From positions 1 through 56,340 of the IMG/VR virus record IMGVR_UViG_3300024343_000772: a stretch of 56,340 nt of DNA, one strand, 5' to 3'. The translations under genes were made by a program, and so were the position numbers. Positions within the stretch are counted from its first letter, which is position 1; every line of letters starts with the position of its first letter. The notes beneath the pieces are model-generated. The model searched no databases. It was not told the origin of the DNA and worked only from the letters and a program-made list of their open reading frames with translations. The DNA comes from a virus. Below are positions 1-56,340 of this stretch, piece after piece.

Positions 1-1236
1 CATTAAGTTATTCCAAAATAGATCTGTTAAAAAGAAACCGTATAATATAGGAAATGTATCCCACTTTCTTATAAAATAACCCAAAACAGATAGTGCTAGT
101 AATGATATTAATAACCATTCTTTTACTGGGTAAATATGCAAACTCATTATAGAAATGAATACAACTATTAACGTTGTAATTATATGTTTGTGTTGTTTTA
201 TATATTTGGCTATAATACCTAACTGATTAAAACAAACCCAAGATAGAAATAAACATATGACAAGAATAAGAGGAATATAATAAAGTATATCCTTAAATAT
301 GTGTAACGTTTCAATATCAAATGTAAATCCTCTCGATAATACCAAATAATATATCAAAACTTCACTACTTACAATAGGAATTCCTAATATTATTAATGGC
401 AGTAACGAGCTTAATGCTCCACTGTTATTTGCAGATTCAGCCGCAGCAATCTTGTTGATATCTGTCTTAACTACGTTAGCGCTTAAATAACCACCTAATA
501 TGTTTGTTACTCCTGGAATTAATCCTGCCCAAAAACCAATGAATGCTCCTATTATAGTAGAAGGCACGGTTTTAATATCATAACCAAACTTAGATATTTT
601 ATTATTATCTTTAAATTCTTTATCTTTAAATTTCAGTATTTCTGGTATGATATACAAACCAATCATTACAGAACTAAAGGGTATTCCCAAAGTTAAGTAA
701 TCAATACCAAAAGTTCCCCATGTTTCATAAGATATATTATCAAAACCTATCTTTGCGAGCACACCACCAAATACGAAAAGAATAATAGATTTCCATTTAG
801 CCTGCTCTGATAGAAATATTAAAAGAATGATTGCTATTGATATGACTACTACTTGTATTGTGCTATTATAGAATTTAAATAAGCCAAAGAAGTTTGACGC
901 AAAAGCCAAAAATAAACCTACAGCAAAGATAGATCCTATTGTGCTTGAGACAGCATTAGAGCTTACTGCGTAATGACCCTTTCCTTCTAGGAACAGTTTA
1001 TGCCCGTATCTTGCAGTTGTAACCGCAGCAGCGTCTCCTGGTATCCCGTATAGTATGCCAGTTACAGAATTGGTATAATTTGATGTGATGATTAACGCTA
1101 CATAAAAGATTAGAATATTAAACGGATCTAAAAACGCTAATAGAGGATAGAAAGTTGCGACAGCGAGAAATGCTCCTGCTCCTGGAATAATTCCAAATAT
1201 CACACCAGCAAATATGCCGAGTAAACACCAAATCAT
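1..1236 (-). CDS. tctA: TctA-like tripartite tricarboxylate transporter permease, partial (C-terminus outside window)
   Basis: The reading frame is open from an ATG at 1236 to the left window edge (412 codons); the family is usually about 500 residues, so roughly the last 90 are missing. TctA is the large membrane subunit of TTT carboxylate importers, which work with TctB and a periplasmic TctC. Both halves of the family's internal repeat are visible: an N-terminal GIIPGAGA segment followed by ITSNYTNSVTGILYGIPGD, and a second AGLIPGVTN segment followed by AAAESANNSGALSSLLP and LGIP. The rest is a series of hydrophobic helices. The start overlaps the stop of the upstream oxygenase gene (TAATG), so translation is probably coupled. 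No TctB or TctC is seen here, so it may use host partners. The substrate cannot be told from sequence. Confidence 0.82.
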   Translation of the reverse strand, partial: MIWCLLGIFAGVIFGIIPGAGAFLAVATFYPLLAFLDPFNILIFYVALIITSNYTNSVTGILYGIPGDAAAVTTARYGHKLFLEGKGHYAVSSNAVSSTIGSIFAVGLFLAFASNFFGLFKFYNSTIQVVVISIAIILLIFLSEQAKWKSIILFVFGGVLAKIGFDNISYETWGTFGIDYLTLGIPFSSVMIGLYIIPEILKFKDKEFKDNNKISKFGYDIKTVPSTIIGAFIGFWAGLIPGVTNILGGYLSANVVKTDINKIAAAESANNSGALSSLLPLIILGIPIVSSEVLIYYLVLSRGFTFDIETLHIFKDILYYIPLILVICLFLSWVCFNQLGIIAKYIKQHKHIITTLIVVFISIMSLHIYPVKEWLLISLLALSVLGYFIRKWDTFPILYGFFLTDLFWNNLM

Positions 1237-1880
1237 TAGCTACATATACCGTTATCTAACATATAATGAAATAAATCTTTATCCCAATGCAAGCATATTA
1301 CTATTATAATCATATCATCTTTAGTTGAAAATACGCAATGCCTTTTGTTTCCATTGAAATACCATAGTGATCCGTTATTGCATTTAACAATCTTATCATC
1401 GTATAACCATTTAAAATGATATTCGTTTACGTTCACAAAAGCTGTCAATCTTATTTCATCATAAGAAGAATCGTGTTTGTTGATATCGAAATGATCTGGA
1501 AAGAAACCTCCTCTATCCATTCTTAAAAAGTGGCAGCGCGTTATCCAACGTTCCCACGGCAATAATAATCTAGAAAGTTCTTCGCTTTGTGTCCACACTT
1601 TTGTTGGAACTACAATGTCTTGATTGTTTACTACGATTCCAGTTTCTTGTTCGTAGTTTTTTAAACTAGTTAAGTCAGGAATTCCGCTTAATCCACCGTC
1701 GATTGATGTAACACTGAGGCCCCATCTATTGTTCGGTTTATTGGGATTATATCGTTTCCAATCGTCTTTGAAAGGTTCTATTTCTTTCATAACTTTACGA
1801 GCATCAAAACCTTGGAATTCTTGCCAATCAGACATCATGCCTAATCGCGTTAATGCTTGAGCGTCTTCGTCCCACTTCAT
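1236..1880 (-). CDS. 2OG-Fe(II) oxygenase, Asp/Asn hydroxylase-like
   Basis: A 214-residue protein starting at the ATG at 1880, which has GAGG 8 nt upstream; an earlier in-frame ATG exists but lacks this site. The C-terminal half has the jelly-roll hydroxylase pattern: H130-x-D132 in PDHFD, a distal H181 in GNKRH, and an arginine in IRLTAFV. These are the expected iron and 2-oxoglutarate ligands. Such oxygenases are common in marine T4-like phages, usually with unknown substrates. It is the first gene of a two-gene minus-strand operon with the TctA-like permease and lies 31 nt downstream of a late box. Confidence 0.65.
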   Translation of the reverse strand: MKWDEDAQALTRLGMMSDWQEFQGFDARKVMKEIEPFKDDWKRYNPNKPNNRWGLSVTSIDGGLSGIPDLTSLKNYEQETGIVVNNQDIVVPTKVWTQSEELSRLLLPWERWITRCHFLRMDRGGFFPDHFDINKHDSSYDEIRLTAFVNVNEYHFKWLYDDKIVKCNNGSLWYFNGNKRHCVFSTKDDMIIIVICLHWDKDLFHYMLDNGICS

Positions 1881-1911
1881 AATAATAACCTCATATTTAA
1901 TAGTATAGAAG

Positions 1912-1919
1912 TATTTATA
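1912..1919 (-). promoter_or_regulatory. T4-type late promoter box
   Basis: TATAAATA on the minus strand, 31 nt upstream of the oxygenase start at 1880. This is the T4 late -10 consensus, read by the gp55/gp33 system. It suggests that the oxygenase-TctA operon is expressed late. Confidence 0.6.
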
Positions 1920-1925
1920 ATACGG

Positions 1926-1953
1926 TTGACATTTTTCTAAGTCACGGTATAAT
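1926..1953 (+). promoter_or_regulatory. Sigma70-type early promoter
   Basis: TTGACA (1926-1931), 16 nt spacer, TATAAT (1948-1953), with TTTTT directly after the -35 box as in other early promoters of this window. It faces the PiT-like permease at 2045 and is divergent from the late box at 1912. Confidence 0.7.
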
Positions 1954-2044
1954 AGTCTTATAGCTAAACAATAAATAGCTTCGTTATCAATAATGGTAAC
2001 TTTTGTGAGCGACGGGGTAAAGCCGTCAAACAAAGGAGAAATAT

Positions 2045-3010
2045 ATGGAACTACTCACAGTGTGGAGCCTTGTCGGCTTCCTGCTAGCTGCTTATGCGGT
2101 AATAGCGAATGATTCAGTACAGACTCTCGGTACATGGATGGCATCAAACAATGAGAGATTTAGTTATAAAACATTATGGGCTGCAGCATCTGCCGTCTTA
2201 TTAGCTACACTATGGTATGGTTGGAGCGTCAATGGTGGCGATATTAGTTATGGTCGTTTAAATAAGATTCCATGGCAAGAAGTACAATGGTATCATGCCG
2301 CGGCACCAGCAATATTAGTTGCATTAACTCGTATTGGTGTACCAGTATCAACATCATTTTTAGTTTTATCTGTATTCGCTTCAACGTTCGTGTTGGAAAA
2401 AATGCTAATGAAATCTATTATGGGTTATGGTGTAGCGGCTGCGTTTGCTTATCTTGTATGGTTTGCAATTCATAAGTATTTCGGTAGATGGTATGATGAA
2501 ACTCAGCCCGTAAGCGAAAGTAATAAGAACTATTGGCGCGTTGCTCAATGGGTTGCTACTGGTGGTTTATGGTACACTTGGTTATCACACGATATTGCTA
2601 ACATCGCAGTATTCTTACCAAGGCAAGTACCGGTAGACTTAATGATACTTATATCATTTGTATTTGTCGGTGGATTGTTCTTTATGTTTAGAGAACGGGG
2701 TGGTAAGATCCAGCAAATCGTATTAGAGAAACATAACACTCGATACGTACGATCGGCCACATTGATTGATTTATTCTATTGGTTGTGTCTATACTTCTTT
2801 AAAGAACTAAATGATATTCCTATGAGTACAACATGGGTTTTCGTTGGTTTACTTGCAGGTCGAGAACTTGCAATGGCTACATACTTTGGTAAAAAGAAAA
2901 CAAAATCAGTATTTCCATTAGTTGCTAAAGACTTTGGAAAAATGATGGTTGGTCTTGGTGCTTCAGTAGCATTAGTATTACTTATTCATACTGTGATTAA
3001 TCCAGTGTAA
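2045..3010 (+). CDS. PiT-like inorganic phosphate permease (divergent)
   Basis: A 321-residue, strongly hydrophobic protein with about eight to nine membrane segments and a good AAGGAG site. PiT (PHO4) permeases carry two inverted repeats with a GANDxANxxGT signature. Here an N-terminal IANDSVQTLGT (residues ~20-30) is followed by IGVPVSTSFLVLS (PiT: GxPVSTTHxxxG), and a second-half SHDIANIAVFLPR resembles the second signature. It is shorter than bacterial Pit (about 420-500 residues). If it is a transporter it would move phosphate, a common limit for marine phages. The distant match could also reflect a non-transporting relative. It has its own early promoter and a terminator-like hairpin behind it. 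Confidence 0.5.
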   Translation: MELLTVWSLVGFLLAAYAVIANDSVQTLGTWMASNNERFSYKTLWAAASAVLLATLWYGWSVNGGDISYGRLNKIPWQEVQWYHAAAPAILVALTRIGVPVSTSFLVLSVFASTFVLEKMLMKSIMGYGVAAAFAYLVWFAIHKYFGRWYDETQPVSESNKNYWRVAQWVATGGLWYTWLSHDIANIAVFLPRQVPVDLMILISFVFVGGLFFMFRERGGKIQQIVLEKHNTRYVRSATLIDLFYWLCLYFFKELNDIPMSTTWVFVGLLAGRELAMATYFGKKKTKSVFPLVAKDFGKMMVGLGASVALVLLIHTVINPV

Positions 3011-3033
3011 TATTTTTATCACATATTACTTTT

Positions 3034-3067
3034 AATGGGCCTCTTGTATTTACATTTGGCCCATTTT
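3034..3067 (+). terminator. Rho-independent terminator-like hairpin after the PiT-like gene
   Basis: AATGGGCC (3034-3041) pairs with GGCCCATT (3058-3065) over a 16-nt loop, followed by a short TTTT run. The stem overlaps the spacer and -35 region of the tmRNA promoter. Confidence 0.5.
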
Positions 3068-3077
3068 ACATTATATA
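3049..3077 (+). promoter_or_regulatory. Sigma70-type promoter of the tmRNA gene
   Basis: TTTACA (3049-3054), exact 17-nt spacer, TATATA (3072-3077). It would start RNA near 3084, just ahead of the tmRNA acceptor piece. Confidence 0.6.
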
Positions 3078-3083
3078 TACTTA

Positions 3084-3330
3084 GTGAACGTTGAAGTGAC
3101 GTGAATACGGATCGGACCGCGGGGCAGTACCGCGCATCTCCACCACAAGCGCATTATGTGTGTTTTTGATGGGGATGAACTAGGATCGACGGACGGGATA
3201 GCTAAGTGGAGTTCATCGGGTGATCGCGTATAGATCAATTAAACTAAATGCAAATGAAAATTTCGCACCATCTGGTTATGCTCTAGCAGCATAAACACAG
3301 GGGGTTGGCAACTTACCTAGCAACAGAAAA
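3084..3330 (+). ncRNA. ssrA: Circularly permuted two-piece tmRNA (ends approximate)
   Basis: The acceptor piece comes first. It has a T-arm stem CGCGG/CCGCG (3118-3122/3130-3134), the acceptor 3' strand CATCTCC (3135-3141) and an encoded ACCA (3142-3145). A 25-nt intervening segment (3146-3170) follows. The coding piece then opens with GGGGATG (3171-3177), which pairs with CATCTCC over 7 bp including the G3-U70 wobble that marks alanine tRNA identity. The tag frame runs from GCA at 3250 to TAA at 3292-3294 and encodes ANENFAPSGYALAA, with the ALAA end of ClpXP-type degradation tags. Permuted two-piece tmRNAs are typical of alphaproteobacteria and also occur in some cyanobacteria. tmRNA with SmpB rescues stalled ribosomes. 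The T loop (GGCAGTA) departs from the usual TTCRANY. The outer ends are estimated from the promoter and the loss of structure. Confidence 0.9.
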
Positions 3331-3371
3331 GTTCGCATACATACAAACTATTAGAAAAGGAAAGAAGTAGT

Positions 3372-4172
3372 ATGAATAAATTTTTAACAACAACAGCTTT
3401 AGTATTTTTAGGAACGTCAGCATTCGCAGAGGAAGCTGCTCCAGAAGCACCAGCGGCAGTCACACTCGGTGGATCAATCGAAACAGTAATCGCAGAAGGT
3501 GCAAACGATAAGTACGGCGCTACTACTTCGTTCGAACTTAATGGTAATCTTGCTAACGGCTTAGCAACAGGCTCAATGGATTTCGTAGTAGGTTCTTCAG
3601 ATGAACTTAAATTAGACGAATGGTCAATGGGCACAACAGTAGCAGGCATGGGTTTATCTTTCGGAGATCAAGGTAATGCATGGATCTCAACTGAAGCAGG
3701 TTCAACAATCGAAGAGCCAACTATGAATGAAAGCTTACAAATTTCAGGTTTAGGCGCAACAGTAGCTCTTGGATTTACAAGTGTATCTACAGACGTAACA
3801 GATATTTCTAATGTTCAAGCGACATACGGTATGGATCTTTCAATCCTCGAAATATCAACAGCTGGTGACTATAACATTGATTCACAAGACTGGGTAATTG
3901 CAGGTCGTGCAGATACAGCAGGAATGATTGACGGAGTTCGTTTAGGCGGTGCAATGTCTTACGGTTCAGCATCTGAAAATATTGGTTTTGAAGCAGACGC
4001 AACAGTAATGGGCGTAACTGCTTACTTATCTGGTGATCAAGACGATATGGCTCAGCATGTAGGTGGTTCATATACATACAATCTAAAAGGTTTAGATCTT
4101 GAAGGTGCAGTAGATTATGACATCGATGCAGAAGCATACACACCAAAAGCGACTTTAAGCTTTAACTTCTAA
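3372..4172 (+). CDS. Outer-membrane porin-like beta-barrel protein 1
   Basis: A 266-residue protein with a Sec signal peptide (MNKFLTTTALVFLGTSAFA, likely cut after AFA) and a low-complexity EEAAPEAPAA stretch. Alternating amphipathic strands rich in Gly, Ser and Thr follow. It ends in LSFNF, the terminal aromatic residue needed for BAM-dependent insertion. This is the general plan of small alphaproteobacterial porins (about 300 residues). It would sit in the host outer membrane. The gene follows the tmRNA with no clear promoter of its own and has an AAAGGAAAG site before the ATG. A strong terminator follows at 4227. Confidence 0.7.
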   Translation: MNKFLTTTALVFLGTSAFAEEAAPEAPAAVTLGGSIETVIAEGANDKYGATTSFELNGNLANGLATGSMDFVVGSSDELKLDEWSMGTTVAGMGLSFGDQGNAWISTEAGSTIEEPTMNESLQISGLGATVALGFTSVSTDVTDISNVQATYGMDLSILEISTAGDYNIDSQDWVIAGRADTAGMIDGVRLGGAMSYGSASENIGFEADATVMGVTAYLSGDQDDMAQHVGGSYTYNLKGLDLEGAVDYDIDAEAYTPKATLSFNF

Positions 4173-4217
4173 ACTTACTCTACACAGTAAATTTCATTAA
4201 CTTACTCTACACAGTAA
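4172..4217 (+). repeat. Two 19-bp direct repeats at 27-bp spacing
   Basis: AACTTACTCTACACAGTAA occurs at 4172-4190 and again at 4199-4217, just after the porin stop codon. The second copy extends to CTTACT-ctacac-AGTAAG, a perfect 6-bp hairpin. The role is unknown. Confidence 0.8.
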
Positions 4218-4226
4218 GTTACATTT

Positions 4227-4250
4227 AAGGGAGCTTCGGCTCCCTTTTTT
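4227..4250 (+). terminator. Rho-independent terminator after porin 1
   Basis: AAGGGAGC (4227-4234), TTCG tetraloop, GCTCCC (4239-4244), then a six-T run (4245-4250). Confidence 0.92.
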
Positions 4251-4255
4251 GTTGT

Positions 4256-4263
4256 TATAAATA
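4256..4263 (+). promoter_or_regulatory. T4-type late promoter box for heme oxygenase
   Basis: TATAAATA 32 nt upstream of the heme oxygenase ATG and directly after a terminator. Heme oxygenase should therefore start a late transcript. Confidence 0.65.
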
Positions 4264-4295
4264 ATATTACATCATTATAGAGAGGCGTTTACATT

Positions 4296-4838
4296 ATGAC
4301 AAACAAATTAAAGCAACTCACTTGGGCACATCACCAAGCCGCAGAACGCAGAAAGTTTGCTAAGCAATTAATAAGCGGTGGTATTGATCCATTCGTATAT
4401 TATAAATTTCTTAATTGCCAATATCTAGTCTACAAGTTATTAGAAGATATTGTAATTATTCCCCCACATCTTGCAACAATTTATAGGGCACCACGTATAC
4501 TTCAAGATATTGAAGAACTTGGTGAGATCTACGGGTTTGATGATATTGATCATTATCCAGAATCTGTAGGCCGTTGTATGTCACACATGCAAGGTTTAGC
4601 TGATGCAGATGATAATGATGGTTTACTGTCTCATATGTATGTAAGACACTTTGGTGAATTACACGGCGGACAAATCATTAAAGCTAAAACACCTGGGAAA
4701 GGTGTAATGTATGAATTTGAAGGTGATACTAAAGTTCTTATTGAAGAATTCAGAAAACTTTTACACGATGGCATGGAAGTAGAAGCTAAACGTTGTTTCG
4801 ACTTTGCTTCAGAACTGTTTGACGAATTATCTAAATAA
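4296..4838 (+). CDS. ho: Heme oxygenase (HO-1/HemO family)
   Basis: A 180-residue alpha-helical enzyme that opens heme to biliverdin, CO and iron using reductant and oxygen. The proximal heme ligand is visible as H13 in the HxxAE pattern near the N-terminus (AHHQAAE). The distal-helix motif appears as RHFGELHGGQ (residues 117-126, family form GDLSGGQ), and HDGMEVEAKRCFDFA fits the C-terminal helix. Length is somewhat under the usual 190-240. It sits behind a late box and two genes upstream of a bilin reductase. The same gene pair is known in uncultured marine phages and in cyanophages. Its product biliverdin would feed the reductase at 5775. Confidence 0.88.
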   Translation: MTNKLKQLTWAHHQAAERRKFAKQLISGGIDPFVYYKFLNCQYLVYKLLEDIVIIPPHLATIYRAPRILQDIEELGEIYGFDDIDHYPESVGRCMSHMQGLADADDNDGLLSHMYVRHFGELHGGQIIKAKTPGKGVMYEFEGDTKVLIEEFRKLLHDGMEVEAKRCFDFASELFDELSK

Positions 4839-4841
4839 ACG

Positions 4842-4870
4842 TTTACATATACGTAAAAATATGGTATTAT
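4842..4870 (+). promoter_or_regulatory. Sigma70-type promoter
   Basis: CGTTTACA (-35 TTTACA 4842-4847), 17-nt spacer, TATTAT (4865-4870), upstream of the small basic protein at 4901. It could drive pcyX separately from heme oxygenase. Confidence 0.7.
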
Positions 4871-4900
4871 AAATTAATAATCTATACAAGGAGGAATACA

Positions 4901-5068
4901 ATGCATAATGAAGCATTAGAAGAAGTTAACCTCAAGCCAAAGCCTCGTGCTTTAAGGATGTTGCGAAGTAGAGCAGCACGAACCAGGCGAAGACTTCAGA
5001 AATCAATATCTGAAACTAGATTAGTAAATGAATATAATAAATTAAGAAGGCTACGTAAAAAGAAATGA
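4901..5068 (+). CDS. Small highly basic protein
   Basis: A 55-residue protein with a strong AAGGAGG site. It is rich in Arg and Lys, with an RSRAARTRRRLQK segment and an RRLRKKK tail. No family is recognised. Its stop overlaps the next start (ATGA), so it belongs to the bilin operon transcript. Nucleic-acid binding is possible but only a guess. Confidence 0.7.
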   Translation: MHNEALEEVNLKPKPRALRMLRSRAARTRRRLQKSISETRLVNEYNKLRRLRKKK

Positions 5069-5793
5069 TTTTCCATAGAAGGAAAAAAATAACGGTAGAT
5101 GCTTTTACAGATCAGGAAAATATTGCAAAATATCCAATAGAAAGATCTAATAAGCATTTACCGAGTTGGTTTACTGACATGAAAACCGTAATAAAAAAGA
5201 AAAGCACTCAAGGATTAGTAGGAAAAACTGCTACGTTTAAAATGTGTCAAGGCTTTCAAGATAATATTAATAATAGCTTTACTATTTCATTATGGGCAGA
5301 TTTGATGTTTAGAGTAGAAGTAGATGGAACGTTTTCATACCAATACCCAAATAAACTTTGCAACTTTGGAATGGAATCTCATAATAGTCCTGAAGCAACT
5401 CCAATGGGTGAATTTGCACCGCTTAAGCATTTAAAGATATTTTCGCCCTGGGTTTTAAGAGAAAAAACTGGTGTAAACTTCTATTGGTCTCAAGCTTTTT
5501 GGTCTTATGGCGCAGCTGCATCAGATATGCTTATTCCGCCTGGTGTCGTTAATTACAAATATCAGAATGGAACACATATTAATTTAATGATACAGGCTGG
5601 AAAACAATTAGATTTAGACGCAGGTCAACCTCTCGTTTATCTACATCCTTTAACTGAAAACAAAGTAGAAATCAAAACTCATGTAGTAGATACAAAAGAG
5701 TATGAAAAATTAAAGCATGCAACAGTCTATAACAAGTTTGTAGGCGGATATAAAACACATAAGAAGAACTCAAAATGCACCCACTCTGGATAA
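5065..5793 (+). CDS. Conserved phage protein of unknown function
   Basis: A 242-residue protein, soluble, with no signal peptide. It has many aromatic residues and a likely beta-sandwich (for example PPGVVNYKYQNGTHINLMI and VYLHPLTENKVEIKTH). It resembles hypothetical proteins of marine T4-like phages, and a link to the DUF6065 group is possible but not firm. It lies between heme oxygenase and the bilin reductase and overlaps both neighbours, so co-expression with them is likely. Confidence 0.7.
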   Translation: MIFHRRKKITVDAFTDQENIAKYPIERSNKHLPSWFTDMKTVIKKKSTQGLVGKTATFKMCQGFQDNINNSFTISLWADLMFRVEVDGTFSYQYPNKLCNFGMESHNSPEATPMGEFAPLKHLKIFSPWVLREKTGVNFYWSQAFWSYGAAASDMLIPPGVVNYKYQNGTHINLMIQAGKQLDLDAGQPLVYLHPLTENKVEIKTHVVDTKEYEKLKHATVYNKFVGGYKTHKKNSKCTHSG

Positions 5794-6458
5794 GACTAAA
5801 CGAATATGCTGATCATCTTACACAATGCTTTGATCAGCAATTTACTCGTTATAATAACGAAAAGTATACAGAAGATCTAAAATTTAAAGATTGGAAAGAT
5901 ACTTTTTGGAAATCCGAACAAGTAAGTAAAGTCCATCTTAAAACTATTGTACCTGATGATGGTAAAGGTTTATGGCTTATGCATATTAATATATTTCCAA
6001 GAGTAGGCATTGAACTGCCGATTTTGGGATTTGATATTGTAGCAGGACCTAAAAAAATTACAGGTTCGTTTATGGACTTTTCACCACTGCATGGTTATGA
6101 TCATGCTTATAATGATTATATGGCGAAAAAAGTTTACGGTATCGAATGGAATAAACCACGAGAACTACCCGAATGGGCTAAAGAAATTTTCTCTGATAAT
6201 ATGCTAGCTGTTGGCAATATTAGAGATGGCGAAGAACTAGACCAGTTTATGGCCATAACAAAAGATTTGGTTGATCATTACTTAACTAATCTTAAAGACA
6301 GTGCGTTTGTATCAAATCGTGATACAAAACCATTACTTAACAAATACTGCACAAATCAAAAGATGAACCCTCATCTTCATAGATCTATTTTAGCTATGGG
6401 TATTTCAGAGGAAGGAAAAAACCAATACGTCGACGACGTTCTATTTGAGGTAATTTAA
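5775..6458 (+). CDS. pcyX: Ferredoxin-dependent bilin reductase, PcyX-like
   Basis: A 227-residue protein that aligns with the PcyA/PebS/HY2 family along its length. The core GKGLWLMHINIFPR, LPILGFDIVAGP and RELPEWAKEIFS matches PcyA, and the C-terminus (YCTNQKMNPHLHRSILAMG, then VDDVLFEVI) fits the family end. By recalled PcyA numbering, His88 and Asp105 correspond to H70 and D87, while Glu76 aligns with K56. Loss of that Glu points away from a PcyA-type phycocyanobilin product. PcyX enzymes from uncultured marine phages are reported to make phycoerythrobilin from biliverdin. It would need a ferredoxin, and none is encoded here. Confidence 0.82.
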   Translation: MHPLWIRLNEYADHLTQCFDQQFTRYNNEKYTEDLKFKDWKDTFWKSEQVSKVHLKTIVPDDGKGLWLMHINIFPRVGIELPILGFDIVAGPKKITGSFMDFSPLHGYDHAYNDYMAKKVYGIEWNKPRELPEWAKEIFSDNMLAVGNIRDGEELDQFMAITKDLVDHYLTNLKDSAFVSNRDTKPLLNKYCTNQKMNPHLHRSILAMGISEEGKNQYVDDVLFEVI

Positions 6459-6818
6459 ATGGAAAAAGGGTTTACAATTAATGCATGTTGTAGTAGAGTA
6501 AACATAATATCTGAATCACAAACATTGACATTCGGCGAACACTTGTTCCTCGTGACTGTAGTTCATTGTTCTAATTGTGGTTCAATTAAAGCAACTACTA
6601 ATATTAAGGAACACAAAATGGCAGGCGATACTATAATAGTAGAAAAAGCAGGAAAAACACTTAAGGCTGAATATTTTACAACAACAGATGGTTGTGGATG
6701 CAGATTTTTTATTAACGAAGAATTTATTCAAGAAGAATTATATCAAGGTAAATCTATTACATGGGCAGAAAGTGCTGCGAGTAATTGGTTGTCTGGGGTG
6801 AAAACATTAAATGGATAA
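6459..6818 (+). CDS. Unknown protein with CxxC pairs
   Basis: A 119-residue protein that starts one base after the bilin reductase stop. It has an early CC pair, a CSNCG pair near residue 40 and a CGC near residue 80, which could form a metal site. No family is recognised. The end overlaps the gp33 start. Confidence 0.6.
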   Translation: MEKGFTINACCSRVNIISESQTLTFGEHLFLVTVVHCSNCGSIKATTNIKEHKMAGDTIIVEKAGKTLKAEYFTTTDGCGCRFFINEEFIQEELYQGKSITWAESAASNWLSGVKTLNG

Positions 6819-7065
6819 TAAGGAAAAGGTTATAAATCCAAGAACTCCAGAAAAAGTACACCACGATATATCATATATGTTACAAACTGGCGTTAACTAT
6901 GTTGATGCTCTTGTTGAATATGCTCGTAAAAATGATTTAGAAATAGAGGCGGTTGCTGATATTGTTAAAAAGTCTTCGATCTTAAAAGAGAAAGTAAGAA
7001 ACGAAGCTGTTAAAATGAAAATGGTTATAAGAGAAGATGATAAAGACATCACAGAGCTTTGCTAA
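6811..7065 (+). CDS. 33: gp33-like late transcription coactivator
   Basis: An 84-residue protein. The pattern YVDALVEYARKNDLEIEAVA followed by a charged helix (LKEKVRNEAVKM) matches short gp33 proteins of marine T4-like phages. T4 gp33 bridges RNA polymerase with the gp45 clamp for late promoters. Position also supports it: T4 has the same order 33-59-32. Its presence agrees with the TATAAATA boxes in this window. Confidence 0.75.
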   Translation: MDNKEKVINPRTPEKVHHDISYMLQTGVNYVDALVEYARKNDLEIEAVADIVKKSSILKEKVRNEAVKMKMVIREDDKDITELC

Positions 7066-7639
7066 TGAAGAGTCGTTTAATTGTTACGTAAAGTATCTTG
7101 CTATGAAAAAGCATTTTACTACTGATCAATACGACTATCATAAGTACAGAGGAAAGATTAGAGCTTCATTCGATACGTATCGTACTCGTAATGATGTTTT
7201 CTTCTTCCATAAGCTTGCTCAAAAAGATGATCCAGAGAAATTACTAATGGCTAACATGATAGTTAAGCCTAATATATGGATAAGAGAAATTCTTGAGCAA
7301 GCAGGTGAAGATCGATATATTGACTGGTTGAAGAAGCGAGACTCGCTTACTCGCGTAGTTAAAGAAGATCTAACCAAATTAAGAGACGTATATCAGGATA
7401 ATTTTGTTTCAGTTAATGGACAACATCCTGAGATATTACGTCTCTTTATACAAAGACAAATAACACTTGAAACTTTTACGATACTTACGCATTCCGCAAA
7501 GATATTTGATTATTGGGATGCAAATTTGGTTGACAAAATCGTGGCACGTGATATTATAAGACTATCTAAGAAGTATTATCCTTTCTTAGATATAGATCAA
7601 AAAAAGTTTAAAAAGGTTATCAAAGACTACTTCTTTTGA
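7037..7639 (+). CDS. 59: gp59-like loader of the replicative helicase
   Basis: A 200-residue helical protein between gp33 and gp32, as in T4. Length (T4: 217) and the C-terminal pattern ITLETFTILTHSAKIFDYWD fit gp59, which loads gp41 helicase onto gp32-covered DNA. The start ATG overlaps the gp33 end by 29 nt and has AGAGAAG upstream. Confidence 0.8.
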   Translation: MIKTSQSFANEESFNCYVKYLAMKKHFTTDQYDYHKYRGKIRASFDTYRTRNDVFFFHKLAQKDDPEKLLMANMIVKPNIWIREILEQAGEDRYIDWLKKRDSLTRVVKEDLTKLRDVYQDNFVSVNGQHPEILRLFIQRQITLETFTILTHSAKIFDYWDANLVDKIVARDIIRLSKKYYPFLDIDQKKFKKVIKDYFF

Positions 7640-7647
7640 TATAAATA
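7640..7647 (+). promoter_or_regulatory. T4-type late promoter box before gp32
   Basis: TATAAATA 77 nt upstream of gp32. T4 gene 32 also has a late promoter. Confidence 0.55.
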
Positions 7648-7723
7648 GATGGTGGACACATTCCACATATACATCGCAATATAAAACAAACGCTATACAA
7701 CGCAAAATTAGGAGAAATAAACC

Positions 7724-8650
7724 ATGACTATGGATTTCAACGCACTGAAAAAGAATCGTTCAACATCACTTAACAAGTTGAACTCACAGCTCGAAAAGAT
7801 TACACAGAAGAGCTACTCAGACCCCAACGAAGGTAAAATTTGGAAGCCTACCCGCGATAAAGCTGGTAATGGCTTTGCTATTATTCGTTTCCTACCAGCA
7901 GCACAAGGTGAAGAGATGCCTTTTGTTCGTGTATGGGATCACGGTTTCCAAGGCCCAACAGGCTTATGGTATATCGAAAACTCACTTACAACTATTAACG
8001 TAGACGATCCCGTTTCAGAGTATAACTCTAAACTATGGAATTCAGGTATTGAATCTGATAAAGAAATTGCTCGTAAGCAAAAGCGTCGTCTTAAGTATTT
8101 CGCAAACGTTTTAGTTGTCAAAGACTCAGCAAATCCTGAAAACGACGGCAAAGTATTCATGTACCAGTTTGGTGCAAAGATCTTTGAAAAGTTGAACGAT
8201 TTGATGAACCCACAGTTCGACGATGAAACAGCAATCAATCCGTTTGATTTCTGGGAAGGTGCTAACTTCCGTCTCAAGATTCAAAAAGTAGCTGGTTATC
8301 CCAACTATGATAAATCAGACTTTGATAGCGTATCAGCAATTGCTGATGATGATTCAGAGATCGAACGTATTTGGAATCAACAGCACAAGTTGCAAGACAT
8401 GGTTGATCCAAAGAACTTTAAATCATATTCAGAATTGAAAGCAAAACTTTACAGAGTTCTTGCTCTTGATGAAGAAGCTTCGACACCTTCTACAGCTGAA
8501 GAAGATGATGATTTAGATCTAAGCAGCTTCGGTAATAAGTCGGCCCCAGAACCTACTTTAAAAGAAGCTATGCCAGCTCAAGCGGCAAGTGTACCTATGG
8601 ACGATGATGACGACGACCTCTCAATTTTTAAGGAACTAGCGAATGGTTAG
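7724..8650 (+). CDS. 32: gp32 single-stranded DNA-binding protein
   Basis: A 308-residue protein. The N-terminus has the basic cooperativity segment (ALKKNRSTSLNKL). The core has the OB-fold pattern (FAIIRFLP, RLKYFANVLVVKDSANPEN, KVFMYQFG), and the tail is acidic and ends in DDDDDDLSIFKELANG, which recruits replication partners. The cysteines that bind zinc in T4 gp32 are absent: the stretch after WYIEN holds no Cys. Cyanophage gp32 shares this loss. It is the first gene of the gp32-8643-uvsX block. Confidence 0.92.
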   Translation: MTMDFNALKKNRSTSLNKLNSQLEKITQKSYSDPNEGKIWKPTRDKAGNGFAIIRFLPAAQGEEMPFVRVWDHGFQGPTGLWYIENSLTTINVDDPVSEYNSKLWNSGIESDKEIARKQKRRLKYFANVLVVKDSANPENDGKVFMYQFGAKIFEKLNDLMNPQFDDETAINPFDFWEGANFRLKIQKVAGYPNYDKSDFDSVSAIADDDSEIERIWNQQHKLQDMVDPKNFKSYSELKAKLYRVLALDEEASTPSTAEEDDDLDLSSFGNKSAPEPTLKEAMPAQAASVPMDDDDDDLSIFKELANG

Positions 8651-8969
8651 TAAAACCTACGAAGAGGTTTTAGATTTTGACTTCGGCTTCAGCTTCATTG
8701 ATGAAGAGCTTCAGGAAAAAGAAGCTGCGGCCGAGGAAAAAATTCAAGAAGTCAGTAACGAAAAACAATCACTTGAGGACCAACTCAATGATGCTAAAGT
8801 AGCTGCTGACGACTTTGAATATCGTCTAGAACTTCTATATAAATCAATTACTCCGTTCTTAGATAATCTTTGTAAGAACGAAGAAAAATCAACAATTTAT
8901 TGGCCTGATCGAGTAAGTAAGATCGAGGCCTATAAGACTAAATTATATAGTATTGTAGAGGGAAAATAA
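8643..8969 (+). CDS. Small coiled-coil protein between gp32 and uvsX
   Basis: A 108-residue acidic protein. Residues ~20-60 form a likely coiled coil (EELQEKEAAAEEKIQEV). Similar small proteins lie between gp32 and uvsX in marine T4-like phages. The start overlaps the gp32 stop by 8 nt. Function unknown. Confidence 0.75.
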   Translation: MVSKTYEEVLDFDFGFSFIDEELQEKEAAAEEKIQEVSNEKQSLEDQLNDAKVAADDFEYRLELLYKSITPFLDNLCKNEEKSTIYWPDRVSKIEAYKTKLYSIVEGK

Positions 8970-8970
8970 T

Positions 8971-10044
8971 ATGAGTCTATTAGACAAACTAGTGAAAAAC
9001 AGCACGATTAAAATGACGGCTCCTCTTATGGACTCTAAAGTTTACGGCAAAAAAGACATGGCACCTACACAGGTTCCAATGGTAAATGTCGCGTTATCAG
9101 GTAGAATTGATGGCGGTGTTGTTCCAGGCTTGCTAGTATTAGCAGGTCCTTCTAAGCACTTTAAATCAGCATTCGCATTGTTGATGGCTGGTGCTTATAT
9201 GAAAGCAAATCCAGATGCTGTACTATTATTTTATGATGCAGAATTTGGTACACCTCAAGCTTACTTCGAATCTTTCGATATTGATATGGATCGTGTAGTA
9301 CATACTCCAATTACAAATGTTGAAGAACTTAAGTTTGATATCTCTCATCAGCTTGATCAAGTTGAAAAGGGTGAACAAGTTATCGTTGTTATTGACTCTG
9401 TTGGTAACTTAGCTTCTAAGAAAGAAGTAGATGACGCACTTGATGGTAAGTCAGTTGCAGATATGTCTCGAGCAAAAGCTCTTAAGTCTTTGTTTCGAAT
9501 TGTTACGCCGCATCTTAATCTTAAAGATATTCCGCTCATTGCTGTTAACCACACATACAAAGAGATCGGTCTATATCCTAAAGATATTATTTCTGGCGGT
9601 ACAGGCATTTATTATTCAGCAGATGCTATTTGGATTATCGGTCGCCAACAAGATAAAGTTGGTACAGAAATTCAAGGCTATCACTTCGTTATTAATATCG
9701 AAAAATCAAGACACGTTAAGGAAAAATCTAAGATTCCAATCTCAGTGTCATGGGATGGTGGTATTATGAAATGGTCGGGTCTAATGGATGTGGCTGAAAA
9801 AGGTGGCTATCTTAACAAGCCTAAAGTTGGATGGTATGAAGCTATTAATCCTGAAACTGGTGAAGTCATATCTGAAAAGCTTATGCGTGCCAAAGAAGTT
9901 AACGATAATAAAGAGTTTTGGCTAAAAATGTTTGAAGAAACTAATTTTGCTTCTTACATCAAGAGTCACTTTACAATCGGAGCTGGTGGTTCGATCATGA
10001 GAAACGATGACGACGAAGTTATTGAAGAGACCTCAGTCGAATAA
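8971..10044 (+). CDS. uvsX: UvsX, RecA-like recombinase
   Basis: A 357-residue RecA-fold ATPase for strand exchange and recombination-dependent replication. Walker A is GPSKHFKS (residues 59-66), the UvsX form. Walker B appears as VIVVIDSVG, and IPLIAVNHTYKEIG and a GGTGIYYSAD loop follow. The acidic C-terminus (NDDDEVIEETSVE) is usual for the family. Confidence 0.95.
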   Translation: MSLLDKLVKNSTIKMTAPLMDSKVYGKKDMAPTQVPMVNVALSGRIDGGVVPGLLVLAGPSKHFKSAFALLMAGAYMKANPDAVLLFYDAEFGTPQAYFESFDIDMDRVVHTPITNVEELKFDISHQLDQVEKGEQVIVVIDSVGNLASKKEVDDALDGKSVADMSRAKALKSLFRIVTPHLNLKDIPLIAVNHTYKEIGLYPKDIISGGTGIYYSADAIWIIGRQQDKVGTEIQGYHFVINIEKSRHVKEKSKIPISVSWDGGIMKWSGLMDVAEKGGYLNKPKVGWYEAINPETGEVISEKLMRAKEVNDNKEFWLKMFEETNFASYIKSHFTIGAGGSIMRNDDDEVIEETSVE

Positions 10045-10046
10045 GG

Positions 10047-10075
10047 TTGACATTTTCAACTTAATGTTTTACTAT
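10047..10075 (+). promoter_or_regulatory. Sigma70-type promoter before gp41
   Basis: TTGACATTTT with -35 TTGACA at 10047-10052. The best -10 at 17-nt spacing is TACTAT (10070-10075); TATAAA at 10073 is an alternative at 20 nt. Confidence 0.5.
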
Positions 10076-10079
10076 AAAT

Positions 10080-10110
10080 TTGTGGCGGGTAATTATGTTG
10101 CTCGCCACAA
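10080..10110 (+). promoter_or_regulatory. Hairpin in the gp41 leader
   Basis: TTGTGGCGGG (10080-10089) pairs with CTCGCCACAA (10101-10110): ten pairs including one G-T wobble, with an 11-nt loop. It has no T-run, so it is more likely a leader structure than a terminator. It ends 27 nt before the gp41 start. Confidence 0.6.
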
Positions 10111-10137
10111 TTCAACTTAGAATTCTGGGAATATATA

Positions 10138-11568
10138 ATGATCGAAGCAACAGTACTATCTAATCTGATATTTAATGAAGACTACTTTAGAAAAGTATAT
10201 CCTTATATTAAAACAGATTACTTTGAAGACCACAATCTTCAAAAGATATTCAACACTTACTCCGAGTATGTAGATGAATATCGTGATCCTCCATCAATAG
10301 AGGTTCTAAAATTACAACTTGATAAAAAGAAAGATATGAACGAGGATACGTATAAAAACGTAATGTCCTCTGTAGATACACTAAAAGTTGATGAGAAAAC
10401 AGACTTTGATTGGCTAGTTAAAGAAACTGAGAAGTTTTGCCAAGATAGAGATCTATACAATGCAATCCGTAAAGCAATCTTAGTTGTTGATGGATCAGAA
10501 ACTGAATTAAGTAAAGACGGTTTACCAGCGCTACTTCAGGACTCATTAGGTATAAGCTTTGATACAAGTGTAGGCCATGATTTTCTTGAAGACTATGAAG
10601 CACGTTATGACTTCTATCACAAGAAAGAAGAGCGTATTCCTTTTGATATAGATATTATGAATAAGATTACGAAGGGTGGTTTGCCTCGTAAATCAATGAC
10701 AGTTCTTTTGGCTACAACTGGTGGCGGTAAATCTTTAGTTAAATGCCATGCCGCAGCAGCAGCTTTACTTCATGGTAAAAACGTATTATATATTACTATG
10801 GAAATGGCTGAAGAACGTATTTCAGAACGCATAGATGCTAATATGCTTAATGTTACTATTGATGAAGTAGCTGAAATGCCACGCGATGTATACTACAAAC
10901 GTATGGAACGCATCAAAGGCAAATCAACTGGCAAGTTAGTTGTTAAAGAATTCCCAACAGGTTCTGCACACGTAGGTCACTTTCGTCATCTCTTAACAGA
11001 GCTACGAATGAAACGTAACTTCAAACCAGATATTATTATGATTGATTATCTAAACATATGTGCATCAGCTCGTGTCAAAGGTGCTGCTGCAGCTAATTCA
11101 TATACATTAGTTAAGTCAATTGCAGAGGAGGTACGTGGTCTTGCGATGGAATACAATTGTGCTGTTATTACTTCGTCTCAATTTAATCGTGACGGGTACG
11201 GGAATACTGACGTTGATCTTACTAATACTTCTGAAAGTATGGGAATAACACATACTGCTGATTGCATATTAGGTCTAATTACAACAGAAGAATTAGATAA
11301 TCTAGGCCAGCTTATGATTAAACAATTAAAGAATAGATGGGGTGATTTAAGTTACTATCGTAGATTTGTTGTAGGTATTGATAGAGCTAAGATGCAACTA
11401 TACGATCTTGAAGATGGAGCACAAAATTTAAGTCAAGCTCCAGCAGTTGCTAATACAATGCCAAGACCTTCCGTTTCTTTTAGTGATGATAATGGTCCAG
11501 TATTTGATAAAGGTCCACTTGGCAGAGTTGATAAGAAATCATTGTTCGGTGCAGGAGGGATTTCATGA
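10138..11568 (+). CDS. 41: gp41 replicative DNA helicase (DnaB-like)
   Basis: A 476-residue hexameric helicase. Walker A is ATTGGGKS in the central domain, followed by VLYITMEMAEERISERID, the DnaB-type Walker B IIMIDYLNI, and the VITSSQFNRDGY segment. It moves 5'-3' on the lagging strand with gp61 primase (at 25938) and is loaded by gp59 (at 7037). Confidence 0.95.
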   Translation: MIEATVLSNLIFNEDYFRKVYPYIKTDYFEDHNLQKIFNTYSEYVDEYRDPPSIEVLKLQLDKKKDMNEDTYKNVMSSVDTLKVDEKTDFDWLVKETEKFCQDRDLYNAIRKAILVVDGSETELSKDGLPALLQDSLGISFDTSVGHDFLEDYEARYDFYHKKEERIPFDIDIMNKITKGGLPRKSMTVLLATTGGGKSLVKCHAAAAALLHGKNVLYITMEMAEERISERIDANMLNVTIDEVAEMPRDVYYKRMERIKGKSTGKLVVKEFPTGSAHVGHFRHLLTELRMKRNFKPDIIMIDYLNICASARVKGAAAANSYTLVKSIAEEVRGLAMEYNCAVITSSQFNRDGYGNTDVDLTNTSESMGITHTADCILGLITTEELDNLGQLMIKQLKNRWGDLSYYRRFVVGIDRAKMQLYDLEDGAQNLSQAPAVANTMPRPSVSFSDDNGPVFDKGPLGRVDKKSLFGAGGIS

Positions 11569-11759
11569 GTTACGTAGTGTTTACTTCATTGAAGAATAAA
11601 AAGAAATACGATATCGTAGAAACAAAATGGAATACAAGAATTGAATTAAGAATTGCTAAGAACGAAGCAAACAAGTTAGCTCGTAGACTTAATCTTGGTA
11701 ATGGGTTTGGTTCTGGTCCTGTACCAGCTTTCTTCTGCATAAAAACATCAAACGCGTGA
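11565..11759 (+). CDS. Unknown small basic protein
   Basis: A 64-residue protein, lysine/arginine-rich in the middle. It has a good GGAGGG site within the gp41 end and overlaps gp41 by 4 nt (ATGA). No family recognised. Confidence 0.6.
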   Translation: MSYVVFTSLKNKKKYDIVETKWNTRIELRIAKNEANKLARRLNLGNGFGSGPVPAFFCIKTSNA

Positions 11760-11950
11760 TGAAAAAGATAGTTCTTGTAAGAAATCGCATGTTGCTTTCT
11801 GCTTTGTTGAAAGCGTTAATTCGTTATATGAACTATCAAGAAAAAACTAAAAAATATATTAACCCTAAATCTCAATGGTCCGGGGTTAATAATACAGAAG
11901 AAACTCTTATGCTTCAAGTTAAGAGAGTTTTAGAAAGACGATTGGGTTAA
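11756..11950 (+). CDS. Unknown small basic protein
   Basis: A 64-residue protein using a GTG at 11756 or the following ATG at 11759. The N-terminal half is hydrophobic-basic and the C-terminal half is charged. It is tail-to-tail with the minus-strand gene, overlapping it by 4 nt. No family recognised. Confidence 0.5.
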   Translation: MMKKIVLVRNRMLLSALLKALIRYMNYQEKTKKYINPKSQWSGVNNTEETLMLQVKRVLERRLG

Positions 11951-12318
11951 GACGTGTAACCACTTTCTTTAGTGAGTTTCATAATGACGTGGAATGGTCC
12001 GTCGCCAATGATGCGTATATCTCTGCCTGAGTAAACATTGTCTACGAAACCTGTATATTCATGAGAACCAGAGTTAACAAAATAATAATGTCCGTGAGCA
12101 GTTGCGCCATCCCACCTAGATACATCTACGTGTTTGTTGACTTTACAACCCCAAAATATTTCTTTAATTGTAACAGAAGCTGTACCCGAATCAAAAGTTT
12201 CGCCAGCAGCGGCAAGGTCTGATAGTGCAACATCAACAGTATCGCCAGATGAGTCTGTTACGTATACTTTGATTACTGCTTCGTTATGTGATCGTTTTAA
12301 ATAATGAATACTAGACAT
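11947..12318 (-). CDS. Late-expressed protein of unknown function (candidate virion protein)
   Basis: A 123-residue protein starting at the ATG at 12318 with AGAGG upstream; a longer frame to 12453 has no such site. The sequence is Gly/Asp/Ser-rich with alternating beta strands (VDVALSDLAAAGETFDSG, HGHYYFVNSGSHEYTG), as in phage decoration or baseplate proteins. No named family is recognised. A lone minus-strand gene among plus-strand genes, with a TATAAATA box 21 nt upstream of its start. Confidence 0.7.
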   Translation of the reverse strand: MSSIHYLKRSHNEAVIKVYVTDSSGDTVDVALSDLAAAGETFDSGTASVTIKEIFWGCKVNKHVDVSRWDGATAHGHYYFVNSGSHEYTGFVDNVYSGRDIRIIGDGPFHVIMKLTKESGYTS

Positions 12319-12338
12319 TGCAACCTCTTTTTTTATTT

Positions 12339-12346
12339 TATTTATA
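12339..12346 (-). promoter_or_regulatory. T4-type late promoter box
   Basis: TATAAATA on the minus strand, 21 nt upstream of the start at 12318. Confidence 0.6.
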
Positions 12347-12473
12347 AAATGACAAACTGTCACATTTTCACTTGGTGCATAACCGCAATGCCAAATAGGG
12401 CATGCTAATTTACCAATTTCCTTAATAAATAAAATTGTAAAACAGTTTAACACTTATTAGGAAAGGTACCAGA

Positions 12474-12749
12474 ATGGCACACACACTAAATAACGAATCA
12501 TCTGCAGCATCAGTATTTGCATACAAAGTTGTAGTCTTCTTCGAAAAATTCGGCGCAGCAATGGCTAAGCGTAGAGAAGCACGAGCAACATTCAAAACCC
12601 TCCAAGGATTAACAGATCGCGAACTTAGCGACATTGGTATCAGTCGTGGAGACATTCGCTCGATCGCAAACGACACATGGGAAGATAATCGTAAACGCGA
12701 TACTTTACCATATGCATCAACTAACTCTAACTTAAAAGGTTTTGTATAA
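12474..12749 (+). CDS. DUF1127 (YjiS-like) protein
   Basis: A 91-residue protein. The family core is clear at residues ~40-66: FKTLQGLTDRELSDIGISRG then DIRSIA, preceded by the basic AKRREARA. DUF1127 proteins are small, arginine-rich and mostly alphaproteobacterial. Some affect RNA turnover and carbon or phosphate responses. A phage copy suggests transfer from the host. It has an AGGAAAGG site and heads a run of closely packed small genes (TAATG junctions). Confidence 0.85.
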   Translation: MAHTLNNESSAASVFAYKVVVFFEKFGAAMAKRREARATFKTLQGLTDRELSDIGISRGDIRSIANDTWEDNRKRDTLPYASTNSNLKGFV

Positions 12750-12937
12750 TGGAAATCGCAGGTGAACAACCAGTAAGAATGCCAAAATTTTTTAGATTAT
12801 TAGCAAAAGGCTTAGTTGCTCTTGGAATGTTCTTATGGGCATTTGGTGAGTCAGCAGGTAGAGCAAGAGCTGCAAGTGAATTATATCGTCAAGGATATGT
12901 AGAAGAAGCAAGAAGATTAATGTTGGAGAGTAAATAA
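12749..12937 (+). CDS. Small single-TM protein
   Basis: A 62-residue protein with one hydrophobic segment ([20 protein letters not shown]). The C-terminal helix [20 protein letters not shown] resembles the tails of alphaproteobacterial small proteins found with DUF1127 genes. Start and stop overlap both neighbours. Function unknown. Confidence 0.7.
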
Positions 12938-13158
12938 TGACTGGTGATATAGCAACAATGGGCGCATTAATTGGCGCAGGGTTAGCAACATTTGGTATGG
13001 GTGGCGCAGCCATCGCAGTAGGAATGATTGTTGGTAGTGTACTTAAAGTAATGCCTAAGAAGCCGGATACTGGTACAATGTTTGTAGGAGTCGCATTTGC
13101 AGAAGCATTAGGAATCTTTGCATTCTTAGTAGCATTATTATTAATGTTTGCGATCTAA
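12937..13158 (+). CDS. atpE: F-type ATP synthase subunit c homologue
   Basis: A 73-residue protein with two membrane helices and the full subunit c plan. TM1 carries the glycine-rich pattern [20 protein letters not shown] (residues 12-31). The polar loop is VMPKKPD, where the usual R-N/Q-P is replaced by KKP. TM2 is [20 protein letters not shown], with E56 at the position of the ion-carrying carboxylate. Length equals bacterial subunit c (70-80). It could enter the host c-ring. No other ATP synthase gene is seen. It sits in a tight operon with a DUF1127 protein and upstream of a pseudoazurin. Confidence 0.87.
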
Positions 13159-13379
13159 TGGTTGGTGAACAACACCTCGAGATCTCAGCGCAAGTAGTAC
13201 AGAAATTAGGTTTCTATATGTTTGTGGTAATGACATCTCTAATATTAATATGCATAGCATTTGGGTTTTATGCAGTGATTACTAAGTTTAAAGAACCCAC
13301 ATGGAAAGAAGCGTGTATCGCACAAGGCGGTGTACCAGTACAGTTAGAAAAATCATACTTCGACTGTAAGAAGCTGTAA
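13158..13379 (+). CDS. Small single-TM protein next to the AtpE homologue
   Basis: A 73-residue protein with one long hydrophobic helix (residues ~18-42, FYMFVVMTSLILICIAFGFY) and a short basic tail with two Cys. The start overlaps the AtpE-like stop (TAATG), so the two may be made in fixed ratio. No family recognised. Confidence 0.65.
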   Translation: MVGEQHLEISAQVVQKLGFYMFVVMTSLILICIAFGFYAVITKFKEPTWKEACIAQGGVPVQLEKSYFDCKKL

Positions 13380-13394
13380 CAAAGAGGAAACGTA

Positions 13395-13529
13395 ATGTTT
13401 AAACGATTTATGAAATTAATGGAATATAGAAGTTACTGCATGAGTATTAAGCAGTTGAGAGAAATGGGTATGTATGATAAAGCTGATGAAATCTCAGAAT
13501 TCAAACACAACATGTATAAAACAAGTTAG
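13395..13529 (+). CDS. Very small protein, DUF1127-tail-like helix
   Basis: A 44-residue protein with a good AAAGAGGAAA site. The segment SIKQLREMGMYDKADEISEF resembles the tail helix of the 12749 protein. Function unknown. Confidence 0.6.
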   Translation: MFKRFMKLMEYRSYCMSIKQLREMGMYDKADEISEFKHNMYKTS

Positions 13530-13537
13530 GATATAAT

Positions 13538-13966
13538 ATGAAAACACTTTATTTTTATTTAGCAGTCTTCGCCGCAGTATTTACAGTGAGCGCAGCAAAC
13601 GCAGACGTAACAATCGAAATGTTAAACAAGCGCGACGATGGCGCTAAGATGGTTTACTCACAAGATATTACACGTATCGAAGTGGGTGAGATTATCACAT
13701 GGATACCAACATCAAAAGGTCATAACGTAGAATTTATTGCAGGACCAGACGGATGGAAGTTGCCTAAGAAATCAAAATTAAATAAAGTAGTTGAGATGCA
13801 GTTCAATACACCTGGTGTATATTTGTATCAATGTTCACCACATAAAACAATGGGCATGATTGCTATTGTCGTTGTAGGTGATGGCGGAGATGGTTTATCT
13901 GTTCCAGGTAAAAAGATTAAAGGCAAGTCAAAGAAAAGACTTAAAGAAATAATGGCTGACCTATGA
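13538..13966 (+). CDS. Pseudoazurin-like type 1 copper protein
   Basis: A 142-residue protein with a Sec signal peptide (cut likely after ANA, residue ~22). The cupredoxin copper site is complete: H62 in KGHNVEF, C99 and H102 in YQCSPHKTMGM, and M107, with the pseudoazurin spacing of C+3 and C+8. TPGVYLYQC matches the strand before the ligand loop. Pseudoazurins shuttle electrons in the periplasm to reductases or oxidases. The basic C-terminal tail (KKIKGKSKKRLKE) is an addition after the usual end. It lies in the same run of small genes as the AtpE homologue. Confidence 0.85.
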   Translation: MKTLYFYLAVFAAVFTVSAANADVTIEMLNKRDDGAKMVYSQDITRIEVGEIITWIPTSKGHNVEFIAGPDGWKLPKKSKLNKVVEMQFNTPGVYLYQCSPHKTMGMIAIVVVGDGGDGLSVPGKKIKGKSKKRLKEIMADL

Positions 13967-14025
13967 TCGATCCAGACCACACTTACGTAAAGCCTAAAGG
14001 TGAGAAGAAAAAAGGCGGAAAGTAA
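13963..14025 (+). CDS. Possible 20-residue basic peptide
   Basis: A short frame starting at an ATGA overlap with the pseudoazurin stop and ending in a lysine-rich tail. It is too short to judge. It is kept because the junction is like those of its neighbours. Confidence 0.25.
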   Translation: MIDPDHTYVKPKGEKKKGGK

Positions 14026-14041
14026 TAACTTTATAAATCCG

Positions 14042-14049
14042 TATAAATA
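14042..14049 (+). promoter_or_regulatory. T4-type late promoter box
   Basis: TATAAATA 51 nt upstream of the methyltransferase at 14101, abutting the left arm of a terminator hairpin. A related TATAAATC lies at 14032. Confidence 0.6.
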
Positions 14050-14081
14050 AAGGGTAGGCATTAAGTTGTCTACCTTTTTTT
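14048..14081 (+). terminator. Rho-independent terminator after the pseudoazurin run
   Basis: GGTAG (14053-14057) pairs with CTACC (14070-14074), extended by A-T pairs on both sides, followed by a seven-T run (14075-14081). Confidence 0.85.
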
Positions 14082-14100
14082 GATTCAACGGAGAAATATT

Positions 14101-14664
14101 ATGGGAAGAATACGTGATAGAGGTAATGATGGCGGTAATGTTTATAGGTGGCAAACATTAGCAAGATTCGTAAATACTAACGGTTGGAGAAGAGGCGCAG
14201 AACTAGGAGTTCACGATGGCGTTAACTACAAATATTTAATTAATAATTGTCCGAATTTACATTTAATCGGTGTAGATTTATACGAGCCACAACCAGAAAA
14301 TAATGGTCCAGAAAAGTGGACTCCAGGCGAACATGGTCATGCTTGGAATCATAACGCATATTATGACGATATGAGAGAATTTTCAATAAAACACCCAGAT
14401 AGAACTGATATAATTAAAGACTATACCACAGAAGCTGCTAAGACGGTTTATGATGGTTCATTAGATTTTGTATTCATCGATGCTGATCATGGATATGAAG
14501 GTTGTTTGCGTGATATTAAAGCGTGGGATAGTAAAGTACGAGAAGGTGGTATTGTATTTGGACATGATATTCATTTCCCTACTGTACAAAAAGCAGTTAC
14601 AGAATTTTACGGTGAAAACTCTTGGAACGTTGAAGATGATTTTATTTGGTGGGTGCAAAAGTGA
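14101..14664 (+). CDS. Class I SAM-dependent methyltransferase (Methyltransf_24-like)
   Basis: A 187-residue protein starting at the ATG after CGGAGAA; a TTG at 14080 lies inside the terminator and is less likely. SAM-binding motif I is GAELGVHDG, acidic motif II is LIGVDLYEP, and DFVFIDADHGYEGCLRDI marks the Methyltransf_24 group. It heads a four-gene run of sugar-modifying enzymes joined by overlaps. The target is unknown, perhaps a glycan. Confidence 0.75.
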   Translation: MGRIRDRGNDGGNVYRWQTLARFVNTNGWRRGAELGVHDGVNYKYLINNCPNLHLIGVDLYEPQPENNGPEKWTPGEHGHAWNHNAYYDDMREFSIKHPDRTDIIKDYTTEAAKTVYDGSLDFVFIDADHGYEGCLRDIKAWDSKVREGGIVFGHDIHFPTVQKAVTEFYGENSWNVEDDFIWWVQK

Positions 14665-15311
14665 ATATTGAAAAGAAGCTGACACAGATTTGGATAGGAC
14701 CTAAGCCTGCTCCGCTTACATGGATGCACACTTGGAGAGATAAACATCCTGACTGGGAATATTCTATATTTGATGATAGTATGCTTCATAATCGTAAATG
14801 GCATAACCAACATTTAATTGATCGTTACTATGCAATGCAAAAGTGGCCAGGTGTATCAGACTTAATAAGATATGAATTGTTATATGAAAGAGGTGGCTTT
14901 TGGCCAGAAGCTGATATGACTTGCTTAGAAAATACTGATGAGTTGTTTACTTCACCAAAAGATCATGCTTATTCTTGTTATGAAAATGAAAAAGGAAGAC
15001 AAAACTTTATTCAACCTATTATGGCATGTAATCCAGGTAATGCTTTCGTAAAACATGTCATAGATACATTACATATATTAACACCAAACGAATTAAGCCC
15101 AGAACCTTTTAGATCAACTGGAAATCTATTCTTAGCTCGTCATGTTCCGCATTGGATGCATCAACTTACAGTATGGCCCAGTCATTACTTCATTCCTTTG
15201 TTTTACATTGGCGGAGCTAAAAGATATGATGGACCTGATAAGGTTTATGCCGATCATAAATGGGGATCAACCGGCCATGCAAATAGTATAACATATGATA
15301 AGGGTTTATAA
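14661..15311 (+). CDS. Glycosyltransferase, DXD sugar-binding (GT32-like)
   Basis: A 216-residue protein starting at the GTG at 14661 (GTGA overlap with the methyltransferase). The family pattern is clear: LTQIWIGPKPAP, then HPDWEYSIFDD, then SDLIRYELLYERGGFWPEAD. The last corresponds to the donor-binding GGxYxDxD; here EAD stands for DTD, which may alter metal binding. It would transfer a sugar onto a surface or virion glycan. Confidence 0.75.
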   Translation: MNIEKKLTQIWIGPKPAPLTWMHTWRDKHPDWEYSIFDDSMLHNRKWHNQHLIDRYYAMQKWPGVSDLIRYELLYERGGFWPEADMTCLENTDELFTSPKDHAYSCYENEKGRQNFIQPIMACNPGNAFVKHVIDTLHILTPNELSPEPFRSTGNLFLARHVPHWMHQLTVWPSHYFIPLFYIGGAKRYDGPDKVYADHKWGSTGHANSITYDKGL

Positions 15312-15982
15312 TGTACATATCTCACAAATATAAATTGATATTTTTAAGATCTCCGAAAACCGCTAGTAGCAGCTTATCAGAGTTTTTTATTAAAAACATT
15401 CCCGATCCTGATGCTATATACACGCCAGTAGAAGATAGTAATATAAAAGGAACATTGAGTCAGGATATTATTAATAGATATAAAACTCATTTCAAATTTT
15501 ATCATTTTACTTTGCAAGATATAATTGATAATAATATTATTACGAAAGAACAGGCATTATCATATCGTTCTATTTGTGTTATAAGAGATCCAGTCGATAG
15601 ACAAAAAAGTTTTTACTACTTTTATAAAAAATGGAAACAACCTGGTTCTCAAGCGAGCATTGAACAATACAACGATTGGACATCAAACGGTCCTTTTATA
15701 GGTGAACCTAACTCTGGTATATTACAATCATCTTTTTTAAAAATCGATAACAAAATTGTAGGAGAGTATTGGTTGTATCAAAACTTTCATAATGATTTAA
15801 GTCAATTAATGCGAGAATTAGACTTATCGGTAACACATATGTTACCACAGCATAAGACAGACTTTAGAAAAAACAGAGATAACGAAATAAAGTTTAACGA
15901 GTTTGCCACTGATAATTTAAACAAATTCTTTGGTTCAGATGTTAAGTTGTATAATGAATTATTAGAAGAGACTTATGTATGA
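15311..15982 (+). CDS. Sulfotransferase-like protein
   Basis: A 223-residue protein. The N-terminal P-loop-like RSPKTASSS (residues 13-21) binds the 5'-phosphosulfate of PAPS, and CVIRDPVDRQKSFYYF matches the 3'-phosphate motif of the Sulfotransfer_2 group. It would sulfate a sugar. It overlaps both neighbours, so it belongs with the glycosyltransferases. Confidence 0.75.
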   Translation: MYISHKYKLIFLRSPKTASSSLSEFFIKNIPDPDAIYTPVEDSNIKGTLSQDIINRYKTHFKFYHFTLQDIIDNNIITKEQALSYRSICVIRDPVDRQKSFYYFYKKWKQPGSQASIEQYNDWTSNGPFIGEPNSGILQSSFLKIDNKIVGEYWLYQNFHNDLSQLMRELDLSVTHMLPQHKTDFRKNRDNEIKFNEFATDNLNKFFGSDVKLYNELLEETYV

Positions 15983-16662
15983 AAGCTTACATATTAAAGA
16001 TTGATACTCAAACATCGAATGAATATGCTAAAGTTTGTTCTGATAGCTGCAACAATATAGGACTTGATTGGGAGTATTTTAACGGGTTTCAAAACATGTC
16101 TGGAAAGATGGCTTTTAATACTTTAAATATCCCTGGTTTACCTGTAGAAACATACAGTCACATCGATAACCCTTCTACTGGCCATAAAGCTATGTGTGCT
16201 ACAGCTGGTCATTTTGCGATATGGCAGAAAATTGCTAAGTCTGACCACGATGTAGGTATAGTTTTAGAACATGACGCAGTTATGTTACAACCAGTAACTA
16301 TACAAATACCAGAAAATACTATCGTTGTTCTTGGTTACAAAGTTAAAGATAAAGATAGATACGATCACAAATCTGCTGGTGTTCCTAATGATTTAATAAG
16401 AATTGACGGGCACGAAGGAGCTCACGCTTATGCAATAACTAAAAGAACTGCTAAGTTCTTGCTCAATGAATTGAGCATACAAGGTGTTCATAGCGCAATA
16501 GATAATGATTATTTTATTAGAAGACAGCGCAGAACTGCAATGCCTTTAACTATAGCATCACCTACACCAGCTATAGGATGGTTAAGGGAATCTACCATAT
16601 GGCAAGAAAGTTCTCATACTAATTATGAATTTATACCCTCTTTTCATAAATATTATAAATAG
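15979..16662 (+). CDS. Glycosyltransferase family 25 (LPS-type)
   Basis: A 227-residue protein. GHKAMCATAGHFAIWQKIA followed by GIVLEHDAVM is the GT25 pattern (usual form LEDDV, here LEHDA), and GAHAYAITKRTAKFLL follows. This family adds galactose or glucose to lipooligosaccharide. It is the last gene of the four-gene sugar run; a late box lies in its last codons. Confidence 0.75.
   Translation: MKAYILKIDTQTSNEYAKVCSDSCNNIGLDWEYFNGFQNMSGKMAFNTLNIPGLPVETYSHIDNPSTGHKAMCATAGHFAIWQKIAKSDHDVGIVLEHDAVMLQPVTIQIPENTIVVLGYKVKDKDRYDHKSAGVPNDLIRIDGHEGAHAYAITKRTAKFLLNELSIQGVHSAIDNDYFIRRQRRTAMPLTIASPTPAIGWLRESTIWQESSHTNYEFIPSFHKYYK
16654..16661 (+). promoter_or_regulatory. T4-type late promoter box
   Basis: TATAAATA in the end of the GT25 gene, 32 nt upstream of the ATG at 16694. 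It should drive the virion gene block that follows. Confidence 0.65.
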
Positions 16663-16693
16663 AAATAAATCTCAATACAATAGGATTGCTCTC

Positions 16694-18802
16694 ATGGCTG
16701 ATGATAAAGACGTTAAAACAGATGAAAAATCTAAAAAGAAAAATTCTAAGAATTTTGACAGTTCAAAATATATAGATGTAGAACCTACATTGGATGAAAA
16801 AGAAGAGACTAACGAGGCTCTTTTAACCAGAATGCAAAGACGTGCACGCGGTATTACAATGCGTAAAAATCGTTTTAAGATTAAAAGAGGTAGAGAAAAA
16901 GCTGCCCGCAGAATGGCATCAGTCGAAATACTTAAAAAGAGAGCACGTAAACAAGCTATACGCAATTTAAAAGCCAAATTCGCTAAAAATAAAAGATATG
17001 CTGAAATGAGCGCTGGTGAAAAGATAGTCATCGATAAAAGAATTTCTAAGTTACCAGCATCTAGATTGAATGCTATGGCTCGTAAGTTATTGCCAAGTGT
17101 CAAAACTGCTGAACGCGCAAGAAAAACACATGCTAAGAAAGAGTCTGTTTCTTTATCAAGCATGGTAGATAATAATTTAAATGAAGCAACAATGTGGGGT
17201 CAAAGACAAGGCAAGCGTCCTCATATGCTTCTTGATAAAGATAACAAACCAAAATTCGATAAACGTTTTAGAATGTATAAACCTAAAATGGAAGAAAGTG
17301 TTGATGATTTTGATGAGATCCTCAATTTATTAGAAACAACAGAAGATTACGTTAGTAGCGAACAAGGACGAGAAGATATGCAAAGCTTTAAAGAAAACAC
17401 AAGGCTAAAGTTAATTAATAAAATTAAAAACTCAGGCGTAGTTAAGTCAGGTTCCATGTCAAAAGACGCACCAGTTAAAAAGGAAAAAGAAGAGATCAAA
17501 GAGCTATCGATTGCTGACGTTCAAAAGGCCACAGCGATGGCAAAGAAACGACAAGAAAAGGAACGTAATGCTAAAGGAAAAACCAGTGTATCGACGACTG
17601 ATCTTGCAGCACGTATGCCTAAGAAAGAAGCAGCTGATTTAGCAGATCTCGCAAACGAAAAGATTAAAGATAAAAAAGAAATTGGTGAAATACCAAAAGA
17701 CAGCGAAAGAAAATTTAAGCGTCGTAAAACCGTAGTTGATAAAGAAATAGAAAAAAATGACGTGGAAGAAGCAGCAACTCAAAGATCTTTGTTAAACATT
17801 GTTGCTAAAAACGAAGCATTTGGTCGTGCAAGATTTTCTCAAGAACTAAAAAGAAAAGGAATGGATGTAAATAAAATGCATTCCGACAATGTTAAAGATG
17901 CAGAAGCTGCAAAGAAAAGATCGGCAGAAGCTGAAAAAGATTTAGCTGATTTCAGAAAAAAGCACGGAATGAAAGAGTCAACAAACGGTGTACGTCAACC
18001 AAAGCATATGGACCCTAAGCCAACAAGCATTAAATCTATTACTACAACCAAAAGAAATCCTACTAAAGTTAAACCAAAACCGGCTGCAAACAACCGGCCA
18101 GGATATGTTGCTGGAGATGAGTACATTGGTGAAGCACAACTTGACGAGTTATCGCCTGAAACAATGATGAGCTATAAAAAGAAAGCTGATTACAGTGCAG
18201 ATCGTGCAGCAAACTCTGCAGCTGCTAAAATTCTTAGAGGTAAAGATAAAGACGGCAATAGAGCTGATCATTCTCCTGAACTTAAGACTATGAAAAAACG
18301 CAGAGAAGGCGACAGACTGTATAATACAAGAGCTGCCGATAAGTTAAGAAAGGCTTTACAAAAAGAAGCTACTATTCCTGATGGACAAACTGCTTTTACA
18401 AAAAGACCAGATGTGACAGATAGCGATAAAGATAAACTTCTTAAGATTAAAGCAATGATGGATAAAGAACGCTCAAAGAAAAATACGAATGAGAAATATG
18501 CTTCAGATGCTCAACGTAAAGCAGTATGGGCATCGAGAAATGATAAGAAAAATGAAGCCCAGGTAGACGAGATGGATATTTCTGTTAAGTCTATTACTAA
18601 GTCAGGACTTAGAAAAGTTGGTGATGAACCTAAACTAAAGGCTGATTTAAAAGCTTTAAGAGATAGACTTAATAAAGATAAGGGTGACGGATACGGCTCA
18701 AATAAATCATTAAAAGCTAATTACGGCGAAGAAGCTGGTGCAGGAGAACAAGGTACTGATAAATTAGTTAATAGATTTAAAAAGGACACTCCCAATGCTT
18801 AG
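16694..18802 (+). CDS. Large lysine/arginine-rich virion (head core) protein candidate
   Basis: A 702-residue protein from the ATG at 16694; the frame is open further upstream but a late box and the previous gene argue for this start. It is very basic, with long helical runs (RMQRRARGITMRKNRF, KRARKQAIRNLKAKFAK) and repeated acidic short segments such as EAQLDELSPE, which is shared with the protein at 21641. Similar proteins occur in marine T4-like phages without known role. The L-x-E sequences would suit cleavage by the prohead protease. It probably lies inside the head. That is inference. Confidence 0.7.
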   Translation: MADDKDVKTDEKSKKKNSKNFDSSKYIDVEPTLDEKEETNEALLTRMQRRARGITMRKNRFKIKRGREKAARRMASVEILKKRARKQAIRNLKAKFAKNKRYAEMSAGEKIVIDKRISKLPASRLNAMARKLLPSVKTAERARKTHAKKESVSLSSMVDNNLNEATMWGQRQGKRPHMLLDKDNKPKFDKRFRMYKPKMEESVDDFDEILNLLETTEDYVSSEQGREDMQSFKENTRLKLINKIKNSGVVKSGSMSKDAPVKKEKEEIKELSIADVQKATAMAKKRQEKERNAKGKTSVSTTDLAARMPKKEAADLADLANEKIKDKKEIGEIPKDSERKFKRRKTVVDKEIEKNDVEEAATQRSLLNIVAKNEAFGRARFSQELKRKGMDVNKMHSDNVKDAEAAKKRSAEAEKDLADFRKKHGMKESTNGVRQPKHMDPKPTSIKSITTTKRNPTKVKPKPAANNRPGYVAGDEYIGEAQLDELSPETMMSYKKKADYSADRAANSAAAKILRGKDKDGNRADHSPELKTMKKRREGDRLYNTRAADKLRKALQKEATIPDGQTAFTKRPDVTDSDKDKLLKIKAMMDKERSKKNTNEKYASDAQRKAVWASRNDKKNEAQVDEMDISVKSITKSGLRKVGDEPKLKADLKALRDRLNKDKGDGYGSNKSLKANYGEEAGAGEQGTDKLVNRFKKDTPNA

Positions 18803-19292
18803 TTTTAAACAATTTGTTATTGAAGCAAGAGATACTCATTGCTCAGATAAATGTTGTGGTTCCGACGTTAAAAGAGAAGATTGCGATTGCCCACCAACTT
18901 GTGAGCATTGTAATTGCAACGCAGTTGACGAAGCTTGTTGGGATACTCATAAACAAGTAGGAATGAAGAAAAAAGGCGATAAGATGGTACCAGATTGTGT
19001 ACCTAAAGAAGATGTAGATGAAGGTATTGTTGGATCAGCTTTATCAGGCGTATTTAAAGGCGCTGCTAAAACAGTTGTAGGTGGAACACGCCTAGCCGGT
19101 AAGGGTATCAGAAGAGCATCTGTAGCAGGGAGAGCAGACGCAGCTGAGAAAAAAGCTAAAAAAGCCGAACAAAAGAATAAAGATCGTGAAAGACTTACTA
19201 AGATGAAAGCAAGATACGATGCTGCAAAAGCTAAAGCAAGAGAAAGAGCTAATGCACCGGTAAAGCCAACTAAATCAGGAGCTACTTCATGA
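18795..19292 (+). CDS. Internal head protein candidate with capsid targeting sequence, Cys-rich
   Basis: A 165-residue protein. The N-terminus MLSFKQFVIEA matches the T4 capsid targeting sequence MKTYQEFIAEA (E at position 10). A Cys-rich stretch follows (eleven Cys within residues ~14-55), including ACWDTHKQVGMKKKGDKM, a motif common in phage proteins. The rest is a basic helical tail. T4 proteins with this leader are packed in the prohead, trimmed by gp21 protease and injected. Confidence 0.7.
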   Translation: MLSFKQFVIEARDTHCSDKCCGSDVKREDCDCPPTCEHCNCNAVDEACWDTHKQVGMKKKGDKMVPDCVPKEDVDEGIVGSALSGVFKGAAKTVVGGTRLAGKGIRRASVAGRADAAEKKAKKAEQKNKDRERLTKMKARYDAAKAKARERANAPVKPTKSGATS

Positions 19293-19519
19293 AAAAGTTT
19301 AAGTCATTCTTAGAAGCAAAAGACCAAAATCCTGGTGAATACGATCAAGAAGGAAGCATGGCTAAGACATCTTTGCGCACTATGATAGATGCTGCAACTG
19401 AATTGTCTAATATGCTAGGCGATGATGATAATCTACCAGAATGGGTTCAAGGCAAAATTACTAAGGCCACTGATTATATTGATACCGCAAGAGATTATAT
19501 GAAGTCAGAAAAGAGTTAA
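19289..19519 (+). CDS. Internal head protein candidate, small
   Basis: A 76-residue protein starting MKKFKSFLEAK (Glu at position 9). The C-terminal half (LPEWVQGKITKATDYIDTA) is a conserved phage pattern of unknown role. It overlaps the gene before by ATGA. Confidence 0.65.
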   Translation: MKKFKSFLEAKDQNPGEYDQEGSMAKTSLRTMIDAATELSNMLGDDDNLPEWVQGKITKATDYIDTARDYMKSEKS

Positions 19520-19522
19520 TAA

Positions 19523-19903
19523 ATGTTAAGATTTAAGCTTTTTTGCGAAAGAGTAACTCAGAGACAGATTACTGATTTAGAAAAATTTGGTGATAAACTG
19601 CTTAATAAGTACAATATCGATATCGAGTTTTCTAGACATTTCGCAGATAGGATGAATGATCCAAGAAACAAACCAGAGATTAAGATAGCAGAGCTTCAGA
19701 AACTGTTTAAAAAGATTGCTAAGAGAAAAGGCAAATCAATTAAACAGTTAGGGCCTGATGTGCAAGCTGTTTTAAAAGATATTGATACAGATTTAAATTT
19801 GCCTATTGTTATTCATTATAACAAAGGTGAATTTGAGATTACGCATAAAACTATTATGCGCAAAAAGAATTTTAGAACCCCAAACGACGTGGTGAAAGTA
19901 TGA
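19523..19903 (+). CDS. Internal head protein candidate, conserved phage family
   Basis: A 126-residue basic protein starting MLRFKLFCERV. The body (FSRHFADRMNDPRNKPEIK, QLGPDVQAVLKDIDTDLNLP, KTIMRKKNFRTPND) matches a family widespread in T4-like phages. The fold looks like a small nuclease or toxin (RelE-like), but this is not shown. Confidence 0.68.
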   Translation: MLRFKLFCERVTQRQITDLEKFGDKLLNKYNIDIEFSRHFADRMNDPRNKPEIKIAELQKLFKKIAKRKGKSIKQLGPDVQAVLKDIDTDLNLPIVIHYNKGEFEITHKTIMRKKNFRTPNDVVKV

Positions 19904-20358
19904 AAAGATTTATTCAGTTTACAGAAAACGCTAGTTACTATAAAGGCATTCCTAAAAAACAAAAAGATGACAGAGAACGTCATTTTGAAAAAGGCGCAAA
20001 GATGGATGATGGTAATCCAGCTGCTTATAAACCTGCTCCAGGAGATAAAGATGCTAAGACTAAAGAGTCAAAGCATACAAAGAAAGCACGCGCAATGGGT
20101 TTTACAAACGAAGAGTTTGATTTCTTAGGAGAAGACGCTGCAGGTAAATCTTTAGCAGATAAAGCAAAAAAATCGGGTATGGCCGCAGGTATTTTGCGTA
20201 AAGTATATAATAGAGGTGTTGCGGCATGGCGTACTGGACATAAACCTGGCACAACTCCACAACAATGGGGTCATGCTAGGGTAAATTCTTTCATTACAAA
20301 GTCTTCTGGTACTTGGGGAGGAGCTGATAAAGACTTAGCTTCTAAGGTAAAAAAATGA
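19900..20358 (+). CDS. Internal head protein candidate with DUF5824-like domain
   Basis: A 152-residue protein starting MKRFIQFTENA. The middle has AAYKPAPGDKDAKTKESKHTK, a pattern seen in other phage head proteins. The C-terminal half (AGILRKVYNRGVAAWRTGHK, QQWGHARVNSFITK) is the DUF5824 pattern. It overlaps both neighbours by ATGA. Role unknown. Confidence 0.72.
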   Translation: MKRFIQFTENASYYKGIPKKQKDDRERHFEKGAKMDDGNPAAYKPAPGDKDAKTKESKHTKKARAMGFTNEEFDFLGEDAAGKSLADKAKKSGMAAGILRKVYNRGVAAWRTGHKPGTTPQQWGHARVNSFITKSSGTWGGADKDLASKVKK

Positions 20359-21260
20359 TAACTTTTAAACAATATATAGCAGAACAAGAAGATAAGGCTA
20401 CACCTGGCTTTGATAAAGATAAAGATGGAAACGTTTTTGTTGCTCATGATACTTCATTCGACAGGAAAAAAGAAAAAGAAAAGAAAAAAGATACTAACGA
20501 ATCTATAATAAAAAAAGTTAAAAAAGCTTTTGGCGTTAAAGCAGATCATGAAAAATCTTTAGCTGATCACGCTGCGAGTCATAATAAAACAGATCACAGT
20601 GAACATCTATCAAACCATTCTTCTCGCGCACATGATGACAATCATGAGAGTGAAGCTTTCGGTCATTTTAAACGTAACTCTTCAGAAATGAATGAGCATT
20701 TAATAAGTCAGCATAAAAAAGGATTAAGTCCTGATCATCACAAAGGCTACAGTAAAAAAGCTGCTCACGAGCACAAAATACATAAAATGGACCATTCGCA
20801 TTGGGATGACCACAGTGAATTTCCTGATCGTCACGAGCAAAAACATATTCGCAATAGCGAAGCCCATGTGCATCACACAATCCATAAACATTCTAAACCT
20901 CTTGGTAAAAAAATAACTTTGTATCACGGTTCACATCACGACTTTGGTGCAGCAGCTGCAAAACATCCAAAAGGTATAATTCACAACCCAGCTCATATGT
21001 CTACATCACATGATCATAAATCAGCAAAAGAATTTGGAAGCGGACATATTCTTGCAATTCACGCCGATAAGAAAACTAAAGCCGTTCATATAGACGGCGA
21101 AGGCGCACGCCAACAGTCCAACCATCCTGAAAAAGAAACAGTTCTTCCAGCTGGAACTAAATTAAAACATGTTAAATCACATAAAACATCCGACGGCTAT
21201 ACAGTACACCACTTTAAAGTCCATAGTCAACACGATAATGGCAAGCATTACGATCACTAG
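20355..21260 (+). CDS. Head-targeted ADP-ribosyltransferase candidate (Alt analogue)
   Basis: A 301-residue protein in three parts. Residues 1-11 (MITFKQYIAEQ) are close to the T4 capsid targeting sequence. Residues ~60-180 are an extremely histidine-rich linker. Residues ~185-295 fit an ADP-ribosyltransferase fold: ITLYHG (187-192), the STS motif in HMSTSHDHKSAKEF (S216-T217-S218), and E-x-E at 259-261 in EKETVLPAGTKL. The first motif has His where R-S-ExE enzymes have Arg. T4 Alt is likewise a head-packed, injected ADP-ribosyltransferase that modifies host RNA polymerase. Target here unknown. Confidence 0.68.
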   Translation: MITFKQYIAEQEDKATPGFDKDKDGNVFVAHDTSFDRKKEKEKKKDTNESIIKKVKKAFGVKADHEKSLADHAASHNKTDHSEHLSNHSSRAHDDNHESEAFGHFKRNSSEMNEHLISQHKKGLSPDHHKGYSKKAAHEHKIHKMDHSHWDDHSEFPDRHEQKHIRNSEAHVHHTIHKHSKPLGKKITLYHGSHHDFGAAAAKHPKGIIHNPAHMSTSHDHKSAKEFGSGHILAIHADKKTKAVHIDGEGARQQSNHPEKETVLPAGTKLKHVKSHKTSDGYTVHHFKVHSQHDNGKHYDH

Positions 21261-21271
21261 AGAGATATTAG

Positions 21272-21595
21272 ATGAAAACTTTTAAAACATATATTAGTGA
21301 ATTATATACTGAAGAAAAAGATCCACGTTTAAAGAACGCTGGTGTAGCCGGTTTTAATAAAGCCAAAGGTACTCCTTCTCATCCTACTAAAAGTCATATT
21401 GTTGTTGCTAAAGATGGTGACAAAGTTAAAACAATTCGATTTGGTCAGCAAGGTGCAAGTACAGCTGGTGATCCTAAAAAGGGTGAGTCTGATAAAATGA
21501 AAGCAAAACGTAAGTCGTTTAAGGCTCGCCACGGTAAAAACATCGCTAAAGGGAAAATGTCAGCCGCATATTGGGCTGATAAGGTCAAATGGTAA
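21272..21595 (+). CDS. Internal head protein candidate, DUF6321-like
   Basis: A 107-residue basic protein starting MKTFKTYISEL. The body is strongly conserved in phages: KDPRLKNAGVAGFNKAK, HPTKSHIVVAKDGDKVKTIR and the C-terminal KGKMSAAYWADKVKW (DUF6321-like). Role unknown. Confidence 0.78.
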   Translation: MKTFKTYISELYTEEKDPRLKNAGVAGFNKAKGTPSHPTKSHIVVAKDGDKVKTIRFGQQGASTAGDPKKGESDKMKAKRKSFKARHGKNIAKGKMSAAYWADKVKW

Positions 21596-21601
21596 TTTTT
21601 T

Positions 21602-21609
21602 TATAAATA
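21602..21609 (+). promoter_or_regulatory. T4-type late promoter box
   Basis: TATAAATA 31 nt upstream of the start at 21641. Confidence 0.6.
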
Positions 21610-21640
21610 CTATCAGTAAACATACAAAAAGGAAATCAAA

Positions 21641-21958
21641 ATGAAACGGTTTAGTACATTCATTAACGAATTAGAAGAAAGTAAAAAGAAACTTTCTGGT
21701 GGACAAAAGGCGTTAGATAAAGATAACGATGGAGACATTGACGGTGACGATTTTGCTATGATGCGTAAAAAGAAAAACGAAGAAACAGAACAGCTTGACG
21801 AATTATCACCTGAAAAGTTAGGAACTTATATTAATAAAGCTTCTGATGATGCTTCTGATTTCCAGAATACGTCTAAGCGTAAAAAAGGTATTATGAGAGC
21901 TACTAAGAAATTAGTTACGAAAGCTGGTGGCGATAAAGACCAGGTCACAAACTATTAA
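21641..21958 (+). CDS. Internal head protein candidate with EF-hand-like loop
   Basis: A 105-residue protein starting MKRFSTFINELEE. Residues ~25-37 (DKDNDGDIDGDDF) have the spacing of a calcium-binding EF-hand loop, and EQLDELSPEKLGTYINKA repeats a motif of the 16694 protein. It has a strong AAAAAGGAAA site and its own late box. Confidence 0.72.
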   Translation: MKRFSTFINELEESKKKLSGGQKALDKDNDGDIDGDDFAMMRKKKNEETEQLDELSPEKLGTYINKASDDASDFQNTSKRKKGIMRATKKLVTKAGGDKDQVTNY

Positions 21959-21982
21959 TTAACCCAAACTAGGAGAACAACA

Positions 21983-22285
21983 ATGGCACTATGGGGAAAA
22001 ACAGATGCACTAGCTTCCGTACCAAAATGGTTGGAAGATGCTGCATCAAACACAAACAAATCAAACGATCGCGATAACGCAATCTTTGTCGACCTTACAG
22101 AGGCAGGCATTGCATCTAACCGCGCTAAAGGTATTACTGGTCCAGGCTGGTGGTTGTATCATACATCAAATAGCCGTCATTATGCAGAATGCTTGGTACC
22201 GATGAAAGTAACCGCAGTTGCTGCTGGCGACTTAGGTGTTACTGGTGATACAGCTGTTGAAGACGCGATTGTAGCTGACGCATAA
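21983..22285 (+). CDS. Small conserved virion protein candidate
   Basis: A 100-residue protein, slightly acidic, with a good AGGAG site. It starts MALWGKTDALASVPKWL, like small proteins of marine T4-like phages, and contains GITGPGWWLYHTSNSRHYAE. A head or decoration role is likely from context only. Confidence 0.65.
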   Translation: MALWGKTDALASVPKWLEDAASNTNKSNDRDNAIFVDLTEAGIASNRAKGITGPGWWLYHTSNSRHYAECLVPMKVTAVAAGDLGVTGDTAVEDAIVADA

Positions 22286-22290
22286 ACAAA

Positions 22291-22665
22291 ATGAAATTAA
22301 CAGAATCAACCTTTCTGTTATTTGCTTCGAAGTATTACGACAATCCTAATTGTACTGATATAATCGAATTCGATGAGGACTTGAAAAGATTTCAATATTT
22401 ACGTAAACTTTTTGGTAGATATAGACAAGATAATGATTTGAAAGAAAGGTTGATTTTGAACCACTTGATCGTCATATATAATATTTTTGGACCTGAAGCA
22501 ACTAACATGCTCTTTATGAAGCTACATGACTATCACGAGTATTTAAAGCCGTTCGTAGAGTATTTAAACTTTATGCCTTCGGTAATAGAATATGATGATA
22601 TTATGCTTAGTAAAGATAATATTATTTCAGATATAAGTATAAGCGAAAAGCTTAGAGGAATTTAA
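22291..22665 (+). CDS. Conserved T4-like phage protein (DUF7207-like)
   Basis: A 124-residue helical protein. The pattern FDEDLKRFQYLRKLFGRY, LKERLILNHLIVIYNIFG and LKPFVEYLNFMP is conserved in T4-like phages. Role unknown. It is co-located with the next gene as in relatives. Confidence 0.78.
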   Translation: MKLTESTFLLFASKYYDNPNCTDIIEFDEDLKRFQYLRKLFGRYRQDNDLKERLILNHLIVIYNIFGPEATNMLFMKLHDYHEYLKPFVEYLNFMPSVIEYDDIMLSKDNIISDISISEKLRGI

Positions 22666-22668
22666 CAA

Positions 22669-23337
22669 ATGGTAGTAGATCTATTTTTAGTCTATCAATT
22701 TATAAGACGTTTAGCTACACCATTTAATAAATGGGAAGCACATAAACTCGGCATCATTGATGATAAGGGTAATGTCTTAATTAAATCAAAAGAATTTACT
22801 AACTCTCGTCAGAGAAAGGCGTGGGGTATATTTGATAGAATGATAGCAAATCTAAAGAAACTCCTAGCTAAAGTGCCTGGTGGTAGTTCTAGATTTGCTA
22901 CATACGCAGCTGCGTTATTCCTCATTAAAGAATATAAAGTGTTCACAGATGAATCAACTCTTACTGAAGACATAAGTGATGAACAACTACAAGAATCTAT
23001 GGAATTATTTTCTAGTAGGTATAACCATTATACTGTATTAGCTGAAAATGTCAACGAAAAGTTGAAAAAGAGTGATGATATGGGTGCTTGGATAGACGAC
23101 TTTCAAGACTCAGACGCTCCTCAGTTTAAAGGTAAATCAAAAGAGAAAAAACGTAAGATGGCAATTGCTGCAAAGCTAAGTGCTATGGATGAAGAACCAG
23201 TTAATAATGTAGGTGGTGGTAATATCGCCGGAATGGATGGTGGCCATATGTCTAAAGCAGGACAAAAGAAATGGACGTCAAAGAATAGTTCTTCAAAAAA
23301 TAAAAGACTAAGAGACATTATTGGAGATAAAACATGA
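22669..23337 (+). CDS. Conserved T4-like phage protein, unknown role
   Basis: A 222-residue protein. The N-terminal part (FIRRLATPFNKWEAHKLGII, MIANLKKLLAKVPGGSSRFA) is well conserved in T4-like phages. The C-terminal part is basic and low-complexity. It is likely a virion protein by context. The stop overlaps the endolysin start by ATGA. Confidence 0.75.
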   Translation: MVVDLFLVYQFIRRLATPFNKWEAHKLGIIDDKGNVLIKSKEFTNSRQRKAWGIFDRMIANLKKLLAKVPGGSSRFATYAAALFLIKEYKVFTDESTLTEDISDEQLQESMELFSSRYNHYTVLAENVNEKLKKSDDMGAWIDDFQDSDAPQFKGKSKEKKRKMAIAAKLSAMDEEPVNNVGGGNIAGMDGGHMSKAGQKKWTSKNSSSKNKRLRDIIGDKT

Positions 23338-24182
23338 TTACGTTAGAACAATTCAGTGCAATGATTCCTTCAAATAAAAATCCTGAAGCTTGGTATGAAG
23401 CAGCAGTTCCTATGTTTGAAAAATATGAAATCAATACAAACAATCGTATCGCTGGCTTCATGGCTCAGTGTGCGCATGAGTCATTAGACTTTACCCGTTT
23501 AGTAGAAAATCTTAATTATTCAGAAAAAGCATTAAACTCAGTGTTTGGTCGTTACTTTGGAAAGGGTAAAAGAAATGCAAAAGACTACGCTAGAAACCAA
23601 GAAAAAATTGCAAACTACGTCTATCAAGATGAGTTTAGGTCCAAACGAGGAGCCTTGGGAAACGTTAATCCCGGCGATGGCTGGCTCTTTAGGGGTCGAG
23701 GTATCAAGCAGCTTACAGGCAGAAATAATTACACACAATTCGCAAATACAGTAGATATGACAGCCGAAGAAGCGGCTGAGTATGTTTCAACGCCTAAGGG
23801 CGCTATTGAGTCTGCTTGTTGGTTTTGGTCTACAAATAAGTTAGAAAAATGGGCAGATAAAGGCGATAATAAAGGGTTAACTAAAAAAATTAATGGCGGT
23901 ACTATTGGTTTAGATGACCGTAATCGTCGTTGGGATGAAGCATTAGCAATCCTTGGCGGTAAAGCACCAGCCCCCAAGAAAACATCTACAAATGCAGTAC
24001 GCACTCTACGTAAAGGTATGCAAGGTGATGATGTTAAAAAGATGCAAAAGGCTATTGGCGTAACAGCTGATGGTGATTTTGGATTTGGAACTCTTACTGC
24101 CGTAAAGAAATGGCAAAAGATGAACGGTTTAACTGCAGATGGTATTGTTGGACCAGCAACTCAAGCTAAAATGTTTAGTTAG
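23334..24182 (+). CDS. Endolysin: GH19 lysozyme/chitinase-like domain plus peptidoglycan-binding domain
   Basis: A 282-residue protein. Residues 1-200 fit GH19: the catalytic Glu lies in FMAQCAHESLDFTRLVENLN, and GDGWLFRGRGIKQLTGRNNY is the signature. Residues ~215-281 are a PG_binding_1 domain (VRTLRKGMQGDDVKKMQ, then DGDFGFGTLTAVKKWQ). There is no signal peptide, so a holin should release it. It is followed by a spanin pair. Confidence 0.9.
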   Translation: MITLEQFSAMIPSNKNPEAWYEAAVPMFEKYEINTNNRIAGFMAQCAHESLDFTRLVENLNYSEKALNSVFGRYFGKGKRNAKDYARNQEKIANYVYQDEFRSKRGALGNVNPGDGWLFRGRGIKQLTGRNNYTQFANTVDMTAEEAAEYVSTPKGAIESACWFWSTNKLEKWADKGDNKGLTKKINGGTIGLDDRNRRWDEALAILGGKAPAPKKTSTNAVRTLRKGMQGDDVKKMQKAIGVTADGDFGFGTLTAVKKWQKMNGLTADGIVGPATQAKMFS

Positions 24183-24190
24183 TATAAATA
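24183..24190 (+). promoter_or_regulatory. T4-type late promoter box
   Basis: TATAAATA 30 nt upstream of the gp67-like start at 24221. Confidence 0.65.
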
Positions 24191-24220
24191 GAATATAGTT
24201 TAAACAAAGGAGGCAGTAAA

Positions 24221-24427
24221 ATGTCATTAGAAAAAATTATTGCAGCTGCAATCGAAGGCGATGCAGTTGAAGTCAATAACACGTTCAGCGAAGAAATTAG
24301 CAATCGTATCGCTTTGGCTTTAGAAGAAAAATATAAAAAAGCTATGGAAGCAAAAGCTGACGACGAAGACGAAGATGATGAAGACGAAGATGAAGATGAT
24401 GATGACGACGAGGATGACGACGAGTAA
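24221..24427 (+). CDS. 67: gp67-like prohead core protein
   Basis: A 68-residue protein with an N-terminal helix (MSLEKIIAAAIEGDAVEVNN) and a C-terminal run of some 20 Asp and Glu. This is the plan of T4 gp67, the internal-peptide precursor of the head core. It has an AGGAGG site and its own late box. The neighbouring head genes (68, 21, 22, 23) are not in this window. Confidence 0.72.
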   Translation: MSLEKIIAAAIEGDAVEVNNTFSEEISNRIALALEEKYKKAMEAKADDEDEDDEDEDEDDDDDEDDDE

Positions 24428-24444
24428 GTCGTTGATCTAAAAAT

Positions 24445-24969
24445 ATGCCATCATTCTTATATTTAGGCATTATAATCATGGCAATGGGTGGAGGCGGTGC
24501 AGTCTACTACAAATCCACCCAAGCCAAAATTGTAGAACTTGTACAATATAATGCCACATTGACAGCACAAGTAGATCAGATTGCTCAAGTTAATGAAAAG
24601 AACTTAGCAACAATTGCTGACATGCAAGCAAACTTTGAACGTCAAAGAGAGCAATATGATGAGTTGCAAAAATCATTCAGCGAAATTAACGCACAGAAAA
24701 ATCAATTGCAAAAACGCTTAGGTGACCACGATTTAGGAGCATTAGCTGCTGCTAAGCCTACATTAGTAGAAAGGGTCGTTAACGGAGCTTCTAAGAAAGC
24801 TTTTAGATGTTTTGAATTGGAATCAGGAGCTGAACTAACAGATAATGAAAGGAAAGCTAAAAATGCAAAAGCGTTTAATAGCGAGTGTCCTTGGGTTTAC
24901 GATGATCTTATCGCTAGCGGCGTGCTCATCAAATCCGATAGTGGAACCACCGCCGAAAATAATAACTGA
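24445..24969 (+). CDS. Inner-membrane spanin candidate (Rz-like)
   Basis: A 174-residue protein with an N-terminal membrane helix (residues 3-22), then a coiled coil to residue ~95 (QYDELQKSFSEINAQKNQL), and a C-terminal domain with two Cys. This is the plan of i-spanins, which join an outer-membrane lipoprotein to fuse the membranes at lysis. The next gene starts inside it in another frame, as Rz1 does in Rz. Confidence 0.75.
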   Translation: MPSFLYLGIIIMAMGGGGAVYYKSTQAKIVELVQYNATLTAQVDQIAQVNEKNLATIADMQANFERQREQYDELQKSFSEINAQKNQLQKRLGDHDLGALAAAKPTLVERVVNGASKKAFRCFELESGAELTDNERKAKNAKAFNSECPWVYDDLIASGVLIKSDSGTTAENNN

Positions 24970-25225
24970 AACAGAATACGTTAAACCATCTAAACCAATT
25001 GTTCCTAATCCTCCTCAATTAACTATGAGAGAAATAGAATTTATAATTGTAACTCCAGAAAATGTAGATGAAGTATTCGCAAAACTAAAATCTGAAGATA
25101 AGGCAATATTTGGTTTAACGGATAAAGGTTATGGAGATATAGCTTTGAATCTTGCAGATTTAAGAGCATACATTCAACAACAAAAGAAAATCATAGGCAT
25201 ATACGAATCTCAGTATGACCAGTAA
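24863..25225 (+). CDS. Outer-membrane spanin lipoprotein candidate (Rz1-like)
   Basis: A 120-residue protein starting at the ATG at 24863. The leader MQKRLIASVLGFTMILSLAAC ends in a lipobox (LAAC). A proline-rich stretch (EPPPKI, KPSKPIVPNPPQ) follows, typical of o-spanins, and then a helical domain. The first 107 nt lie inside the i-spanin gene in a different frame. It is longer than lambda Rz1. Confidence 0.78.
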   Translation: MQKRLIASVLGFTMILSLAACSSNPIVEPPPKIITETEYVKPSKPIVPNPPQLTMREIEFIIVTPENVDEVFAKLKSEDKAIFGLTDKGYGDIALNLADLRAYIQQQKKIIGIYESQYDQ

Positions 25226-25309
25226 GAATAGCAGTTATGCTATAAAAAAGTCTATTTTGTTGAACCAACCAGCCCAATATTCATAAATATAGATATATCA
25301 TTTCTAGTG

Positions 25310-25326
25310 TGATTATATTATAATCA
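25310..25326. repeat. 17-bp perfect palindrome
   Basis: TGATTATA-T-TATAATCA in the 152-nt gap between the spanin gene and the gene at 25378. It is AT-rich, with no T-run. It could be an operator or a chance match in AT-rich DNA. Confidence 0.5.
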
Positions 25327-25377
25327 TGGAGTTCGCCACTAGCCTCCGTTATCAAAAGGCATTAAAGGAATAATATA

Positions 25378-25872
25378 TTGTCAAAAGAACAAACTAATTG
25401 GGAAACAGATATACGCCTAATACAAAGTGATATCAAACAAATCCAAAAGTTCTTTAACAAGGTTGAATCATCAATGGAACTTATGGTCGACCTTAGTAAA
25501 AACGTTGCTGTCCAGTCAGAAGTAATCGCTTTTACAAAAGAAAAGTTAGAAGAAATTGAACGTACGGTTGACGAAACTAGACGTAATGAAGATTTACGTT
25601 TACAAGTATTGAGCGATAGGTTAGAAGAATACAGACGATCGTCTCGTGGAGACCATGAAAAACTTGCGCAGCACAACGCTGAAAAACGAGCTATGAGTAA
25701 TAAAGAAATACTTGAAAAGCTTGAAGTAATGGAACGTGGTTTGCATTCTCGTATCAACGATCAGAATAAAAAAGTTAATGCCCTAGAAAATTGGAAATAC
25801 TATATGATGGGTATTGGCGGGGTAATCGTTCTTCTTGTCGCGCGAATTAATTGGCCATATCTTTTTAATTAA
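25378..25872 (+). CDS. Coiled-coil protein with C-terminal membrane helix (holin-region candidate)
   Basis: A 164-residue protein that appears to use TTG (25378) with AAAGGA upstream; no suitable ATG exists near the N-terminus. Residues 1-135 are a charged coiled coil and residues ~140-160 a single membrane helix (MMGIGGVIVLLVARINW). The layout recalls XhlA/DUF7201-type proteins beside phage lysis genes. A holin-like role is possible. Confidence 0.6.
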   Translation: MSKEQTNWETDIRLIQSDIKQIQKFFNKVESSMELMVDLSKNVAVQSEVIAFTKEKLEEIERTVDETRRNEDLRLQVLSDRLEEYRRSSRGDHEKLAQHNAEKRAMSNKEILEKLEVMERGLHSRINDQNKKVNALENWKYYMMGIGGVIVLLVARINWPYLFN

Positions 25873-25876
25873 GTTG

Positions 25877-25905
25877 TGTACATCTGACAGATTCCGGCGT
25901 ATAAT
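25877..25905 (+). promoter_or_regulatory. Sigma70-type promoter before the primase
   Basis: TGTACA (25877-25882), 17-nt spacer, TATAAT (25900-25905), 33 nt before the gp61 start. Confidence 0.6.
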
Positions 25906-25937
25906 GTTATTATCACGCAACATGGAATCAATTTATA

Positions 25938-26948
25938 ATGGTAGATTTTGTAGACATACAATATGCTCAAATGCTTTCTGGTCGTCTAGATCAGTTTAAG
26001 ATAAAACATACTAATCCGTATAAAATCAACTTTCGTTGTCCTATCTGTGGTGACTCTCAAAAGTCACGCTCAAAGGCACGCGCTTGGTTGTTAGAACGAG
26101 ACAACAAATTCTCATTCTATTGTCATAATTGTAATGCTTCTCAAGGATTTTCATATTTCCTTAAAGGCCAAGATATGCAATTATACAATGATTACGTAGC
26201 TGATAAGTTTGTAGGTAAAGCTAATAATACTATTAAGGATACCAAACAAGACGATGATAAGTTTAAGACTAAGGCTCCTGTTTTTAACAAAACAAATCCT
26301 CTTGCCAAAATTAAAAAGGTAAGTCAGCTTAACCATGATCATCCTATAAAGCGTTATATCAATCAACGTAAAATTCCACCATCACATCATTACCGTTTAT
26401 ATTTTGCGCGTAAGTTTAAAACATGGATTAATGAAATTATTCCTGGTAAGTTTCAAAGTGTAAAGCACGACGAACCTCGTTTAATCATTCCGTTTCTAGA
26501 CGAACGCGGTAATTGTTTTGGTGTCTCAGCGCGTGGATTTGATCCTGAAGGTATCAGATATATAACTATAATGTTTGAAGATAGACCAAAGATATTTGGT
26601 TTAGATAAAGTAGATCAAACCCAAATATATTATATTGTAGAAGGCGCTATTGACAGTTTCTTCTTATCAAATGCAATATCTATGAATGGTGCTGAAGGTA
26701 ATAGTAATTCTGCTAACGATAACGCTGTATATGTCTTTGATGCAGAGCCTAGAAATAAAGAGATATGCAATCGCATGGAGAAGGTTATTAAGAACGGCCA
26801 TAAAGTTTGTATTTGGCCATCTGATATAGATGGTAAAGATATAAACGAAATGTTTCTAGCAGGATTAAATCCTGAAAGAATAATAGAAGAAAATACGTAC
26901 TATGGTTTAACAGCCGAATTAAAATTAGCCGCATGGCGCAAAACTTGA
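25938..26948 (+). CDS. 61: gp61 DNA primase
   Basis: A 336-residue protein. The N-terminal zinc finger is CPICGD and YCHNCN (residues ~35-65), with QKSRSKARAWLL between. A TOPRIM-type core follows (YIVEGAIDSFFLSNA, and AVYVFDAEPRNKE). It makes lagging-strand primers with gp41. It is followed 10 nt later by thyX. Confidence 0.92.
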   Translation: MVDFVDIQYAQMLSGRLDQFKIKHTNPYKINFRCPICGDSQKSRSKARAWLLERDNKFSFYCHNCNASQGFSYFLKGQDMQLYNDYVADKFVGKANNTIKDTKQDDDKFKTKAPVFNKTNPLAKIKKVSQLNHDHPIKRYINQRKIPPSHHYRLYFARKFKTWINEIIPGKFQSVKHDEPRLIIPFLDERGNCFGVSARGFDPEGIRYITIMFEDRPKIFGLDKVDQTQIYYIVEGAIDSFFLSNAISMNGAEGNSNSANDNAVYVFDAEPRNKEICNRMEKVIKNGHKVCIWPSDIDGKDINEMFLAGLNPERIIEENTYYGLTAELKLAAWRKT

Positions 26949-26958
26949 AGGATTAAAA

Positions 26959-27630
26959 ATGAAAGCTAGACTAATCGCATATTCACAACCATCCAAAGAT
27001 GAAATCATTGGTTTGGACGACGTACAAGATTTAATCGCGTACTGCGCAAGAGTATCAAACCCATCGAACCAATTAAACCAAGAAACAGCTCCTAAGCTAT
27101 TGTCATATCTTGCTAAACATGCTCATTGGTCACCGTTTGAAATGGCTAATGCTACTATGGAAATTGAAACAACCCGTGATATCGCTCGCCAAATGTTACG
27201 TCATCGTTCATTTGCATTCCAAGAGTTTAGCCAACGCTATGCTGATATCCGTGACCTAGATAGTAAAATGGTTGTTCGTAAAGCTAGATTACAAGATCCA
27301 AAAAATCGGCAAAACAGCGTTATGACTGACGATGTATCTCTGCATATGGCTTGGGAAGTTCATCAACGAAATGTTTGGAACGAAGCAATGAAATCATATG
27401 CGTGGGCTATTGAAAATGGTATCGCAAAAGAACAGGCTCGTGCTATTTTACCTGAAGGTAATACACCAAGTCGTTTATATATGCAAGGTTCTATTCGTTC
27501 GTGGATCCATTATATTGAACTACGTTCGTCTAATGGAACACAACAAGAACATATGGAAATTGCTATTGCTTGTGCCGAAGCCATCACAAAAATATTCCCA
27601 AGCATCGGCGCTTTTATTCAAAAAGATTGA
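26959..27630 (+). CDS. thyX: Flavin-dependent thymidylate synthase ThyX
   Basis: A 223-residue protein that makes dTMP from dUMP with FAD and methylene-THF. The signature RHRxxSxxxxSxR is present as RHRSFAFQEFSQR (81-93), with Ala at the first Ser position. HWSPFEMANATMEI and TPSRLYMQGSIRSWIHYIELR complete the active site. It lies upstream of the ribonucleotide reductase genes. Confidence 0.95.
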   Translation: MKARLIAYSQPSKDEIIGLDDVQDLIAYCARVSNPSNQLNQETAPKLLSYLAKHAHWSPFEMANATMEIETTRDIARQMLRHRSFAFQEFSQRYADIRDLDSKMVVRKARLQDPKNRQNSVMTDDVSLHMAWEVHQRNVWNEAMKSYAWAIENGIAKEQARAILPEGNTPSRLYMQGSIRSWIHYIELRSSNGTQQEHMEIAIACAEAITKIFPSIGAFIQKD

Positions 27631-27746
27631 CATATTACCACATATGTGGTACCGTAGTTGATAAATACACCTACCAATTGATAGACTCATTGGTAGAATT
27701 CCAAATAAAAGTAGTAAACGTTGCATAGTTTTGTGATGCGTACTAC
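27627..27746 (+). promoter_or_regulatory. Structured regulatory region ahead of nrdB
   Basis: TTGACA (27627-27632) overlaps the thyX stop; at 17 nt the -10 would be TACCGT (27650), which is poor. Between them lies a perfect 16-bp palindrome TACCACATATGTGGTA (27636-27651). Two hairpins follow: CTACCAAT (27671-27678) with ATTGGTAG (27689-27696), and GTAGTA (27711-27716) with TACTAC (27741-27746), the latter enclosing GCAT/ATGC. Together they suggest an operator plus a folded leader. Confidence 0.6.
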
Positions 27747-27773
27747 TTTACACTTTTAAACAAAGAGGCGCCT

Positions 27774-29069
27774 ATGATGTTAGAGAATACGCAACCAATT
27801 TCAAATGTAATAGAACTATTAAGACCGGTTAATTATGTAACAAAACGTGACGGAACTACAAAAGATTTCGATAAAGACAAGATTACAGCAGCCGTAGAAA
27901 AAGCTATGAAAGGTATTGGAATTAGAAGTAAAAACTTATCAAGTGAGATTACTTCTGAAGTCGTAGAAACTATCAATCTAGAATCAAATGATGTTATTGT
28001 AAATGTTGATACTATCCATAAAACAGTAGAGAATGTTATAATGGATATGGGTTTACACGATTTAGCTCGTGAGTATATCCTATTTCGTTTTAACAACAAA
28101 CCAGACATCTTTCGTAAGCGCACAAGCTTAAAGCCATACGAGTATCCTCAACTAGTAGAATATACTGACGCTATTCGTCATTCATATTGGGTACACACTG
28201 AGTTTAATTATTCAGCTGATATTCAAGACATGAAGGTCCGTATGAAACCAGAAGAAGTCGAAATCGTAAAGAAAGCCATGTTGGCTATCTCTCAAATTGA
28301 AGTTGCAGTTAAAACTTTCTGGGCTAAAATTGGCGATAGATTTCCTAAACCTGAAATCGCGGCAGTTGGTATTACATTTGGCGAATCAGAAGTTCGTCAT
28401 GCCGATGCATATTCAAACTTAATCGAAATTATGGGTCTTAATGAAGAGTTTGAAAAAGTAGTAGAAGTACCTGCGATGAAAAAGCGTATTGCTTATTTAG
28501 AGCAATCAATTGGTTCTCCTGCAGATGATAAAGACTATTTCCACAAAATCATTCTATTCTCTATGTTTGTTGAAAACGTATCTTTATTCTCTCAGTTCTT
28601 AATTATGATGGCTTTCAATAAACACAAGAATGTTCTTAAAGGTATTTCAAATGCAGTTGAAGCAACATCAAAAGAAGAAGATATCCACGCTCGTTTCGGA
28701 TTTGAGCTTGTAAATATTATCCGTGAAGAAAACCCTGAATGGTTCGATAAAGATAGTAACAATGAAGTTAATCGTCTTTGCCGTGATGCGTTCAAAGCCG
28801 AGTCTGCAATCGTTGATTGGATTTATGCCGAGCATGATTTAGACTTTTTACCCAAAGCAACAGTGAAAGAATTCCTTAAGCATCGCTTTAATCAATCGTT
28901 AAAAGCTATTGATATGAAGCCTTTGTACGAGGTTGATGAAGAAGCAATTGCAAGTACTGAATGGTTCGTAGAAGAAATCCTAAGTACCAAAAATGTTGAT
29001 TTCTTTGTCAAGCGTTCGACCGCTTATTCTAAGAAGACAAAGGCATTCACTGAAGACGATTTATTTTAA
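27774..29069 (+). CDS. nrdB: Ribonucleotide reductase beta subunit NrdB with N-terminal ATP-cone
   Basis: A 431-residue protein. Residues ~18-105 form an ATP-cone (VTKRDGTTKDFDKDKITAAV, and GLHDLAREYILFRF), a regulatory domain usually on NrdA. The R2 body follows with metal ligands in ESEVRHADAY (E, H and the radical Tyr at +7), MFVENVSLFSQF and KEEDIHARFG. ATP-cones fused to NrdB are known from a few class I enzymes, where dATP drives inhibitory oligomers. Start is at 27774 or the next codon, also ATG. Confidence 0.93.
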   Translation: MMLENTQPISNVIELLRPVNYVTKRDGTTKDFDKDKITAAVEKAMKGIGIRSKNLSSEITSEVVETINLESNDVIVNVDTIHKTVENVIMDMGLHDLAREYILFRFNNKPDIFRKRTSLKPYEYPQLVEYTDAIRHSYWVHTEFNYSADIQDMKVRMKPEEVEIVKKAMLAISQIEVAVKTFWAKIGDRFPKPEIAAVGITFGESEVRHADAYSNLIEIMGLNEEFEKVVEVPAMKKRIAYLEQSIGSPADDKDYFHKIILFSMFVENVSLFSQFLIMMAFNKHKNVLKGISNAVEATSKEEDIHARFGFELVNIIREENPEWFDKDSNNEVNRLCRDAFKAESAIVDWIYAEHDLDFLPKATVKEFLKHRFNQSLKAIDMKPLYEVDEEAIASTEWFVEEILSTKNVDFFVKRSTAYSKKTKAFTEDDLF

Positions 29070-29080
29070 GGAAGTATATT

Positions 29081-30778
29081 ATGAGAAAATACAAAAAATT
29101 CTATTGGCTAAATGATGACTCCAAGACATTTTTGTCGCGCGGTTATCTAGAAGAAAAAGAAAAGCCGCAAGACCGTATCCGTTTCATTGCTGATAAAGCT
29201 GAATGGTACCTTAAGGATATGGCAAAAACAAAAGCAGGTAAAGCTTCTTATGACGGCTTTTCTGATAAATTTTATGACTACATGAGTCGTGGTTTTTATT
29301 CCCTAGCATCCCCTATTTGGGCAAACTATGGTAAAGAACGTGGGTTGCCAGTATCATGTTTTGGATCGTACATCGATGATAGCATGTCAGCAATCTTATT
29401 CGGCCATGCAGAAAATGGCATGTTGATGAAAAATGGTGGTGGTACATCAGGTTATTTTGGCGCAATCAGACACCGTGGAGCTCCTATCCGAGACTCAGGT
29501 GAATCTTCAGGTTCTGTGCACTTCATGCAGATGTACGATACTTTGGCTTCAGTCGTATCACAAGGTTCAGTACGTCGTGGTTTCTTTGCTGCATATCAAG
29601 ACATTGAACACCCAGACGCTGACGAGTTTCTAGACATTGGCACAGAAGGTAATCCTATTCAAGGGTTAACAACTGGCATCAATGTTAGTAACAAATTCAT
29701 TGATGAAATGAAAGCTGGAGATCCAGACAAACGTCGTCTATGGGCGAAGGTACTACAACGTCGTTCTGAAATTGGTTTCCCTTATATTCTATTTTCAGAT
29801 AACGTAAACGATGGTCGTCCACAAGTATATAAAGATAAGGATATGAGAGTACACGCTTCAAATATGTGTGCTGAAATCGCATTACCATCTTCACATGAGG
29901 AAACGTTTACATGCGTATTGTCTTCTCTTAATGTTTTACATTGGGATGAAATCAAAGAAACAGATGCGATTGAAACATTGACTATGTTCCTTGATACGGT
30001 ATGCGAAGAGTTTGTTCGTAAAACAGCTGGTCAAATCTATATGAAACGTGCTCGTGATTTTGCTCTGAAACACCGTGCACTTGGTGCTGGTATTTTAGGA
30101 TGGCATTCACATCTACAGTCTAAGATGATTTCCTTTGAGTCAAAAGAAGCTGCTCAACTAAATCTTGAAATTGCTAAAACAATGCAAGAACGTTCGTATG
30201 AAGCGTCTCGTCAAATGGCTAAAACATTAGGTGAACCAGAATTACTTGAAGGTTATGGAATGCGTAATACCACAACAATGGCTATTGCTCCTACTAAATC
30301 ATCGAGTTTTATCCTTGGTCAAGTATCACAATCTATTGAGCCAGAATTCTCTAACGCTTATGTTAAAGATCTAGCGAAAATGAAAGTTACTATTCGCAAT
30401 CCATATTTAAAAGAATTGTTAATTAGTAAAGAACAAGATACGCCAGATGTATGGGAATCAATTAAAAACCGTGACGGATCTGTTCAGCATCTTGAGTTCT
30501 TAACTGAAGACGAACGTGCAGTATTTAAAACTTTCTCAGAGATTAGTCCAAATACTATTATTGACCAAGCTGCAATTCGTCAACAGTACGTTGATCAAAG
30601 TCAAAGCTTAAACTTAATGTTAGATCCAGATATGACTGTCAAAGATATTAATGCCCTATATTTGTACGCAAACGAGATGGGTGTTAAGAGTTTATATTAT
30701 GCTTATTCTATGTCAGCAGCACAATCTCTTACGAGGAAACGTGTTATGTCAGCAGATTGCGCAGCGTGTGAAGCATAA
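29081..30778 (+). CDS. nrdA: Ribonucleotide reductase alpha subunit NrdA, lacking the ATP-cone
   Basis: A 565-residue protein, short for NrdA (about 750). It starts directly in the catalytic body without the N-terminal ATP-cone. Active-site residues are visible: [20 protein letters not shown] with the radical Cys, FTCVLSSLN, and the YY pair in SLYYAYSM. The C-terminal thiol pair is CAAC, just before the end. It lies 11 nt after nrdB. Allosteric activity control must come from the NrdB cone. Confidence 0.95.
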
Positions 30779-30785
30779 AAATAAT

Positions 30786-31979
30786 ATGGAATATATGAAA
30801 TACTTTGAAAACACGATTGACGAATACAAATCAGACGGAAGATATAGAGTCTTTAACGATATATTGAGAGAGCGGGGGAATTTCCCTCGCTCAATCTGGT
30901 ATGGAAAATATGCTCCAAAGAATATAGTTAACTGGTGCTCAAATGATTATTTGGGCATGGGTCAAAATCAGTATGTTATTGATGCTATGCACACAGCTCT
31001 GGATCAAACCGGTGCTGGTTCTGGAGGAACAAGAAATATTGGTGGAACATCTCACTATCACGTAACACTTGAAAGAGAATTAGCATCTTTACATAAAACA
31101 GAGTCTTCATTACTTTTCTCTAGTGCTTATGTAGCAAATGAGTGGACTTTAATAGCCTTATCTAGAATCATACCAAATATCTGTTTTATATCAGATAACA
31201 AAAATCATGCTTCTTTAATCATGGGAATAAAACATTCTCGTAGTGAAAAAAGAGTATTTAAACATAACGATATGAACGATTTAGAAGCAACGTTAAAGAA
31301 AGTCGTTAAACAAAAATTAAATCCTGTAATCGTATTCGAGTCCGTGTATAGTATGGACGGTGATATATCTCCTATCAAAGATATTGTTGCGTTGGCGCAT
31401 AAATATAACGCGTTAACTTATATTGATGAAGTTCACGCAGTAGGTTTATATGGTGAGACTGGTGGCGGATATTGTGAACAATTAAACATGTACTCTGACG
31501 ATATAGATATAATTAACGGAACGCTTGGTAAAGCTTTCGGTGTACAAGGAGGTTATATTGCAGCTAATAAAACGATTGTTGATGCTATTAGATCAGTCGC
31601 AAGCGGATTTATATTCACAACATCCATCTCACCTGTTTTGTGTGCTGGGGCTATCGCCTCTATAAATTACGTAAAAGATCACAAATCACTTAGAGAAAAA
31701 CATCAATCAAAAACTAAGCAGCTTAAGAAAATGCTTAGAAGAAGGAATATACCAGTGCATGAAAATGCATGTACTCATATTGTTCCTATAATGGTAAACG
31801 ACGCGTTTAAATGCAAAGAAGCAAGCGATCGGTTACTTAACGAATACGGCATATATATTCAAGCAATCAACTCACCAACTGTAGAAGCTGGAACAGAAAG
31901 ATTGCGCATTGCTCCGACTCCATTCCACACAGATAACATGATGATGGAGTTGGTATCAGCTCTAAGGGATGTATTATAA
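30786..31979 (+). CDS. hemA: 5-aminolevulinate synthase (Shemin pathway)
   Basis: A 397-residue protein that condenses glycine and succinyl-CoA to 5-aminolevulinate, the first step to heme in alphaproteobacteria. It is near full length. Family hallmarks: [47 protein letters not shown] and the PLP lysine K249 in NGTLGKAFG. The start is the ATG at 30786, 8 nt after nrdA; ATG 30795 is an alternative. It follows nrdB-nrdA, so it should be expressed with them. ALA synthase genes have been described in phage sequences from aquatic habitats, often together with bilin genes. Confidence 0.95.
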
Positions 31980-32452
31980 TGAATCAATTACAAGCCGCTT
32001 TCTTTAGCGGTCAAACACAGAAAGATAATAGTATGACTAAGATTAAAAAAGCCTTTTGGTTTGTATTAGGCATCCTCTTGGTAGGCGTAGCTTATTTAGG
32101 AGTATTACTACCTGGACTACCGTGGAGTACACCTATTTTAGGGGCGACGTTTTGTTTTGCCAAGTCCTCCGACCGTTTACACAACTGGATTATGAACCAC
32201 CCAAGGTTTGGTCCATTTGTTAAAAACTGGTCTAAACTAAGAGTTTACCCTCAAAAAGCAAAATATTTAATGGTTGCAGTAATGTCAACATCATTAGGAT
32301 TTATGTATTTTGGTACGGGAAATATAAAAGCAACATTGTATATGTTTATTATGTTTGCACTAATCGTTATTTGGGCATGGCGTTACCCAGGTAGTAAAGC
32401 GGAAGCAGAACGTCGTATTGAAGCCGGTGAAAAAATCGGTTGGTTAAAGTAA
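31979..32452 (+). CDS. DUF454 (YbaN-like) inner-membrane protein
   Basis: A 157-residue protein from the ATG that overlaps the hemA stop (TAATG); an ATG at 32033 would give the usual family start MTKIKKAFW. The DUF454 pattern is clear: LGVLLPGLPWSTPILGATFC then FAKSSDRLHNWIMNHPRFGP, with about three membrane helices. Function of the family is unsettled. Here it is tied by overlap to ALA synthase. Confidence 0.82.
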   Translation: MNQLQAAFFSGQTQKDNSMTKIKKAFWFVLGILLVGVAYLGVLLPGLPWSTPILGATFCFAKSSDRLHNWIMNHPRFGPFVKNWSKLRVYPQKAKYLMVAVMSTSLGFMYFGTGNIKATLYMFIMFALIVIWAWRYPGSKAEAERRIEAGEKIGWLK

Positions 32453-32466
32453 AGGATATGGTTAAC

Positions 32467-33411
32467 ATGAAACAAATATTAAGTGCGGTTTTAGCCACAA
32501 CTATAGCATCAGGTGCTATGGCAGGTGGACATGAACAACCCGAAGAAAAAAACGGACCGTTCGTTAACGGCACTTTTGAAATCTATATTGACGACACAAA
32601 TACTGAAGGAACAGTTGATACTCGTTTTGAGGCCATGGGTGGTTACGAAACAGACATCGATCATCCTTTAGCAAATTGGGCAGGTTTTGGAGCAAGGTTC
32701 GATACAAACTATGCTTTGAACAGATCTCTTGATAACACAATTACTGAAAAGCAAATGGGACTCGGTATCGGTAATAACGCAAGATTATACGTAGGTGAAA
32801 CAGATGCTCAGCGTTTAGGTTTTGCAAAAACATCTAAAATCGGTGCACCTGTTATTATTACAAAACCAAGTTCTCGTATTGATCATAACGAAAAAGTAGT
32901 TCTTACTTTTGGTGGTTGGGAAAACAACGACGAGTTTGAATTTAATACATATCGTTTAAAGCGTGATATGCCATATGGCGGCGTAGTTGGTTGGAATCCT
33001 GAAGACGATTCACTATATTACGGTGCAACTGCTCGAGTAAGTATTCTCGACGTTTCGTATATGGGCATTAAGAAAGATGATGAAACACAACATGGTTATT
33101 CGGTTGGCACATCATTCCATCGCATGGGAGTTCCAGTAGGTCTTGGCATTGAAAGATGGGAAGACGCTGAGAATACACGCATGGACTTTGGTGTAATGTA
33201 TAATTATAGTAAAGAAATAATGTTTACTGCGCATAGAGTTGCAGACGACGACTTAGGATTTACATATAACTATCTTGCAGCAATTCATACTAAAGGACCA
33301 GTTGAGTTAGGATTATATCTACATCAAGGAAAAGACCAAGTAAATCCTTGGACCGGTCAAAAATCAGAAATCGATGATAGCATTAAGGCTACAATCAAAT
33401 ATAAATTCTGA
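32467..33411 (+). CDS. Outer-membrane porin-like beta-barrel protein 2
   Basis: A 314-residue protein starting at the ATG at 32467 (GGA 10 nt upstream). It has a Sec signal peptide (MKQILSAVLATTIASGAMAG), then amphipathic beta strands with many aromatic residues (YYGATARVSILDVSYMGI, YNYLAAIHTKGPVELGLYLH), and ends in KATIKYKF with a terminal Phe. It is unlike porin 1 in sequence. It lies at the end of the nrd-hemA operon and is followed by a late box. Confidence 0.72.
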   Translation: MKQILSAVLATTIASGAMAGGHEQPEEKNGPFVNGTFEIYIDDTNTEGTVDTRFEAMGGYETDIDHPLANWAGFGARFDTNYALNRSLDNTITEKQMGLGIGNNARLYVGETDAQRLGFAKTSKIGAPVIITKPSSRIDHNEKVVLTFGGWENNDEFEFNTYRLKRDMPYGGVVGWNPEDDSLYYGATARVSILDVSYMGIKKDDETQHGYSVGTSFHRMGVPVGLGIERWEDAENTRMDFGVMYNYSKEIMFTAHRVADDDLGFTYNYLAAIHTKGPVELGLYLHQGKDQVNPWTGQKSEIDDSIKATIKYKF

Positions 33412-33412
33412 T

Positions 33413-33420
33413 TATAAATA
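33413..33420 (+). promoter_or_regulatory. T4-type late promoter box
   Basis: TATAAATA directly after the porin 2 stop, 71 nt upstream of the epimerase start at 33492. Confidence 0.6.
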
Positions 33421-33431
33421 AACTTAATATG

Positions 33432-33463
33432 GCAATCACCTCTGATATCACGTGATTGCTTTT
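33432..33463 (+). terminator. Rho-independent terminator after porin 2
   Basis: GCAATCAC (33432-33439) pairs with GTGATTGC (33452-33459), followed by TTTT. The hairpin begins about 12 nt after the late box, so it would also form the 5' end of a late transcript. Confidence 0.75.
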
Positions 33464-33491
33464 ACAAAATGTTATTGATGAGGAGTATATA

Positions 33492-34514
33492 ATGAAGAGA
33501 ATATTAATTACTGGTGGCGGTGGCTTTATTGCCCATCATTTAATTAACCAAGTGCTTATGCGAACAGATTGGGAAATTGTAACACTAGATCGCTTAGATT
33601 ATAGTGGCAATCTTAATCGTTTACACGACTTGCTTCAAGAACGTACTCCAACCGAGAGGAAAAGAGTCCGCACAATCTTCCACGATTTAAAAGCAGAAAT
33701 TAACCCGATGCTAGAAGCAGACATCGGTCCTGTTGATATCATTGCACATCTTGCAGCAGGCTCTCACGTAGATCGTTCTATTGATAGACCTATGGAATTT
33801 GTGATGGATAACGTTGTTGGTACTGCAAACCTTTTAGATTATGGTCGAAGACAAGATAATCTAGAACGTTTCTTGTACTTTTCAACTGATGAAGTATTTG
33901 GTCCTGCACCAGAAGGTGTTAAATACGATGAATACGATCGTTATAATTGTACTAATCCTTATTCTGCATCTAAAGCTGGAGCAGAAGAACTCGCAGTAGC
34001 TTATCAAAATACATATAAAATGCCAATATACATTACCCATACAATGAACGTATTTGGCCAAAGACAACATCCAGAAAAGTTTATTCCTATGACTATTCGT
34101 AATGTACGAGATGGCGGTACGGTAACTATTCACAGTGATGAAACAAAAACAATTCCAGGTTCACGTCATTATATTCATGCTGAAGATGTTGCAGATGCTA
34201 CATTGTTCCTATTAGAAAACGAACGCACTCTTGATATGACAAACAATACAGGCATTAAGTGTCCTAAGTTTAATATTTGTGGATCGACAGAATTAAACAA
34301 TTTAGAATTAGCTCAATTAATTGCAGAGTCTCAAGGGAAGGAATTAAATTATGAATTTATGGATTTCCATTCTAGCCGTCCTGGGCATGATCTTCGTTAT
34401 GCTCTTAGCGGTGATCGTATGGCGAACATGGGTTGGACTCCACAACCAGTTAGAGAAAGAATTGATGAAGTGGTTCAATGGACTTTAAACAATAGAAGGT
34501 GGTTAGACATATGA
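33492..34514 (+). CDS. NAD-dependent nucleotide-sugar epimerase/dehydratase (RmlB-like)
   Basis: A 340-residue SDR enzyme starting at the ATG at 33492 after GAGGAG. The Rossmann motif is ITGGGGFIAHH, then LAAGSHVDRSID, FSTDEVFG and the catalytic YSASK (Y-x-x-x-K). It resembles dTDP-glucose 4,6-dehydratase. It opens the 33.5-43 kb sugar region and overlaps the next gene by ATGA. Confidence 0.85.
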   Translation: MKRILITGGGGFIAHHLINQVLMRTDWEIVTLDRLDYSGNLNRLHDLLQERTPTERKRVRTIFHDLKAEINPMLEADIGPVDIIAHLAAGSHVDRSIDRPMEFVMDNVVGTANLLDYGRRQDNLERFLYFSTDEVFGPAPEGVKYDEYDRYNCTNPYSASKAGAEELAVAYQNTYKMPIYITHTMNVFGQRQHPEKFIPMTIRNVRDGGTVTIHSDETKTIPGSRHYIHAEDVADATLFLLENERTLDMTNNTGIKCPKFNICGSTELNNLELAQLIAESQGKELNYEFMDFHSSRPGHDLRYALSGDRMANMGWTPQPVRERIDEVVQWTLNNRRWLDI

Positions 34515-35089
34515 GTTTTGTACAATTTATAGAAGGTGAATATAATAGAGTAAAGAACACTTTCTCTGATATTAACGAACACATCGAATTGCTATATACT
34601 TTAGGAATGGAATGTGATAGAATATGTGAAATGGGTGTCAGAGATGGTGCTAGTACTAGAGCATTTCTTAATACTAACGCATCTTTGAGATCATACGATA
34701 TCGAATTAAACGAAGAAGTTCAAAACCTATTCACAAGAGCAAAGTCTGTTGGAAAAGATGTAACTTATGAAAAAGAGAACGTTTTGAATATTGAAATTGA
34801 GCAGTGTGATTTGTTGTTCATTGATACGTGGCATTCTGGTTCTCAATTAAAACGTGAGCTAGAAATACATGGTAACAAGGCTAACAAATATTTAGTATTC
34901 CATGACACTCATACATATGGATGCAGAGATGAAAAACAAAACTGGAGAGACTTTGCGGATAAACGACCAATAGCAGGCGAAGGGTTACTTAAATCAATAA
35001 TCGATTTTGTTATCGAAAATCCTGAATGGAAGTTTAAAGAATTAAGAACAAATAATAACGGCCTAACCGTTCTAGAAAGGACAAAGTAA
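34511..35089 (+). CDS. SAM-dependent methyltransferase-like protein
   Basis: A 192-residue protein. CEMGVRDGASTRAFL is motif I, LRSYDIEL is motif II, and CDLLFIDTWHSGSQLKRELE fits the Methyltransf_24/cephalosporin hydroxylase-like group. Its neighbours suggest a sugar or glycan substrate. Confidence 0.7.
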   Translation: MSFVQFIEGEYNRVKNTFSDINEHIELLYTLGMECDRICEMGVRDGASTRAFLNTNASLRSYDIELNEEVQNLFTRAKSVGKDVTYEKENVLNIEIEQCDLLFIDTWHSGSQLKRELEIHGNKANKYLVFHDTHTYGCRDEKQNWRDFADKRPIAGEGLLKSIIDFVIENPEWKFKELRTNNNGLTVLERTK

Positions 35090-36630
35090 TGATTGTAGAT
35101 TGCTTTCCATTTTTTGCACCAACAGGAGAAGAACTCTTAAAACTAAGAGTTAATCTTTTAAAAGATGTAGTCGATAAATTTATTATTGTTGAGTCTGATA
35201 AAACTCACAGCGGTAAACCAGTACAAAGAAAGTTTCTTGAGATTGCCCAGAAGCATGGTCTTCCAATGGAAAAAATCATCTACGTCGAACATCACATTCC
35301 AGAACGTGAAGATATCGTAGTTGAAAAGATTGATAAGATTAATGCAGGTGTAAATAAAGATAATGAAGATTCAGTATATGCTCGTGCAAGAGAAAGAATG
35401 CAAAAAGATGCGGTAATGGAAGGCATGTCTGGTTTTAGAGATAACGATGTATTCTTATACGGTGATGCTGATGAAATCATTAGACCAGAAAATGTTAAAT
35501 GGGTTGCAAGAATGGCTCTTGCACATCAAGAAATTATTCTCAAAATACCGTTAGCTTATCTGCAGGGTCGTGCCGATTTAAGAGCATATAATACTGACGA
35601 TAGTCCAGTTGTATGGTGGAAAGCCATGTTCTTTGCGAGTAAAAAACAAATTATGGAGTTTTCAATAAACAAAATCCGTTGTGGTTCTATGCACCTCCCA
35701 ATTCGTTGGCCAACACACAATAATCGTGTGATACAAGATATGGGCTGGCACTTTGCTTGGATGGGCGATTCTGATATGAGAAAAGTAAAAGCAGATTCTT
35801 TTGCACACGCGTTTGATAATTTTGATTGGATGGAAGATGTAAAAGGATATCAAGACTATGCTAATTGGGATATGCATCTAACTGAAGAAGGACCAGCACC
35901 AGATGGAAACATCAATCATAAACTTAAAAGGTACGGAATAGAAAACTTACCTAGTATTATTTTCGAAGATGAAAGCCTGCGTGACTTCTTGTTGCCTCCT
36001 ACTGATATAAAAGAAGAGTTTAAGTTTAATAAGTGTGATTGTTTTTGGTGTCAAAAGCTTAAGTTCCCTTTGATGTATAATCTCGACGGCGAAAGAAATT
36101 GGTTTGAAGTTCCGAGAAGTTGTAGTGTAACAATTAAAGAATCATTTCCTGAAAGACGTCAAGTATTTAGAGATACAGACGAATATGATGAAGCACGAGG
36201 TAGACCAATCGTAGTTTACTCAGATCCTATTAATAGATTTGTTTCATGTATTAACGGTTATCTTGTAGAAAAACAACGTTATTATCATTATGGTGAAGAT
36301 ATTTTTGCGTCGTTTGGTAAAAAACTTAGTGAATGTACTAAGCAAGAAAAGATAGATTTATTCTTTAAACATCTGCATAAAATCGGATCATCTCATCAGC
36401 TTCATCATTTTCACCCTCAAGCTTGGTTCGTTGATACTAATAAGTTTAAAAAGTTTACTTTAGTTAAAAAAGAAGATGTTTCTTCAACCTTTAATGTTAA
36501 ACATAAACTGAACCAAACTACGAAAGAAATCTTTGAGCAAGATTTTAGTGAAGAACAAATTGATTTTCTTAAACGCCTTTATGCTGTAGACTACGCCTTT
36601 TGGGATAAGTACAAACCAGATGAAAGTTAG
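35089..36630 (+). CDS. GT17-like glycosyltransferase fused to a sulfotransferase-like domain
   Basis: A 513-residue two-domain protein. Residues 1-270 fit GT17 (MGAT3-like): DCFPFFAPTGEELLKLRVN, VDKFIIVESDKTHSGKP and LYGDADEI. Residues ~315-510 look like a sulfotransferase: EVPRSCSVTIKESF as a weak PAPS P-loop and IVVYSDPINRFVSCINGY as the 3'-phosphate motif, then a His-rich HQLHHFHPQ. It would add and sulfate an amino sugar in one polypeptide. The first domain is clear and the second less so. Confidence 0.72.
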   Translation: MIVDCFPFFAPTGEELLKLRVNLLKDVVDKFIIVESDKTHSGKPVQRKFLEIAQKHGLPMEKIIYVEHHIPEREDIVVEKIDKINAGVNKDNEDSVYARARERMQKDAVMEGMSGFRDNDVFLYGDADEIIRPENVKWVARMALAHQEIILKIPLAYLQGRADLRAYNTDDSPVVWWKAMFFASKKQIMEFSINKIRCGSMHLPIRWPTHNNRVIQDMGWHFAWMGDSDMRKVKADSFAHAFDNFDWMEDVKGYQDYANWDMHLTEEGPAPDGNINHKLKRYGIENLPSIIFEDESLRDFLLPPTDIKEEFKFNKCDCFWCQKLKFPLMYNLDGERNWFEVPRSCSVTIKESFPERRQVFRDTDEYDEARGRPIVVYSDPINRFVSCINGYLVEKQRYYHYGEDIFASFGKKLSECTKQEKIDLFFKHLHKIGSSHQLHHFHPQAWFVDTNKFKKFTLVKKEDVSSTFNVKHKLNQTTKEIFEQDFSEEQIDFLKRLYAVDYAFWDKYKPDES

Positions 36631-36865
36631 GGCAGGTAGTGCCAATATAGATGTTCTAAGACTTGAAATTAAAGATTTAAATAGAGAGATTAGCGATCTA
36701 TATAAAGAGCATGATATAGTAAGAAACCAAAATATGATGCTTCTCGAAGTATTAACAGATCTGACCGGTGACGAAAGTTATTGGTCAGATGAAGCAAAGA
36801 AGACTGGTATTGTCTTTAAACTTACGAATGTACTAACACAAATAAAAAATAATTTTGGTCACTAA
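36620..36865 (+). CDS. Small coiled-coil protein
   Basis: An 81-residue protein. Residues ~10-50 form a likely coiled coil (RLEIKDLNREISDLYKEHD). It overlaps the preceding gene by 11 nt. No family recognised. Confidence 0.55.
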   Translation: MKVRAGSANIDVLRLEIKDLNREISDLYKEHDIVRNQNMMLLEVLTDLTGDESYWSDEAKKTGIVFKLTNVLTQIKNNFGH

Positions 36866-36869
36866 ATAG

Positions 36870-36898
36870 TTTACAACCTATAGAAAACAGTATAGACT
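36870..36898 (+). promoter_or_regulatory. Early promoter, GATTCTA family
   Basis: TTTACA (36870-36875), 17-nt spacer, TAGACT (36893-36898) followed directly by GATTCTA. It serves the SleB-like gene at 36933. Confidence 0.7.
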
Positions 36899-36932
36899 GA
36901 TTCTATAATAATATAAACTATGAGGCAGTACT

Positions 36933-37457
36933 ATGAAGTTTAAAAAAATTACATCAGCTCTTATTGCAGTAGCTATTAATACAGCTGCGTTTGGAGCTCT
37001 TGTCTATACAGGTCAAGAGCTTGCAGCTCAAGAAGTAGAAAAAGACTTTGTTGAGTATCAAACACAAGAAATGAATTGCTTAGCTCTCAATATATACTTT
37101 GAGACTCATGCAGTATCATTAGTTGATGCAATGTCAGTCTCTGATGTTGTATTAAATAGAGTAATGAGTAAGCGCTTTCCTGATAGCGTATGTGACGTTG
37201 TTCATCAAGGTTTTAAACCAGGAAAGAAATCATGTCAATTTAGTTGGTATTGCGATGGTAAACACGATACACCTTATGATAATGACGCATGGGAAAAATC
37301 TCGTAAATATGCACGAGACATGTATCTTGGCAATCAATACCGAGGAATTACAGAAGGTGCAACACATTACCACGCGCATTGGATGAAAGCTTATTGGGCT
37401 CCATCCATGCATAGAGTAGCGCGTATGGGTTCTCATATATTCTACAGAGAAGATTAA
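36933..37457 (+). CDS. SleB/CwlJ-type cell wall hydrolase, exported
   Basis: A 174-residue protein with an N-terminal signal or anchor helix (residues 8-27) and a Hydrolase_2 domain: MNCLALNIYFETHAVS, VSDVVLNRVMSKRFPDSVCD and CQFSWYCDGKHDT. These enzymes cut peptidoglycan as lytic transglycosylases or amidases. It is separate from the late lysis genes and has an early promoter, so it may act on the wall before lysis, or be virion-linked. Confidence 0.82.
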   Translation: MKFKKITSALIAVAINTAAFGALVYTGQELAAQEVEKDFVEYQTQEMNCLALNIYFETHAVSLVDAMSVSDVVLNRVMSKRFPDSVCDVVHQGFKPGKKSCQFSWYCDGKHDTPYDNDAWEKSRKYARDMYLGNQYRGITEGATHYHAHWMKAYWAPSMHRVARMGSHIFYRED

Positions 37458-37458
37458 T

Positions 37459-37587
37459 ATGATAATAATCAGAGCATATTACAACAAAGCGTGGGTGAAT
37501 AAATACTTCACTTGCGCATTAGATGCACAAGAATATCGCGATTGGCTTGATGCTAGATACGCTCAAGTTCAATGGATAAATTACTAA
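37459..37587 (+). CDS. Unknown 42-residue protein
   Basis: A short frame directly after the SleB-like gene, rich in aromatic residues (AYYNKAWVNKYF). It has only a weak ribosome site. No family recognised. Confidence 0.45.
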   Translation: MIIIRAYYNKAWVNKYFTCALDAQEYRDWLDARYAQVQWINY

Positions 37588-37598
37588 GGAGAAAAATA

Positions 37599-37934
37599 AT
37601 GTCAGATGAACGATACGTCGTAGCGACGGTTGTCTCTACTCATAGGATGCGCTATGCAATTCCAGTAAGTAAGATGGAAACCGAAGAAGGCGTCCCATTA
37701 AGTATGACAGAAGCGAGTGTCATTGAGTATGTTAATGACTCAGTCACATGCGAAGAAGTAAAAGAATTTTCCCAACATTTTCTTGGAGAGCAAATCATCG
37801 ATACAATGATATTAGATGAAGAGCGAATTCTTAAACTTTTTGATAAAGATAACGAATATCTTTCGGAATGGACTCGAGAACAAAAACTTGAATTTATTGA
37901 TAAATGGCAAGACAATTGGAAGAAAGGTGTCTGA
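37599..37934 (+). CDS. Unknown acidic protein
   Basis: A 111-residue protein from the ATG after AAGGAG. It is acidic and helical. No motif recognised. It overlaps the next gene. Confidence 0.65.
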   Translation: MSDERYVVATVVSTHRMRYAIPVSKMETEEGVPLSMTEASVIEYVNDSVTCEEVKEFSQHFLGEQIIDTMILDEERILKLFDKDNEYLSEWTREQKLEFIDKWQDNWKKGV

Positions 37935-38265
37935 TAGGACTTATTCGCCGATATGTTGGGTTCTAATTGAAGTAATAGAAGAAGAAGGAACCCACTATCG
38001 AGTACTCGCTGGTTTTGAAGAAAAATTAAAACACGGCGACGATTGGAGAATAAGTAAAGATATAATTGGAGTTGAAGGAGATAAAGAAACATATACGTTT
38101 CATTGCTCGTCTGGTTCTCATTATCTCTGTCAAAAGAAAGAATACAATTTGTCTAGCCAAATTATGCATGTCTCAAGATCTTTATTAGATCAAAAAGGTG
38201 ATAAATGTAAAGTATTGAAAGATACTAAAGACTGGCTAAATTATGAATGGAGTTATAAAAAATGA
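37927..38265 (+). CDS. Unknown protein
   Basis: A 112-residue protein that appears to use GTG at 37927, with GGAAG upstream and overlap with the gene before. It has two Cys (HCSSGSHYLC). No family recognised. ATGA-type overlap with the dehydrogenase follows. Confidence 0.55.
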   Translation: MSDRTYSPICWVLIEVIEEEGTHYRVLAGFEEKLKHGDDWRISKDIIGVEGDKETYTFHCSSGSHYLCQKKEYNLSSQIMHVSRSLLDQKGDKCKVLKDTKDWLNYEWSYKK

Positions 38266-39017
38266 ATATAGTCATTGCAGGATATGGATTTGTGGGAAAA
38301 GCTCACGCTCTTTGGTTAGAATACGAGCATAATGTTACGATCTATGATCCTGCAATGGGCTACGGTGATATTCACACACAATTTGATAACGCGGATGGAG
38401 TAATAATCTGCGTATCAACTCCAGAAGGAGAAAACGGTGAGTGTGATATGTCTAACGTATATAATGTCATAGAAAAATGTAACCCCGGTACTCCGATCTT
38501 AATTAAGTCAACTATAAGCCTAGAAGGTTGGCGCTTAATTAAGAGAGCATATCCTTACGAAAAGATAGCGTTCTCTCCAGAATATTTAAGAGCAGCTCAC
38601 GCTATTGAAGATTTCAAATCAAACAATACTATGCAAATAGGAGGAGACTCAGAATTCTGGGTTAAAACATTTGCCTATTCAACAGTCACGATTATAAACG
38701 GATTTGATGTTGAAGAATTGATTATGATAAAATATTTAAGAAATTCATTTCTTGCTTGTAAAGTAGCTTTCTTTAATCAAGTCTATGATATGTGCGAAAA
38801 TGCTGGTATCGATTATGAAACAGTAAGAAACGGAGTTGCTGCAGATAAACGCATAGGAGATAGCCATACAATTGTCACTGAAGATCGCGGTTACGGAGGC
38901 CATTGCTTTCCTAAAGATGTTGCAGCTATTATAGCTTCTGGTTACAAGTCTGGAACTGACCTGTCTATTTTAGCAGAAGTTCAAAGTTATAATGAAAGGC
39001 TAAAGCTTGTCGAATAA
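38262..39017 (+). CDS. UDP-glucose/GDP-mannose 6-dehydrogenase-like, short form
   Basis: A 251-residue protein. The N-terminal Rossmann motif is AGYGFVGKAH. ICVSTPEGENGE and IKSTISLEGW follow, and the catalytic Cys lies in RGYGGHCFPKD. Full enzymes have about 390-430 residues: the C-terminal UDP-binding domain is missing, so the substrate site would be incomplete unless it is built as a dimer. It oxidises a nucleotide sugar to the uronic acid in the standard family. Confidence 0.82.
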   Translation: MNIVIAGYGFVGKAHALWLEYEHNVTIYDPAMGYGDIHTQFDNADGVIICVSTPEGENGECDMSNVYNVIEKCNPGTPILIKSTISLEGWRLIKRAYPYEKIAFSPEYLRAAHAIEDFKSNNTMQIGGDSEFWVKTFAYSTVTIINGFDVEELIMIKYLRNSFLACKVAFFNQVYDMCENAGIDYETVRNGVAADKRIGDSHTIVTEDRGYGGHCFPKDVAAIIASGYKSGTDLSILAEVQSYNERLKLVE

Positions 39018-39423
39018 GATAGGAATAACCTTTAGCACGTTTGATTTGCTTCATGCAGGACATATCGCTATGTTACGCGAAGCTAAAACACAATGCGATT
39101 ATTTGATGGTGGGATTGCAAATGGATCCTTCATCAGATCGTCCAGATAAGAATAACCCAGTACAATCTATTGTAGAAAGATACACGCAATTAAAGGGTGT
39201 ACAATACGTCGATGAGATTATACCATACTCTTCAGAAAGAGATGTCGAAGATATATTGACATTATACCAAATAAATGTTAGAATATTAGGAGAAGAGTAT
39301 AGAGATAAAGAGTTTACAGGTAAAGATATATGCCGTAAAAGAGATATAGATCTATATTTTAACAAGCGGGACCACAGATTTAGTTCCAGCGATTTAAGAA
39401 AGAGGGTATGTGAACATGATTGA
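39007..39423 (+). CDS. Cytidylyltransferase-like nucleotidyltransferase
   Basis: A 138-residue protein that seems to start with TTG at 39007 (no early ATG). The HxGH motif is in TFSTFDLLHAGHIAML and the RFSSSDLRKR end matches the RTxGISTT-type motif. Close to glycerol-3-phosphate cytidylyltransferase. It would make a CDP-activated precursor for a surface polymer. It overlaps genes on both sides. Confidence 0.8.
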   Translation: MSNKIGITFSTFDLLHAGHIAMLREAKTQCDYLMVGLQMDPSSDRPDKNNPVQSIVERYTQLKGVQYVDEIIPYSSERDVEDILTLYQINVRILGEEYRDKEFTGKDICRKRDIDLYFNKRDHRFSSSDLRKRVCEHD

Positions 39424-39616
39424 AGAACAGTTAGAATTCGAATTCTATGATATATACGATACTACAGAAATTCGTAGAATTGATTCTAAAATGGAAATAT
39501 TTTTACACGACTTGGCTCGTAGAGAAGATAATGAATTTATCCAGAGAATCGCAAATCGTTTTACTACCCTGTCTACAAAAGCTCATAGTCGTAAACATTG
39601 GACTGGGAGTGAATAG
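39416..39616 (+). CDS. Unknown small acidic protein
   Basis: A 66-residue protein from the ATG at 39416 with GAGGG upstream. N-terminal half acidic, C-terminal half basic. No family recognised. Confidence 0.6.
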   Translation: MIEEQLEFEFYDIYDTTEIRRIDSKMEIFLHDLARREDNEFIQRIANRFTTLSTKAHSRKHWTGSE

Positions 39617-39790
39617 ATGATTTATTGGACTTTATTCGTTATCACAACTTCATTGTCTGAACCAATGGATAAGAATTATACCATGATTTCAAGACACAAT
39701 GACAGATGGGGTTGTGAAGTTTCGCTTTCTGAATTCAAAGAAATTTATCATGGTGACGGTATAGTCAAGTGTGATAAGACAGATCAATAG
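39617..39790 (+). CDS. Unknown 57-residue protein
   Basis: Starts right after the previous stop. The N-terminus is hydrophobic (MIYWTLFVITTSL), perhaps a short signal, and two Cys follow. No family recognised. Confidence 0.5.
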   Translation: MIYWTLFVITTSLSEPMDKNYTMISRHNDRWGCEVSLSEFKEIYHGDGIVKCDKTDQ

Positions 39791-39799
39791 GAGATTATT

Positions 39800-39985
39800 A
39801 TGTTTAAATTGTTTAAAACTCGAAACGATTATCTTGACGAAATAGACTATACAGAAGATGTTAGTATGTTTCCAAGCGTAGAAGCTGAAATCGATCACAT
39901 GCCAACTGTGTTCGAGCAAGTCCTAGATAAGTGTGATGAAATAGAAGCCAAGCTAGATATATTACTGGAACGCGTTGGTAAATGA
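39800..39985 (+). CDS. Unknown small acidic protein
   Basis: A 61-residue protein with an AGGAG site and a C-terminal coiled-coil-like helix (VLDKCDEIEAKLDILLERV). It overlaps the carbamoyltransferase start by ATGA. Confidence 0.6.
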   Translation: MFKLFKTRNDYLDEIDYTEDVSMFPSVEAEIDHMPTVFEQVLDKCDEIEAKLDILLERVGK

Positions 39986-41334
39986 AAATACTGGGTGTAA
40001 GTGAAGGCTTTCATGATGCTGGAGCTACTCTAATCAAAGATGGTGAAATTTTATCTGCTAATCATTCTGAAAGAATTAGCAGAATCAAACACGATAAGTG
40101 GTTGCATTATACGCAGATTGAATACGCTGATAAAATTGCCTTCTTTGAAAAAGACTGGTTAAAACGAACACGTCAATGGTATGCTGGTCAACAAAGAAAG
40201 AAGTCAAGGATTAATTACGACATTTCGTTTTATCACCATGAATCTCACGCTGCTTCTGGTTTTTACACTTCAAAGTTCGACTCATGCAATATACTTGTTA
40301 TCGATTCGATAGGTGAATGGGATACTGTTTCTATTTGGAAAGCATGGGTTAAGAACGGCAAACCTCGTATGGCCAAAATCAAATCATTTAAATATCCTTA
40401 CTCAATAGGATTATTCTATTCTGCTGTTACTCAATATATAGGATTAAAACCTCAAGAAGATGAATATATAACGATGGGTATGGCAGCATACGGAGAGCCA
40501 ATCCATTACGAAATTATGAGCGACCATTTAGAATATCACAATAATCATAAAGGAATACGTTACTTACCTTCTTGTTTTAGAAATGAAGACATAGCAGCAT
40601 CAGCTCAAAGTGTTGTTGAAGATAAAATATTAGAATTAGTTAACGAGTATTGTCTACATGAAAACTTGATTATAAGTGGAGGAGTTGCTCTTAATTGTGT
40701 AGCTAACACTAAAGTAGCAGAGCTCGGCAAAAACATTTGGATTATGCCAAACCCCGGCGATTGCGGATCATCGTTAGGCGCTGCAGCATTGGCATATGGA
40801 AATAAACTAAACTGGATTGATCCATATCTTGGAACGGAGATTAAACGTGACCCCAAAATTAAAGAAATTGTTAACCATCTTATTGATTATTCCTATTGCG
40901 GCGTTGCGAATGGTCGTGCTGAGTTTGGCCCTCGTGCCCTTGGTAATCGTAGCCTTCTTGCTGATCCTAGACGAGATGTTAGAGATACTGTTAACGAAAT
41001 TAAACGTAGACAAAAATTTCGACCCTTTGCGCCTTCAATCTTGGAAGAATTTGCTGATAAATACTTCGAAGGGCCAATGAATGAATACATGCAATTTGTT
41101 TCAAAAGCAAAGCATGACTACTCATCAGTAACTCACGTTGACGGAACAGCAAGAGTTCAAGTCGTAAAACAGAATTGTAAATCTATATTAAGGCCTATTC
41201 TTGAAGAATGGCATGAACAAACGGGATGCCCTATGTTATTAAACACGAGTCTTAATATTAAAGGGCAGCCTATGGTTGATACTTGGCAGCATGCTCTTGA
41301 TTTTGAAAAAGAATATAAGGTTAAAGTTTTTTAA
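39982..41334 (+). CDS. Carbamoyltransferase (NodU/TobZ family)
   Basis: A 450-residue protein, slightly short for the family. The N-terminal Kae1-like part has GVSEGFHDAGATLIKDGEI, HHESHAASGFYTS and LVIDSIGEWDT, with SGGVALNCVAN in the middle. The C-terminal YrdC-like part has AEFGPRALGNRSLLADPR and LNTSLNIKGQPMVDT. It transfers a carbamoyl group onto a sugar or antibiotic hydroxyl. Here a surface or virion glycan is the likely target from context. Confidence 0.9.
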   Translation: MKILGVSEGFHDAGATLIKDGEILSANHSERISRIKHDKWLHYTQIEYADKIAFFEKDWLKRTRQWYAGQQRKKSRINYDISFYHHESHAASGFYTSKFDSCNILVIDSIGEWDTVSIWKAWVKNGKPRMAKIKSFKYPYSIGLFYSAVTQYIGLKPQEDEYITMGMAAYGEPIHYEIMSDHLEYHNNHKGIRYLPSCFRNEDIAASAQSVVEDKILELVNEYCLHENLIISGGVALNCVANTKVAELGKNIWIMPNPGDCGSSLGAAALAYGNKLNWIDPYLGTEIKRDPKIKEIVNHLIDYSYCGVANGRAEFGPRALGNRSLLADPRRDVRDTVNEIKRRQKFRPFAPSILEEFADKYFEGPMNEYMQFVSKAKHDYSSVTHVDGTARVQVVKQNCKSILRPILEEWHEQTGCPMLLNTSLNIKGQPMVDTWQHALDFEKEYKVKVF

Positions 41335-42119
41335 TGGGTTTTATTTTAGCCAGCGGTTGTAGTTTTACAGATCCAAACTTTAAATCAGCAATTCACCCAG
41401 AATACGATACTTCGTATCCAAAATGGCCTGAGATTTTAGGAAAAATCTTAGATAAAAAAGTAATTAATCTTGCGAAGTCAGGTGTAAGTAACGATAAGAT
41501 TTCAAATGATGTAGTACGAAAATTAATAAAAGACTTTGATATAATAGATTTGGTTTGTGTTGGTTGGACACAACCTGAAAGATACACCGTATGGGATCAT
41601 TATAATCTAAACGCGTGTAATGTCAGAAATACAAAGAAGTCATTTGAAAACCTCCAAGATAATAAATCTAGAGATTTTTATGATTGGGTATGGAACGATT
41701 TATTAGATAAAAACGTATCTTTCAATCATAATCCTCTCAAAGTTATTAGAGATAATTTTTATAAGAATGTACTTTTAGTTCAAAACATATGTGAATTACT
41801 AAACATAGATTTGGTGCATGGTTTTGTATGCGGCAATCTTGAAATTAATAGGTTTAAGTGGTTAGAGAAACATTATGAAAAAGAGCTACAATACTCTGAA
41901 AGAGAATGGGTTAAAGTAATATCTGAGCCAAGCGAATTTTATGAAATAGAGGCAAGTAAATTCTTTGGCTATCCTATTTTAAAAGGTTTGGGCGGTTATA
42001 CTTTATATGACGAACTAAACGATTATAGGATAAGTAAACAAGACGCACATCCCAATAAAGAAGGACACGAGTTCATTGCAGAAAAGTATTACGAAACGTA
42101 TAAAAATTCTATTTCTTAA
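41334..42119 (+). CDS. SGNH/GDSL-like hydrolase
   Basis: A 261-residue protein. The N-terminal block ILASGCSFTDPN places Ser in the first SGNH motif, and the C-terminal DAHPNKEGHEFIAEKYYE supplies the Asp-x-x-His pair. Such enzymes remove acyl groups from sugars. It overlaps the carbamoyltransferase stop (TAATG). Confidence 0.68.
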   Translation: MGFILASGCSFTDPNFKSAIHPEYDTSYPKWPEILGKILDKKVINLAKSGVSNDKISNDVVRKLIKDFDIIDLVCVGWTQPERYTVWDHYNLNACNVRNTKKSFENLQDNKSRDFYDWVWNDLLDKNVSFNHNPLKVIRDNFYKNVLLVQNICELLNIDLVHGFVCGNLEINRFKWLEKHYEKELQYSEREWVKVISEPSEFYEIEASKFFGYPILKGLGGYTLYDELNDYRISKQDAHPNKEGHEFIAEKYYETYKNSIS

Positions 42120-42135
42120 ACTAAAATTCAAGTTT

Positions 42136-42213
42136 ATGATTTGGAAAATGAGATTTAAAAAAGAAGAAATCGAAACCAGCAATGAAGAAAGATTCATTTA
42201 TGAAGAAGATTAG
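42136..42213 (+). CDS. Possible 25-residue peptide
   Basis: A short charged frame in the gap before the phosphomannomutase gene, overlapping its start. Too short to support strongly. Confidence 0.25.
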   Translation: MIWKMRFKKEEIETSNEERFIYEED

Positions 42214-42913
42214 ATATATATTCGATGTTGACGGAACGCTTACTCCAAGCAGACAAAAAATGGATCCAGAGTTTAAAAAATTCTTCTTGCAATTTATAGA
42301 AGATAATAAAGTGTGGTTAGTAACAGGATCTGACTATGCTAAAACAAAGGAACAGTTAGGCTCAGACATAACTGAAAACGTAGTCACGTGTTATAATTGC
42401 AGTGGAAATGAAACTCGACATCGCGGTAAAATAGTAAACGCTTCAGGATGGAAGTTACCAGAAGAATGTAGAAGGTGGTTAAGCGATGAACTTATAAGAT
42501 CTCCATTCGTTTTAAGAACTGGAAATCATTTAGAAGAAAGAAGAGGAACTTGTAACTTTAGTGTTGTAGGCAGGAACGCAACACTTGGTGAACGTAAATT
42601 ATATATTAAATATGACGAGATAAATAACGAGCGCAGAGATATAGTAAACACTTTCAACTATGTTTTTGGCATCGAATCTTTAGGTATCTCGGCCGTAATT
42701 GGAGGCGAGACTGGAATAGATATATACCCAATAGGCAATGATAAATCACAAGTTCTTCAGGATTTTAACGAAGATGATAATATCCATTTCTTCGGAGATA
42801 AAATGGATAATGGTGGAAATGATTATCCTTTGGCAAAAATGAATAAATGTGGAACAAACCACCACGTAAAAAATTGGGAAGAAACATATAAGATTTTAAG
42901 AGAGGAACAGTAA
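42200..42913 (+). CDS. Eukaryote-type phosphomannomutase-like HAD enzyme
   Basis: A 237-residue protein; start chosen so the chain begins MKKIRYIFDVDGTLTPSR, the usual family start (ATG 42182 would add six residues). The HAD catalytic motif is DVDGT. TGSDYAKTKEQLG, NFSVVGRNATLGERKLYIKY, GGETGIDIYPIGNDKSQVL and FFGDKMDNGGNDYPL follow eukaryotic PMM2 block by block. PMM interconverts mannose-6- and mannose-1-phosphate for GDP-mannose. Bacteria normally use the unrelated ManB type. Confidence 0.82.
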   Translation: MKKIRYIFDVDGTLTPSRQKMDPEFKKFFLQFIEDNKVWLVTGSDYAKTKEQLGSDITENVVTCYNCSGNETRHRGKIVNASGWKLPEECRRWLSDELIRSPFVLRTGNHLEERRGTCNFSVVGRNATLGERKLYIKYDEINNERRDIVNTFNYVFGIESLGISAVIGGETGIDIYPIGNDKSQVLQDFNEDDNIHFFGDKMDNGGNDYPLAKMNKCGTNHHVKNWEETYKILREEQ

Positions 42914-43146
42914 TGTTTACAGTAGAAATTGATTGGGACGAGACAGCGGTAACAGTATTAGATCAAAGCGGAGAACATGAAGATGTTCAATTTCTTTTAT
43001 ACGAAGACGCAGTCTATATTAGACAATTTGATAATGACTCAAACCGCCATACAGTTATTGAAATGTCACCCGATCAATTTCATGAATTAATGGCGGCAAT
43101 GGATTTACCAGATGGCGCATACTTGTTAGGAGATAAAAATGATTAA
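42913..43146 (+). CDS. Conserved phage protein, unknown role
   Basis: A 77-residue acidic protein. The pattern MFTVEIDWDETAVTVLDQSG and MSPDQFHELMAAMDLPDGAY is shared with marine T4-like phages, where it also tends to precede glutaredoxin. Overlaps on both sides. Confidence 0.75.
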   Translation: MFTVEIDWDETAVTVLDQSGEHEDVQFLLYEDAVYIRQFDNDSNRHTVIEMSPDQFHELMAAMDLPDGAYLLGDKND

Positions 43147-43393
43147 AATCTACGGAACTCCAACTTGTGGCTTTTGTTTAAGAGCAAAGAAACTAGCAGA
43201 AAGACAAGGATTAACTTACGAATATTTCGACGTTACATATTCAAAATATAGAGATCAAATGAATGAAGCTTTAGGATCTAAAACTGCTGAAACTGTACCT
43301 CAGATTTGGTGGTATGATAAACACATTGGCGGTTATCAAGAGTTCTCAGAAGAAATAGATAATACGAGAACTTATGGAGATGGCGGGTTTTAA
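43139..43393 (+). CDS. nrdC: Glutaredoxin
   Basis: An 84-residue thioredoxin-fold protein with redox motif CGFC (residues 10-13), TVPQIW with the cis-Pro, and a GGYQEF segment for glutathione. It would reduce ribonucleotide reductase, whose genes are at 27.8-30.8 kb. Confidence 0.88.
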   Translation: MIKIYGTPTCGFCLRAKKLAERQGLTYEYFDVTYSKYRDQMNEALGSKTAETVPQIWWYDKHIGGYQEFSEEIDNTRTYGDGGF

Positions 43394-43396
43394 CCG

Positions 43397-43425
43397 TTTA
43401 CATGCATGCTCAAATAGCTTATACT
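43397..43425 (+). promoter_or_regulatory. Early promoter, GATTCTA family
   Basis: TTTACA (43397-43402), 17-nt spacer, TATACT (43420-43425), followed directly by GATTCTA. It drives the gene at 43456. Confidence 0.82.
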
Positions 43426-43455
43426 GATTCTAGAAACAAGGTATAGGACGAAAAA

Positions 43456-43746
43456 ATGAACGCTCAAAACTTCTGGATCAAAACTGAATTAACAAACGTT
43501 GAAGCATTAATCGTAGAGTATAACGAATGTGCAGAAAGTTGCATAGAAGATCTTAAAGATGTATATTTGAGCGACTCAGCTGACTACCAGGCAGCTTTAG
43601 AAATGTTCCGTATGTCAGATGCAGAAAAGCTCGCAGCTCATGTTTCTGACTTAGATACGTGCTCACGTGACAATCTGGTAGTAGCATTTCAGAAAGATTG
43701 TGGTGACGAATTCGTTGAAGATATTCTTGGTTTTACTTTAAGATAA
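43456..43746 (+). CDS. Unknown early protein
   Basis: A 96-residue acidic protein with four Cys and no recognised family. It is a single gene with its own strong early promoter, as expected of a host-takeover factor. Confidence 0.7.
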   Translation: MNAQNFWIKTELTNVEALIVEYNECAESCIEDLKDVYLSDSADYQAALEMFRMSDAEKLAAHVSDLDTCSRDNLVVAFQKDCGDEFVEDILGFTLR

Positions 43747-43754
43747 ATTAGCTG

Positions 43755-43783
43755 TTTACAAGCCTGTTAAAAAGCCGTATACT
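43755..43783 (+). promoter_or_regulatory. Early promoter, GATTCTA family
   Basis: TTTACA (43755-43760), 17-nt spacer, TATACT (43778-43783), followed by GATTCTA. Confidence 0.82.
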
Positions 43784-43816
43784 GATTCTATAAGCTGAAA
43801 CAAAGAAAGAAATAAA

Positions 43817-44080
43817 ATGACACACACAATCACAAACTTAACTAACGGCGTAACTTATAAATCAGACATCGTTGCTTCATTTGAAAAAGCAATCGTTAGT
43901 GAAGAAAACCTTGAGCAAGGTTATGGTTCAACCGGCTTTTGGAACTATGTTTCAGCAGACATGCATATGGATCTTAGCACGTGGTACGCAGCAACATTGA
44001 TCGACGAAGCTTTCGATTACATGGTCGACTTGCATGATGAAGATCGTGCTGCTGAAATCAATATGTTGGAGTTTGTATAA
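43817..44080 (+). CDS. Unknown early protein
   Basis: An 87-residue acidic protein. No family recognised. First gene after the promoter at 43755; the stop overlaps the next start (TAATG). Confidence 0.7.
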   Translation: MTHTITNLTNGVTYKSDIVASFEKAIVSEENLEQGYGSTGFWNYVSADMHMDLSTWYAATLIDEAFDYMVDLHDEDRAAEINMLEFV

Positions 44081-44244
44081 TGCGTATTAAAGGTGCAATG
44101 ACTGTTTTAAATAAGCAGTGTGATTTTTTAGGAATGAACTTTGAGCAACTTATCGAGTTCATAGAACGTGCTCCATTAGCACAAAATAATGCTACTATTC
44201 AAGCGTATAAGGTTTATAAGCTTGATAGTAGAAGTAGGAGATAA
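44080..44244 (+). CDS. Unknown small protein
   Basis: A 54-residue protein, TAATG-coupled to the gene before it. N-terminus MRIKGAMTVLNKQCDFLG. No family recognised. Confidence 0.6.
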   Translation: MRIKGAMTVLNKQCDFLGMNFEQLIEFIERAPLAQNNATIQAYKVYKLDSRSRR

Positions 44245-44245
44245 A

Positions 44246-44440
44246 ATGAAAGTAACTATGGTCGATCCACCTTCAGGGTGGAAATATGGTTTTCCAAAAG
44301 CGTTACCGAATCCCTTGCCTCAGCCATGGAGTTTAGCTCTGTGGCTGATCTCAGAAGGTTATCCAGAAATAGAACTAACGAGATTTGGCGATTTCTTTCT
44401 ATACGTAAGACAATGGGAACAAGATGATGACAGAGAATGA
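44246..44440 (+). CDS. Unknown small protein
   Basis: A 64-residue protein from the ATG at 44246, directly behind GGAGATAAA. It is Pro- and Trp-rich in the first half (DPPSGWKYGFPKALPNPLPQ). No family recognised. Confidence 0.6.
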   Translation: MKVTMVDPPSGWKYGFPKALPNPLPQPWSLALWLISEGYPEIELTRFGDFFLYVRQWEQDDDRE

Positions 44441-44600
44441 TCCTTATAAAGATGTAACTCGAGTTGAAGTCATAGATAACAACGGAAGAGTTTACGCAAA
44501 GCATTCAGTTGAACGTGTTTGGCTTTCAGAGCAAGACGATGGTCGAACTCTGAAAGTTTTTGTTACGTTTGAAGAACAAGAGGAGATTTGCATTGATTGA
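44427..44600 (+). CDS. Unknown small acidic protein
   Basis: A 57-residue protein overlapping its neighbours. Beta-rich, acidic. No family recognised. Confidence 0.55.
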   Translation: MTENDPYKDVTRVEVIDNNGRVYAKHSVERVWLSEQDDGRTLKVFVTFEEQEEICID

Positions 44601-44808
44601 GGTATGGACATTAGTGTTTATCAATATAATGTTTAACGCTAGTTCGGGTTATCAAGAACCGATTATCGAAGGATATTGGAAATACGATACTATGATTGAA
44701 TGTTTTCAAGCTCGTTCTGTATTAGGATTTGAATACACTGGAAACCCTGGACATTTTCCTGAAGGAACTCAAGCTGTATGTATCAGACAAATGATGGAAC
44801 CAGCATAA
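44593..44808 (+). CDS. Unknown small protein with hydrophobic N-terminus
   Basis: A 71-residue protein that seems to use TTG at 44593 with GAGGAG upstream and an 8-nt overlap with the gene before. N-terminus IEVWTLVFINIMFNASSG looks like a signal or membrane segment; two Cys later. No family recognised. Confidence 0.55.
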   Translation: MIEVWTLVFINIMFNASSGYQEPIIEGYWKYDTMIECFQARSVLGFEYTGNPGHFPEGTQAVCIRQMMEPA

Positions 44809-44836
44809 ATAACTTCATAGCATTATGGAGAATATT

Positions 44837-45259
44837 ATGTGGTACTACAAGGGTGCAGAGTTTACTTCCGAGATGATTGAAGATTACATAGGATTTTTAT
44901 ATGTGATTACCGATAGATCTAACGATAAGAAATATGTAGGAAAGAAATTGCTTAAATCTACAAGGCGACTTCCTCCTCTAAAGGGTAAAACGCGTAAAAG
45001 AAAAAAAGTAGTCGAATCAGACTGGAAAAAATACTATGGATCATCAGATGAAGTCAAAATGATGGTCGAAGAAAAAGGAGAAGATAATTTCCACAGAGAG
45101 ATAATTACTCTCTGTATGACAAAAGGTGAGCTTGGCTATCTAGAAGCTAAGTACCAATTCGATCATAATGTTTTATTACGAGATGACTACTACAACGGTA
45201 TTATTCAATGCCGCATCCATAAGAATCATGTGAAAGGATTGACATTTTTATTAGAATGA
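44837..45259 (+). CDS. GIY-YIG-like nuclease domain protein
   Basis: A 140-residue protein from the ATG at 44837 (GGAG 6 nt upstream). Residues ~17-40 (YIGFLYVITDRSNDKKYVGK) fit the GIY-YIG core, and a basic loop follows. Similar free-standing proteins are common in T4-like phages. Some are homing endonucleases, but no intron or split gene is seen next to it. Confidence 0.6.
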   Translation: MWYYKGAEFTSEMIEDYIGFLYVITDRSNDKKYVGKKLLKSTRRLPPLKGKTRKRKKVVESDWKKYYGSSDEVKMMVEEKGEDNFHREIITLCMTKGELGYLEAKYQFDHNVLLRDDYYNGIIQCRIHKNHVKGLTFLLE

Positions 45260-45267
45260 TGTATAAT
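45239..45267 (+). promoter_or_regulatory. Consensus sigma70 promoter
   Basis: TTGACA (45239-45244), exact 17-nt spacer, TATAAT (45262-45267): a perfect consensus match, with TTTTT after the -35 box. It starts within the end of the GIY-YIG-like gene and drives 45300 onward. Confidence 0.88.
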
Positions 45268-45299
45268 ATTATTAGACTGTGAAACCTTGGAGAAATTAA

Positions 45300-45527
45300 A
45301 TGATCATCACACGCACATCAGCATACTCTGGAAAAGAACATAAAAGAAACATCGCATTAGATCCTAATGACTGGGTTCTATACCAAAAAGGATACGGTAA
45401 CATAAACGAAATGATGCCTTATCTTACAGATCAAGATCGTGAATTTATTTTGTCTGGCATGATCCCACAAGAGTGGAAAGAAGCTTGCGCAGAAATTAAT
45501 AATATAGTTGAGGACACGATTGCATGA
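45300..45527 (+). CDS. Conserved small phage protein
   Basis: A 75-residue protein beginning MIITRTSAYSGKEHKRNIAL, with YLTDQDREFILSGMIPQEW, a pattern shared by many T4-like phages. Role unknown. It overlaps the kinase start by ATGA. Confidence 0.75.
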   Translation: MIITRTSAYSGKEHKRNIALDPNDWVLYQKGYGNINEMMPYLTDQDREFILSGMIPQEWKEACAEINNIVEDTIA

Positions 45528-46213
45528 TAATACTTTTTAACGGCCCACCCAGCGCTGGGAAAGATTGCGCTGCAGATTATTTTAAACACGGTAAAGGTTG
45601 GAAACACCTTTCTTTTAAATATCAATTATATAAAGAAACTTGCAAATATTTTGATTGTAGATACGATTGGTTTATGGATCGTTATGATGATCGTTCTGTA
45701 AAAGAAGTTCCTCATATCGATTTAGGCCACATGTCATGTCGCGAGGCAATGATCTATGTTTCAGAAAAAGTAATTAAACCGAGACGTGGGTTAGATTATT
45801 TTGGTAAACAAGTGGCTGATGAAATTGACTTAAATAAGAACTACGCTATCTCTGATGGTGGATTTGTAGATGAGCTAATACCTGTTATAAATAAAGTTGG
45901 ATCTAAAAATTTTATCTTAGTTCAACTTACAAGAGAAGGATGTGATTATTCTTCTGACTCTCGTAGATACTTTGATGGCAATGTAGTTCAAGAACATATT
46001 ATAGGTCATATCACAGAAATTAATAATAAATACGTATTACCTCATAAGTTTGATGTAGTAACGCATAGAATACACAATAACGGAACAGTTCATGATTTCG
46101 AAACTGCGTTAGAAGACATATATCGAAAGGAATTTAATGGAGGAACGAGAACGAGCTACGAAGCCCAAAAAAGCAAAGCAGCCAATATTTTACGAGAACC
46201 CGTACGATATTGA
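45524..46213 (+). CDS. P-loop nucleotide (dNMP) kinase-like protein
   Basis: A 229-residue protein with an N-terminal Walker A FNGPPSAGKD (5-14) and an RxxxD-type middle (KPRRGLDYFGKQVADEI). It resembles phage deoxynucleoside monophosphate kinases (T4 gp1 class), though the match is not close. The last 77 nt overlap the next gene. Confidence 0.6.
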   Translation: MIILFNGPPSAGKDCAADYFKHGKGWKHLSFKYQLYKETCKYFDCRYDWFMDRYDDRSVKEVPHIDLGHMSCREAMIYVSEKVIKPRRGLDYFGKQVADEIDLNKNYAISDGGFVDELIPVINKVGSKNFILVQLTREGCDYSSDSRRYFDGNVVQEHIIGHITEINNKYVLPHKFDVVTHRIHNNGTVHDFETALEDIYRKEFNGGTRTSYEAQKSKAANILREPVRY

Positions 46214-46385
46214 AACGTTTATCGAAGGTTGTACTATAGCAGCCAAACAGAACAGAGAGTTTCAGTTTATAGATAGAGTAATAACGCATATGAGAATAGA
46301 TCCTCTTCAAGAAGTTTCTACTGTCGTATTTAATGTTTTGACTAAAGATCTAGAACTAATGAAATTTGAAGAAAGAAAGTATTGA
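46137..46385 (+). CDS. Unknown small protein
   Basis: An 82-residue protein whose ATG has a good AAAGGA site, but which overlaps the kinase gene by 77 nt in another frame. Basic N-terminus, then a mixed alpha/beta body. No family recognised. Confidence 0.6.
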   Translation: MEERERATKPKKAKQPIFYENPYDIETFIEGCTIAAKQNREFQFIDRVITHMRIDPLQEVSTVVFNVLTKDLELMKFEERKY

Positions 46386-46410
46386 CATTTTTAAGTTTGC
46401 AGTTTAGATT
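46382..46410 (+). promoter_or_regulatory. Sigma70-type early promoter
   Basis: TTGACATTTTT with -35 at 46382-46387, 17-nt spacer, TAGATT (46405-46410). Serves the gene at 46445. Confidence 0.65.
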
Positions 46411-46444
46411 AGGCTTACAACTTAAAATGAAAAGGAACTAAATT

Positions 46445-46702
46445 ATGGATAAAGATACAATCTTGACAGCACTACGTGCTGGAATCGTTAATATCACTTT
46501 TACAAAAGTAAATGGTGATAAGCGAGAAATGCGTTGCACGCTTGAGGCTTCAAAACTACCTCCTCAAAAGCCTGTAGACGAAACATCAATCAAACCAAAA
46601 CGTAAAGTAAACCCAGACGTAGTTGCTGTGTTCGACCTCGATAACGAAGGTTGGCGCTCATTTCGTTGGGATAGCATTACGGAATTTAATACCGGAGCAT
46701 AA
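46445..46702 (+). CDS. DUF2693-like small protein
   Basis: An 85-residue protein. ALRAGIVNITFTKVNGDKRE then MRCTL and VFDLDNEGWRSFRWDSI match the DUF2693 pattern, widespread in T4-like phages; likely a small beta-barrel. Role unknown. Confidence 0.8.
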   Translation: MDKDTILTALRAGIVNITFTKVNGDKREMRCTLEASKLPPQKPVDETSIKPKRKVNPDVVAVFDLDNEGWRSFRWDSITEFNTGA

Positions 46703-46705
46703 TAC

Positions 46706-47671
46706 ATGAGTATGATTTATAAAGGTCAGGTCGTAGAGTCTGAGCAATCAAAAAATTCTAGTGGTGGCACAGAAATGATGCGACAACGTGTAATCGATAA
46801 CGTGGACTCTAATCTATTGGCAAATGTAGCGATACATTTTTCACGTCCTCGTGATATACCAACAGACGTAGGCCTTAATATTTTGTACTGTCATGATCTT
46901 GCTGAAGATCCTGAAAATAAAATCTTATTAAACGGCGGATGGAATAAATTTGATCATTTTGTTTTTGTAACACAATGGCAAAGAGATCAATATATCGGAG
47001 CATATGATATACCTTATGCTATGTGCTCCGTAATTCCAAACGCTGTTGAAAAGAACTTTGTTGTACCTGAAAATAATGATCATCAAGGTAAAATTAAATT
47101 CATCTATCATACTACTCCTCACCGAGGTTTAGAACTGGTATATCCAATCATTGATCAGTTATCTAAAGAGTATAATGATATTCATCTTGATGTATATTCT
47201 TCGTTTGCTATTTACGGCTGGGCTCATAGAGATGAGCCATATGTAGATTTGTTTACTAGAATACATAATCACCCTAATATGACTTATCATGGTTCTGTTC
47301 CAAATGCTCAAGTGTTAGCTGCATTAGATAAAGCAGATATATTCTTGTATCCAAACATTTGGAAAGAAACTTCATGTATCGCGCTGATCGAAGCTATTAA
47401 AAGCGGAGTATTGTGCATTCATCCAAATTATGGCGCTTTAACAGAAACAAGTGGTGGAGCAACGATTTCATATGACTACACAGAAGATCCGCAAGATCAT
47501 GCGAACGTGGCATATTCAGTTACAAAACAGGTTATCGAAACACACAAAGCAGATAATCAATTCTTTAAGAAGTTTACTACGAGTGATAGAGCCTTCTTAA
47601 CCCGCAATACAATTGACATATTCCAAAATCGTTGGAATAAACTTATAAGTGAACTAAATGAGCAAAGATAA
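46706..47671 (+). CDS. Glycosyltransferase (GT4-like)
   Basis: A 321-residue GT-B protein. NSSGGTEMMRQRVID, VTQWQRDQY, IPNAVEKNFVV, FIYHTTPHRGLELVYPII and the C-terminal ETSCIALIEAIKSGVLCIHP fit the GT4 donor site. It lies among early or middle genes, unlike the other sugar genes, which follow late boxes. The target is unknown. Confidence 0.82.
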   Translation: MSMIYKGQVVESEQSKNSSGGTEMMRQRVIDNVDSNLLANVAIHFSRPRDIPTDVGLNILYCHDLAEDPENKILLNGGWNKFDHFVFVTQWQRDQYIGAYDIPYAMCSVIPNAVEKNFVVPENNDHQGKIKFIYHTTPHRGLELVYPIIDQLSKEYNDIHLDVYSSFAIYGWAHRDEPYVDLFTRIHNHPNMTYHGSVPNAQVLAALDKADIFLYPNIWKETSCIALIEAIKSGVLCIHPNYGALTETSGGATISYDYTEDPQDHANVAYSVTKQVIETHKADNQFFKKFTTSDRAFLTRNTIDIFQNRWNKLISELNEQR

Positions 47672-48014
47672 TATCATATCATTTCCAAAAGACAAACTGC
47701 TAACTCCACCGCAAAATGCACAGGAGTTAGCAGATTCAGTAAAAGAATTTAAACTTGGTCATGCAGATCAAATTTCTGAAGCTCTTTGGCAATACGTTTT
47801 AACTGAAATGATAAGATCAGGTGTAGTTTTCGAACAAGACACTATGAAATATTTTCCAGCCATGGTTCTTATTCTTGAGTCAATTAAATCTCTTCACTTA
47901 CTAACAAACTCAATACATCATCCTTTACAAGACTTCGCTAGTGACTCAATCGATATAGAAGCGTTTGAAGAAGAACTGAAAGATGTTGTTGACATTTCTG
48001 ATGATGAAGAGTAA
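47658..48014 (+). CDS. Conserved phage protein, unknown role
   Basis: A 118-residue protein overlapping the glycosyltransferase by 14 nt. SEALWQYVLTEMIRSGVVF and an acidic end are shared with marine T4-like phages. Confidence 0.7.
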   Translation: MSKDNIISFPKDKLLTPPQNAQELADSVKEFKLGHADQISEALWQYVLTEMIRSGVVFEQDTMKYFPAMVLILESIKSLHLLTNSIHHPLQDFASDSIDIEAFEEELKDVVDISDDEE

Positions 48015-48017
48015 TAT
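47989..48017 (+). promoter_or_regulatory. Possible sigma70-type promoter before rnh
   Basis: TTGACA (47989-47994), 17-nt spacer, TAATAT (48012-48017), in the end of the preceding gene. -10 is weak. Confidence 0.45.
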
Positions 48018-48050
48018 ATAATTTATACAATGTAAAAATGAGAAAATAAA

Positions 48051-48911
48051 ATGGCTATACTAATAGACTACAATCAGGTTATCTTAGCCTCGTTATTCGC
48101 GAGTATCGGTAATCATACAAACATAGAGATAGATGAGAATATCATCCGTCATATGTTCCTTAATTCTTTACGACAGAACCGCAAGAAATTCAATGAAGAA
48201 TACGGCGAAATCGTAATCTGCGCGGATGGAAAAAACACGTGGAGAAAAGAAGCTTACCCTTATTACAAAGCGAATCGTAAAACGAGTCGTGATAAATCCG
48301 ATCTTGATTGGACTAATCTATTTAATATTATGAATACAGTAAGAGAAGAACTTAAAGACTACTTCCCTTATAAAGTAATACATATTGATAGATGTGAAGC
48401 TGATGATATCATCGGTACAATCATTCATGATAATGGAACTGAACTTAATATGGGTGCTGAAAAATTCTTAATATTATCAGCAGATAAAGATTTTATTCAA
48501 TTGCAAACATATGCTAATGTTAAGCAATATGATCCAATTCGTAAGCGTTGGCTTGATAATCCAGATCCTTCTGGTTACTTAGAAGAGCATATTATTAAAG
48601 GCGATTCAGGAGATGGAGTACCAAATATTCTGTCAGCAGATAATTGCTTAGCAATTCGTGAGCGCCAGAAAGCTATGACACAAAAGAGATTAGCTTTATA
48701 TAAAGGTACTACTGAAAATATGGATGAAGAGACTTTACGTCGTTATCATAGAAATAAGATGATGATTGATCTCACAGAAATCCCTCAGAAGTATAAAGAT
48801 CAAATTCGTTCAGAATTCGACAAAGAAAAAGAAGTTGGTCGTTCACAACTATTTAACTTCTTTATTAAAAAGAAACTTAAAAACTTAGTTACAGATATAC
48901 AGGATTTTTAA
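48051..48911 (+). CDS. rnh: RNase H / 5'-3' exonuclease (T4 Rnh, FEN family)
   Basis: A 286-residue protein. ILIDYNQVI opens the PIN-like core. ICADGKNTWRKEAYPYYKAN, CEADDIIGTI, LSADKDFIQLQ and KGDSGDGVPN supply the acidic metal ligands of FEN enzymes. It removes lagging-strand primers. Confidence 0.93.
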   Translation: MAILIDYNQVILASLFASIGNHTNIEIDENIIRHMFLNSLRQNRKKFNEEYGEIVICADGKNTWRKEAYPYYKANRKTSRDKSDLDWTNLFNIMNTVREELKDYFPYKVIHIDRCEADDIIGTIIHDNGTELNMGAEKFLILSADKDFIQLQTYANVKQYDPIRKRWLDNPDPSGYLEEHIIKGDSGDGVPNILSADNCLAIRERQKAMTQKRLALYKGTTENMDEETLRRYHRNKMMIDLTEIPQKYKDQIRSEFDKEKEVGRSQLFNFFIKKKLKNLVTDIQDF

Positions 48912-48912
48912 T

Positions 48913-49338
48913 ATGGCAGTAAGAATATCAATTTCGGAAATTTGTGCAAAGTGTGACTCTCTTGGTCGTGCAGAAAAGGTTGAATGGTTAAAGCAAAACG
49001 ACTCAGGTCCGCTTAGAACTATTCTAAAGAATATATATGATAAGAACGTTGAATTTTTGATACCCGACACTCCTCCGCCTTGGGAGAAAAACGAATACGA
49101 AGACGAAGCAAAAGCTTTACTATTTAGAGAAGCTCGTCGTCTTAAGATATTCATTAAAGGCGGAGGGTATGATCAGCTTAATCAAATAAAACGCGAAGCT
49201 TTGTTTATATCATTACTTGAAGATATAGATAACGATGATGCCGAGTTATTGGCAAATAATATGATCTCAAAAAAGTCTATCAAAGGACTTACCAAATCCT
49301 GTGTTATGGAAGCATTTCCAAACCTAATAGAAGAATAA
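48913..49338 (+). CDS. DUF6433-like conserved phage protein
   Basis: A 141-residue protein. EFLIPDTPPPW, REARRLKIFIKGGGYDQLNQ, KREALFISLLEDID and VMEAFPNLIE match a family common next to rnh in marine T4-like phages. Role unknown. Confidence 0.78.
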   Translation: MAVRISISEICAKCDSLGRAEKVEWLKQNDSGPLRTILKNIYDKNVEFLIPDTPPPWEKNEYEDEAKALLFREARRLKIFIKGGGYDQLNQIKREALFISLLEDIDNDDAELLANNMISKKSIKGLTKSCVMEAFPNLIEE

Positions 49339-49344
49339 TGAAAA

Positions 49345-49518
49345 ATGGCTAAAACTTTTAAAAAATTTCGAGAAGAATACGATGAATGGGGTTTAGATGA
49401 AGACAACTCTGTTTCAGCGAAAGAAGAACGAATGAAAAATCGTAGAGATAGAAAACGAAATAAGCGACAAGAAAAATTAGCTAATTTCGATGAAAAAGAC
49501 GATAAAAAAAGAAAATAG
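49345..49518 (+). CDS. Small basic conserved phage protein
   Basis: A 57-residue, highly charged protein beginning MAKTFKKFREEYDEWG, then Arg/Lys-rich to the end. Such short proteins recur in T4-like phages after the preceding gene. Role unknown. Confidence 0.65.
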   Translation: MAKTFKKFREEYDEWGLDEDNSVSAKEERMKNRRDRKRNKRQEKLANFDEKDDKKRK

Positions 49519-49521
49519 CCG

Positions 49522-49550
49522 TTTACATCTATACCCACACAGGTTATTCT
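49522..49550 (+). promoter_or_regulatory. Early promoter, GATTCTA family
   Basis: TTTACA (49522-49527), 17-nt spacer, TATTCT (49545-49550), followed by GATTCTA. Drives the gene at 49588. Confidence 0.8.
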
Positions 49551-49587
49551 GATTCTAGATAAACAAATCAAGATAAGGAATATAAAA

Positions 49588-49974
49588 ATGGGTACTTCAG
49601 CGATGATCGGTAAAATAATGCCAGACGGTTCAGTAACGGCAACTTACTGCCATTACGATGGCTACGTTTCTTACATGGGCCGTCTTCTATCTCAGTCATA
49701 TAATACTCCTGAACTTGCAAAAACAGTTGCAGAAACAGGTTATTTGTCGTCATTAACCGAAGATTTAGAGTCTTCAAAAGAACGCGCAGTACATAAAAAT
49801 CCTCCTGTAGAATACAATAAAGCAGAAACTTTCTTAAAGTGCGGCGACAATCGCGAAGGTGCAAACTATCTTTACCTTTTTGACGGACAAGATTGGTTGG
49901 TATCATCTACTCAGTTTCGTGGAAGAGATCGTTTTTGGACACTTGTATCAGATGTTCTTAAAAAAAGTGCGTAA
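49588..49974 (+). CDS. Conserved phage early protein
   Basis: A 128-residue protein. MIGKIMPDGSVTATYCHYDG then YVSYMGRLL is a pattern found in many phages and plasmids. Single gene with its own promoter. Role unknown. Confidence 0.75.
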   Translation: MGTSAMIGKIMPDGSVTATYCHYDGYVSYMGRLLSQSYNTPELAKTVAETGYLSSLTEDLESSKERAVHKNPPVEYNKAETFLKCGDNREGANYLYLFDGQDWLVSSTQFRGRDRFWTLVSDVLKKSA

Positions 49975-49980
49975 TAACTG

Positions 49981-50009
49981 TTTACACTGGTTTAGAATCA
50001 GTGTAGACT
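49981..50009 (+). promoter_or_regulatory. Early promoter
   Basis: TTTACA (49981-49986), 17-nt spacer, TAGACT (50004-50009). The downstream GATTCTA element is not present here. Confidence 0.7.
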
Positions 50010-50045
50010 TAACTTATAAACAAACTTAACACAGGAAAAAACAAA

Positions 50046-50408
50046 ATGGCTACTACAATTACAAAATTCGATCGTTCAACACTTCGTAACTTGCGTGACG
50101 AAATGCAAGCTTTGCTTGAGTCATACGGCGTTCAAACAAACCTAGAATTTAATGTAGGAAACATGAGCTTTTCAGAAGCAGAAGTAAACATCAAAGTTGC
50201 AGCTAAAGTAAAAGGCGCAACTACACAAGTTGATCGTATCTTACAAATGGAAGCAGATCGTTTAGGTCTTGTTATGGAAAATGCACAAGGCGAAAAGTTA
50301 GTTTCTTATAAGACACGAGCACGCAAAACGCCTTTCATCTATTCAACACCAGATGGAAAAATGTATAGAACTGACGAGCGTGGCGCTCAAATGAGATTTT
50401 CAGCATAA
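50046..50408 (+). CDS. Conserved phage early protein
   Basis: A 120-residue protein with an N-terminal helix (STLRNLRDEMQALLESYG) and a beta-rich middle; shared with other marine phages. Role unknown. Confidence 0.72.
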   Translation: MATTITKFDRSTLRNLRDEMQALLESYGVQTNLEFNVGNMSFSEAEVNIKVAAKVKGATTQVDRILQMEADRLGLVMENAQGEKLVSYKTRARKTPFIYSTPDGKMYRTDERGAQMRFSA

Positions 50409-50419
50409 AAGGAATATAA

Positions 50420-50998
50420 ATGAAAATTGACGAAAAATTAATATTAGTTGATTGTGATGGGGTACTGCTAGATTGGCAGTACTCCTTTTACAATTGGATG
50501 GCTAAACGTGGACATCATCCGATCCTCGAAGATCAATATGATATGGGCAAAACATTCGATATGCCCTATTCAAAAGCAAAAGAAATGTGTGAATACTTCA
50601 ATTGTTCAGCAGCAATAGGTTGGTTAACACCTTTTCGAGACGCAAAGAAATATGTACGAAAGTTACATGAAGATCATGGTTTCATATTTCATTGTATTAC
50701 TTCTCTATCTACAGATAAATACGCTGGTAAACTACGCAAAAAGAATCTTGAAGCAATCTTTGGTAAAAAGGTTTTTGAAGAAGTAATTTGTTTAGAATGT
50801 GGTGGAGATAAAGACGAAGCTTTAAAACCTTACCGTGATACCGGCTGTTTTTGGGTAGAAGATAAACCCGAAAATGCTGATTTAGGTTTAGAATTAGGCT
50901 TAAACTCTGTATTAATCCAGCATGATCATAATAAAAATTATGACGGAAACGCAATTAAAGTTGCCAATTGGCGCGAGATTTATGAACTGATATTATAA
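50420..50998 (+). CDS. HAD-family phosphatase (5'-nucleotidase-like)
   Basis: A 192-residue protein. The catalytic motif is LVDCDGVLLDW; CITSLSTDKYA is motif II, and WVEDKPENADLG is motif IV. The layout fits 5'(3')-deoxyribonucleotidases of the NT5C type. Substrate not certain. Confidence 0.75.
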   Translation: MKIDEKLILVDCDGVLLDWQYSFYNWMAKRGHHPILEDQYDMGKTFDMPYSKAKEMCEYFNCSAAIGWLTPFRDAKKYVRKLHEDHGFIFHCITSLSTDKYAGKLRKKNLEAIFGKKVFEEVICLECGGDKDEALKPYRDTGCFWVEDKPENADLGLELGLNSVLIQHDHNKNYDGNAIKVANWREIYELIL

Positions 50999-51001
50999 AT
51001 A
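50994..51001 (+). promoter_or_regulatory. T4-type late promoter box
   Basis: TATAAATA over the stop of the HAD gene, 20 nt before the TTG start at 51022. It opens the tail-related block. Confidence 0.6.
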
Positions 51002-51021
51002 TAAACATGGAAGGAAACGTA

Positions 51022-51258
51022 TTGCCCAGCTATACTTTTAAAAATATTGACACAAATGAAATTTTTGACTCGATCATGACAATGGCCGAGAGGGAAACTT
51101 TCCTTACAGAAAACCCGCAAATCAAACAACAAATTGGAAAGCCACCGTCTATCGGTGACTCCGTTCGTTTGGGCCTTAGAAAGCCAGACGACGGTTTTCG
51201 TGATGTATTACGCAACGTTCAACATCATCATAAAAAGGATAATATCAATACATGGTAG
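51022..51258 (+). CDS. Small conserved phage protein, FmdB-like without zinc ligands
   Basis: A 78-residue protein. TTG at 51022 is preferred over ATG 51007 because AAGGA lies 6 nt ahead and relatives start MPxYxF. The C-terminal SIGDSVRLGLRKPDDGFRDV is well conserved in T4-like phages. FmdB-type Cys are absent. Confidence 0.68.
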   Translation: MPSYTFKNIDTNEIFDSIMTMAERETFLTENPQIKQQIGKPPSIGDSVRLGLRKPDDGFRDVLRNVQHHHKKDNINTW

Positions 51259-51277
51259 AATCCTTATAGGAGGTTTC

Positions 51278-52027
51278 ATGGCAAAACAGCGCAGACTATC
51301 CCGCAAAGAAAAACGCAGACAAGAAAGAGAGAAAGATCATTTAATGGGCATCTTAAACAATAAGTTTTCGATGCGAAAGATAAATCCTCTCACACCATCA
51401 CAGGGTGATTTATTCGAGTCTTATTATCAAGGATACAATCTCGCAGCCATCGGAACAGCAGGTACAGGTAAAACAATGTGCGCTACTTTTTTAGCGTTAC
51501 AAGATGTACTACAGAAAGGAGAGTATGAAAAGGTCGTCATTATAAGATCTGCAGTTCAGACAAGAGAGCAAGGTTTTATGCCAGGTTCTCAGGCACAGAA
51601 AGAGGCGGTATTTGAAGCACCATATACCGATATCGTAAATGACTTATTCGAAAGAAAGGATGCTTATCAACTATTAAAACAAAAAGGTATGATCGAGTTT
51701 AAGACTTCATCGTTTGTAAGAGGACTCACATTTGATAACGCAATCATCATTGTAGATGAATGCCAATCAATGACATACCACGAACTTGATAGTATAATTA
51801 CACGAGTTGGAGAATCATCAAAAATCTTATTTTGTGGAGACACGAAACAAGATGATCTACAACAATCAAGAAATAGAAATGATGTAACTGGCTTGCATGA
51901 CTTTATTAAAGTTTTAATGGCAATTCCATCATTTGACGTAATTAGATTTGGCATAAGTGACATCGTACGCTCTGGATTAGTAAAGGAATATATTATGGCG
52001 AAAGAAAGGTTATTAGAGGTAGCATAA
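51278..52027 (+). CDS. phoH: PhoH-like ATPase
   Basis: A 249-residue protein from the ATG after AGGAGG. Walker A is GTAGTGKT, then VVIIRSAVQTREQGFMPGS, FVRGLTFDNAIIIVDECQ and LFCGDTKQDD. PhoH is a common marine phage gene; its role is debated (RNA helicase or nuclease). Confidence 0.93.
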   Translation: MAKQRRLSRKEKRRQEREKDHLMGILNNKFSMRKINPLTPSQGDLFESYYQGYNLAAIGTAGTGKTMCATFLALQDVLQKGEYEKVVIIRSAVQTREQGFMPGSQAQKEAVFEAPYTDIVNDLFERKDAYQLLKQKGMIEFKTSSFVRGLTFDNAIIIVDECQSMTYHELDSIITRVGESSKILFCGDTKQDDLQQSRNRNDVTGLHDFIKVLMAIPSFDVIRFGISDIVRSGLVKEYIMAKERLLEVA

Positions 52028-52326
52028 TGCCATCAGTAATAAGGAAAGGTATAGACTCGCATATAGGTCATGCGTCACCTACGCCCAGCCCTTTTCATAA
52101 ATCAAAATACAATGTCGCAGGACAAGGCAAGGTTACCGCAGAAGGTGGCCTTGTCGTTACTACTGCAGGATCCACATCTTGCGGTGATGATGCCGTAGGT
52201 GGTTCATCGAAAGTGACAGCAGGAGGATACCCAGTACATAGAACTGGTGACGCAACAAGTGGTCATGGTTCTTGGGTTGCAAATGCTGCATCTTCGGGTT
52301 CGACAAAGGTAACAGCCGGCGGATAA
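52027..52326 (+). CDS. PAAR-motif tail spike tip protein
   Basis: A 99-residue protein with PAAR repeats: IRKGIDSHIGHASPTPSP, QGKVTAEGGLVVTTAGS and GYPVHRTGDATSGHG. In T4 the gp5.4 PAAR protein caps the central spike. It overlaps the PhoH stop (TAATG). Confidence 0.88.
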   Translation: MPSVIRKGIDSHIGHASPTPSPFHKSKYNVAGQGKVTAEGGLVVTTAGSTSCGDDAVGGSSKVTAGGYPVHRTGDATSGHGSWVANAASSGSTKVTAGG

Positions 52327-52334
52327 ATAGGATT

Positions 52335-52733
52335 ATGGCAAATCCTGATTACGCAACATTATTATCCTTAATAGCCGCAGAGAGCGATCCTGCGGCTAAA
52401 GCTATTTTAGAAGCACAATGTTATGTGTTTAGTGAAGAGCTAACTGAAGCTGAGAGAGAATTATTTGAATTCCACGCATTTGAACATACAGAAGATAATC
52501 CAGGTTATGTAGACGGCTCATACCAAGCGCCAGGTCTTTACGTTCTCGAAGGCTATGTTCTTGAGGGTTATATAAATACACAGAGCGAGTTAGAAACAGG
52601 ATTATATGTGGTAGCAGGATATGTTATCGACAATTATATAAATACACCAAACGAACAGAATATTGGCAATAATCCTAGCGGTTGGACCGCTTATGTAGGT
52701 CAATACTATAGCGAAAACGGGGAAGTATCATAA
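52335..52733 (+). CDS. Tail-associated protein, unknown
   Basis: A 132-residue acidic protein from the ATG at 52335. It contains near-repeats: LYVLEGYVLEGYINTQSE and LYVVAGYVIDNYINTPNE. It lies between the PAAR protein and the tail fibre and overlaps the fibre start. Confidence 0.65.
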   Translation: MANPDYATLLSLIAAESDPAAKAILEAQCYVFSEELTEAERELFEFHAFEHTEDNPGYVDGSYQAPGLYVLEGYVLEGYINTQSELETGLYVVAGYVIDNYINTPNEQNIGNNPSGWTAYVGQYYSENGEVS

Positions 52734-55700
52734 TGGCTATTACAAAAAGAGGCGATAAAGGTTCATCGTTAACCTATCAAGAAATGGATGATAACTTCGA
52801 AGCTATCGCACCTCGAACATCTTCAGATGGCGCAATCCAAATTCCCTCTGGTGGTACAGCACAGAGACCTTCTCCTGGTGCTGAAGGTCAATTACGATTT
52901 AATACAGCTTCAAAACTATTTGAAGGTTTTCAAGGTACAGTTTGGACGGGATTAGGATCAGGCGGCGGAGGCGGAGGTGGCGTGCCAGGATCGCAGGGTG
53001 TTCAAGGATTTACTGGCGCTGGAATTCAGGGTACTACTGGATTGGGCCTTCAAGGTGCCGCTGGTACAGATGGAGCAGATGCAGCTCAAGGAATTCAAGG
53101 ATTTACTGGTGAAGGTGTTCAAGGGCCTGCTGGTAGTTCTCAAGGTACTCAAGGATTATTAGGAGTTGGGCTTCAAGGTGCAGCCGGCACAATCGGTAAT
53201 GATGGTCCTATAGGTCCAACTGGTATTCAAGGTTTACAAGGTTTTAAAGGCGATGACGGTGATGCAGGCGGTGACGGGCCTCAAGGAACAACAGGAATTG
53301 GTGTTCAGGGTTTACAAGGCCAAGCAGGCACTGTTCAAGGTTTGCAGGGTACAACGGGAATTGGTGTTGATGGTCAACCTGGCCAAACTGGTCCGCAAGG
53401 TACTACTGGAACTGGTATTCAGGGCTTACAGGGTACAACAGGCGATACCGGTCCTTCTGGTTTTGGATCTCAAGGTATTCAAGGTGTTCAAGGGGATGTA
53501 GGCCAAGATGGTGTTGATGGCGGAGCTGGTACTCAAGGAACGATTGGTTTGCAGGGTATTCAAGGCGAAAATGGATTTCAAGGATTTCAGGGTATATTAG
53601 GTTTACAAGGCCAAACAGGAGCAGGTAACCAAGGTACACAGGGTACAGAAGGTTTTGGTGGAACTGGTGCTCAAGGTTTACAAGGTTTTACTGGTGCTGG
53701 TACAGCTGGAATTGATGGAGATGACGGCCAAGATGGATCGCAAGGTACTCAAGGTTTCCAAGGGGCTGCAGGCCAAGATGGAGTAAGCGTTCAAGGCTTT
53801 ACTGGTACTCAAGGATTAACTGGAATAGGTGTTCAAGGACCAGCTGGTTCCGTTCAAGGTTTACAGGGCACTGAAGGTAATTCTACTCAAGGTACACAAG
53901 GTTTAATCGGTGTAGGTGTTCAAGGCGCAGCTGGTTCCACTCAAGGTTTACAGGGTCTACAAGGAAACGATGCTCAACAGGGTGTACAAGGTATTGAAGG
54001 TAGCCTCGGTAATCAAGGCGATCGAGGTATTCAAGGCTTTACTGGTATAAACGGAACTAACGGTGTAGCAGGACCTCAAGGTACTCAGGGCGTGCAAGGT
54101 TTACAAGGTTTACAAGGCATAACCGGTATTGGTATTCAAGGTACTGCTGGAGAACTTCAGGGTGTACAAGGTTTACTCGGTACTTCAGGATCTACAGGCG
54201 CGCAAGGAATTCAGGGTTTAGACGGGCCAATTGGTGCTATATCAAATCTCGTAGAAGATACAACACCACAACTTGGTGGTGTTTTAGATTTAAACGGTTG
54301 GCAAATTACTCACGCAGGAGACATCGTTCTTAATCCAACATCAACTAACGGTCATGTCGGTATTAGTAGCACTACAGCTACTGGCGGTAAAATTATGCTT
54401 AATCATGATCAAACCGGAACTCCAGCAACATCAGCAACTAACCACTCATATATTACCGTTAATAGAGGAACAAGCACAGATGTTTCTATGCGTTGGAACG
54501 AAGTTGATGATAAGTGGCAGTTTACTAACGACGGATCAACTTACTATGATTTTGTAACTGCAGATACCGATACCGGTATATTAAACGTTATTGAAGATAC
54601 AACACCACAGCTTGGCGGTGATTTAGACGTTAATTCTAATAAAATTACTGCGATTGGTACATATGGCGAAATACCAATAGAAGTTAATATCAACTCAGTT
54701 GCTACAGAAATCGTAAAATTCGGATATGATCCAGTTAATCCTACGACACCCGTCGCAGCTCGTTATGGTACAACATTTACAGATAAAGTGTGGATTGACG
54801 CAAATCAAAACCAACAATTCGATCTTTATGATGTTGTAACAGATACGGCAGATATAACAAGCGATGCTGGTATTTACATGAACTTCAAAGCAATTGATGG
54901 TACATCAAACGAACAAATAAGAGCTTCGCTTTATCACCAAAATGGTTCACTTAAAATAGAATCTTTTGATCAAGACGCTGCAAGTCCTATAACTAATTAT
55001 CTTCAGCTCGTGTTAACCCCAACAATTTCAAATTCTGCCTTTAAACTTACGAGTGTTGTTAACTCAGTTGCAACCAATTACAATATCGTTTCAGAATATA
55101 ACGCTGATGCTATAATTGCGGCAAAGACAGATTACTTCTCTAATCCTATTAGATTTTATTCTCGAACAACTGCAGAAATAGCTGCTCTAACTGGTATGAC
55201 AGATGGAGATATGGTTTGGAACTCAACTACAGATAAAATCAATACTTATGATGGTTCTGCTTGGGGTGAAGTCGGAGGCGGTGGTGGTGGTGCTGACCTT
55301 TACTCAGCTAACGAGTCTAGTCCTACAGCACAACCTAGTGCGACAGGCACAAATGCTATTGCTATAGGTGATAGTGCAATAAGTTCAAGCGCAGACGGAA
55401 TTGCTATTGGTCTTGGTGCTACTCACACAACAGTTCATGGTACTTCAAAAGCATTAGCCATTGGTGCTAATACAGTAGCAGACTATTATGGAACTGCTAT
55501 CGGAGCAGGTACTCCGAGTGATAAAACTACAGCTTCTGGAAACTCATCTCTAGCTATAGGCTATACTGCCAAGTCAACAGGAACTTTAGCAACAGCAATT
55601 GGTAAAAGTCGAGCCTCTGGAGTATATAGCTTTGCGGCGAGTATAAATAACAATACCACAACTTATGGTGCAACAGGTACTACTAGCATTGCGATGGGTC

Positions 55701-56299
55701 AATTCGCAAAAGCTGGAAGCAGTGGTACAGCTATCGGAAGCGCATTTGCTTATGCTAATGGCTCTCAATCTGTAGCTATTGGACGTAATGTATATGCCAA
55801 TCACCAATCTTCTATGGCGTTAGGATATGGCTCAATATCTGATGTTCAAGGTAAATTTGTTTACGCAGGGTACACAAATGCTAGTAATGGCGACAGCCAG
55901 TTTGGTTTATGCACATTAAGGATTTCTACCACGGATGCTACAGAAACAACCATGAGAACTGCGAGTCCAACTTCTGGTGTTATAGCAACAACCCAAATGA
56001 CTCTACCAAATAACTCAGCTCACACATTCTCTGGTACAATAGTTGCAAGAGAAAAAGCATCTGAAGGTACAGATGTGGGTGCTTGGGAAGTCAAAGGTAT
56101 CATACGAAGAGAAGCTACCGCAGGGACAACAGTTTTAGTTAACTCAGTTATCAACGAACTTAATGTTCCTACAGGGTGGGCAGTAGCTCTTACTGCTGAC
56201 ACTACACTCGGATGCTTAAAACTTGCGGTTACAGGCGTAGCATCAACAAATATCAGGTGGGTAGCCACTATACAAACATCGGAGGTTACATACGCATAA
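52733..56299 (+). CDS. Tail fibre with collagen-like and YadA-head-like repeats
   Basis: An 1188-residue protein. Residues 1-75 resemble N-termini of marine phage fibres. Residues ~76-83 are polyglycine. Residues ~85-502 are collagen-like Gly-x-y triplets dominated by GxQG. Two linkers follow (VEDTTPQLGG near 509, and IEDTTPQLGG near 622). Residues ~870-1045 carry repeats such as TNAIAIGDSAISSSADGIAI, like the left-handed beta-roll head of YadA adhesins. A C-terminal beta domain ends the chain. It should form a trimer that binds the host surface. Confidence 0.85.
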   Translation: MAITKRGDKGSSLTYQEMDDNFEAIAPRTSSDGAIQIPSGGTAQRPSPGAEGQLRFNTASKLFEGFQGTVWTGLGSGGGGGGGVPGSQGVQGFTGAGIQGTTGLGLQGAAGTDGADAAQGIQGFTGEGVQGPAGSSQGTQGLLGVGLQGAAGTIGNDGPIGPTGIQGLQGFKGDDGDAGGDGPQGTTGIGVQGLQGQAGTVQGLQGTTGIGVDGQPGQTGPQGTTGTGIQGLQGTTGDTGPSGFGSQGIQGVQGDVGQDGVDGGAGTQGTIGLQGIQGENGFQGFQGILGLQGQTGAGNQGTQGTEGFGGTGAQGLQGFTGAGTAGIDGDDGQDGSQGTQGFQGAAGQDGVSVQGFTGTQGLTGIGVQGPAGSVQGLQGTEGNSTQGTQGLIGVGVQGAAGSTQGLQGLQGNDAQQGVQGIEGSLGNQGDRGIQGFTGINGTNGVAGPQGTQGVQGLQGLQGITGIGIQGTAGELQGVQGLLGTSGSTGAQGIQGLDGPIGAISNLVEDTTPQLGGVLDLNGWQITHAGDIVLNPTSTNGHVGISSTTATGGKIMLNHDQTGTPATSATNHSYITVNRGTSTDVSMRWNEVDDKWQFTNDGSTYYDFVTADTDTGILNVIEDTTPQLGGDLDVNSNKITAIGTYGEIPIEVNINSVATEIVKFGYDPVNPTTPVAARYGTTFTDKVWIDANQNQQFDLYDVVTDTADITSDAGIYMNFKAIDGTSNEQIRASLYHQNGSLKIESFDQDAASPITNYLQLVLTPTISNSAFKLTSVVNSVATNYNIVSEYNADAIIAAKTDYFSNPIRFYSRTTAEIAALTGMTDGDMVWNSTTDKINTYDGSAWGEVGGGGGGADLYSANESSPTAQPSATGTNAIAIGDSAISSSADGIAIGLGATHTTVHGTSKALAIGANTVADYYGTAIGAGTPSDKTTASGNSSLAIGYTAKSTGTLATAIGKSRASGVYSFAASINNNTTTYGATGTTSIAMGQFAKAGSSGTAIGSAFAYANGSQSVAIGRNVYANHQSSMALGYGSISDVQGKFVYAGYTNASNGDSQFGLCTLRISTTDATETTMRTASPTSGVIATTQMTLPNNSAHTFSGTIVAREKASEGTDVGAWEVKGIIRREATAGTTVLVNSVINELNVPTGWAVALTADTTLGCLKLAVTGVASTNIRWVATIQTSEVTYA
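52985..54240 (+). repeat. Collagen-like coding repeat
   Basis: About 420 codons of Gly-x-y triplets, many reading as CAAGGT/CAGGGT hexamers. Degenerate at the DNA level, in frame throughout. Confidence 0.9.
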
Positions 56300-56340
56300 T
56301 GGGGTCAATTAACTTAAAACACACAGGTGCAGGTGGAGCA
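56299..56340 (+). CDS. Start of the next fibre/tail gene, partial
   Basis: ATG overlaps the fibre stop (TAATG). The 14 visible codons read MGSINLKHTGAGGA, as in small proteins that follow fibre genes in marine T4-like phages. The rest is outside the window. Confidence 0.6.
   Translation, partial: MGSINLKHTGAGGA

Follow-up and report, generated by a model that had tools for sequence, protein, structure and literature searches.

The left end of the window (the whole stretch of viral DNA analysed here, 56,340 bases long) carries genes one and two of a four-gene cassette that is conserved in marine T4-like phages. The four encoded proteins are an aspartyl/asparaginyl beta-hydroxylase-like oxygenase, a TctA-type permease, a predicted ATP-grasp ligase and a secreted binding protein of TctC fold, the last two being encoded just beyond the window edge. 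This makeup suggests that infected cells are made to import one particular small molecule and then to convert it. We infer the direction of transport, a partnership between TctA and the binding protein, the use of the solute as ligase substrate, and a product with its benefit. Import as such by TctA and the binding protein appears somewhat probable. The whole proposal, in which a TctA importer working without TctB feeds a ligase/hydroxylase pathway, is tentative, the case for it being nearly balanced by the case against it.

Table 1 Cassette features and neighbouring features (window positions, unless another record is named)
Feature	Coordinates	Strand	Remarks
TctA-type permease	1..1236	-	412 of 419 residues, 3' end clipped at window edge; PF01970
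Aspartyl/asparaginyl beta-hydroxylase-like (2OG-Fe) oxygenase	1236..1880	-	214 aa; ATG at 1880, stop at 1238-1236 over TctA start
TATAAATA, T4-late-promoter-like box	1912-1919	-	31 nt before oxygenase ATG at 1880
Perfect sigma-70-type promoter, TTGACA-16-TATAAT	1926..1953	+	Serves divergent gene at 2045; bounds cassette on the right, not in cassette
Membrane protein resembling PiT/PHO4 phosphate permease	2045-3010	+	321 aa
Secreted porin-like protein (by eye)	3372-4172	+	266 aa; signal-peptide-like start, final aromatic residue
Heme oxygenase (PF01126), phrog_7084 protein (242 aa), bilin reductase (PF05996)	4296-6458	+	
Complete TctA, record L002	8001-9260		419 aa
H.D...H protein, record L095	7507-8004		165 aa; overlaps TctA start

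The TctA-type permease

The frame at the window edge is a genuine TctA gene, as the preliminary description had proposed. It matches PF01970 with 204 bits (E 3.7e-60, curated cut-off 28.9) over profile positions 1-415 of 423, and cellular TctA aligns with the phage TctA profile across 418 columns (hhalign, E 1.6e-37). Only the last seven residues are missing from the window; the full-length protein is encoded in IMGVR_UViG_3300027255_000033 (hereafter L002), a near-identical record that reaches past the window edge and whose TctA shows 2 differences in 412 residues. Since the stop codon in L002 lies seven residues past the edge, the frame is unbroken there, where a break had been named as a possible refutation.

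Three phage TctA proteins, scanned against IMG/VR, led to 47 viral contigs, and a collection of 50,697 phage records returned six weak partial matches only. The alignments of cassette proteins used below were thinned by k-mer similarity, and one ligase row was left out. In the phylogeny, which had been suggested as a check, 26 phage and 20 cellular TctA proteins are cleanly split, the phage proteins forming one clade (SH-aLRT 100); identity is at most 30% between phage and cell and at least 62% between phages. The phage proteins are also smaller (about 420 aa, against 482-707 aa in the cellular set), and the alignment with cellular proteins shows that an N-terminal stretch and the last hydrophobic segment are absent from them. 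TctA is under purifying selection, with a median dN/dS of 0.16 and a maximum of 0.33; these and the following values were taken from pairs with a synonymous difference of 0.05-0.6, which come from related phages and are not independent of each other.

The signature motif of TctA is described as present in two copies per protein (PMC5812351, consulted in part). In the phage proteins, the first copy (G-x3-G-x3-G-x2-P-G-x-G) is intact in 25 of 26, whereas the second is strictly conserved in none of the 26 and keeps all positions but the last in every one: it ends in PG.T in 26/26 phage proteins and in PG.G in 20/20 cellular ones. The claim that both family repeats are carried is thus sound for the first repeat and must be amended for the second, which ends in threonine. 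Loss of this final glycine could mean that transport is altered or lost, and its occurrence in all 26 proteins points to a changed site in TctA.

Proteins encoded beyond the window edge

Leftward extension in search of tctB and tctC had been recommended, and L002 made it possible: the extension revealed a ligase and then a TctC-fold protein. The start of a 386-aa protein overlaps the TctA stop in this record, and next to it, on the opposite strand, is the gene of a 256-aa protein whose N-terminus resembles a signal peptide.

The AlphaFold2 model of the 386-aa protein is confident (pLDDT 91.3). Its best structural match is the L-amino acid ligase 3vot (Z 25.7, rmsd 3.6, 337 aligned), and other ATP-grasp enzymes are also among the matches. 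KP..GSG and D.NPR, which we take to be the ATP-grasp active-site residues, are kept in 28/28 ligases. By its modelled fold and these residues, the protein is predicted to be an ATP-grasp carboxylate-amine ligase. Pfam gave E 0.016 at best, in 4 of 28 ligases, and the 50,697 phage records contained no match. Selection on the ligase is again purifying (median dN/dS 0.31, maximum 0.78).

The binding proteins have signal-peptide-like N-termini (by eye). The model is of moderate quality (pLDDT 76.8, the five models ranging from 76.8 to 43.0), and its top 11 structural rows (by VIA) are all TctC/Bug-type proteins, with Z 14.3 to 10.5, where rows within 1 Z of each other were treated as tied; the best row is 4x9t (Z 14.3, rmsd 3.8, 232 aligned) and the first row of another type is a sulfonate-binding protein (Z 10.1). 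By hhalign, the binding protein aligns with 17 cellular TctC proteins across 213 columns (E 0.0015), and three other families gave 0.32-0.52. The Pfam TctC model, PF03401, recognised the binding protein in 0 of 30 viral records and in 0 of 27 binding proteins, 3 of which matched PBP_like_2 (best E 4.4e-4). Because PF03401 is blind to it, we call the protein TctC-fold and not a member of PF03401. It has no match in the 50,697 phage records, 10 matches in BFVD at E <= 0.001, several of them to unrelated enzymes or unnamed proteins, and 61 contigs in an IMG/VR scan with one binding protein. Its median dN/dS is 0.24 (maximum 0.61), indicating purifying selection.

The preliminary description had stated that TctB and TctC partners are lacking. 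Within the window this is accurate, as no TctB match and no frame resembling TctC or another solute-binding protein is present, but a TctC-fold partner is located just beyond the end of TctA in L002 and in a second record, L191. The window edge falls inside the unit, seven residues before the TctA stop, so that the missing TctC is a property of the window only. For TctB (PF07331), nothing passed the cut-off in the window or in the 30 of 47 viral records searched, which may be fragments; the two matches below the cut-off (9.4 and 8.1 bits) both lie inside the PiT-like gene. A TctB concealed in the cassette was considered and rejected, since the loci read by eye offer either no intergenic room or an inserted gene that is a methyltransferase (FkbM-type or other) or a second oxygenase-like gene. 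According to PMC5812351, consulted in part, both membrane subunits of a classical TTT system are essential for uptake and TctB is poorly conserved, so a diverged TctB may be encoded elsewhere.

Profiles of TctA, the ligase, the binding protein and the PiT-like protein found no credible match among PDB sequences; hits to microcompartment proteins (E 0.035-0.19), an alpha-galactosidase (0.79) and SptTad2 (0.45) were set aside as chance.

The oxygenase

The name "2OG-dependent oxygenase" had been given to the gene upstream of TctA. The family is supported by profile comparison: hhalign against PF05118 proteins gave E 0.00048 over 85 columns, where three other comparisons gave at least 0.31, and the motif H.D...H, presumably the iron ligands, is present in 23/23 oxygenases. 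Pfam gave no match to the window protein at E <= 0.001, and PF05118 was listed for 3 of 23 relatives with a best E of 0.012, short of the curated cut-off. Searched against PDB, the oxygenase profile reached entries for beta-hydroxylases (E 0.027-0.062) and one designed protein (E 0.036). The family uses 2-oxoglutarate, and for the phage protein the same dependence is suggested by its family membership. With a median dN/dS of 0.15 (maximum 0.99), this gene too is under purifying selection.

A single relative was found in the 50,697 phage records, in Pelagibacter phage Mosig (32% identity, annotated Asp_Arg_Hydrox), where it lies beside aminotransferases, methylases and a tail fibre and no permease is annotated within 6 kb. 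The oxygenase family occurs upstream of TctA in two tandem copies (94 and 328 bits) in L090-L093. Where the oxygenase is absent in L095, an unrelated-looking H.D...H protein (Table 1) overlaps the TctA start, and it is possibly a functional stand-in.

Conservation and architecture of the cassette

Cassette neighbours were called by phmmer at E 1e-4. The oxygenase adjoins TctA upstream in 44 of the 46 contigs with upstream sequence, the exceptions being L095 and L096 (L128, which begins within TctA, was left out of this count). The pair had been proposed for a search in other phages, with its non-conservation as a refutation; its recurrence in 44/46 contigs lends support to a functional tie between permease and oxygenase. 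Beyond TctA, all 45 contigs that reach far enough carry the ligase (L123 and L129 stop within TctA), and all 42 that extend further carry the binding protein (L086, L089 and L107 stop within the ligase). The genes of ligase and binding protein are flipped together, as one block, in L124-L127 and L130. The number of contig L101 (IMGVR_UViG_2778261481_000080) has another form than the 3300... numbers of metagenomes, which, as a guess, may indicate a single-cell or isolate genome and thereby a host.

The variability of the surroundings was assessed on the 24 of 47 contigs with wide flanks, 12 of which were left after removal of TctA copies more than 95% alike; the 35 contigs outside this set have short flanks or are near-copies, the latter including the oxygenase-less L095 and L096. 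Each of the four cassette families occurs in 12/12 representatives and the next most common neighbour in 8/12, so that the flanking island genes vary while the four cassette genes are constant.

The spacing is tight. In the window the oxygenase stop and the TctA start share one base (TAATG), and among 43 relatives the gap is -1 in 27, -4 in 6, 0 in 4 and +8 in 6. The translational coupling proposed for the pair is therefore well founded, with an overlap of -1 or -4 in 33/43. The same-strand gap between TctA and ligase is -4 in 29/40, -1 in 6/40 and 456-828 nt in the other 5; genes read by eye inside these longer gaps are methyltransferases (L088, L104) and a second oxygenase-like gene (L121), and L124 has an FkbM-type methyltransferase after TctA. 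Finally, the tails of the ligase and binding-protein genes overlap in 42/42.

Promoters

The box TATAAATA before the oxygenase had been read as a sign of late expression. With 14 copies in the window it exceeds the 8.2 expected (5 of 100 shuffles reach 14), and 5 of the 14 sites lie 26-38 nt before an ATG, as compared with 35/466 for 55 words of the same letters. From this count and this position test it is probably a real late box in the window phage. Among 34 distinct oxygenase upstream regions, however, exact TATAAATA is found in 3, of which 2 have it at the distance of a promoter and one is the region from the window itself. The box before the window oxygenase thus stands, and late expression as a property of the cassette was ruled out, as the box is not conserved in relatives.

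A different pattern is found before the binding-protein gene, where a match to 11 or more of the 12 sigma-70 consensus bases is present in 20 of 41 distinct upstream regions (0.9 expected). At the same threshold, the oxygenase gave 2/34 (0.45 expected), TctA 0/35 and the ligase 0/32. L131, a near-copy of the window phage, has a binding-protein promoter that scores 10. As the upstream regions come from related phages, the excess is to be read as a pattern and not as independent events, and it suggests that a sigma-70-type promoter of its own commonly precedes the binding-protein gene.

Genomic setting

The window record is T4-like by its gp32, UvsX and DnaB-type helicase genes. Of 14 records tested, 5 have the T4 capsid gene gp23, among them those of 158, 177 and 235 kb. 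The T4 neck gene was found in 5 of the 14 viral records in which it was sought, always on the strand of TctA and at a distance of 17-22 kb from it; the 158-kb and 235-kb records did not show it. The cassette lies in an island of glycosyltransferase-like, radical SAM, methyltransferase-like and tail-fibre-like genes, several of them named by eye.

On the other side of the divergent promoter in the window, the PiT-like protein aligns with the PHO4 profile at E 0.00095 over 246 columns, ND and PxST motifs included, and Pfam gave E 0.98 only, in 1 of 13 such proteins. Relatives are encoded in 390 viral stretches and in none of the 50,697 phage records. The porin-like protein that follows has neither a Pfam nor a PHROG match. 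Further right lie the heme oxygenase and bilin reductase genes (Table 1); hemO/pcyX cassettes are known in marine phages (PMC11480375, consulted in part).

Comparison with known systems

The cassette resembles the TTT family (TC 2.A.80, e.g. Salmonella TctCBA) in its PF01970 membrane subunit with the duplicated glycine/PGxG motif and in the TctC-fold secreted binding protein encoded alongside TctA. It differs in that no TctB was found, the second motif reads PG.T in 26/26, TctA has only about 420 aa, the binding protein is missed by PF03401 and encoded tail-to-tail, and a ligase and an oxygenase belong to the operon.

That TctA occurs in viral contigs is already reported, in passing. The parts consulted of PMC4164917 mention tctA on SUP05 viral contigs, where nothing beyond a domain hit is given and the role is called unknown, and list a 2OG-Fe oxygenase with TctA among the putative AMGs; the listing of SUP05 viral TctA is repeated in PMC6359870, and PMC8115048 names "tricarboxylate transport" near norB/nirK on a myovirus contig from an oxygen-minimum zone (both consulted in part). 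Compared by description only, the SUP05 and myovirus contigs share with the cassette the presence of TctA or tricarboxylate genes on marine viral contigs, and the consulted parts of PMC4164917 and PMC8115048 give no gene order, ligase, binding protein or motif change. We found no description of the four-gene cassette in our searches of the open-licence literature.

The PstS of cyanophages is a phage-encoded periplasmic binding protein, and the cassette protein is likewise a virus-encoded binding protein of uptake type. BFVD has entries of the same fold at 12-15% identity, two of them named "PBP2_Bug_TTT" (uncultured Caudovirales, 12-14%) and one named Bordetella uptake protein, and the fold as such is thus no novelty among phage binding proteins. 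Unlike these examples and PstS, the cassette binding protein has a TctA partner encoded with it in 42/42 contigs. Mosig has only the oxygenase relative of the cassette genes. The island itself is similar to the host recognition cluster of pelagimyophages, situated between VrlC and gp14, with its tail fibres, glycosyltransferases, radical SAM and the neck gene gp14 at the end; the parts consulted of that account (PMC7029224) mention neither TctA nor a binding protein.

Proposed function and alternatives

The reading that we prefer is a route of import and conversion. In its most specific form the route would be peculiar to the virus: a two-part TTT importer without TctB, with an altered second signature motif and a binding-protein family of its own, would be dedicated to one scarce carboxylate, from which the ligase and the hydroxylase would make an amide- or peptide-type product for use in infection, for example on the cell surface or the virion. 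This specific form is possible, if on the unlikely side. In the preferred reading, host RNA polymerase would read the binding-protein gene from its own sigma-70 promoter and the protein would fill the periplasm, capture a carboxylate-bearing solute and pass it to the phage TctA, which would be a secondary transporter, trimmed at both ends and operating without TctB. A cytoplasmic ATP-grasp enzyme would then activate a carboxylate, perhaps the imported one, and couple it with an amine or amino acid, while hydroxylation of the substrate or the product would fall to the beta-hydroxylase-like oxygenase; in some phages the operon also includes a methyltransferase or a second oxygenase. Several points tell against the full proposal: no TctB was found in the window or the 30 records searched, the second-motif glycine is lost, PF03401 is blind to the binding protein, the model of that protein is of moderate quality and the oxygenase is missing in 2/46 contigs.

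A further point is the position of the cassette in a tail-fibre/glycosyltransferase island, from which a role at the cell surface may be suspected. The cassette might make or move a precursor for LPS, tail fibres or a peptide, TctA perhaps acting as exporter or recycler, which we regard as rather improbable. The glycosyltransferase-like, radical SAM, methyltransferase-like and tail-fibre-like neighbours fit this explanation, as do the oxygenase relative of Mosig, which sits in such an island, and the distance of 17-22 kb between neck gene and TctA, as in the "host recognition cluster" (PMC7029224, consulted in part). However, a TctC-fold secreted protein with its own promoter marks uptake rather than export, and the flanking island genes vary where the four cassette genes do not.

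Plain nutrient scavenging seems improbable; here a common di- or tricarboxylate, brought in by TctA and the binding protein, would serve phage production as a source of carbon or energy, and ligase and oxygenase would be separate genes hitchhiking in the island. Phages with known uptake genes exist, and the window phage has the PiT-like permease and the porin-like protein (by eye) beside the cassette; classical TTT systems do take carboxylates (PMC5812351, consulted in part). Hitchhiking nevertheless agrees poorly with a ligase that overlaps TctA in 35/40 same-strand cases, lies within 828 nt of it in the other 5, and, being present in 45/45, is commoner than any flanking gene.

A link between carboxylate import and the oxygenase had been suggested in the preliminary description, and the adjacency of the pair in 44/46 contigs favours such a link in general. 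The narrower idea that TctA supplies 2-oxoglutarate or a precursor to the coupled oxygenase draws on this adjacency, on the one-base overlap and on the use of 2-oxoglutarate by the family, but the feeding of a dicarboxylate is weakly supported, and the ligase (45/45) and the binding protein (42/42) are tied to TctA at least as tightly. Moreover, 2-oxoglutarate is a normal host metabolite, L095 and L096 keep TctA, ligase and binding protein without this oxygenase, and the Mosig relative has no TctA annotated within 6 kb. On the evidence of L095/L096 and Mosig, we rejected 2-oxoglutarate supply as the main purpose and consider it very improbable.

A bacterial gene misassembled onto a viral contig can practically be dismissed: although close relatives (L191 and L192) also occur in one bacterial bin, of the Rhodobacteraceae, the scan of 84,980 species' genomes gave no others, both contigs are phage-like (L191 repeats the window gp32 and its neighbours), the bin has 8 T4 neck genes, and there are 47 viral contigs, with gp23 in 5/14 records tested; host contamination was rejected on the bin contigs, gp23 and the neck genes. 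The 8 T4-type neck genes and two cassette copies of that bin (MAG G031, Rhodobacteraceae bacterium Water_Bin34) indicate a large admixture of phage contigs. When 299 genomes of its phylum were searched with profiles, TctA was found in 86 of them, and the binding protein nowhere but in the phage contigs of the bin itself.

Implications

Returning to import and conversion, what travels together through a hypervariable island under purifying selection is a binding protein, a probable permease and two enzymes. To our knowledge, the phage uptake genes described so far are mostly single pieces of host systems. The cassette would offer a natural TTT system without TctB, relevant to the open question of the role of TctB. 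It also lends itself to testing whether a virus equips its host with an entire route of uptake and conversion. If the virus-specific form of the proposal is true, the uptake system would have evolved for a viral biosynthetic product and would not be borrowed host nutrition.

Follow-up and report, generated by a model that had tools for sequence, protein, structure and literature searches.

The window analysed here, a 56,340-base IMG/VR virus record taken at its full length, is a fragment of a T4-like phage of the marine type: profile matches identify gp59, gp33, gp32, uvsX and gp41, as well as lysis genes. As the initial annotation had proposed, an intact gene for 5-aminolevulinate (ALA) synthase, hemA, lies at 30786-31979 within a ribonucleotide reductase operon (Table 1). 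It follows nrdA at a distance of 7 nt, since nrdA ends at 30778 (a spacing of 8 nt had been given), and its stop codon overlaps the ATG of the next gene by one base. This next gene does encode a DUF454 membrane protein (PF04304), as claimed. The open reading frame that comes after it begins with a signal-peptide-like stretch, which fits an outer-membrane protein, while the name "porin" was a guess, and Pfam and PHROGs profile searches returned no family match for this frame. The putative primase owes its name to its position and a CxxC...CxxC motif; it has no Pfam match. An ATP-cone regulatory domain (PF03477) was found on NrdB (27774-29069, + strand) and none on NrdA. The genes for heme oxygenase (hemO) and a bilin reductase are located 25 kb upstream of hemA. 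Elsewhere the window carries, on the opposite strand (1-1230), a TctA-family subunit of a tripartite tricarboxylate transporter (PF01970, 203 bits) and, at 13538-13966 (+), a secreted copper protein of the plastocyanin/azurin type, pseudoazurin-like (PF00127, 51 bits); a gene for such a pseudoazurin-like protein is also found near hemA in the relatives L018, L043, L046 and L077.

Table 1. Genes, RNA and transcription signals of the window that bear on hemA and hemO
Feature	Position	Strand	Evidence or remark
Permuted (two-piece) tmRNA, alphaproteobacterial type	3040-3337	+	RF01849 109 bits; RF04321 109 bits
Terminator-like hairpin insulating the hemO unit	4227-4246	+	
Late box TATAAATA	4256-4263	+	40 nt before heme oxygenase
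hemO, heme oxygenase, 180 aa	4296-4838	+	PF01126 63.5 bits; PDB 5kzl 36 bits
Sigma-70-type promoter TTTACA-17-TATTAT	4842-4870	+	after hemO
Ferredoxin-dependent bilin reductase, PcyX/PcyA group	5775-6458	+	PF05996 68 bits
gp33-like late-transcription co-activator	6811-7065	+	phrog_254, E=1.1e-8
Degenerate late-type box CATAAATA	25282-25289	+	before the gene at 25378
Sigma-70-type promoter TGTACA-17-TATAAT	25877-25905	+	33 nt before the primase ATG
Putative DNA primase (gp61-like)	25938-26948	+	first gene of the unit ending in hemA
thyX, flavin-dependent thymidylate synthase	26959-27630	+	TIGR02170 147 bits
Late-type box GATAAATA (NATAAATA)	27660-27667	+	114 nt before nrdB
nrdB with N-terminal ATP-cone	27774-29069	+	PF00268 190 bits; PF03477 62.7 bits
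nrdA, class I ribonucleotide reductase large subunit, 565 aa	29081-30778	+	TIGR02510 757 bits; PF02867
hemA (valaS), ALA synthase, 397 aa	30786 (ATG)-31979 (end of stop)	+	TIGR01821
DUF454 membrane-protein gene	31979-32452	+	PF04304 96.8 bits
Outer-membrane/porin-like protein gene	32458-33411	+	signal-peptide-like start, composition
Late box TATAAATA	33413-33420	+	after the hemA unit, before an epimerase gene

The hemA product matches the ALA synthase model TIGR01821 over its full length (residues 1-396, 565 bits for a cut-off of 338.55), and its best relatives of solved structure are ALA synthases as well (PDB 7x98, 428 bits; R. capsulatus 2bwn, 390 bits), both alignments starting at residue 1. 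Alignment to 2bwn places the PLP-binding lysine at K249, in GTLGKAFG; this residue and the DEVHAVG motif (D214-H217) are invariant in 15 viral ALA synthase rows. That the protein is another alpha-oxoamine synthase (BioF, KBL or SPT) can be dismissed with near certainty: these enzymes belong to a common fold family and their models give weaker matches, but the scores all fall below the respective cut-offs, and the tree places the window protein beside alphaproteobacterial hemA. In the alignment to 2bwn, the heme-feedback residue His342 of the R. capsulatus enzyme is replaced by Lys and the counterpart of Cys400 is absent, as the window protein ends before that position; the enzyme may have lost feedback inhibition.

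In viral contigs, 448 stretches matching hemA were found, so that the gene is common in these viral data. The viral ALA synthases of the tree (51 rows) are set apart by a branch of SH-aLRT 100 and form a clade with a long stem beside alphaproteobacterial sequences. Linkage to nrd is confined to a single subclade (27 rows, support 99), in which L003 is among the exceptions, and exists in two versions: (primase)-thyX-nrdB-nrdA-hemA-DUF454, as in the window, and primase-thyX-nrdA-nrdB-hemA, where other genes precede DUF454. In other phages, the hemA-DUF454 pair sits in unrelated places. The gene behaves like movable cargo, since in L253, L254 and L273 other genes stand in its place between nrdA and DUF454. 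At about 10001-11191 in L003/L004, a hemA 81% identical to that of the window lies in an unrelated neighbourhood with a DUF932 gene upstream, a placement that suggests transfer between phage types. DUF454 follows hemA in most relatives; it was considered as a dedicated partner and rejected as such because it also occurs without adjoining hemA in L253, L254, L273 and L276-L290. The two genes were not seen side by side in 80 alphaproteobacterial loci, nor was hemA seen in the short bacterial DUF454 neighbourhoods examined. In L278, a large ribonucleotide reductase gene (433-3426), putatively B12-dependent, comes after thyX and is directly followed by DUF454, with no hemA there. Among phage isolate records, only distant relatives of the ALA synthase (<60% identity) were found, several of them annotated as BioF or KBL.

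Of 14 long records, 9 contain all three tetrapyrrole genes (hemA, hemO and the reductase gene), two hemA only, another two hemO and the reductase gene without hemA, and one none of the three; these counts are not those of a random sample, since the records entered partly via DUF454 and otherwise via hemA. In none of the 14 is hemA adjacent to hemO or the reductase gene, and in three it lies on the opposite strand.

The bilin reductase is closer to PcyX (PDB 5owg, 134 bits) than to PcyA (55 bits). At the position of PcyA Glu76 and PcyX Asp55, a Lys is found in the window enzyme and in every relative examined (L085-L161; 45 distinct sequences), while the positions of His88 and Asp105 of PcyA are kept. 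The Glu76/His88/Asp105 set of PcyA is therefore incomplete in the window reductase through this Lys, and the catalytic Asp55 of PcyX, present in 5owg and in Pelagibacter phage Mosig, is replaced too. PMC10151467 describes Glu76 as a residue of PcyA alone, lacking in PcyX and pre-PcyA. The group matches neither characterized active site.

Genes of the hemA kind are already known, as the initial annotation had noted. Wegner et al. described them in 2024 as valaS, found in complete or broken cassettes or as lone genes, and demonstrated ALA synthase activity and a broken cassette in phage CB_2, a relative (PMC11480375). The window is a "broken cassette" in this sense (hemO-pcyA/X ... valaS), with hemO and a PcyA/X-like reductase gene together and valaS elsewhere in the genome (PMC11480375). 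It shares with the published valaS an alphaproteobacterial-type phage ALA synthase of a separate viral clade that lacks the His342/Cys400 pair, heme-feedback residues that are missing from many, though not all, members (PMC11480375). Unlike in that description, hemA here stands immediately behind nrdA, and the window reductase carries a Lys where PcyX and PcyA have their acidic residues; nrd, DUF454 and promoter timing are not mentioned in the main text of PMC11480375. The Pelagibacter phage Mosig EXVC030M (MT647606) likewise has hemO and a bilin reductase gene as neighbours in a T4-like genome. However, its reductase is only 31% identical to that of the window, its hemO-pcyX pair precedes the neck genes instead of gp33-gp59-gp32, no TATAAATA occurs within 150 nt of its hemO, and no match to the window ALA synthase was found in it. 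A putative ferrochelatase is annotated in MT647606 at 43207-43977 (L162:2354-3124), about 2-3 kb from this pair.

The window bears two hallmarks of T4-type late transcription, with TATAAATA and NATAAATA boxes at conserved positions and a gp33 co-activator (phrog_254). On its + strand, TATAAATA occurs 12 times, for about 4-5 expected. A T- or A-type late box precedes gp32 in 41 of 42 distinct upstream regions, a figure which, like all such counts given here, does not represent independent events because the loci are of common ancestry. In S-PM2, the late motif has been given as NATAAATA, and the middle genes of RB49 and S-PM2 have been proposed to be served by an early promoter as well as a late one (PMC2984593). 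Cyanomyoviruses (S-PM2, Syn9) and RB49 thus resemble the window in the late motif and in a middle mode that relies on overlapping early and late promoters (PMC2984593). In contrast to the cyanomyoviruses, the phage studied here is probably not cyanobacterial, as indicated by its ALA synthase type and its tmRNA, and timing is read from motifs alone. The host is probably an alphaproteobacterium, to judge from the tmRNA model and the ALA synthase type, both of which may have been acquired. The tmRNA (tag ANENFAPSGYALAA) was also compared with a sample of 385 alphaproteobacterial genomes as a guide to the host; this approach was abandoned, since it yielded short matches of about 70-80% identity and no assignment.

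The promoter upstream of the primase gene is a conserved signal of the hemA unit. A sigma-70 site scoring at least 10/12 is present there in 22 of 22 distinct relatives, as against 8-10% of shuffles, a control that covers composition and not descent; the upstream regions of gp41 behave in the same way (24/24 at the same threshold). Since the primase promoter comes just after the genes for endolysin and spanin, which are late genes of lysis, a separate unit starts from it, and no credible terminator was found in the window from primase through thyX and nrd to hemA. Directly before hemA, sigma-70 sites occur in 4% of distinct regions, which is the shuffle level. A late box directly before hemA was considered as a rule and discarded as well, being present within 300 nt in none of 24 nrd-linked loci and in 4 of 29 others. 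Late boxes before primase or thyX were found in at most one distinct upstream region. They do occur before nrdB: a NATAAATA box lies 95-123 nt upstream, gene starts in relatives being taken from tblastn or longest ORFs, in all 11 distinct regions that precede an nrdB of the window type, the window itself being counted through L001. The window has GATAAATA as this box, and L007, L347, L348 and L350 have an exact TATAAATA. Four of the 11 regions also possess a TTGACA-17-TATAGT or TTGACA-17-TATTAT site that starts 33 nt further upstream of the box. The window carries degenerate forms of both nrdB motifs (the GATAAATA box, and a TTGACA with a poor -10), and hemA may therefore rely on 4.9 kb of read-through from the primase promoter. 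Further upstream, a [TAG]ATAAATA motif is kept about 60 nt before the gene at 25378 in 18 of 23 distinct relatives.

The signals around hemO are of another kind. The late box announced at 4256 is indeed there (TATAAATA) and is conserved, since a T- or A-type box (TATAAATA or AATAAATA) precedes hemO in 34 of the 40 distinct regions compared, mostly at 33-47 nt, and in many relatives a hairpin similar to that of the window stands before it. Sigma-70 sites before hemO are at the shuffle level (about 1 in 40 distinct regions, 3%). We infer that the 4256 box is used as a promoter. Downstream of hemO, a sigma-70 promoter scoring at least 10/12 is found in 34 of 38 distinct relatives, often as TTGACA-17-TATAAT, and the genes for the bilin reductase, gp33 and gp59 are placed behind it; a late box before the reductase gene was seen in at most one distinct upstream region. 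The gp33 protein is needed before late transcription can start. The class of the hemO promoter changes between lineages. G001 and G002, two relatives whose nrdB shares 85-89% identity with the window gene, lack a late box immediately upstream of hemO and have a sigma-70 promoter there that scores a perfect 12/12. G002 also carries AATAAATA 53 nt upstream of hemA, which is the opposite of the order in the window.

What do these signals say about timing? The initial annotation had proposed a two-step plan, in which hemA is expressed early and the tetrapyrrole is degraded or converted later. One half of this idea holds at the level of promoter motifs: promoter classes do differ between hemA and hemO, and the difference is kept in the lineage. 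The other half, hemA as an early and not a late gene, does not agree with the box before nrdB, which makes it probable that the nrdB-nrdA-hemA operon is also transcribed late. Within the lineage, the signals of hemA look early-plus-late and those of hemO late-only; the conserved promoters suggest that hemA is switched on before hemO, and hemA would not be switched off late. A reading in which late boxes near nrd simply erase the split was revised in light of the sigma-70 map. Since the combination of early and late promoters fits the S-PM2/RB49 scheme, nrd-hemA would count as a middle unit, and hemO as late. The "convert later" part fares worse, because the reductase has its own sigma-70 promoter, and an ordered pathway would hardly, on biochemical grounds, combine a reductase under an early promoter with an oxygenase under a late one. 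The reductase, at the end of the pathway, shares this early promoter with gp33 and gp59, so that the arrangement seems partly positional and not a metabolic plan. Nor is the plan general: given the other promoters of G001 and G002 and the opposite order in G002, the timing scheme would be lineage-specific at best.

We favour, at roughly 60% for the explanation as a whole, a valaS gene in a middle-mode nrd unit combined with a late-only hemO. According to this model, primase-thyX-nrdB-nrdA-hemA would form a transcription unit with hemA as its last enzyme gene, driven by the host sigma-70-type promoter before primase and, in relatives, additionally by the early/late tandem promoter before nrdB, which would correspond to the "middle" mode known from T4-like phages that lack MotA. 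ALA synthase would then be made alongside the dNTP enzymes and probably also late. In the late phase, the late-only hemO would cleave some of the heme, giving biliverdin and free iron, and the biliverdin would then be the substrate of the PcyX-like reductase. A more ambitious version has two clocks, with a feedback-resistant ALA synthase tied to nucleotide synthesis in the middle mode and a late-only hemO that converts part of the heme to bilin and iron as infection draws to a close, hemO having been rewired to an early promoter in some relatives; this we regard as tentative.

A rather unlikely alternative, though one to be taken seriously, is that there is no two-step plan at all. As a piece of cargo, hemA would be transcribed whenever nrd is, including late, hemO would be transcribed late too, both enzymes would work side by side late in infection, and the differing promoters would reflect nothing but landing sites. 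The invariable NATAAATA box before nrdB agrees with this view, as do the absence of hemA from the nrdA-DUF454 gap in L253, L254 and L273 and its presence elsewhere in other phages, the perfect promoter of hemO in G001 and G002 and the early promoter of the reductase. It accounts poorly for the hemO late box that the window's lineage keeps without sigma-70 sites, and for a hemA that keeps its position after nrd across most of a subclade with good support. Doubtful, too, is the idea that the two halves are unrelated, hemA serving respiratory heme during replication and late hemO plus reductase iron release or a late bilin, which would be compatible with either timing. Each half does occur alone, hemO with the reductase gene in G001 and G013, and hemA in G004 and the fragment G010. 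Besides, an alternative oxidase gene beside hemA in L050 (4833-5396; PF01786, 239 bits) and relatives would point to respiration. Against this stands the co-occurrence of the three genes in 9 of the 14 long records. The oxidase cluster (c70) is found near hemA in L027, L028, L029, L039, L054, L059 and L067 as well, and the relatives with the oxidase beside hemA have the order primase-thyX-nrdA-nrdB-hemA.

The discoverers of valaS called the purpose of heme-making and heme-breaking genes in phages "still enigmatic" (PMC11480375). To this question the promoter map would add a concrete order, with hemA middle, the reductase early and hemO late in the window's lineage, and hemO early in others. 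It ties hemA to DNA-precursor synthesis in one phage lineage, and may thus be relevant to how infection reshapes the use of heme and iron in aquatic alphaproteobacteria.
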